Positions 1-37,639 of a stretch of 37,639 nucleotides of DNA are shown one piece after another (positions within the stretch are counted from its first letter, which is position 1; every line of letters starts with the position of its first letter). This DNA is from Nannochloropsis salina CCMP1776 (lineage: Eukaryota > Sar > Eustigmatophyceae > Eustigmatales > Monodopsidaceae): contig SDOX01000115.1 of assembly GCA_004565275.1 (NCBI GenBank), positions 897-38,535 of the forward strand. Direction: 5' to 3'. Made by a program: the position numbers and the translations under genes. Under the pieces are notes generated by a model that saw only the letters and a program-made list of their open reading frames with translations, was not told the DNA's origin and ran no database searches.

Positions 1-1506
1 TCGTTCCTCGATATCGCGTCCACGAAATTCACGGCATCCCCGCGTACAATAAGAAGTGAGTCGGGTGGGAGGGTGGGAGGGAGGGAGGGGGGGAGGGAGG
101 GAAGGGGAGGACGGGAAGGGGAGGTATCTGTGTCGGGCGTAGAGATGGACACCTTGGAATCCATTGAACCCTAACCCTAACCCTAACCCCCCTACAGACG
201 TGGACAACGCCCGCCCCTCATGTCGGAAGAGTCCATGCCCTTGGATACGCGCTTCAACGAGGTGGAGGGAGGCCAAGACTTATACCCGGATGAGAAGGGG
301 GTGTGGAATCTGGTGGAGGAGGGGGAGATGAAGGTGAGGGGAGGCAGGAGGGAGGCGGAGGAGGTCCCGCGGTGGTACTGACCGCATCGATGGTGCATTG
401 GAACGGTGCATTTGACATGAAAATCGATGATGAACAACTCCATGATCGATGGTGAACAAAGTCAACGTTGATGGCAAACAAAGTCAACGTTGATGGCAAA
501 CAAAGTCAACATTGATGGCAAACAAAATAAATCCAACAGTAATGGCGAAAAACTTCAATTGTGATGGCAAACAGAGTCACCATCAATATTGAACAAAGTT
601 AACAGTTATGACAAACAACTCTTCCTCCTGAAACAGGTGCAAGCGGCGCCCATGGTCCACACGGTGCCATGCGTAGGCTTCGTCGTGACCGAGAAGGACA
701 AGCCAGGGCGACTGCGTGCAGGTAAGGAGGACGCCCGGCAAGGACCTAGAAAGGGATCTAAAGGGGTTCTCCCCCTTTCTTGGTGTCGCCATTGGCAGGG
801 GCCCAGCTGTCGTGACCGTTACATTCAAAGGTTCAAAATGATCCTTGGAACGCCATGGCTGACCTGCCCGACTTGCCCCTCCATTTCCATCACTCGTTCC
901 CTCGGATCCCTCTCCCACACCACAGAGTACGTTCGGCCCATCGTGGAACGTAACAAGGCCGGTCTTCTGAAACGGGGACTGAGCGACCCCAACAAGATCT
1001 TCCGCCTCTTGAAGACTCTCCAGCCCGGGGAGGCAGTCAACCTCCCCGACGGGACTTTGCTCCGGGCGGAGGAGGTGATGGAGGCGGCGAAACAGGGCCG
1101 TAAAATCGTCATTTGCGGAGACACCTCCGACGCCTCGGGGATTGCCGCGCTGGCACAGGATTGCGACGTGCTCGTCCATGAAGCGACCAACGCTTTCTTG
1201 CTGCCTTTCGATAAGGGCACCTACATGGACGTGGAACGATTTGCCCGGGCCCATGGTCATTCCACGCCGCAGATGGCCGGTCATTTCGCGCACCGGGTCA
1301 GAGCCAAACGGTTGATAATGACGCACTTTAGCCCCCGTTACAAAGGTGACTTGAGCCCCGAGAGCCTCGCCATCATGAAACGCTTGGAAGACATGGCGCG
1401 CAAGACTTCGAAACTCCGAGCGGACCGAGTCTTGGCCGCACATGATTTGATGCTCGTGCCCATCCCATCGCCACAAAAAATGGCGGAAGTGGGAGCCGAT
1501 GACTAA
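1..1506 (+). CDS. tRNase Z (ribonuclease Z), 3' part of gene
   Basis: Endonuclease of the metallo-beta-lactamase fold that removes the 3' trailer from pre-tRNAs. The gene enters from the left edge, so the N-terminus with the main His-rich zinc motif is outside. Exons that join in phase: <1-55, 198-333, 637-721, 926-1506 (TAA). The peptide follows ELAC1-type enzymes: YRVHEI in exon 1, then DEKGVWNLVEEGEMK, then a VPCVGFVVTEKDKPGRL block matching IPSFGFSVVEKKRPGKL of human ELAC1 (recalled, not aligned by program). Exon 4 holds GDTSDA (metal-binding Asp), HEAT, HGHSTPQMAG and THFSPRY, the conserved C-terminal zinc/catalytic motifs. Introns are 142, 303 and 204 nt. Intron 1 carries telomere-like repeats and intron 2 a 22-nt tandem repeat. 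A poly(A)-like AATAAA lies at 1558-1563. Whether it acts in nucleus or organelle cannot be judged without the N-terminus. Confidence 0.93.
167..190 (+). repeat. Telomere-like (CCCTAA)3 inside intron 1 of tRNase Z
   Basis: Three CCCTAA-type units lie 7 nt before the intron 3' end (AG at 196-197). They provide CTAAC, the classical branch-site-like motif, at 171-175, 177-181 and 183-187. The first part of the same intron is G-rich (gggtgggagggtggg). Confidence 0.9.
448..625 (+). repeat. Degenerate 22-nt tandem repeat in intron 2 of tRNase Z
   Basis: Units of the form tgatggcaaacaaagtcaac recur head to tail. The first three (about 448-513) are nearly identical and later ones are progressively degenerate, reaching almost to the 3' splice site at 636. 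The repeat fills over half of the intron and shows no open reading frame of note. Confidence 0.7.
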
Positions 1507-2424
1507 GCTTGAAAGCACGAGGAAAGGCAGCAACTTAGGTCTTCGTTGTTTAGAGCAAATAAACATGGCGGATCAACACGCCACACAAAGTAAAGTAACT
1601 TACAAGTTGGAGTCTCAGTTTAGCACTTTTTACATTTTGTAATTTATTTCCACAGTCTTCAGGTGTAATTGCATCTCGATGTCAGCAGTCATTAGGAGTA
1701 CCATCAAACTTTGAATTATCAAGAACCGCGCGACCAAGAATGCCGGGAACGAATGAATTAATATGCATAATACTTATATATGTATGGATTTGAAGATGCA
1801 ATTCAAAAGCTGGGTCTGAGTACGTCTCCGAAAAGGACTCCCAAAATAGGACAAGCCATACGTACGCGTCTGGCACGTAAAAGGAGACCGTCGAAAACGC
1901 CACTTTTACACGTTCCAGGAAGGAATGGTCTCTTGCATGGCGACATCAAAAGTAACCACGTCAAATTTTAATAACGTGTTACATGTTGTTGGTCAATGGG
2001 TGCATGAGTCCCCGTATGTCACGAGAGGGTTGGGGGCTCGAGCTGGAACATCTGCTTACTGCGCGCAAGGACCGTCGCCATAAGTACTTTATGCAAATTG
2101 TGGAACCATCACTCCTTCACTACACTACTCATTATCAATGAAATGTTAACAGCTGTTCCTAGTCGTGGTTGTGTCAGATTTTCCCTACGTTTGCCCAACT
2201 AAAGGCACTAAAGCCGACTGACATGCCAGTAAGATTATGGTAGTTGCCTCGCTTTATATCTCTCTTGTCCGTCTTTACGGCCAATAAAATACGTAAGCAC
2301 TACCCCTCCGGCAAGCATGTCCATGTATAAAGATTCATCTGCAAAGAAAGAATTTGAACCCTCCAGAGGGGAGAAGTGGTAAAAAAACCCGGTTGATATC
2401 CACATCTTCCAAACAACACCAAGC
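1507..2424. other. Intergenic region, tRNase Z to U6
   Basis: More AT-rich than the flanking genes. It holds the tRNase Z 3' end with AATAAA at 1558-1563 and the upstream region of the U6 gene. Short open frames exist but none shows a family motif. I see no further gene. Confidence 0.5.
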
Positions 2425-2432
2425 TTTATAAG
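2425..2432 (+). promoter_or_regulatory. TATA box of the U6 gene
   Basis: TTTATAAG, with TATAAG starting at 2427, lies 28 nt upstream of the inferred U6 5' end at G2455. This is the usual spacing of the TATA element of RNA polymerase III U6 promoters. Confidence 0.75.
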
Positions 2433-2506
2433 TAGCATGGTATCCATCTAACTCGTTTACGGGAAACCGTATAACGCTAAAATTGGAACGATACAGAGAA
2501 GATTAG

Positions 2507-2615
2507 GTGAGTCCTGACCTCTGAGGGGAGGGTACCACGTTCGAGTCCCCGCGCTCCCCCTTGTCACGTCCTCACACAGTTTCTGCTCGCCTACCCTTCC
2601 CTTCCACCCTCACAG
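2507..2615 (+). other. mRNA-type GT-AG intron within U6 snRNA
   Basis: A 109-nt insertion with donor GTGAGT and acceptor CCCTCACAG lies exactly between GATTAG and CATGG of U6. Like protein-gene introns in this window it has a G-rich stretch near the 5' part (gaggggaggg) and a C/T-rich 3' part. Removing it restores an uninterrupted canonical U6. It contains a B box and a GGGGAG/CTCCCC inverted repeat that flanks that box. Confidence 0.92.
2539..2547 (+). promoter_or_regulatory. RNA polymerase III B box inside the U6 intron
   Basis: GTTCGAGTC matches the B-box consensus GWTCRANNC at every position. It lies 84 nt downstream of the U6 5' end and no tRNA cloverleaf can be folded around it. In yeasts the U6 B box binds TFIIIC, lying downstream of the gene in budding yeast and inside the intron in fission yeast. 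The same role is inferred here. Confidence 0.85.
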
Positions 2616-2664
2616 CATGGCCCCTGCGCAAGGATGACACGCACAAATCGAGAAGAGTACGTCC

Positions 2665-2674
2665 TTTTTTTTTT
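2665..2674 (+). terminator. RNA polymerase III T-run terminator of U6
   Basis: Ten consecutive T residues directly follow the U6 3' region (…TACGTCC then T10). A run of four or more T is the standard polymerase III stop and leaves the oligo-U tail of U6. Confidence 0.88.
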
Positions 2675-4467
2675 CTTTTGTGCTGTCGTTATGCTTGCCC
2701 CGAGTACGGAAGCCAGAGTTTTTGGGGTGTCCATGAAAGGCACGATTTTCCCCAAAAAGCTCGACATATCCGTCTGCCTCACTCATGTCTTTTGTTGCTC
2801 GAAAACATGGACGTCGATTACAATAGAGACGCAGTACGGAAGGCGTCTTCGGGAAGCACTGCTAGGATGTTAAGCAAAGATAGCGAAAGTCTCTAAGCGC
2901 CCTTACCGAATCACTGCTTCCATAAAAGCGACAAAACACGAGCAAGAGGGGGTTATCTCAGGATGTGATCTTCCTGCCCCAAATTGATTGAGATAGCCGA
3001 AGATTGCCCTCTCTGTGCTTTAAAAATAGCCCAAGACATGAGCTGACGTAACGTGGAGTGGTACAATTTCTCCCAGGATAAGAAGGAAAATGAGCAAGGA
3101 AAAAAAAAAATTGTGTGCCCCGCCAGGAGGCCGAACATATGGGCATGTTTGTGTTCTTGTAATGTAGCGAAAGTCTAGCATACATTCTATGCCCATGAGC
3201 ATTTATCATATGATTTATTTTCACAAATATTATGTTTTATATTTTGCAGCATATTCAATTCAGGAAAGTCCGCCCGGTCGAAAGAGCTACCAGACATACC
3301 ACACTGCCTGAAAATTAATAAGACCACGTAGAGAAGAACGTCCCAGACTCCCCGGGAAAGGAAAGGCAAAGAAAGAAACATGGAAATCAACCCAACTCGT
3401 AGCGTCTATTAACAGCGATCCGGCGCGGTGGAAATCTGGCTGCGAAGCGATGTCTCAGTCTGGAAGGAACTATGATCGTACGGTGAATGTGACGTTCGAC
3501 AGGCACGACATCGACAACCCGCACCAAAATACCGCAGGCCACGTCTTTATTCAAAATCCCTTCCTTGCAACCAGTACTGGACATCCCCATGACTCTGTGC
3601 ATTCCTCTTTTCCCCCCTTCCGTTCCCTGTCGGAGCCTGTAAAGCGACGTACATATCTGCTCACGACGGCTTCAAATCCATGACGTCATAACTCGCACAT
3701 GGCCAACCGGTGGCCAGATCCCAGGTCTCATAAAAGCGGGGGAAATGCGGGCACCTTCCAGTTAAAACATATGGATGCTGGGCAACCGTCCTTCGCTGCC
3801 TTGTGCATGTCGTCTGGCATGAGTTCTTGTATTATTCCCCCCTCTTTCTGATCCACTATTTCCGGCCGTCGGTCTTCAAGAGTTTCGGGCTGCGTTTACT
3901 TCAACGCAAACTGCACTTTGATTATGCATCTTGAGTTACCATGTAGGTACACCACTCTTACCTGTTTTACGCATGCTTGGATTAGATTCTTCTTCTTCTG
4001 TAAGAAGAACGAACGGGACTCACTGATGAGGCTAGAAACGATTCTTGCGTGCCAATATTTTATGGACAGGGTCTGAGCTTTGCTGATCCACGTTTGTTAT
4101 CTGGGATCAGACATGCTCTGAACAATAACCCCAAAACGCTCTCAATGTCAATCCAAGGGGGCAAGGTAGCCAATTGTGCTGGCCGATCATTGACAACCAT
4201 TTATGTACCAATTACCCTTTCAAGCATTGTGTCCAAAAATTTCTTCTTTAATGTTATTCGTTCCTGTTCCACGATAGTCGGGCAGTGGCAGTATATTGAT
4301 CCGATTCACTAGACATTCGCCGTTGCATTGGCAAGGCCACTCTGCCTCCACCTGGCCAATAAGAATACCTATGATGAACGCACAGGATCGTGGGCTGGGA
4401 CCTTTGCCTCCGCGAATGTGCTGATAGTTTAGCTTACACCCTACCTCTTGTATACCTACCCTCACTC
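2675..4467. other. Long intergenic region, U6 to flavohemoglobin
   Basis: About 1.8 kb, AT-richer than the genes, with no open frame that shows a recognisable domain. Small features seen: an 8-bp TTCTTCTT/AAGAAGAA hairpin near 3988-4009 and a GCAGTGGCAGTAT string at 4282-4294 that matches part of vertebrate U4 but lacks the rest of U4. The last few hundred bases must hold the flavohemoglobin promoter. Confidence 0.5.
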
Positions 4468-6075
4468 ATGACTAGATTCGCTCCGAACGGCTCACACGAT
4501 TCTGCCCGGCATTCAGCAAGCCTCATGCCGCCAGCCTCCACTCCTTCTCCATCGTCAACGCCTGCTATTATCCCCCCAGCCGCTTCCTCCCCCCTTCCTG
4601 TGCTCAGCCCTGACGTCATCTCCGTGGTGAAATCCACCGCGCCCGTCCTGGCGGCCCAAGGCCCCCACATCACCCAGGCATTCTACCCGCTCCTCTTCTC
4701 CCGGTACCCTGCCGTCCAAGAGCTCTTCAACAAACGCAACCAAGCGCCGGAACCCGATGGGACGCCCGCCCGACAGCCTCAGGCCTTGGCCAATGCCGTC
4801 TGGGCCTACGCGGCCAACATCGATAACCTCTCCGCCCTCTCCGCGGCCGTCTCCCTGATTGCCCACAAACACGCCTCCCTCCACGTCCTCCCCGAGCACT
4901 ACCCAATGGTGGGGGAGTGCCTCCTGGCGGCCATTGCGCAGGTACTGGGTCCTGAGGTGGCGACTGAGGAGGTGCTGAAAGCCTGGGGGCAAGCGTACGG
5001 ATTTTTGGCCGCCGTCTTCGTCCAGACAGAGGACGGGCTCCGGGCCAGCAATGCCCGGAAGCGGCACGGGTGGACGGGGTGGAAAACAATGCGGGTGGCA
5101 AGGAAGGTGATGGAATCGGAGGATGTGGCTTCCTTCTACCTGAGCAATGTACAGGACGGGGAGCCCGTGTGCGCCTTCCTACCGGGTCAGTACATCTCCC
5201 TCCGCCTGACATTGCCCAATGGGGAGGTGGAAGAGCGAGACTATAGTCTGAGCGAGTTTGCTGTACCCGCGTCCGCGCATGCCTTGGAGCTGGGCGGGAA
5301 AGCGCGATCGGCCGAGGAGGAGGGAGGGAAGAAGGAGTGTAAGGGGGAGGGCCGGGGGGAGGAAGGGAAGGAGGAAGGGGATTGCCCCCCCTATTTCCGC
5401 ATCAGCATCAAGCGTCTCCCGGGGGGTGCCGTATCCGCCTACATGCACGACAAGGTGGAGGAGGGAAGCGAGATTCTGGTAGGGCCTCCCTACGGCGACT
5501 TTGTCCTCGCTCCGCCCTCTACCCCTTCCTCCTCCCCCTCCTCCCACCCACGGCCCCTGGTGCTCCTCTCAGCCGGGATTGGCATTACTCCCTTGCTTTG
5601 CATGGCCGAAGCCGCGTTGCTCGGCACGCCGTCGCAAGAGAGCAAGGAGCATCGACCCTCTTTCCCTTCCTCGCTCTCTCCCAGAGTCTTCTTCCTCCAC
5701 ACGGCCAGGGACGCGGCCCATTTCCCCTTTGCGGCCCGTCTTGCGAGCCTCGCGGCCAGACATCCCACCCGCTTTGCCTGCCACGTGTCCTTCACACAAG
5801 GATCCGTAGAGGGAGGGGCGGAGGGAGGGAAGGAGGGAAAAGTCCGGTGGGGCATTGGGCGGTTGACGGCGAGCGCCTTACACGAGGCGTTGGGCGGGAA
5901 GGTACGACCGCAGGACTGTAGCTTCTACTTTTGTGGACCGGCGGGGTACATGGTGAGCGTTCGACGCTTGTTGACGTGGTTGGGAGTGCCCGCGGAGGAG
6001 GTGAAGTATGAGTGTTTCGGCCCCGCATCGGCCGAGGTGGAGGCGGCGGGGGTGGTACCGTCGAGTTTTTCTTGA
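4468..6075 (+). CDS. hmp-like: Flavohemoglobin (nitric oxide dioxygenase)
   Basis: Converts NO and O2 to nitrate with NAD(P)H, detoxifying nitric oxide. Single exon, 535 aa from ATG 4468, the first in-frame ATG. Globin domain about residues 50-185: B10 Tyr73, E7 Gln103, proximal heme His135 (in AHKHASL) and Tyr145 align with E. coli Tyr29, Gln53, His85 and Tyr95. The reductase half has GQYISLRL, the FAD motif RDYSLS, PYGDF, the NAD-binding SAGIGITPLL, YFCGPAGYM and a C-terminal YECFGP. It is longer than the usual 400 aa because of a Ser/Pro/Arg-containing N-terminal extension of about 50 residues, possibly an organelle-targeting sequence, and low-complexity Gly/Glu/Lys and Pro/Ser insertions in the FAD and NAD domains. 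The absence of introns sets it apart from most neighbours. It converges on the CHMP5 gene. Confidence 0.95.
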   Translation: MTRFAPNGSHDSARHSASLMPPASTPSPSSTPAIIPPAASSPLPVLSPDVISVVKSTAPVLAAQGPHITQAFYPLLFSRYPAVQELFNKRNQAPEPDGTPARQPQALANAVWAYAANIDNLSALSAAVSLIAHKHASLHVLPEHYPMVGECLLAAIAQVLGPEVATEEVLKAWGQAYGFLAAVFVQTEDGLRASNARKRHGWTGWKTMRVARKVMESEDVASFYLSNVQDGEPVCAFLPGQYISLRLTLPNGEVEERDYSLSEFAVPASAHALELGGKARSAEEEGGKKECKGEGRGEEGKEEGDCPPYFRISIKRLPGGAVSAYMHDKVEEGSEILVGPPYGDFVLAPPSTPSSSPSSHPRPLVLLSAGIGITPLLCMAEAALLGTPSQESKEHRPSFPSSLSPRVFFLHTARDAAHFPFAARLASLAARHPTRFACHVSFTQGSVEGGAEGGKEGKVRWGIGRLTASALHEALGGKVRPQDCSFYFCGPAGYMVSVRRLLTWLGVPAEEVKYECFGPASAEVEAAGVVPSSFS

Positions 6076-6566
6076 GGAGGAGGGAGATGAGGCGAGAAAG
6101 GGAAGGGGGAGGAGGTGGAAGAGAGGCGCGGTGTCGGGAGCAGGGCGAGGGATCAAAAGTGTATGTGTATAGAGAATTTTTACAATTCCATTGTTCCATC
6201 CTCATAACCATGGGGCGGAACTTGAATGATTAGGCGACTGGCATGGAATTACAACACCATTTTGCAGGCAAGGAACGGGCGTTGGAAGTCGACGTCAGCA
6301 TCAGCACGCGAACGTCCCTTATCATTTTCAGAAAGACTTGAAAATCGATGCATGACAATACAGCATTCCCAAATAAAGAAATCCATCTGATCGCGAGAGG
6401 ATGCACTGCACTGTCCACGGATCATCCCCCCGCGAGACAACCAAAGCAAGGGGGCTTTCACTACATAAACCCAACGCTTTACTTCTTTTTGCTTTGAACA
6501 AAACATGTGCACATGTCAGGGTTCCCCCCAACCCCTCCCTCCCCCCCCCATGCCGCGCGGGCTCCC
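6076..6566. other. Convergent intergenic region
   Basis: Shared 3' region of the flavohemoglobin (+) and CHMP5 (-) genes. AATAAA at 6372-6377 on the + strand could be a distant poly(A) signal of the flavohemoglobin. No gene seen. Confidence 0.5.
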
Positions 6567-8858
6567 CTAGTTGTGGACCGGGGCCACGGGCAAACCAAAT
6601 TCGTCGGTGGTTGTTTGCGCGCCAATTTTGGCTTCAGGTGCGTTCACAGGTTCGCTGGGCAAGAGATAGGCAGGGGTCGCCTCGACCGAGGACGCGGTCG
6701 CATCGGCTGTGGTGGACGCACCCAACGGTGGCGGGAAGAAAGGGGGAAAGAGGGAAAAGGCGGGTACCAACGTGTCAGGAGGAACGGACAGGAACCTTCG
6801 CCGGAGGAGCCCCCCCTGCGGGGTCGGCGACCCTCATGTCAATATTCCATGTCTCCCAAACGCCCGGCCCATCCACCATGCCGCGCCGACCCAGACTGGC
6901 ACCTTCTCCCTCCCGCCCCTCCCTTTCCCCCCTTCCCCTTCCCTTACCCTCCATTTCGCCCAGTCCTTCTAGCTCATCTTCCAAGCCAGCCAGCTCCGCG
7001 TCCAAATCCGCCTCGTCGATCTCGTCGGAAACGCCGTAGTTGCGGCCTAAAGCATCATTGATCTCGTTCATGTCCTCCATCATGTCCGCCAGGTCGTCCG
7101 TCAAGTCCTAGGCGACGTAGAAGGAAGGCAAGAGACACAGAATAAATGCGGGTCGATCGCAGCCATGCCCTCCCTACCGACTGACTGGTAAGCTGCCCGG
7201 AGGTTCACCCTAACAATGAGGGAATACCCCTTGCCTGCCTGTACATACTCTTCCCCACCGAAGTCCCCCCTAATGGCGGGTAGGGACCGCCAGGTCTCCT
7301 ACTCAGGCTCTTTCCGTCATACTCTCTCTCCCCTGACAATCCTGCTCTCTTCTGCCAATCTCAACCCCACCCCGGTCCTTCTCCCTCCTCGGTCTCGCGC
7401 CACACAGAGCCTTTCAACGTGCTCGGGGACTTTGGTGTCGCGCATCCCCTCCAACATTTAATTTCGTCTTCCTCGCTCCTCCCTCCCTCCCTCCCTCCCT
7501 ACCTCAATGTCATCTATCTTGACTTTCTTGGCCTCGACTTTCAGGGCTTTGTGCGCTCCTTTCATGGCATCCACAGTCGTGATGGTGTCCTAAACGCACA
7601 TGCGGATGATAGATCGAAAGGATACAAGGAAAAAAAGAGATTGGGGTGGTGAGACGGCGAGTACGTTGCTTGGCAAGCCCAGGATAGAGATCGCTGCCGG
7701 CAATGCCAAAGCCCGAAAGTCCCCTCGCCGCTTTCCATCGCCTACACTTTTCAAATTTGCAAGTGATCGCCTACACTTTTTTTATGTGCAAGTGATCGCC
7801 TATACTTTTCTTCTATGCACGTGGGCCCATGATGGACCCTACCTCCTGCCACGCACTGTCCCACAGTACCCCCTCGTTCCCTCCCTCGTTCCCTCCCTTC
7901 CTTCCTCGCTCCCTCGTTCCCTCGTTCCCTCCCTTCGTCCCCAGCTTCCCACCTTGACGCTGTCTAAGGCAAAGTTCGTTTGGTCGACGTTGAAAGATTG
8001 AGCTGCCAGCTGGTCCCTCTGCTGTTCGTACATCTTCTTCCGCTTCAATACCTGGCGAGAGGATGGAGGGAGGGAGGGAGGGAGGAAGGGAGGGAAGGAG
8101 AGGTTGAGTCGGGAGCCATCTTCTCGGAGGAGCCCTGTGATAGTTGCAGGCTCAAGGGTCTTTGTTTCCAGTTCCCAGTCTCCGAATGTCGGACATTCTG
8201 CTCTGAAGGGTGTCTGAGTGAATGTCTCGCCTTCACCCATTGCCCCCTTTCCGACCCCCTTCGGCACTCACATCGATGGCTCGGCGCTTATGATTGGCCT
8301 GCGTGGCGCCCGAAGACCGCTTGATTAGGACTTGAAATTTCCTCAATTCGTCGTCCAAGGCCTTGATCTACCAGAAAAGAAACCAAAAAGTGAAATTTCG
8401 GGAAACAAGAATAAGCTGAAGGAAAAACACACACGCCAACCCCCCCCCGCATCAACCCATTGTCGCGTACCTTATCATCCAGGCCTTTCAAACGCCCGTC
8501 TATCTTCCCAGACGCGTCGCCTGTGACGCATGAGAAAACAATAAAGCGAAAGAATAAATGGAGGTACATTCGTCGTCGCAATCTTACAGAAGACGTGGAC
8601 AGCTTTATGAGCCAGTACACAACGGGGATGGCGGTAGAAGTAATAGTGCGACTGGCTGCGAGTGCTGGGGAGTCCTAGCGTGCCCTGCCATGTGTCAAGG
8701 CATTCACTTTCTTGCAGCAACAGTAGCATGAGGCCAGCATACGCTCACTTTTTCTAGCCTCCCTCCCTTGCCACTTCCACCTTCCCCACGGTCCTGTCCT
8801 CCTTACCCAGGGAAGGGGCAGGGGCCTGAACTTTCTTTTGTCCGAAAATGCGGTTCAT
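6567..8858 (-). CDS. CHMP5/VPS60-like: ESCRT-III protein CHMP5/Vps60
   Basis: Snf7-family subunit that regulates ESCRT-III disassembly through Vta1/LIP5 and Vps4 during endosomal sorting and membrane scission. Seven exons on the minus strand join in phase: 8807-8858, 8471-8520, 8272-8367, 7953-8051, 7503-7589, 6948-7107, 6567-6706, giving 227 aa (human 219). It starts [17 protein letters not shown], matching MNRLFGKAKPKAPPPSL. The helical core has [20 protein letters not shown], then [14 protein letters not shown] and a [17 protein letters not shown] block, followed by an acidic stretch ([16 protein letters not shown]) and the conserved C-terminal DEFGLPVAP. Introns are G-rich after donors and C-rich before acceptors on the coding strand. 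Intron 4 contains a 29-bp tandem repeat. Cytosolic and endosomal by homology. Confidence 0.96.
7737..7823 (-). repeat. 29-bp tandem repeat, three units, in CHMP5 intron
   Basis: Three head-to-tail 29-nt units start at 7737, 7766 and 7795 (atcgcctacacttt… on the + strand). Units 1 and 2 differ mainly in the central A/T stretch and unit 3 is more diverged. They lie between CHMP5 exons 4 and 5. Confidence 0.85.
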
Positions 8859-9737
8859 GTCCGTCTTTGACGTGTGTGTGTCGGGATCGTGCCACCAGAA
8901 ATGGACGACAGAGGTAAAAATGACGTAAAAGCCGACTGCTTGGCTTAGAGTCTAACGTGCCCTCAGCAAGCTAGCTTTTGGAGCGCACTTCGACGTAAAA
9001 GCTCTGTGGAAGGGAAACAAAAATCAGAGGAAATTTCCATGTTCCCAGCCCCGTCCAATCTTTTGTAGATGCAACACACTGGTCAAATATTAAGTTAAAT
9101 GGTTGCAAGCGCAGAGTGGGATGTGCTTCCGCGCCATACTGACCTATGTGTCCTCTCCCCTTCAGCCGTTGAGCTGGCAGCACCTTTTAAAAAGAATCTG
9201 GTCGATCCTAAAGATGGACTAAACGGAGATAATTTAATCAATTACTAATAGAAAGGAGAGTTATTGCCATTGATCCCACAGACTGAGAGAATTTGTTGAG
9301 AGAAAATAGACAGTGGACATGGAAAAAGGTTAAGAATGGGCAAGCTGAAAGTGGACTCCGGATGCGACATGCAGCGCGAAAGTTTTGAAGTAATGCGAGG
9401 TGCTGGAGGCAATACATACATCGTTGATCGAGCGATGACGCACAAGCAATTTAGAGGAGAACAAATTGCGGGTAGTATGGAGAGCGCAATTTGCGGAAGC
9501 GACGTTAGGGGAAAAGAAGTAACATATACTCCAGATTGGAAAATGAAGAAGGGAACTGGAACAAACCAAGGCTCTTGCATCGTTGCCGTATTTTTCTCTC
9601 CATCAATACATCGAACCGTTGTAAGTGTTTACATATCTACAAGCTGTCGTCCTTTGCACCTCGTCGCCCGTTGTATACACGCTTTTCCCTCCAGCCAGGC
9701 TTCCTCCTCTCTTTCCTTTCCGCCCCCCCCCATCCCA
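8859..9737. other. Intergenic region between two minus-strand genes
   Basis: Upstream region of CHMP5 and 3' region of the SUMO-like-domain gene. A TGACGTAA motif (bZIP/CRE-like) lies near 8920 and a second CGACGTAAA near 8989. Short open frames here show no family motif. No gene called. Confidence 0.45.
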
Positions 9738-11060
9738 TCATGACAATCCATATACGTCCACCGTATCTTCGTCCTCCATTTCGAGTTGCTCAGGAGTTGT
9801 CTCCGCACTCAAGGTTACCCCGTCGAACACAAAGCGCACCGTGGCCACGTCCACACCTTTCTTCGCCGCCATCGTTTTCTTGAGCTCGCCAAAGCTTCCT
9901 TGCATTTTCATCGACACATTCTCTTGTCCTCCTCGCCATTGCAACACTAAATTTACCGTCTTGGACGCCGCAAGGGATTGCGCGCTTTTGGCGGCCTTGG
10001 CCGCCAAAACCGCCGCTCGGTCTTGGACATACACGATGTTTCCAGCCGCGCGTGGATCGTCTCCTGCCACCATGCCTACGTAGCGCGGCTGATCGAATCC
10101 TTCCAATTCCATTCCTTGATAGCTGAAGGTCAAATCCTCCGAACGCAGACCTTTGATGCGCGCGTAGGCGTCAAACACGTCCGAAAGCATGCTGTAGGTA
10201 TACACTCGGAAGGGTTGCAGCTGACGCCCCTGCATCCCTACCTTGAGCATCACTTTATCCTCAGTCGTCGTCGCTTTTTTGGGTCCCGTTTCTCCGTCCA
10301 CCAGGTCCTCCACCTCCACCGTCACATTGGCCCGCAAGGCCGCCCCCATTCGCAAGGTATCCGCCCTCAATGCTTCGAGGCGAGCCTTGGCATGTGGTCG
10401 TGCCGTCATTTCCTCCTCCGCGCTCACGTCCACGACAGCGGGTGGGGCGCCCAATCCGGGCACTGAGGTCCTGCCGTTGGGGCATGGGCCTACCCCAGGA
10501 CCTGTGGCGAGCATGGGTCGTCCGTTTCCTGTCCCATTTGGCCCCTTGCCCCTCCTTTTCCCTCCCGTGGCCGCCGGCTGTAGCGTGGTCAATTCCTCCT
10601 CTTGGATGTCCCCATCCAGATACCTGCCAATGTCGACGTCTTCCTCCTCGTCCGATGCGTCGCGACCCAACGCTTCTGTTTTCTCTCTATGTTTGCCATT
10701 CGTCGTCACCAGTAGGACCACGCCATCGTCGTCGCTTTCGTCGCTCTCAATTTCGACCACCGGGGGGGGTCTCTTGGAAGGGGAAGAGAGGGAGTGTGTT
10801 CTCGATAGACACTCCCGCCCTCGTTTTGGCCTCTTGTCTCTTCCAGGTTTACAGGGAGAAACGGGTCGGACGTCGTCGTCGTCCTCGTCGTCGCTGCTAC
10901 TGCTTTCACTCGTTCCATCGACGGCGTCTTTTCCTCGTCTTCCCAGGTCGTATGCGACGGGTTTATAGGTGAAAATACCTCCCCCATCCAAGACTTCTTC
11001 CGTCTCGCCATTTTGTTCGAAGCCTCCATCCGACGAGACCTCCGAACCGGGCGCAGCCAT
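9738..11060 (-). CDS. Protein with two SUMO-like domains (Rad60/Esc2/NIP45 type)
   Basis: Single exon, 440 aa, ATG at 11060, TGA at 9738-9740. The N-terminal 250 residues are acidic, Ser-rich and disordered, with a SUMO-interacting-motif candidate, VVEIESDESDDD, at residues 101-112. Two ubiquitin-like folds follow: about 268-345 (VMLKVGMQG, FSYQGMELEGFDQP, IVYV) and 368-440 (VNLVLQWRGGQE, VRFVFDGVTLSAETTPEQLEMEDEDTV split over its last strands). The second closely matches the Rad60-SLD/SUMO-like pattern (…F.FDG..L....TP..L.MED.D..DV). There is no C-terminal Gly-Gly, so it is not conjugated. The family supports SUMO-dependent genome stability, binding Ubc9 and restraining recombination intermediates at replication forks. 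Nuclear location is inferred from KRPKRGR-type basic clusters. Confidence 0.88.
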   Translation of the reverse strand: MAAPGSEVSSDGGFEQNGETEEVLDGGGIFTYKPVAYDLGRRGKDAVDGTSESSSSDDEDDDDVRPVSPCKPGRDKRPKRGRECLSRTHSLSSPSKRPPPVVEIESDESDDDGVVLLVTTNGKHREKTEALGRDASDEEEDVDIGRYLDGDIQEEELTTLQPAATGGKRRGKGPNGTGNGRPMLATGPGVGPCPNGRTSVPGLGAPPAVVDVSAEEEMTARPHAKARLEALRADTLRMGAALRANVTVEVEDLVDGETGPKKATTTEDKVMLKVGMQGRQLQPFRVYTYSMLSDVFDAYARIKGLRSEDLTFSYQGMELEGFDQPRYVGMVAGDDPRAAGNIVYVQDRAAVLAAKAAKSAQSLAASKTVNLVLQWRGGQENVSMKMQGSFGELKKTMAAKKGVDVATVRFVFDGVTLSAETTPEQLEMEDEDTVDVYGLS

Positions 11061-11614
11061 CTTCGAGGAACCTCGTTAAATGTCTTGTATTTGCTTCACG
11101 ATACAGTGGGGAAAAAGCCTTTTTTCCTACCCGCAGCCGGGGTGCTGCCCGTACCTCTGTCCTGTTTTCGCGAAGGAGGTGTTTTCCTACAAATAAAAGT
11201 TATGGGGGGAAACGACACCATTTGAATGGAGCAATACAAGAACGGCTGCTTGACAATCAGACACGAAGGCTCCTGTCCTCGCTTGACAAACCGCACGCCC
11301 TGGACAAAAGGATGACAAAAAGCGTTCAAGTGGCACATTATCCCCGAATGACTTGACGAAGCACGCAGCGAGGAGGCGAGCAGCACCTCAAGGGTAAATG
11401 ACACATGTCCTAATGTGCGTGTAATCGAGGGTACGCCACGTGCGCTAGGCGCTCACGAAAGTAGTTTCCTGCTCCTAACACACGGCCTGTGTGTGTGTAT
11501 GTCTGTGATGTGGTGTCACACCAGCATACCTTAAATATCACCAAAGACCTCACCATCGCCTTCCGACCCTCTTCATGTCTGCTTTCCCCCAAGGAAACGG
11601 AGAACCAATCTAAC
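11061..11614. other. Divergent promoter region
   Basis: Lies between the divergent SUMO-like-domain gene (-) and the nucleoporin-like gene (+). It contains a GTGTGTGTGTATGT stretch near 11489. An upstream non-coding exon for the nucleoporin-like gene cannot be excluded. No other gene seen. Confidence 0.5.
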
Positions 11615-14600
11615 ATGACATTTGACGTCTCCTGCAAGACCAAAAAGAAGGATTTGCCTGGCTTTCGGGATGCATGGTCCGAATTTAAGTCGGAAATCGA
11701 AGACCTCAAGGCCATCGGCTGCTTTTCCAACCCCCCTCCCCCCCCAGCGACTCTCGCAAAGCAAGTGTCTCCCAAGCCCTCTATAAACATGAGCACTCAT
11801 AACACGAAGAAGCCACAGGCCGCGTCTAGTCCTCTCAGTACTGCACCCGTCCATCACAAGTCAAGTCCTCCTTCTGTAGCCTTACAACCCAACACAGCTC
11901 CACCACCTACCAGTCCCCCAGGCGGCCCTGCTGCCTCGGCACCAACTTTGCCCCTCACAACGCAACCCGTCAGAGGTTCCACGAACGTTTTGAAAACTTC
12001 CGGGGTGGATCGCATTGCCGGCACCAGCGGCTTTGGCGCTTTTGCCCACGGTGGTGCAGGAAAGGGGGGTTCCTTTTCCTCAAATGTTGGTGGCAATTTG
12101 TTTGCAAACGCGGCAGCGGCTGTGCTGGGCAGCAATCTGGCGACGCCGGGCACCGGCTTTGGAGCCGCCACCCGTCCCTCCATTTTTGAAATTAAGCAGA
12201 CGGAGACCAATGTGTTTTCGGGGGGATATGGGGCAGGCAGGGGCAAACCCGCGTTCAGCTTTTCCTTGCCGTCTTCCCGGGAGGGAAAGGCCCCGCATTC
12301 CCCAAGCAGACGGGGGCAAAGTCGAGCACAGAACGTCCAGGACGAGGACAGCGAGGAGGAGGACGACGAAGCCGTGGGTGTGACGGAGCACGTGGAGGCG
12401 GAAGAGGGAGAGGAGGTCGCGGCCCCCGGTTCTCCGAAGGATGTGATGGACCTGGCACGAACGGGCTGTTTGGCCCCTCACACAAGTCGGGAAGCAGAGG
12501 CGAAGGGTAGCATGGGCTGCGGCTTCCCCCTGCCTCCAGGTCCCGCCCTTCCCTCGTCTGTGTCCCTTCTTAGAGCGGGCAAGGAGGGAGAAGCCAGCCA
12601 GGGTAACCCCCTGGCTCCCCTTCCCTTTCCACCCTTCAGCAGCAAGGCTCCCTCACCCTTCGCCCTGAATATGCAGAGCCGTGGCAGCGTTGGCGGCGTA
12701 GGGTCATCGCAGGGCAGTTTGAACGGCGACATCCCTGCCTCTGGCGAGAAGAGCAACAGCCACAGCGGCATGACGCATACCACTAGACAGAGCGGCCCTG
12801 GCGGGTCGAAGGCGACTCTCTCACCTTTTCCTTCCTTCCCGAGTCGACCCTTTCCCGTTTTTACAATGCCTGGGGGGAGCGAAGGGCCTGACGCAGCCTC
12901 CAAGCTCCTAGCCAATGAGGGCAACACCGCCCCCCTCCGCCCGACCTCGGACGCACCGACCCCTCCAGCAGCGCCCCTCCCTCCATTCGGCATCAAGCCT
13001 CCCCCCCCCTCTCCGTTCTCCGCGGCAACTGCCCCAGACGCACAGGAGGCGACCGTGCGGCCACGCCTTCCTGGGCCAGGACCTTTACGGGATGACACAG
13101 ATGGGGGAATGGTTGATGGAGGCAACGCGAAGGAGCATACCCGGACTTTGCTCTCCGCGTCCCCAGCGGCTGCGGCGCCCATGCCGCCCTTGTCAATGAA
13201 AGCCCCCTCTGTGTTCGGCGGGCCATCGGGCGCGAGTGCCACGACTGCCGGCAGCAGTAGCAGCAGTAGCAGCAGGACAAGTGCGGGTGTGGCTGGAAAA
13301 GCTAGTGTGGGTACGGCGCCTATGCCGCCCTTGTCAATGAAAGCCCCCTCTGTGTTCGGCGGGCCATCGGGCGCGAGTGCCACGACTGCCGGCAGCAGTA
13401 GCAGCAGCAGCAGCAGGACAAGTGCGGGTGTGGCTGGAAAAGCTAGTGTGGGTACGGCGCCTATGCCGCCCTTGTCAATGAAAGCCCCCTCTGTGTTCGG
13501 CGGGCCATCGGGACATAGCCAAACGTCCATCACCACCGGCAGGAAAGCGGTAGAAAGTGCGGGAAGAAAGACTCCAGGACACTCCGCCGCATTGCCCCCC
13601 CTGTCTGACAAGGCACCATCCCTGTTCAAGTTCTCAACCGCACCCAGTCCCTCCTCTCCTGCCACGTCCTCCTTGCCACCGCCCAAGGTGGGGAAAGAGG
13701 GTCCGGGGGAGGGCTTAGGGAAGGCGGTGATGACGGCGATGCCGGCGCCGAGCAGCAGCGGATTCTGCTTTGGCGGCGGCGGTGGTGGTGGTGGTGGTTT
13801 CTCCTTCGGAGGGGGAGACGGGACGGTGGGGGGAAAGGGAAGGCTGGGAGGGGCTGTGGGTACGGGGGGTTTCAGCTTTGGGACAGACGGTAGGACGAGC
13901 ACGAGGGTGGGGGCGCAAGACGAGGTCAGGGAGGAAGCGTTGAGGGAGGAGGGAGGGAAGGAGGAAAAGCAGGAGGACTCCAGCGCGGCGGTGGTACCGA
14001 CGGTGGGAAAAGGAGGGGGCTGGGCGCACCGAGGGGAGGGCGAGGGGAAGGAGGAGGTCGGGGTGGAGGAGGCGGAGTTTGTGGGCGCGGAGGGCGGGGC
14101 GTACGAGGAGGGGGAGGAGGGGGAGGAGGAGGAGGAGGAGGAACGCGAGGAGGAGCGGGCGAGGGCGAGTGGCGGCGTGGGAGCAGGTGCTGCGGGAGGA
14201 AGGGAAGGAGGAGATGGACCGGGTTTGTTTCGAGGAGCTGTTGGCGGCGCTGAAGGTGTTCAAGGGGAAGGGGGGACGGGCGCGGTTGTTTGAGCGGCTG
14301 AGCGAGGGGTCGGGGAGGGTGGGAAAGGAGCGGGCGGGCGAGTGGTACGTGTCGTATTTGTTCGACGAGGAGGAGGAGGAGGAGGAAGAGGAAGAGGAGG
14401 AGGAGGAAGGGGAGGAGAAGGAAGAGAGGGTCGGGGTTGAGGCGGGCGCGAAAGGGTGGGGTGCGTTGGCGTCGACGCTGTCGCAGGGGTGGAAGTGTGC
14501 GTGCTGCCTGGCGCAGAACCCGGAGGAGAAGGAGACGTGCCAGGCGTGTGAGACGGGGCGGGAGGGGGCGGTGGGGAAAGAGGGTCCGGGGGAGGGCTTA

Positions 14601-15246
14601 GGGAAGGCGGTGATGACGGCGATGCCGGCGCCGAGCAGCAGCGGATTCTGCTTTGGCGGCGGCGGTGGCGGTGGTGGTTTCTCCTTCGGAGGGGGAGACG
14701 GGACGGTGGGGGGAAAGGGAAGGCTGGGAGGGGCTGTGGGTACGGGGGGTTTCAGCTTTGGGACAGACGGTAGGACGAGCACGAGGGTGGGGGCGCAAGA
14801 CGAGATCAGGGAGGAAGCGTTGAGGGAGGAGGGAGGGAAGGAGGAAAAGCAGGAGGACTCCAGCGCGGCGGTGGTACCGACGGTGGGAAAAGGAGGGGGC
14901 TGGGCGCACCGAGGGGAGGGCGAGGGGAAGGAGGAGGTCGGGGTGGAGGAGGCGGAGTTTGTGGGCGCGGAGGGCGGGGCGTACGAGGAGGGGGAGGAGG
15001 GGGAGGAGGAGGAGGAGGAGGAACGCGAGGAGGAGCGGGCGAGGGCGAGTGGCGGCGTGGGAGCAGGTGCTGCGGGAGGAAGGGAAGGAGGAGATGGACC
15101 GGGTTTGTTTCGAGGAGCTGTTGGCGGCGCTGAAGGTGTTCAAGGGGAAGGGGGGACGGGCGCGGTTGTTTGAGCGGCTGAGCGAGGGGTCGGGGAGGGT
15201 GGGAAAGGAGCGGGCGGGCGAGTGGTACGTGTCGTATTTGTTCGAC

Positions 15247-15281
<35 letters not shown>

Positions 15282-16651
15282 GAAGGAAGAGGAGGAGAAG
15301 GAAGAGAGTGTCGGGGTCGAGGCGGGCGCGAAAGGGTGGGGTGCGTTGGCGTCGACGCTGTCGCAGGGGTGGAAGTGTGCGTGCTGCCTGGCGCAGAACC
15401 CGGAGGAGAAGGAGACGTGCCAGGCGTGTGAGACAGGGCGGTGGGGGGCGGTGGGGAAAGAGGGTCCGGGGGAGGGCTTAGGGAAGGCGGTGATGACGGC
15501 GATGCCGGCGCCGAGCAGCAGCGGATTCTGCTTTGGCGGCGGTGGTGGTGGTTTCTCCTTCGGAGGGGGAGACGGGACGGTGGGGGGAAAGGGAAGGCTG
15601 GGAGGGGCTGTGGGTACGGGGGGTTTCAGCTTTGGGACAGACGGTAGGACGAGCACCACCGAGAACGACAGGCCTCGAAGTGGAAATACCGGTGGGTTTT
15701 CATTTGTAAGCGCTCACGCTCCTACTTTGCCGGATGGCAGTGGCACCACTGAAGCGCCCGCTCGCCCGTCAATGTTCGGCAATGTATCGCATTCCTCGCA
15801 TGCTCCAGCCTCGGTGTTCGGTCCTTCCACGTCGTCGACCTACTCGGGATCTTCCCTGCACACCCCTCCCTCCTTGAGATCTTCCCTGCACACCTCTCCT
15901 TCCCCACCTGGCCCCACGACAAGTTCCTCGGTGCCGGCCTTGCTGGTACGCCCGCCGGGTCCACACCGCAGCAACAGCGACTTTGACAAGGGATGCGGGC
16001 AGGTCACGGACACAACGGGCCCGCTCGCTATGGCTTCCACGCCCCATTTGGCGGGAACGCCGCTCTCTTTAGCCTCCCCTTTGGCCACCAACGGCCCTGC
16101 TCCAAGCTCCATGGGTGTGACTCCTACAACCTCTCGCATCGCTGCGTCGCCGTTTAGAGTTGCGGAGGCTTCTGGCGCTTCATCGGGCAGAGGATTGTGG
16201 ACAGGCGGGTCTTTTGAAAATTTCAAGCCTGCGACTGCATCCTCTGTTTTCCCTTTCTTCCCCACCCAGTCACCTCGCGCTTCCCCCCCCTCCCGCCAAG
16301 CACCTAGAGAAGAAAGAGAAAAAGAGCCCTGTCATTGAAAATGGAGGAGATAGCGTCGAGACTCAGACACAGAGCTCGAATGCATCGACGTCTCCTTCTT
16401 CTTCAACTTGTCCTGCAGCTCCCTCATCCTCCTTCACTTCCTCACCCGGTGCGGTGGAACCTAGCATGAGCGTGAAGGACCTGGTAGCGTCCTTGGACGG
16501 AAGTATGAATCGGCACAGAACGGACTTGATGGGTAAAAACACGGGAAATTTGGTTTGCCATGCATTTTCAGGCATCGAAGTACTTTGTATTTTGTATGTG
16601 AGTACAAAACAAAAAAGTAAGACTACGTGTCGAGAAGGGAAAAAGAGATAA
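11615..16651 (+). CDS. FxFG nucleoporin-like protein with RanBP2-type zinc fingers
   Basis: Likely nuclear pore component with FG repeats that bind transport receptors. The first frame opens at ATG 11615 (MTFDVSCKTKKKDLPGF), then a long Ser/Pro/Gly-rich disordered region with scattered FG motifs (PSVFGG, NVFSGG, PSLFKF) and clustered FSFG/FCFG motifs. Two RanBP2-type zinc fingers, W-x-C-x2-C-x3-N-x6-C-x2-C (WKCACCLAQN…CQAC), lie at 14490-14549 and 15370-15429; this finger type binds Ran in Nup153/RanBP2. The gene holds 141-bp repeats and a tandem duplication of about 880 bp. The reading frame moves by one nucleotide within each 880-bp unit and again near a C8 run at about 16283-16290, after which KHLEKKEKKSPVIENGG continues to TAA near 16651. 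I could not decide between introns, sequence error or real shifts, so this is a gene span, not a finished protein model. Confidence 0.72.
13175..13511 (+). repeat. 141-bp coding tandem repeat (47 aa), two full units and a third start
   Basis: The ATGCCGCCCTTGTCAATG block occurs at 13181, 13322 and 13463, a strict 141-bp period. Each unit encodes MPPLSMKAPSVFGGPSG followed by a Ser-rich linker. Copies are nearly identical, indicating recent in-frame expansion of an FG-bearing module. Confidence 0.95.
13688..15655 (+). repeat. Tandem duplication of about 880 bp, two units plus partial third
   Basis: GTGGGGAAAGAGGGTCCGG begins units at 13688, 14571 and 15451, giving periods of 883 and 880 bp. 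Units 1 and 2 are almost identical through FxFG repeats, an acidic segment, a WEQVLREEG/CFEELLAALKVF segment, a Glu tract and the zinc finger. Length differences lie in GGC/GGT (Gly) and GAG (Glu) triplet runs. Unit 3 stops after GGTAGGACGAGCAC, where unique sequence resumes. Confidence 0.95.
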
Positions 16652-17123
16652 ATTAAAAGAAGTTTTAAAACTTCTCTGAAGGGTGAGCTCCTCAAAGCAC
16701 AAGAAATGACTTGCATATTATTCAGAGGCAACGATCCTTCGGAAAGACTTTCCATTGTCAGCAAAGTCAATACAGCTACTCGCATCCATTTGTTTGTTTT
16801 CGCGATTTTTTTGGCAATTATGCACATTACGATAGCTTTTCTTGACTACAGTTCTCTTTTATGACTGGTAGTGTATCGATCTTGCCCTCCAATCGAGGTC
16901 ATTCATCTCCCGTGGCTTTCGTCTCTTGATCAATCTACTGTTCAGATGGAGGACGAATACAGCGCTCACTTCTTTTGTCATTCAAAAAGATATAGCATCT
17001 CATTTGAAAAGATATGTAAAAGCCGGCGGTAGTACCGGATCAGTCGTTCGGACACGGACAGCGAACGAACGAGAAGAAGATAATTCTCCTTGAACATTTG
17101 AAAGCGCCTCTTAATGTCTGCAG
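16652..17123. other. Convergent intergenic region with 18-bp perfect palindrome
   Basis: AT-rich gap between the 3' ends of the nucleoporin-like gene (+) and SBNO (-). AGAAGTTTTAAAACTTCT at 16658-16675 is a perfect palindrome directly after the + strand stop. No gene seen. Confidence 0.7.
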
Positions 17124-20100
17124 CTATGTCAGGTCAATAATTTCACATTTAGGGTCTGCTATCAGTACTGTGGAAGCTGAAGAGGGGCGCAGGGCGACAC
17201 CTTCTGATATCTCGGGCATCGACGCCCTCGCCATTGGTTTCTTGCTGTCGCTAATTGCAAAATATTGCGTAATTGAGCGTTGCCATCGCCTCGTTAGTCC
17301 TGCAGACGTGGCTTGGAGGGAGGACGGCGACGGAGGTGCCATGTCGGTGTGTGGAAGGGTGCTACTAGGCAAGTGGTCGCTGTTCCTGGCGTCGGGGGTG
17401 GTGACAGCGTCATTGATATGCTCCTGGGTCGAATGATGTCCAGGGGCATTCCCACTACTTCTGCTTATAGAGGCGGTATCCAAGAGGGGACAAACTGCTT
17501 GAGCTGTAGATTCCATGGGGGAATGATTTGGACATCGAAGGCCTTCTTCAGAGATCTGCCGGGTTTGGCAAGACAAAGCCGCCGTCTCCGCGTCGGACCC
17601 TGTGAAATTTGAATGCCCGGGCACAGCTGCCACGGTCCCCCTCTTATTGCTACCGGTGAGACTGTCGCTCAGAGGCTTTTCAGGACAGGAAGAGATCGTG
17701 GCGGATGGTAGCGTATTGGCATGTTGGCCGGGCGTCCCTTTATCTGCCGCGAGTTTTCGGGACTCGAGCGAATGAGATTGGACGCTTAACATATAGTATG
17801 CCCATAGCTTATTGTCTAAAACGGTACCAAAAGAAGGATCTGGTGGCTTGCTCTTCCTCAGCGTCCCTCTCAGGGCATCACACTCGCCATAAGCTTTCAT
17901 CTGGCGCAACCGAAGCTGGAAGGCGTCTCCATTTTCGATGTCTTTGGTTTCCCTGTACCTACGTACAGCTGCCTCCTTCGCGGCGACCATCTCGTGCTGT
18001 CCATCATGCCTCCCAACGCCATCAATTTCGCTATTGGTCTCCTTTTCCGAAGCTTTTCGAAGTTTCCCTCGCACGACGCTTAAGTTTTTGAATGCGTCCG
18101 AATTCCAGTTCCGGCCAGGAGCCACGGCCTGGGAAGTGATTGCCCCGGTGCCTCCACCCTTCTCATGCCCCTGTCCTGCTCCACCGCTTCGGGCGCCCTC
18201 GGACTCCTGCGGTCCTCCCAAAGGAACATTGGCTTCGTGGTCTTCCTTCTCCGCTGCTGCCGCCAGCTGCTGCAGATCGTGGTCGTCGCCCCCGTCCGGG
18301 TTCACGGAGTGGATGAAGTCTTTCAAGCTCTCGATCAGTTCCTTCTCCTGCCCTTGCTTGATGCTCAACCCCACCAAACGCTCGCCCCGCGTCACACAGC
18401 GGACGACCTGGATGTCTTTGTTGTTTCGATCGATCACCACGTCCTGGATCGCCGGCCAAATCGGAACCACGGCGCCGCTCAAGACGTAGCAGGTGGAGAC
18501 CCGTCGGCCCACCGGACAAAATGTGCCCCCGTAGCTTTTGAAATGCATGGAGTTCGAAGGGTTGCACCAGCATCTATGGTCGCCTTTCACCTCGTACCGA
18601 TTTCCTTCCGCCCCGACCCGCCACCCTGCCTTTTGTCCCCGGGCATGGTGCAAACATTGGGTCATCGTCAGCTCGAAAAAACGGGTCCACCGGCGTTCTA
18701 CCATCTCCAAAAGCTTCCGAGCCGGCTTGACCTTGTTGTATTTTTCCAGCAAGTCTCTCCCGTGTAACGTGAATTCCTTGTAGTAGAATCCACCGGTTCC
18801 CCGCTCGCCCGTATTGGGGGAGATGATCTTGTATCGTTTCTGAGTTTGTGCGCCCAGGGTACCCGGCCGAAATGTGTGCCGGGAGAACGCCGACGTCACC
18901 AGCTCCAAAGCCAAGATCACCATGTCCGGATGACTGCGAAGGACGTAGAAACCTGTCCCTGTCCCATCATACAAGAACCCGTCCAATTCCACCTCGTCGT
19001 TCACGTCGTCTTTGGGCACACTGCTTGATGCTTCCGAACCTGTCTGGCCGACCATGGCACCGGCACCCCTTTTAAAAGTCGAGGCCACCGTCACGGGGCC
19101 ATTCGCCCGGGCCGCTGTCGCTGTCCCTTCTTCTTCCATCCGCAATCTTTGCAGCTTCGCGAGCCATTCGTCCCGCATGGCCAACGCCTTGGCAAAGGGG
19201 ATGCCTCGGTCCAGTTTCAACGTGTATAAAGTCAAGGGGACCCCCTGGAGTTTGATCAGCTCGTGCTTCCGGACGCTCAAGATGGACTCGGCGTACACGT
19301 CTGAGATGCCCATGTCCAGCGTCCCTTGAGACTTGGCCTCCGCCAGAATCTGGTCATGGATCACTTCGAAGAAATCGAACACCTGGTGCTGTGCTTCCAC
19401 GGTCAAAGCCAGCATGCGATTGAAGAGGCGGCTGATCGTCACGGCGGCTAAAGCCGTCGCGGAGGCCTTTGCCCTGCTGGATCCAGGGCCGTACTCGGCC
19501 CGGTCGCTAGATTCCTTGGAAAAGGGCTTGGCTAGGTCGACCAAACTCAAATTTTCGCGCAAAAACTTTTGGAACCTGCGGGTCTCGCCTTCTTGATCGG
19601 GGTGCTCCCGAATCCTCGCGGGCAAATGATTCTCCTGAATGTCCTGCTCCCCCAGGACGAAGCGGAGGAACACCTGTAGGGCTTGAAGGCCGTGCTTGGT
19701 ATCGAGGTCGTAGGTAGCCATTTCCTCCGACCCCATGCACGCCATCCGATCGCCTTGCGTCAAGGCTCCCAGCTGCCCGAGGCGTTTGGCGGCCGTCTAG
19801 GAGGTGAAAGCATTGCGTTTCCTTGTGAGAGCATGAAAGCTACGGATCGCTCTGAACCTTGGCAGAGACTTACCGCAGCAAAGCGAATTTCTCCGGGCAA
19901 GTCTGTCACGACGGTCAGGTATTCCGGCTGTTCAAAGTATCATAGAAAAGAAAAATAAGGTTGGAAGGATGGCTCCCAAGCCTAGAATACAGGACAAACC
20001 CGCCCGAGGTTGACTCACGTACCCCGGAAACTTGGTTGGAACGATGGGACCGACCGAGCTGTTGAACGAAAGAACTGCTGTTGTAAGGGATCTCCAGGGT

Positions 20101-23100
20101 CATGTGCACGCGCCGGCGTTTGTTTTGGGCACGCCGGTCTGCATGAAGGGAAATGCCCGTGCTTCCCGCTTCGGAAATAATCGCCACCAGCTTCCTCCCC
20201 GCTTGGAAGGCCCGCATTTCTTCGATGTTCACCCGCTTCTGGCTCACGCCCAGGGTCTTGGCCCGACTCACTTGCACAAGCTCTCCGCGCCGATTCCTTT
20301 CCAAACGGCATTTCCGACCCGTGATCTCCGCCACCTGCGTGTGCCCCCCCAACGCTTGGATCAAGTCATCCAGAGGGAACTGTGGGAGCTCCTGCGCCTT
20401 GACTTTGTCGATCAGATACGCCTTTTTGGCCGCATACTGGAAGGTCTCTCCCGCGCTCTGACACACGCCTGCGTCGGGGACGTACTTTCTGATGATATCG
20501 AGGAGGGTCGTCTCTATTCCGCCCAAGTCCTCCTCTTCCTCCCCAGTGGACCCACTACCCTCTGGTTTCCCTCCTGAAGTTTTCCCCACAGCTTTGACCT
20601 TAAGCTCCTTTCCTTCCTCGTCCTCACCATTTCCATCCCCGACGTCAGCGCTTTGACTTTTCCTGGCCCCCAAGCCGCCTTCTTTGACCGGTTTACTCTC
20701 TTCCTCCTCCGATTCCCAATTTGACAGGCCCGACTTTATCCCCCAGGCGTAATTCGGTCGACATCCCCCCCGTCGCTCACGGCCCTCCTCCCTCTTTCCC
20801 CACGGTGATTCAGTTTGCGCGACCCGACGTTGCGCGTAGCGTTTCGCCACCGCCTCGCCCGTTGAAAGCAAACCGATCACCACACATTTGCCGTCTTGGA
20901 TCGCTTTCTTGGCCAGGGCGGTAACGTGGGGGATCTTGGCGGCCACGCAGATGTGCCTGAGGGAGGGAGCGGAAAAAAGGATGTTCATGGAGCAGAGTGA
21001 GTGACCGGCAGGTATGCTTGGCTCGGCGTGCCGATGACGTGCGATTCGTAAGACCGAGGTTGCTATTAAATCACCACACTGGACAGCGAAATAGTCGATA
21101 TTTTTCGTTTGCCATCCTCCTCCTTCGAGCCTCTCAGCTCAGGCGCACTCTCACACGTCCAGGCGTTGACGGTCGTATTCTCAGCCTCATCTCTGGCCGA
21201 TGGACGCCTGTTCCAGAATCTCTTTCGACTTACTATCAAGAGCAGCCACTAACTACCCTCCCACGCACCGAAAGAACCGAAGATGCGCGGACCAAAAATT
21301 TCCACCGAAGGACCTCAGGTGCGCCGCGAGAAGCGGGGGTAAGACTTGGTTCTGAGTCTCGATATAGTATGCGTTTCCTTGGACGAGGTCCGTCTTGGCT
21401 AAATTCATCACTTCCAATACTTCATACCTGGAACGGGAGGGAATGGAAGAGCCGAGGGAGGGAAAGAAAGCAGGGTTCGCATGGGGGAAAGCAGCAAGAC
21501 GCATCTGTTTACATGGAAATCCGAGTAGGGTGAGGATAGTGGGAGGTGGCGCGCTTGCCTCTCCCTACAACTGCCGCCTCCCCCTCGAGGCCAGGGGGCA
21601 TGGAAGACTTCCAGCATGCCGTCGGACCCGGCGTCGCTTTCCTCTTTTCTTTTCCCTCTCGCCGACTTCCCATACCCCATTCACGGCATCGAAGGACGGC
21701 GTCTTCTCGCCGTGTCCTGTCGTTTCGGTACCCATCCCTTTTAAGGGCCCGGTCGGTGTAGCCCTCCGAAACCTGCCACAAACTGCCCCACTACCCTCTG
21801 CTCGAATAGCTCCCGGGAATCCGACGCCGGTGTTTACAGCTTTAACCCCTGAGCCCTCCCTTCTCACATCAGAACCAAACCCCCGACCCCTACCCCTTCC
21901 CCTTCGTACCAGACGCCCACAAGTTTGTCGTATTTGACCCGGAATTCCTCCGCCATGGGCACTTGCTCAATCTTGAAGGAGGTGTCTTGGAAGGAGAGGG
22001 CGCGCGCCGCGTACTTCCCTTGGGATTTCAGGTTCAAGGAGATGAGTTCCAAGGCACCGATGCTTCTTTTGAAGCCACTTTCGTGCAAAAAGGCGTCCAG
22101 GTCCTCGAAAAGAGTCCCGTTCTCCCGACCGTACAGACCCAGCCGGCGCATGTACCTGAAGGAGGGGGGGAGGGAAGGGGGGAGGGAGGGCAGACGGGAG
22201 GGGGAAAGAAGATCAACGGGACGAGAAAGGGCATCGGAACACATTAGAAACGCCGAAAGAGTCACTTTGTGACGGCCCCGATACGGGCGTTAGAGCGCTT
22301 CCTCGAGCGACACAAAGGGCACCTTAAGACGGCACCTCCAGGCATACGGCGCTCAAATCTTTCTTCCCCTTCCATCCCCTCCCTCCCTCATTCCCTCCCT
22401 CCCTCCCTCCCTCCCTCCCTTCCTCCCCTGTCCCCCCCCCCCCCCTACGTACGCTAAATTTTCCAAAGAGCTGGCCCCCGTCGCACTCACGTAGCAGACC
22501 CGCGCCCGGGGCAAGCGTTGCTGGATCTCCTCCACGCTGAGCGCCGTCTTGCTGCTCTTTTCGTTCCCTCCTGCGCGCTTGGACGGATCCTTCTCGGGTA
22601 GAAGTTTCTTGGCTTTGTGGCCTGGATAAAAGGAAGGGAAGAAAGGGAAGGGAAGGAAGGGAATGAGTCCGTAACGCCCGGGTCGGCACTCCAACCCCCC
22701 CCTCCCTCCCCCCCTCCCCCTCCCCCTCGTCCACACCCACCCTCATCGAAGACCATGACCCCATTGAATTCCTCCCCCCCCGCCTGCGCCCAGACCACCA
22801 GCTGGTCCACCCGCGTCATCCCGCTCTCCAGCCGGGTCTTCCCCACGGAGGTAGTGTAGGTCACGAAGACGATCCCCTGGAAGTGCCGAAGACGCGCGTC
22901 GTCGTAGGCAAGCGTGTTCAGGCTCACGGTGGGGATAAAACCGGCGCCAATGTCCAGCAAATCCCGCTGGGCATCCACGTACAGGTCGTTGGAGACGGAG
23001 AACCAGAAATGTTTCCGACGACCGCGCAGCCAATTTTCCAGGATCAATCCCGCGATGGTCCGGCCTTTGCCCACGCCGGCTGGGAAAACGTGAGGTCACG

Positions 23101-24719
23101 GGCGACAGCGAAGGTGGGGGCGGACACGGGCAAGGGAGAACACGATGAGGGTGGGGTCGGCCATAATAGCCATGGGACATGACAAAAGCTACCCGGATCT
23201 GTTCTCGGATCGGTCACGGCCTCCCTCCCTCCCTTCCTCCCTTACCGCCGTCGCCGATGAAAAACCCGCCCACCTCCTGTCCGTTCACGAGGTTTTTTTC
23301 GTGCTGCTGGGACGCATAGACGATGGATTCCAACTGGGCGCTCGAGAGGAGCCCCGCGTCGATGGCAGCCTGCATGCCCGGGTGCAAGACGTACCAGACG
23401 TCGGGAGGCGTGGCCCGCGCAAGGACGGATGTCTCCACAATCTTACCCGGATGAGGCCGGCCCAGGTGCAGTTTTTGGGGCCTGTAAGCGGTGAACACCT
23501 CTGAGACTTCGCCCCCTTCCTTTTCCGGGAGCTCCTCGCCGGCGGCGTCTTCCTCCTCCTCCCCCTCCCCCTCCTTCCCCTCCTCCCCCTCCTTTCCCTC
23601 CTCGACCACCACCAGTTCCGCCTCCGATTCGGACTCCTCCACCACCACCTTCGATGACCTTCCCTTTCTAACGACGTCCCCCTTCTCCTCCACCTCCCCC
23701 ATCCGCTTGCGTTTCGACCGAGTCAGACGCCCTCCTGCCTCCTCACCCTTTCCCTCCACCTCCTCCGCCTTCACGCCTGCGCCTGGGACGCGGGCCTTGC
23801 CCTTCTTTCTCCCCATCCCCGGGCTCTTTTCCTCCTGTTCCTTCCCTTGCGTGTTTACGCCTTTCACCCGGTCGTCCTCAAAGTTCCCTTTCCCGGCCGC
23901 CACCCGCGCGGAGGGGGCGTTCCGATCCGCTCCCTGCGCGACACTCGAACGCCGGGAGGAGCGCCGGGGCCGGCTGCGGTTGCTCTCGTCGCTCAAAGGC
24001 AGTCGCTGTAAGGCCAACGAGATCGAAAGTGGGAGGCTGGAAGGTGAATGATACGTGTCCGGGGTCCTTTTACAACGAGATCGAAAGTGGGAGGCTGGAA
24101 GGTGAATGATACGTGTCCGGGGTCCTTTTACAACGAGATCGAAAGTGGGAGGCTGGAAGGTGAATGATACGTGTCCGGGGTCCTTTTACAACGAGATCGA
24201 AAGTGGGAGGCTGGAAGGTGAATGATACGTGTCCGGGGTCCTTTTACAAGCGTCTGCCCAACATCCCCCCTTGCCTCGGCTTACCTCCTCGCTTGCTTCC
24301 GTGACTACCTCCTTCTCAGGCGGTGTCACGGCATTGCCATTGCCTGCGCCTTTTGCCCCGCTGGGAACTCGTTTACGCTTCCCCCCAGCCGCCGGGGCGG
24401 CGGCAGTGGCCTCTTTGTCCTTCAACGAAGCTGCCTCCGCGGCTGCCGCCTCCATTTTTGCAAGGCTCGCGGCCAAACGAGCCGCTTCTGCGGCCTCTGC
24501 GGCCGCTTCTTCTTCCTTTTTTCGAACCATTTCCGCCTCTTCAGCCTTGCGTTGCCTGTGTGATTGCGTTTTCAAGGGGTGCAGGCAGACAGGTTGGGAA
24601 GCGCACATGGTTTCATGCCTCTCTGCCTCGGGCACTTACGTTTCCCGTGCTTGATAAGCCGACTTGACGAGGGTCTCTACATCCATTTCCAGGAGCGCGT
24701 CATCATCATCACTAGCCAT
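17124..24719 (-). CDS. SBNO-like: Strawberry notch (SBNO/FORGETTER1) family helicase
   Basis: DExD/H-type nucleosome and transcription regulator. Ten exons join in phase to 1,894 aa: 24640-24719, 24285-24555, 23246-24005, 22741-23079, 22453-22621, 21910-22155, 21269-21427, 20023-20956, 19874-19927, 17124-19796. The N-terminus is Ala/Glu/Lys coiled-coil-like and acidic. The core begins KLHLGRPHPGKIVETS and IVYASQQHE, then GDGAGVGKGRT (Walker A, residues 372-378 across a splice), SVSNDLYVDAQRDLLDIGA, VFDEGHKAK (Walker B about 482-485; most family members have DECH), CYVSATGAS, NFWSAHLRFFR, GKCVVIGLLSTGEA, SEAGSTGISLHADRRAQNKR and QLGRSHRSNQVSG (motif VI, about 974-986). The SBNO-specific C-terminal domain (LGALTQGDRMA) follows. 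A tail of several hundred extra residues ends with a PIP box (1843-1850) and a SUMO-interacting motif (1890-1894). Nuclear. Confidence 0.95.
17127..17282 (-). other. C-terminal PIP box and SUMO-interacting motif of SBNO
   Basis: Codons 17259-17282 encode QRSITQYF, which fits the PCNA-interacting consensus Q-x-x-[ILM]-x-x-aromatic-aromatic exactly. Codons 17127-17141, the last five before the stop, encode IIDLT, the same core as the VIDLT SUMO-interacting motif of PIAS proteins, preceded by Cys-Glu. Thirty-nine residues separate them. Function is inferred from the motifs only. Confidence 0.75.
24015..24246 (-). repeat. 58-bp perfect tandem repeat, four units, in SBNO intron 2
   Basis: Units start at 24015, 24073, 24131 and 24189 (caacgagatcgaaagtggga…). 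All four read the same, and the array runs to within 10 nt of the 3' splice site of exon 3 (exon starts at 24005). It makes up most of the 279-nt intron. Confidence 0.97.
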
Positions 24720-25644
24720 TATCAGGCCAGCTCGACGAGGAACAGACTGTTGGAGTCTGCCGAGAAAAAAATTTGAGAGGTGCTGTGAACATTTCAAAGA
24801 AAGAAAACGGGACGCGAAGGAGCAATAAATGAAAAATATAATTGAAAATGAGGGTGATTCCCCAGCATCCCCAGAAATTCAAGATTAAGAGAAATATGAG
24901 CGGTGAGAATCTTTTGGGAATGCCAATTTTATTCCACAGAGCCTGATATTTTGCCATCCGGGAGGCAGGCAAGGAGGAGGCGTGCCAAATTCGTACGGGC
25001 AATCCCCCGCCACTTTTTTACCCCGAAAACACAAGGTACAACAACGCACCCAAAAGCCTTGTATGAGAGAAATGCCTTGTGAATTACATGAGAAACCCAT
25101 TTTGCACCAGCATGATTTAAAACGCGGTGCGATGGGCTGAAAATTGTCTGGTATATTTACCCGCTACTCGGCCCTCCGACCTGCGGAGATGAAGAGGACG
25201 AAGAACGAGGCACGAGGAAGCAAGGAGGACCATAATTATTGGAAACACCCACCATGTTGTCCCGGAAATGCAAGAATCACCAGATTGATTCGACATGAAG
25301 CTTGTCACACTTTTACACCCCTCGGTCTCCTGGCTCGAAAACGTCTCGTTGGGTATAAAATTGTCCTGGCCATATTGGTGCTACCTCATTTCGCCTTGTC
25401 AAGAGAGCTGCAGTGAAACTCTAGTGTTCCTTGGTATCCTTTTGAATACATGATAAGAATTCTAACATGCTTCTCTCTTCTCCTTTCTCTCTCCCCCCAG
25501 TAGCCACAGGAGGAAGGTCATTCGCAGTACTTATGCCTTCTTTCCAACCAGCAAGTTCAGCGCATTACCGCTAGGAAGCTGATACTTCGAGCTTCGCACG
25601 AGCCCGGGCTGCATGCTTCTCTGTCACCATTTTTATTGAAAGCC
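24720..25644. other. Divergent promoter region SBNO / coiled-coil gene
   Basis: About 925 bp, AT-rich, between divergent start codons. A pyrimidine stretch ending ctctccccccag at about 25499 could be the 3' splice site of a 5'-UTR intron of the coiled-coil gene. No further gene seen. Confidence 0.5.
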
Positions 25645-28600
25645 ATGTCATTGTTGCAAGAAGAAGCCTTGAAGGCCCTCAAGCTTGTGAAGGCTGACTT
25701 GGATGCCACCAAACGTGTAAAGCAACAGGTAAAGGTCTATGCTTTTCGACTTGGAAGACCGAGGGCGCTCTATCTCTTCCTTCGCAAACCTTGATGTCAC
25801 GACTGTGCTCGGCGACACACCCCGCTTTGGGCGCCAGGGACACGTCCTGGGTCCCTACATACCGCCAGTCCAACGTACCCGCTTACTGCCGGCTTTCCCC
25901 TCCCTTCCCTTCATGCCTCCTCTCCCCCCAGCTGATAGCGGCTGTGGAAGGCAAGGACGCAGAACTCGCCACGTTACAAGGCCAGGTCGATGCACTGAAA
26001 CTGGAGGTGCAATTCCTTTCCTCCATGGGGAAGGAGGGAGGGGCTGCCCTGGGTGCGCCCTCGGAGGAGGAGAACGGTGAGTAGGACGAGGAAGGGAGGA
26101 AGGGAGGTTCAAAGCGGGGAGAGCGGCGCCCGGCCCCGAATAAGACACGAATATGCCCCGACTTTCTTTCGGAGGCGCAATGATTGGAGTTTGGATGGGG
26201 TGGAAGGTGTGATGGGCCTCGTCTCTCGTACCCATGCACCAGTCTCCCACCCTCACCTTCCCCTCCCTCCTCCTTCCCCTCCCTCCCTCCCTCCCTCCCT
26301 CCATCCCTTCAAACTCTCCCTCTTTCTTCCCGCTTTCAGTTCTCCACCGACGCCTGGAAGCCTTGGAGAAGGAAAAGAGCGAGTGGATTCTCGACCGCGG
26401 GTCTCTTCACGCCCAAGTCGAAGCCCTTCGCGAACAGGTGGCGAGGGAGGGAGGGAGGGAGGGAGGGAGGGAGGGAGGGAGGGAAAGAGAGGAGACCGGT
26501 CAGGGCCTTACAAATTTCTCACGTTATTGCACGCCAGGTGGAAGCCCTTGGATCTCATGGTTTAGCTGGCATGTCGTCCTCCCCCTCTTCCTCCCTCCCT
26601 GCCTCCCTCCCTCCCTCCCTCGCTTCCTTGAGCACGGGAGCGGACAAGATGGGGAGGGAAGGGGAGGTGTCCCTCCGCGCAATGGAGGTGCGACACAACA
26701 ACGAGAAGAAAGTGCTTTCTTCGCAGGTGAAGCGGTTGGAAAGGGAGCGGGAGCAGGCCTTGGAGACAGTGAGGGCGGTGGAGGAGGCGGGAAGGAGGGA
26801 GAGGGAGGTGTGGGAAGGGGAGCTGAAGAGGGTGGAGGAGGCGGGAAGGAAAGGGAGAGAGGAGGGGGAGGAGCGAGAAAGGCGATTATTGGAGGAGAAG
26901 GACGCGTGGATGAGGGAGAGGGAAGGGTTGAGGGAGGAGGAGGAAGGGGGGGCGACCGCGTTGATGAGGAAGGAGGGGGAGGAGGAGACGGAGAGAACGA
27001 GGGGAGACATTGCTAGCGAGGAGAGAAATAGGGAGGCCGTGGTTGTGATGGAATTGGAGGCATTGCGGAGGCAGGAAGAGGAATGGAAAGCGGAGAGGGA
27101 GAGGCTGATACGAGAGGGAGAAGAGAGAGAGAGGGAGGCTGTGATGAAATCGGAGGCGTGGCGGAGGCAGGAAGAGGAATGGAAAGCGGAGAGGGAGAGG
27201 CTGATACGAGAGGGGGGCGAGAGAGAGAGGGAGGCTGTGATGAAATTGGAGGCGTCGCGGAGGCAGGAAGAGGAGTGGAAAGCGGAGAGGGAGAGGCTGA
27301 TGCGAGAGGGAGAAGAGAGAGAGAGGGAGGCTGTGATGAAATCGGAGGCGTCGCGGAGGCAGGAAGAGGAATGGAAAGCGGAGAGGGAGAGGCTGATACG
27401 AGAGGGGGAAGAGAGAGAGATTGAGGCTGTGGCGAGGGAGGATCGATGGAAGGAAGGAGAGGGAAAGTGGCGCGAAAGGATTGAGGAGCTCTCACGGGAG
27501 AAGGTGTGGGCCCAGGAGCAGCTCTCGTACCTGCAGGCCGTGGTGGGGGCGGGAAAAGAGCGGGAAAAAGTCAAGGAGGAGGAGGTCCAAACCCGGGTGA
27601 GGGATTTGGAGGGTGCGTTGGCCGGGAAGGAGAAGGAGATGGAGGTGCTAAGGGGCCAACTCCGAGACGCGGAGGGCGTCGTGGAGGAGAAAGAGAGGGC
27701 GATGAGAGCCTATGAAGACGAGAAGGCGAGGGAGGAGGGGGGCGAGAAAGGGAAGGAGGGCGGGGAGGAGGAAGGGGTGTGGAGGGCGCGGGTGACGTTG
27801 TTGGAGACGGCGTTGGCACAGGCGAGGAAGGACAAGGAGTCACTGGTGATTGATCGGAAGGTGAGAGGGAGGGAGGGAGGGAGGGAGGGAGGGAGGGAGG
27901 GAAGGGGAGGGAACAGCGCCAGGTGCGGGCAAGGCTCGTGATCAGGAAGGCAGGGTCCGAGATGCTGGTCTTATCCGAAGAGTATAGCACCGATCAAGCC
28001 CACGTTTCGCTCCTCTCCCTCCCTCCCTCCCTCCCTCCCTCCCTCCCTCTTTTCCTTCCCTCCAGCTATCTGATCCAGGACAAGGTGGCTTCTCTCCCCA
28101 CCGGGTGCACCCCCGGAGTCCAATTGCTGGGCCTTCGGCCCGAAATCAAGGACGGCTTTGTCGTCCTCCTCCTCCCCATGCTCCGCCACGCGCGCCCGGA
28201 GCTAGACGTTTTGGTAAGGGCTGGAGGGAGGGCGGGAGGGAGGGTGGGAGGGAGGGCGGGAGGGAAGGGACGGGCACGTGCGCGCGCGCTAAAGGTGGCA
28301 TTGACCTGATTTGCGCCCTCCTCTTGTCTTTACGAAAGCTTTCCTTCCTTGACCACCGTCACCCTGAGACCCCTTTCCCTTTCTCCCTATCGAGTGGTCC
28401 CATGCCTCTGGGATACTGCCTGTCGCCCCCCCCCCTCGCTTACCTTCTCTTTCCCTCCTGTATCCCCTTTCCTCCACCCAAAACACAGGCCCACAGTCGC
28501 GGCAGTCCTTCCCATCCTGGAGGCTACGACCTCCGCATCAAAATTCTAAATTTGGAAAAAAACCCGAGTATGCCTTCGGCTCCACCGGGCCCTGCGTCCA

Positions 28601-29571
28601 GGCCGTCGGAGCCTGTGGAGGAAATGGAAGAGGCGGGGGCGGAGGGCGGGAAGGAGGGTGGGGGCATCGGAGGAAGCGGAGACAGCCAAGTCGGGGAGCC
28701 CCCGGATAGAACGGGCAAGGTGGCTGGGTCTTCGTCATCGTCCCAATCCCCCATGACAAAGCAAGCCCCCTCCCCCCTTGCCTCGTTCTCCTCCCGCTTC
28801 CGCCTCCCCTCTGGCAACCGCCCGGCTCGGCCTTTACCTTCTTCGCCTCTGGACAAGCCTGGGGACCCTCCCTCCCTCCCTTCCTCCCTCGGCACCACCA
28901 CCCTGACCTCCTCCCTCTTCGAGGGCAAAGGCTTCGTCGAAGTCATGCGCAGCCTGAGGGGCCTCCCGAGGCTTTCCATGGCCGCCTCCGGCAAGGCAAC
29001 GTCCTCCCCGCCCGCCTCTTCACACGTCCCTCCTCCTCCTCCTCCTCCTCCTCCTCCACCGCCCACACCTACCAGCCCGGTAGGGCCTCGTACACCCTCT
29101 CTCCCTCCACCTCTTGCGGCGACCGGCTCCACAACCGGGAGCAGTTACCTTAAGGGGGAGGATCGGGACAAGGAAGTCGATGTGGGGAATGGGGGGGGGC
29201 CGGGCCCTTCCAAAGCCCTGGCTTTCTCCTTCCACCGTCCTTCCTCCCCCTCCTCAATGCATTCGAGCCCGGCGTCGGTGCGAGAAGAAGCACAAAATCA
29301 GGTGCCTCGACCGTGGGGGACAGCTACTTCCGCTCTCTCTTTGGCACCCCCCACTTCGTCCCCCCCCCCGTCCTCCCCCTCCTCCTCTCCCGGGTCTTTT
29401 CCGGCGCACCGGGCTCCTGCCTCGAGTGTCCTAGCCTCCCCACCCATCTCGATTGGAAGGAGTGGCAGTCTAAGCAGCAGTAAGGGTCGAAGGCTTTTGG
29501 CCCATTCGATTGAAGAGCGTTTGGTGGCCTTGCAGCAAAAAGAGAGAAAATTGGAAAAGGCAGACAAATAG
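25645..29571 (+). CDS. Long coiled-coil protein of unknown function
   Basis: Not recognised. Proposed exons: 25645-25728, 25932-26076, 26340-26437, 26538-27860, 27923-28003, 28079-28213, 28489-29571 (TAG), 982 aa in phase. The start MSLLQEEALKALKLVKADLD and the next two exons are heptad-like coiled coil. Exon 4 (residues about 110-550) is almost entirely Glu/Arg/Lys coiled coil, including four 32-residue repeats (RRQEEEWKAERERL). Residues about 578-645 look globular (DKVASLPTGC, LLGLRPEIKDGFVVLLLPML, YDLRIKILNLEK), followed by a Ser/Pro-rich region and a final helix (IEERLVALQQKERKLEKADK). A motor-adaptor, golgin or cytoskeletal scaffold is possible but unproven. The exon 5 donor (CAC|GTTTCG) and exon 6 acceptor are the least certain junctions. 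Introns are filled with GGGA and CCCT tracts. Confidence 0.75.
26444..26484 (+). repeat. (GGGA)n tract after a 5' splice site
   Basis: About ten GGGA units begin 6 nt after the donor at 26438 of the coiled-coil gene. Similar tracts follow donors at 27861 and 34854. The run is able to form G-quadruplexes. Confidence 0.9.
27057..27440 (+). repeat. 96-bp coding tandem repeat, four units (32 aa)
   Basis: GGAGGCAGGAAGAGGA recurs with a 96-bp period. Each unit encodes a 32-residue charged helix containing RRQEEEWKAERERL and EREREAV. Divergence is only a few substitutions per unit. Confidence 0.93.
28016..28049 (+). repeat. (CCCT)n tract before a 3' splice site
   Basis: About eight CCCT units lie 15-60 nt upstream of the candidate acceptors at 28065 and 28078 in the coiled-coil gene and serve as an extended pyrimidine tract. 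Confidence 0.9.
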
Positions 29572-30567
29572 TAGCCATTGCGTGCAAAAGAACAAATCAA
29601 CCGCTGTAACAACGCCCTATAGCTGACCGTCGCGACATTTATTGTATCTATTAGAAATGAAGCTATCCTGTGCCCTTACAATTGGTATCGATAAATCCCG
29701 TCCTCGCAGGGCATACATGCACAAACCAGTACCTGAATGATCGGGGTCCTCCCTTTTTCTGACTTGTCGAAGCTCAATTTTCCTCCACCCCTTTGTGTTG
29801 TCGATATCTTCTCTTCATAAACCAGAGGTGAATGAGTGCTCTTAACGAGCGTTAAAGGGCAAAGTTGATCGAGTCATCGGCTGTAGTGGCTATGCTATAC
29901 TCTTGTAACAGCGTAAAATCAAACGTGTTGCGAATTCTTTACTTCATTTAGAAAAGATGAGAATGAATAACATGGATCAATGCCATGCAGGACAAATCTA
30001 TTTTCACAGACAAAGTCCACTTGTGACTACGCATCTTGTCGAGCATAACTTTGTTACCCAATTTGACGTGGTTTCTCAAATTCCATATAGTCCACTCATT
30101 CATTATCGAGGTGCCTATTATGTCGTACAATAAGAGAGACATTTTCAACTTATGACATTTTGACAGGAAGGACTGAGACGCGTAGCATACAAATTGCAGA
30201 CAGTGAATAAGCTGTCTGCTCGTGACCCGTCTCCCCAAAGGCGACCCGGATGTGGAACCGACGCGAGCAGCCCGCCATCCGGTACCCAAAGCTTTTGTCG
30301 TGCCGTAAAGCTTGTGATGAGACAACACGGTGAGCAGCTGAACACCATTCATTAGCCTGAAGTAGTCACTACGTGGTGGAAAGGGTACTAATCAAACGCC
30401 GGGGCGTTCAAGGTGCAATCTAATGCGTCCAAGATACCAAGTATTTGCGAGGAGGTTGTTCCTGCTTTCCGACCACCCACCATGGCCGCCACCATTTCCT
30501 CTCCTTCCACATCTCATTCCCCAATCTTGCTCCTTTTCACCCACACCAAAATAGCACTAACAATCGC
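29572..30567. other. Intergenic region upstream of NOP53
   Basis: 3' region of the coiled-coil gene and promoter region of NOP53. A 134-codon open frame on the minus strand (29948-30352) shows no domain and an ordinary composition. No gene called. Confidence 0.45.
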
Positions 30568-31818
30568 ATGGGTCGACTGGATAGTGCCCGTAAGGGCAAT
30601 ATTGCTCGGAAGCGTCGCCTTCAGGCGGTGGCGGAGGAATTTGAGGCAGACCGGGCTCTGCAAGTTGAGGAGTCTCTGGACGCCGCGAAGCCGGACGAGG
30701 ATCTATTTTTCGTAGATACCAGCGCTGATACCAGTTTGCCGGCCACGCGAAGCAAGGCTGAAAAGCGTCGGCGCTTCTTTAGTGAGAAAGTGAGCTCTGT
30801 GGCAATGCCCTCTGAGCATCTAGTCAAAGCAGTACAGCGTATCGTCAAAAGTCAACAAAAAGAGAAAAAGGTCAAACTTGACAATGGTAGAACAGGGAAA
30901 ACCAGTTTTCATCGACAGTCGAAAGGAAAGGTCGAACAACAGGGTCTTTACGATATGTGGGATGCAGGAAAGGGAAGCACAGGAGGGAAGGGCAAAAGCA
31001 AGAAGGGGAAGAAACATGAAGGCCCCCCCGTCCCTAAATCCAAAAAGCGGCCATTGAAACTGCCTCTTGCCTCTACATTGCCACTGATCGAGCGGCCGCT
31101 AGGAGGGCAGTCATACAATCCTCTAGCAGAGGACCATCAGCAGGCATTGGTGGCTGCGGTGTCGGTGGAGGAGAAGCGGAAAAAAGCGTTGGAAAAACTT
31201 AAAGCACCGCTCAGTGTCATGAGTGAGGAAACGAAGGCGCTGATATTGAGCGATTCTGAGAGCGATGCGGAGGAAGAGGAGGCAGTGGAGGAAAGGAGCG
31301 ACGGGGATGCAGGCGTGGCAACGAAGCGGATGTTGAGAAGGAAGGGGAAACAGACCAAGGCGGAGAGGAACAAACAACGGCGCCGAAAGATCCAGGAGCA
31401 CGAAGCCGCGTTAGAGAGAGAACGGAAGCACCTGCTGCAAGAAGCTTCCAGGGCGCAAGAATACGCCAAGGCCCTTCGTCGACGAGAAGCCGAAGCAGGA
31501 GGCGCGAAGAGGAAGCGGCAGACGGATGACCAGAACGTCCCGAAAACCCACCGAAGCCAGCACTTTGTTCCCCGAGATCTACCCCGGGAGAAAGTGGTGC
31601 TACCCATGGATAAAAATCCCATGCAGGCCCCGTCTTTTCCTGTTCCTCTTTCCGATGAATTGGGGGGCAGCCTGCGGACTGTGCGGACGAAAGGCAATTT
31701 GGCGTCCGAGACCCTGGTGTCTTTGCAAAAAAGGGGACAGTACGAGGTCGTGCCGCAACGAAAGAGCGCTCGACCAAAGCAGCGGGTTAAATTTGTGGAA
31801 AAAGTAAGGGGAGAATAG
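30568..31818 (+). CDS. NOP53: Ribosome biogenesis protein NOP53 (GLTSCR2/PICT1)
   Basis: Nucleolar 60S assembly factor that recruits the Mtr4-exosome for 5.8S/7S pre-rRNA processing. Single exon, 416 aa, chosen from ATG 30568, where the family-like basic start MGRLDSARKGNIARKRR begins; the frame is open further upstream without an ATG. Family signatures: DEDLFFVDT (43-51; human EKLFFVDTG), QGLYDMWDAG (125-134; human FYDLWA), GGQSYNPLAEDHQQAL (179-194; human GASYNPSFEDHQTLL), a highly charged basic/acidic helical region (250-315) and the C-terminal LSDELGGSLRTVRTKGN (361-377; human LTDSLRTLKPEGN), ending in a basic KFVEKVRGE. A poly(A)-like AATAAA lies at 31952-31957. No introns are visible. 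Confidence 0.95.
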   Translation: MGRLDSARKGNIARKRRLQAVAEEFEADRALQVEESLDAAKPDEDLFFVDTSADTSLPATRSKAEKRRRFFSEKVSSVAMPSEHLVKAVQRIVKSQQKEKKVKLDNGRTGKTSFHRQSKGKVEQQGLYDMWDAGKGSTGGKGKSKKGKKHEGPPVPKSKKRPLKLPLASTLPLIERPLGGQSYNPLAEDHQQALVAAVSVEEKRKKALEKLKAPLSVMSEETKALILSDSESDAEEEEAVEERSDGDAGVATKRMLRRKGKQTKAERNKQRRRKIQEHEAALERERKHLLQEASRAQEYAKALRRREAEAGGAKRKRQTDDQNVPKTHRSQHFVPRDLPREKVVLPMDKNPMQAPSFPVPLSDELGGSLRTVRTKGNLASETLVSLQKRGQYEVVPQRKSARPKQRVKFVEKVRGE

Positions 31819-33017
31819 CCGTAGGGAAGGATTTAAGAGATGTGTGGAGAAAAATAGGGTAGAAAAGAACGATTGTTCGAGAGGTAATCTGTTAGCGAGG
31901 AAGGAAACCCAAAAAAAGAAAGCAAAGCATTCATGGGTAGCTTCCACGCGCAATAAATGTGACTCGATGGGTCGATTTTACATTTTGCCTCGTCGGTGAG
32001 TAATTTCTCCAATGTGCACTTTTCTTTATCGTCCGTCCACAAGGGGCACCATCACTTAAATTGAGCTCTCACTTTATCTGTGGGCAGGGATAATACAAGT
32101 GTTGTGTGGTATTAATGCGCCGCCAAAGCTCCACAGATATGATATTTACCTTCTGCGTTTCTGCGTCGGATGTTTTTGCGGCAGGAAACTCTAGCAAAAG
32201 CGTTGTCAATCAATTAGCATCCTCCTTCACGCCTTATTCCAATTTTGCGTCGTACGTTCAAAAATGGTGTAAAGCAATCACTCAAAGGGACTTCCTGTCG
32301 CGTTTTAATCTATTTATATCAGTCCTTACACTGGAGGAAATGCTCCTTTTCTTGTGCGCGAACGTGTCTTCGGTAGACATATATATGGGCCGGGACATCC
32401 CAGTTGCCAATTGGTAAGAAGTCGGTCGTCCACTAGACTACCAGGCCATGGGAAAGGCAGATGACTCGTTGGGGCTGCAGGATCCATACCAAGAGATTGA
32501 ATTAGCATATAACGTGGAGATATGCTGGAAAGAAACGCCAAATGATGTTGTCTTTGTCGAGAGGGAGATCCAGTATCTATGGCCTCGTTGCGTTTCCTCC
32601 CTTAGGGGCCAGCCACGAGCGAGGCCCCTGAACGCGACATATTGATGTTGCCTTTTCCCACCGTGCCAATCCATTCCCTAACAATACTTTTCGATAAGCT
32701 TTGGTAAACTGAATGCTTTCGAAGCAGATAGAAAATGACAGGAGTAACCCGATAAGGTGTTGGCATGTCCTTGTCGGAAGCTGCCAAGCGCTCATGTATG
32801 CCGTAGGGAGCGAGTGCGTCATTTTACCATCGCATCCTATCTCATCCCTTCATTTGCTCCCTACCGTCCCTTTTCGTCTTCACCTCAGGCGAAATCTCTT
32901 GCTACAACAATTTGGAGGTCCCTCTGTAGTGGTGGATGTTGTCCTCGCTGGACGTGACCAACGCAAAAGCAGTCTAGGCGGAGACGAAGTCAAGTGGGAA
33001 AGGGAAGGGGCAACTCG
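31819..33017. other. Intergenic region downstream of NOP53
   Basis: Contains the NOP53 poly(A)-like AATAAA (31952-31957), a tRNA-like but truncated sequence on the minus strand (32387-32447) and a hairpin with a perfect 7-bp AGGGGCC/GGCCCCT stem (32604-32610 with 32623-32629). The right end must hold the promoter of the next gene. No protein gene seen. Confidence 0.5.
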
Positions 33018-36000
33018 ATGTCGAGGTCGGCAGACAAAAGAGCAGGACCAGCACCAAGAAGTGTGAGAGCAGTGGACGTAAGAAGAAGGCAGCGAAAAAG
33101 TGGGAGGAGCAGCATGGCGTTGAGGGCAACAACTGCGGCCGCTTTAATGGTAAGGTCCATTGCTGCTTTCCCGCTCCGATTTTCTTCCTCCCTATCCTTG
33201 GCCGATGCACGCGACCCTCTAGTGCTCTTTCGCCTCACTCTTCCGGTCCTTGTGTCGCAACCAATTTGCAGGGGACGGTCCTATCTTTCGTGGGCATCGG
33301 GCCTTTTCGATCGCCGGCGTGGCGCAGCAGCAGTTGTAGTAACAGCGGCAGCAGCGCCAGCACTTACGCGGAAATCGGGTGGGGAACGCGTCCCGGCCCC
33401 GCCTTATCGTCCGCGATATGTACAGCCAACCATGCAAGGGAGGAAGGAAAGAGAAGAGGAGGACAAGGTGGGCGAGGGAAGGGCGGCACAGCCCTCTGGA
33501 TGGCACGGAGGGAAACCTGGACCGACATTCCCTTGAAGGATTTCTATGACGCCGTGGGCATCTATATGTGAGTGGGTGGGAGGGCGATGGGAGAGGAGGA
33601 GAAGAGACAGGCAATGGTGGCGGGCGCGGTCCGTGCGGGGTGGGAAGGGTAGGGTGGAGGGGAGCATGGGGTCTGTCCGCAGGCTCGAGGCGAGAGGTCG
33701 CCCTTGTCTGGGCATCGAGCGTTCGAAGGGAAGGTCGAGATCGCGTCTCAGCAGAAGCCGCTTTTTCCCGAAAGTTGTAACAAGGCTCTGATTCGTCCCT
33801 CCCTTCCTCCCTCCCTCCCTCCCCTTCTTGACCGGCCCCCAGCTCCACGAACGGAGGAAACACCGTGCCGGAGGATTTCGTGGTCCCCTTTGACGCATCC
33901 CTATGGCCCGAGCGCATGCAAGGGTTGAAGTTGGGTAGATACTTCAAGAAGCTGGTGACGGATGCGGTGAGACGCGCGGGGGGGAAGGAGGGAGGGAGGG
34001 AGGGTGGGAGGACAGGGAGGTTGAAAGGGGGCCAACGGGGAGACGTACACGGCTTATGTCTCAATATCTGTGGGTAAATAGCTTCTACGTCATGAGCTAT
34101 AGCTCGCAGAAACCTGAGAAAGAAGTCAGCTACCAGGAGTTTGGTCATGCTATGTGAAAACACCGACTGCCACAACGAGACCTAACCCTAACCCGGGCCG
34201 CTAACGCATTATTTTCATCCCTCGGCGGGGTAGGAATTGCGCGAACAAGATCCGGGTATGGTGGCTCGATTGGAGGAGGAACTGGGCGTGGAGGTGGGCC
34301 TGTCGGATTGGGACAAGTAAGTGGCGGGGGAGGGTGGGGGGCGAGGGCGGGGGGGAGGACGAGTCGCCGTCGCTCATGTTGCTTTCTCCTCTTTGCAGGT
34401 TTTTTCAAGCTCTTCTAGCCTTCAAGCGGATCAAAAACAGCATGAAGGTGCTGGCGCGCTTCGTGATTCCGTCCGAGGTACCGTTCCGCTCCCCTTCTCC
34501 CCCTCCCCTCCCTCCCTCCCTCCCTCCCTCCCTCCCTCCCTCGACTCACCGGCCCCCGTCCCGCCCTCGTCGCGTTGCAGGACCCATGGCCCTCAGTGTT
34601 GTGGGGCTATCGCCTCGGTGTCAGGGTGGGCAACCTCCGAACCACGGGTGAGTTGCTGGGAGAGGTCCGGGTTTCGGTGGGGAGCGCCTTCTTCCCACCC
34701 CCATCCTCCCTCCCTCCCTCCCTCCCTCCCTACCTCCTTTCCCCCCAAGGCCGCTTCCTGACGGGGCTGGACGAGGAGACGAAGGAAGAACGTGTCAGCA
34801 TGCTCAACGACATTGGCTTCGAATGGAAACCTCGATTGCCCAAGAAGAGCTTGGTACGGATGGGAGGGAGGGAGGGAGGGAGGGAGGGAGGGGCAGTGCT
34901 CCATGAAGAAGGGAAGGGAGGAAAGGAGGGAGGGAGAGCAGAGGCGGCAGGATGGGAGGGAAGGGAGGACCTTGGGGTCCGGTGCTGCCTGATATTTTTC
35001 TCTTCTCCCTTCTTCCTCCTCGGCGCCCGCATTCCCAACCTCGTACACTATATATATATATGCATATATAAATATATACATACACATGATACTAACGCGC
35101 ACCCCGTCCTCTCTCGTGGTCGTCCAGGAGGATTTAAACGCGTGGTTCAACCCGATAGTGGAGGCCTTGAAGGTGTATGCCCGGATGGGCGGCGACATCA
35201 GCGACATCAAACCGGTGCGGCTGGTCCCTCCCTCCCTCCCTCCCTCCCTCCTTCCCTTCCTCCCCCCTCCTCCTCCCCTTCCTTCCCCCCTCCTCCTCCC
35301 CTTCCTTCCCCCCTCCTCCTCCCCTTCCTCCCCCCTCCTCCTTCCCTCCCTTCCAGTTTGTGGACCCGGAGATCTTGTCGGACGCGGAGGTGCCCGACTT
35401 CGAAGCCCTCCAAAAGGAGGTCCCAGAGGCCATTCCCTGGCGGGACCAGGACCATCGGGTACAAGCCCCGTCCCCCTCCCTCTTCTCCTCCCTGCCCTTC
35501 GACCGGCGCCCGCTTTTTGATCCGCCCCCTTATCTGTTTATTCCTCTTCTCCACGTCCCTGCCAGCGTCTTCCATTCTTTCCTCGAGCTTCCTTCTTCTC
35601 TTCCCCCCTCGTGTGTTTCCAACATGCCCCCCCTTGTCCCTCCCTTGCCCCCTGCCTTTCCCCCCTCCTTAGGTGGGCAGCGAGTCCATCCTGGAAGATG
35701 AAGAGGCCCCGACGGATATTTTCTTCGTCCCAGGCCTCCGCCGTCATCAACGTCGGCAGGCGCGCTTGGCAGGGAAAGGGAAGACAATGGGCGGCGCAGA
35801 GGCCGCCGGCATGAATGGAGGGAAAGAGGGAGGGGGGGAGGGCGGGAGGGAGGACGGTCTTCCCGAGAAGAAAACCAGGGGCAGGAAGGTAGGGAGTGGG
35901 GCGGGAGGGAAGCGGAAGGGCAAGAAGGAAGGAGAGGGGGAAGAGGGGGAGGAGGTGACAGGGACGTCGGCGAAGGTGGGAGGGACATCGGGCCCGAAGA

Positions 36001-36032
36001 AACGGGGCAGGAAACCCAAAGTGGTCGAGTAG
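33018..36032 (+). CDS. Helicase-associated-type repeat protein with AT-hook-like tail
   Basis: Ten exons join in phase: 33018-33149, 33272-33567, 33843-33966, 34234-34316, 34399-34477, 34581-34647, 34750-34853, 35128-35214, 35357-35458, 35673-36032 (TAG), 477 aa. An internal ATG at 33114 would shorten it by 32 residues. Three related modules follow the pattern ALxxYxx…FVVPxxxxWPexxxGxxLG: about 135-184 (FYDAVGIY, EDFVVPFDASLWPERMQGLKLG), 212-290 (ALLAFKRI, RFVIPSEDPWPSVLWGYRLG, then LNDIGFEWKPR) and 298-358 (IVEALKVYARMGGDI, PFVDPE). This resembles repeats annotated as helicase-associated (PF03457-like) in stramenopile proteins; function unknown. The C-terminal 120 residues are Gly/Lys/Glu-rich and contain KKTRGRK and KKRGRKPK, AT-hook-like. 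The Arg-rich N-terminus could be a presequence. Nuclear or organellar DNA binding is inference. Confidence 0.78.
34181..34194 (+). repeat. Telomere-like CCTAACCCTAACCC in an intron
   Basis: Two CCCTAA-type units lie about 40 nt before the 3' splice site at 34233, with a third CTAAC at 34201-34205. This is the second intron in the window with this motif near its 3' end. Confidence 0.85.
35049..35080 (+). repeat. (TA)n-rich microsatellite in an intron
   Basis: An alternating tatatata/catatata stretch lies between the exon ending at 34853 and the exon starting at 35128, about 50 nt before the acceptor. It contrasts with the GC-rich tracts elsewhere in the same intron. Confidence 0.9.
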
Positions 36033-36634
36033 GTGCAGACAGAAAGAGGGAGGGAGGGGAAAGGAGAAGGGGCGAAGAAAGCGTAGGGTCGTCAGGATGG
36101 GGTCGAGGGTGGTTGGTAGGAACGAAGTAGGACTGTAGTTGGGGGGATTAAAGGCACCGAGAGAGATAGGTGGTGATGGCGGGGGAGGGAGCGGGCAGGT
36201 GGGCGGGAGAGGGGGGACAGGAGGTTGGAAGGAGGGGAGGAGGGAGGGAGGCAGGGAGGGGGAGCAAGCAGGGCATCGCGTCCTCATCTTCAAGAAAAGA
36301 AACGCGCAACTGAAGCATGGACTAATGCGTCTGCACCTTTCATCGTGACCATGATTATTTCAACCCGGTTTCTCCATTTGCGAGACTCAATTTGAATTTT
36401 GACTTGAAATTTATTCACGGCGCCAGTGCATGGCTGCCCAAGCTCCTGTCACCTGACCCGGACCCTTCCTCCTGCCTCTTTAACTACCCTATCCCTATGG
36501 CCTCTCGGCTCCCCTCCCTCTTGCATCTCACCCCACGTTACCATTGTCTCTCCCGTTCCAATCTGCCGTCCTCCCCCCCCCCAGGGCAGCCTCGCTCCTC
36601 CTCCCGCCCCGCGCGTGTGCTCCTTCCCCATACC
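36033..36634. other. Convergent intergenic region, purine-rich on the + strand
   Basis: Lies between the 3' ends of the repeat-protein gene (+) and the M16 peptidase gene (-). Mostly G/A-rich on the + strand up to about 36270, then C/T-rich. No gene seen. Confidence 0.5.
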
Positions 36635-37639
36635 CTAGGCGGTCGCCGACGAGGAGCACGCCTCCGCCACGCCGACCGATTTGACTGCGATCTGAGGCCG
36701 TAGCGGGTAGAGCGCATGCCCGCGTCGGAATTTTCCTGGGTCCCTCACTTTCACCAACCGCTTCCCTTTCCCCCCTCCATTGGCCCGACCGCCTTCTCCT
36801 TCCTCTTCCTCTTCTCCCCCCCACCAGCTCCCGCCGTCCCCTGTCTCCTTCACCCCCACGGGGGGCACCGGGTGGCTCGAACCGTGGATGACCACCACCA
36901 GCTTCCGCCCGTCCTCCCCCCCGCCCTCCCCCCCGCCCTCCCTTCTCCCTACACAGGCGCCCAAAAAGTCAATGAGTTCTTCTTTGGAGATGGTCTTTGC
37001 CTCCGCCGCTTCCCGCTCGGCCCGATCGAATAAATATGTGCCCTTGCCAATCTCGTTCCAATACCGGTTCCCCTGCTCGGCGTAATTTTTGGGCTTCTCC
37101 AACTTCGCGTCGACCAAGGCCGAGACGTTGGCAGCATAATCTTCCGCAGACATCCCACGCAGGTACGTGCGTGCGTAGTCTAAGAAAGCGTCGATGGCAG
37201 CCAGGGCGATGGACGGCTCCTTGACAGTCTGAATGAGAAAGGAGAGGGAGAGGATGTGCCGGTTCGCGCCTGAGGCCGCGCAAAAGACTGAGGGGGGCCA
37301 AGGAGGGGGGAGGAAGGGGAGGAAGGGGAGAGGAGGAGGGTTAGAGGGAGGGAGGGAAGGAGGGTAAGAGGGAGGGAGGGAAGCACGCAGGAGGCAAAGT
37401 CGAGTGGGTGCCGAGGGGAGGAAGGGGAAGAAAGGTGGGAGGGAGGGAGGGAGGGAGGGAGGGAGGGAGGGAGGGAGGGAGGGAGGGAGGGAGGGAGGGA
37501 GGGAGGGACTAACGAAAGGCAGTCCCTCCCTCCTCGTGAAGCACGTTCGCCCCCTGTGAAGTAAAAACTTCCATGCGCCCGCCCTCGCACCGATGTAGCC
37601 GAGCTGCTGCTTCGTCCTGAGTTCGTGAAGGCCTCGTCC
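36635..37639 (-). CDS. Insulin-degrading-enzyme-like M16A metallopeptidase, C-terminal part
   Basis: The gene runs off the right edge, so the HxxEH catalytic N-domain is outside. Exons on the minus strand: >37639-37591 and 37287-36635, joined in phase, with the stop at 36635-36637; 234 residues are visible. The visible peptide begins LHELRTKQQLGYI, the M16 'LRTKEQLGYIV' signature, then VFCAASGANRHILSLSFLIQ, LVDAKLEKPKN…RYWNEIGKGTYLFDR, ISKEELIDFL, RKLVVVIHG and DPGKFRRGHALYPLRPQI, which corresponds to EFKRGLPLFPLVKPHI at the end of human IDE. Gly/Glu-rich insertions (GRREGGGEGGG, GGEEEEEGEGG) replace loops of the animal enzyme; small unspliced introns there cannot be excluded but are not needed. 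Family members degrade short peptides in cytosol, mitochondria or peroxisomes. Confidence 0.93.
   Translation of the reverse strand, partial: GRGLHELRTKQQLGYIGARAGAWKFLLHRGRTCFTRREGLPFVSPSLPPSLPPSLPPSLPPSLPPSLPPFFPFLPSAPTRLCLLRASLPPSYPPSLPPSNPPPLPFLPFLPPPWPPSVFCAASGANRHILSLSFLIQTVKEPSIALAAIDAFLDYARTYLRGMSAEDYAANVSALVDAKLEKPKNYAEQGNRYWNEIGKGTYLFDRAEREAAEAKTISKEELIDFLGACVGRREGGGEGGGEDGRKLVVVIHGSSHPVPPVGVKETGDGGSWWGGEEEEEGEGGRANGGGKGKRLVKVRDPGKFRRGHALYPLRPQIAVKSVGVAEACSSSATA
37437..37507 (-). repeat. (GGGA)n / (TCCC)n tract of about 70 bp in the M16 peptidase intron
   Basis: An uninterrupted run of about 17 GGGA units on the + strand, that is TCCC on the coding strand, lies inside the 303-nt intron 37288-37590. 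It is the longest simple tract in the window. Confidence 0.97.

What the first reader, a model, noticed from the sequence alone, without database searches (positions are those of the whole stretch)
2455..2668. U6 snRNA gene with a spliceosomal intron that splits the catalytic AGC triad
Seen: canonical U6 sequence is cut by a 109-nt GT…AG insertion between GATTAG and CATGG, so AG and C of the AGC triad are on different exons, next to the ACAGAGA box. The exact reconstruction of U6 on removal leaves little doubt. Known: mRNA-type introns in U6 genes were described in fission yeast and some other fungi. Inferred: here a polymerase III transcript must be spliced by the spliceosome whose own catalytic RNA it encodes, a self-dependent loop. 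I know of no such report for this lineage, but I cannot search. Reverse splicing into the U6 active site is a natural explanation of the position.
Basis: partly seen in the sequence, partly recalled or inferred. Interest (0 to 1): 0.92.

Follow-up and report, generated by a model that had tools for sequence, protein, structure and literature searches.

The report
Split U6 gene in an alga
In a Nannochloropsis-type alga the only copy found of the gene for U6, the RNA at the heart of the splicing machine, is itself interrupted by an intron, so the machine apparently has to splice its own key part; the intron also carries what looks like a start signal for the gene, as reported for fission yeast.

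Summary
Confirmed: window 2455-2674 holds a U6 snRNA gene (Rfam 60.4 bits, cut-off 44). Its core is cut by 109 nt, GTGAGT...CACAG (2507-2615), between G and C of the catalytic AGC triad; removal restores canonical U6. No uninterrupted U6 was found in the 26.5-Mb assembly, and the intron has one copy there. The single U2, U4 and U5 matches have no room for an insertion. TATA (-28) and a T10 tract suggest a Pol III gene. New here: the intron contains a B-box-like CGTTCGAGTCC (2538-2548), inside the score range of the genome's nuclear tRNA B boxes though below 12 of 17; 45 of 20,000 shuffles do as well. An upstream element common to U2/U5 and U2/U4 was not detected in U6. The genome belongs to the Nannochloropsis salina/gaditana group. 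U6 introns with a B box are reported for Schizosaccharomyces, so the kind is known; listings of eight searches showed none outside fungi. Best reading: a Pol III transcript spliced by the spliceosome it supplies, with an intron probably kept because it carries a promoter element. Splicing and promoter function are inferred; no RNA data or related genomes were available.

The parts
2425..2432 (+). TATA box TTTATAAG, about -28 from the predicted 5' end
   Evidence: read; position computed
2455..2506 (+). U6 exon 1: 5' stem-loop, ACAGAGA box (2493-2499), AG of the AGC triad (2505-2506)
   Evidence: cmscan; fold of the 5' stem; genome search. The 5' end is predicted, not mapped
2507..2615 (+). 109-nt mRNA-type intron, GTGAGT...CACAG; possible branch site CTCAC with A at 2574, 41 nt from the 3' splice site
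   Evidence: one copy in the genome
2538..2548 (+). B-box-like element CGTTCGAGTCC inside the intron, 83 nt from the predicted start
2616..2664 (+). U6 exon 2: C of the AGC triad, internal stem-loop and U4-pairing region, 3' end
2665..2674 (+). T10 tract, expected Pol III terminator and U6 3' tail
   Evidence: read

Best explanation
This is the working U6 snRNA gene of an alga of the Nannochloropsis salina/gaditana group. RNA polymerase III starts about 28 nt downstream of the TATA box, reads through a 109-nt mRNA-type intron and stops in the T10 tract. The major spliceosome then removes the intron. Until that happens AG and C of the catalytic triad are separated and the pairing with U2 is broken, so new U6 depends on existing U6 (inferred). 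The intron probably carries the internal promoter element (B box, bound by TFIIIC), as reported for Schizosaccharomyces; this would explain why it is kept (inferred). Shown: sequence, intact flanks, single copy found in the assembly, B-box match. Not shown: transcription, splicing, TFIIIC binding. I put the spliced, working U6 gene at about 0.92 and the functional B box at about 0.6.
For: U6 match over the full model with one insertion. Joined exons match only here, each 100%; the uninterrupted core with up to 2 mismatches gives two sites, both with 2 mismatches (I estimate about one by chance); one Rfam U6 match; one copy of the intron. Partner RNAs: one match each for U2 (189 nt for a 192-position model, 111.7 bits), U4 (133 nt for 138, 64 bits) and U5 (110 nt for 117, 42.5 bits against a cut-off of 40). 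U2 GCTTAGATC and the U5 loop are intact and U4 has a nine-pair complement to exon 2. Two introns of another window gene are of the same class: 166 nt GTAAGG..CCCAG, and 95 nt GTACGT..AACAG (a 104-nt alternative with another donor also fits). B box: 12.2 against 5.6 to 16.7 for 17 nuclear tRNA sites, 12 of which score higher; 45 of 20,000 mononucleotide shuffles and 46 of 20,000 first-order Markov sequences reach it; 2 of 106,098 positions of the window and five other loci score as high, this being one. Upstream blocks: U2/U5 agree in 15 of 16 bases (0 of 100 shuffles as good), U2/U4 in 13 of 16 (2 of 100); U6 against U2, U4 and U5 is matched by 100, 73 and 100 of 100 shuffles.
Against: No RNA reads. 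Only 47 of 1456 first-look U6 candidates were scored, and a fetched stretch of one contig reads N. No A box in exon 1: 4142 of 5000 shuffles score as well. The U4/U5 comparison alone does not show the common upstream element (best pair elsewhere, 12 of 100 shuffles as good). The energy of U4 with exon 2 is not exceptional (272 of 2000 shuffles reach it). Lack of TTTT in the intron is weak support: 2585 of 3754 tiles of that length lack it. At threshold 11 there are 8 B-box-like positions of 106,098, one of them upstream of U6 on the other strand. The N. salina U6 promoter and terminator were cloned for guide RNA and edited lines were obtained (passages of PMC7464416); if that construct lacked the intron, the B box is not essential.
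Confidence: 0.65

Rival explanations
1. The gene is spliced as above, but the B box is a chance match; transcription runs from the upstream TATA and a diverged upstream element, and the intron persists by drift.
For: TATA at -28. A CACATC string lies near -56 (sequence). N. salina U6 promoter used for guide RNA. No A box. A B-box match as good arises in 45 of 20,000 shuffles.
Against: The match is on the right strand, downstream of the start, and inside the intron, where Schizosaccharomyces is reported to have its own (title). The element common to U2/U5 and U2/U4 was not detected in U6.
Confidence: 0.3
2. This locus is silent; an intronless U6 that is missing from or masked in the assembly supplies the cell.
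For: The assembly has 103 contigs and a fetched stretch reads N; candidates were scored only in part.
Against: Exons are intact with TATA and T10; three searches of different kind found no second copy.
Confidence: 0.05
3. The insertion is a sequencing or assembly artefact.
For: No reads could be checked.
Against: The insert obeys GT-AG exactly at the one phase that restores U6, and it has no second copy in the genome from which it could have been misjoined.
Confidence: 0.02

Closest known systems
Intron-containing U6 genes of Schizosaccharomyces
   Same: [quoted passage not shown] introns with a B-box match (title of Frendewey et al. 1990 in a reference list)
   Different: A stramenopile, not a fungus; intron length and exact insertion site in fission yeast were not compared, since the paper is not held
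U6 introns across fungi (Canzler et al. 2016)
   Same: Repeated intron gain in U6 (title in a reference list)
   Different: Fungi, by its title; full text not held
Budding yeast U6 (SNR6) with a downstream B box
   Same: TATA plus a displaced B box (recalled, no call)
   Different: There the B box lies beyond the terminator and the gene has no intron (recalled, no call)

Membership tests
U6 spliceosomal RNA (RF00026) | match above the curated cut-off over the full model | tested here: met
   60.4 bits against 44, positions 1-105
U6 spliceosomal RNA (RF00026) | ACAGAGA box, AGC triad and U2-pairing string after intron removal | tested here: met
mRNA-type spliceosomal intron | GT-AG ends that restore the exon product exactly, splice sites like those of the organism | tested here: met
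   two introns of one other gene for comparison
mRNA-type spliceosomal intron | removal in vivo by the spliceosome | not testable with these tools
   no RNA reads available
Schizosaccharomyces-type U6 gene | B-box match inside the U6 intron | tested here: met
   sequence match only; TFIIIC binding not testable
Type 2 (A box plus B box) Pol III promoter | A box near the start | tested here: not met
   best site in exon 1 is reached by 4142 of 5000 shuffles; the matrix of 16 tRNAs has at least one row out of register
snRNA-type upstream promoter of this genome | upstream element in common with U2, U4, U5 | tested here: not met
   three U6 comparisons, 110 nt, ungapped: 100, 73 and 100 of 100 shuffles as good; a weak or gapped relative is not excluded

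The most novel reading that the evidence does not exclude
A stramenopile has independently reached the fission-yeast arrangement: the only U6 gene is split inside its catalytic triad by an intron that carries the Pol III promoter element, so that losing the intron through a cDNA copy of spliced U6 would silence the gene. The intron is thereby locked in, and the spliceosome depends on splicing its own catalytic RNA.
Probability: 0.45. Interest if true: 0.78.

Novelty: new member of a known kind. Interest (0 to 1): 0.66.

Why it matters
The U6 introns I know of are fungal (recall, and the papers cited). A case in a distant eukaryotic lineage, at the catalytic triad and with an intronic B box, would suggest that both features can arise more than once. 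It would let two ideas be tested by comparison: reverse splicing into the active site as the source of such introns, and promoter capture as the reason they stay. It also matters in practice: constructs built on the U6 gene of these biotechnological algae may lack a promoter element if they stop upstream of the intron.

Tried and rejected
A tRNA origin of the intron: its stretch GTTCGAGTCCCCGCGCTCC looks like a tRNA 3' end, but within 2 mismatches the search of the genome returned only this place, and ARAGORN finds no tRNA in the window. A structured or self-splicing insert: folding is ordinary (z -0.20), and a permissive Rfam scan of 2300-2900 lists 4 matches, of which only U6 reaches its gathering score. 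A mobile intron family: one copy only. Other sources with the intron: the U6-GT pattern gave 0 in viral contigs and 0 in bacterial and archaeal genome contigs; an uninterrupted U6 pattern gave 0 in viral contigs. These are not collections of algal genomes, so the zeros say nothing about relatives. U1 and U6atac were not found; those searches rang in no control genome either. An upstream element common with U2, U4 or U5 was looked for in U6 and not found. For one of three strawberry-notch introns tested, no GT-AG pair gave the peptide that I expected. Plastid typing of the species failed because the fetched stretch gave no ORF of 200 aa and its first 300 bases read N.

Papers: Frendewey 1990 and Canzler 2016 are not held and are known here by title only. 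Searches whose listings (titles and starts of abstracts; searches list 20 of 28, 7 of 8 and 20 of 33 papers) show no U6 intron outside fungi. A ninth search, on Rhodosporidium dacryoidum, gave one unrelated paper. The library lacks most subscription papers.

Full report
The window has one Rfam match at its gathering score, U6 at 2458-2669 on the + strand, 60.4 bits, full model length, with a single long insertion. The insertion is 109 nt, 2507-2615, from GTGAGT to CACAG. Exon 1 also ends in AG, so the cut could slide, but only the cut between AG and C gives GT-AG (my reading). Removal leaves ACAGAGAAGATTAGCATGGCCCC, the canonical core.

Copies. In the 26,503,672-base assembly (103 contigs) the U6 family has one match (47 of 1456 first-look candidates scored). 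The joined exons match only here, each 100%. The uninterrupted core pattern with up to 2 mismatches gives two sites, both with 2 mismatches; I estimate about one by chance. The intron has no second copy. U2, U4 and U5 have one match each, 189 nt for a 192-position model, 133 for 138 and 110 for 117; the lengths leave no room for an intron. U5 is only just over its cut-off (42.5 against 40 bits). U1 was not found, nor U6atac; neither search rang in any control genome, so this shows nothing.

Function of the exons. The genome's U2 has GCTTAGATC, which can pair with GATTAGC of spliced U6; the unspliced sequence does not contain GATTAGC. U5 loop 1 and the U2 branch-site recognition string are intact, and U4 offers a nine-pair complement to exon 2. 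The overall U4-exon 2 energy is not exceptional against shuffles (272 of 2000), so this last point is support by position only.

The intron. Three introns of a strawberry-notch homologue in the same window were tested: one is placed at 166 nt, GTAAGG...CCCAG; one fits with two donors, 95 nt GTACGT...AACAG (my choice) or 104 nt; for the third no GT-AG pair gave the peptide I expected. The U6 intron is of that class. It has no unusual fold and no other RNA family reaches its gathering score nearby. CTCAC with A at 2574 is one of three possible branch sites by the loose consensus; the other two lie 98 and 3 nt from the 3' splice site.

The B box. Of 52 tRNA-model matches, the 16 outside contigs C102 and C103 (taken as organelles by size and, for C102, by its reading frames) were all fetched. 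ARAGORN reads 17 tRNAs there, one doubtful. A weight matrix from the 17 gives the intron site CGTTCGAGTCC (2538-2548) 12.2, within the tRNAs' own range (5.6 to 16.7), with 12 of 17 above it; 45 of 20,000 shuffled and 46 of 20,000 Markov introns do as well. With 16 tRNAs it scores 11.9, 12 of 16 above it; 2 of 106,098 positions of the window and five other loci reach that, and it is one of them. At a threshold of 11 there are 8 such positions, an expectation of 0.0075 for an intron of this size; one of the eight lies on the - strand at 2360, upstream of U6 (11.3). No A box is found in exon 1 (4142 of 5000 shuffles as good). TATA-like boxes lie between -32 and -28 of the Rfam starts of U6, U2, U4 and U5. 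U2 and U5 have nearly the same 16 bases at -60, and U2 and U4 agree in 13 of 16 near -57; the direct U4/U5 comparison does not find this (12 of 100 shuffles as good for another pair). U6 shows no significant match to any of the three, though a gapped or weak relative (CACATC near -56) is not excluded. TATA plus intronic B box is thus the simplest Pol III promoter reading, with the T10 tract as terminator; that U6 is a Pol III gene is general knowledge plus these signals, not a measurement.

Lineage. The flavohaemoprotein next door is 56% identical to one of N. oceanica, with unnamed proteins at 64-68% over two thirds of its length. The assembly has contigs of 114,821 and 41,992 bases; published plastid/mitochondrion sizes are 114,883/41,907 for N. 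salina CCMP537 and 114,867/42,206 for N. gaditana CCMP527, and 117,463-117,806/38,057-38,791 for five other strains (passage of PMC3750441). A mitochondrial ORF is 96% identical to an unnamed protein and 61% to N. oculata. So the genome is of the salina/gaditana group (named Microchloropsis by recall), a eustigmatophyte stramenopile; the species is not settled.

What is known. [quoted passage not shown] A title in the latter's reference list says that Schizosaccharomyces U6 introns match the B-box consensus. A 2017 paper calls U3 and U6 the only small structured RNAs known to be often interrupted by an intron and cites a title on multiple gains in fungi (passages of PMC5832005). In two papers on algal nucleomorph and euglenid snRNAs, the passages shown do not report a split U6 (PMC6461891; PMC10679874). 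The listings of eight searches show no report for Nannochloropsis or another non-fungus (three of them list only part of their hits), in an open-licence library only. In N. salina the U6 promoter and terminator were cloned for guide RNA and edited lines obtained (passages of PMC7464416); whether the intron was included could not be seen.

Judgement. The arrangement is of a known kind, apparently in a new and distant lineage. That the gene is split and works through splicing is very likely. That the intron is kept as a promoter carrier is more likely than not, but rests on one 11-base match and on precedent. Origin by reverse splicing remains possible and untested.

Noticed in passing
L002 about 1441-1500; L037 and L038 upstream of U4 and U5: U2 and U5 have nearly the same 16 bases at -60 (GAATCAYATTCTTGTT) and U4 resembles U2 there, with TATA near -31: a candidate snRNA promoter element of this alga.
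   Followed up: partly
window 2350-2360, - strand: A second B-box-like site (GGTTCAAATTC, score 11.3) about 95 nt upstream of U6 on the opposite strand.
   Followed up: no
window 565-1503 +: Open frame with a weak metallo-beta-lactamase superfamily match (Lactamase_B_2, 22.9 bits, below the cut-off of 27), left neighbour of U6; possibly an RNase Z relative (recalled).
   Followed up: no
window about 13700-15700: Near-identical long stretches repeated in a low-complexity gene, seen as repeated translations in the ORF list.
   Followed up: no
window 17127-24185 -: Strawberry-notch homologue in several exons; some of its introns begin with G-rich runs, and GGREGG-like low-complexity frames recur in the window.
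   Followed up: partly
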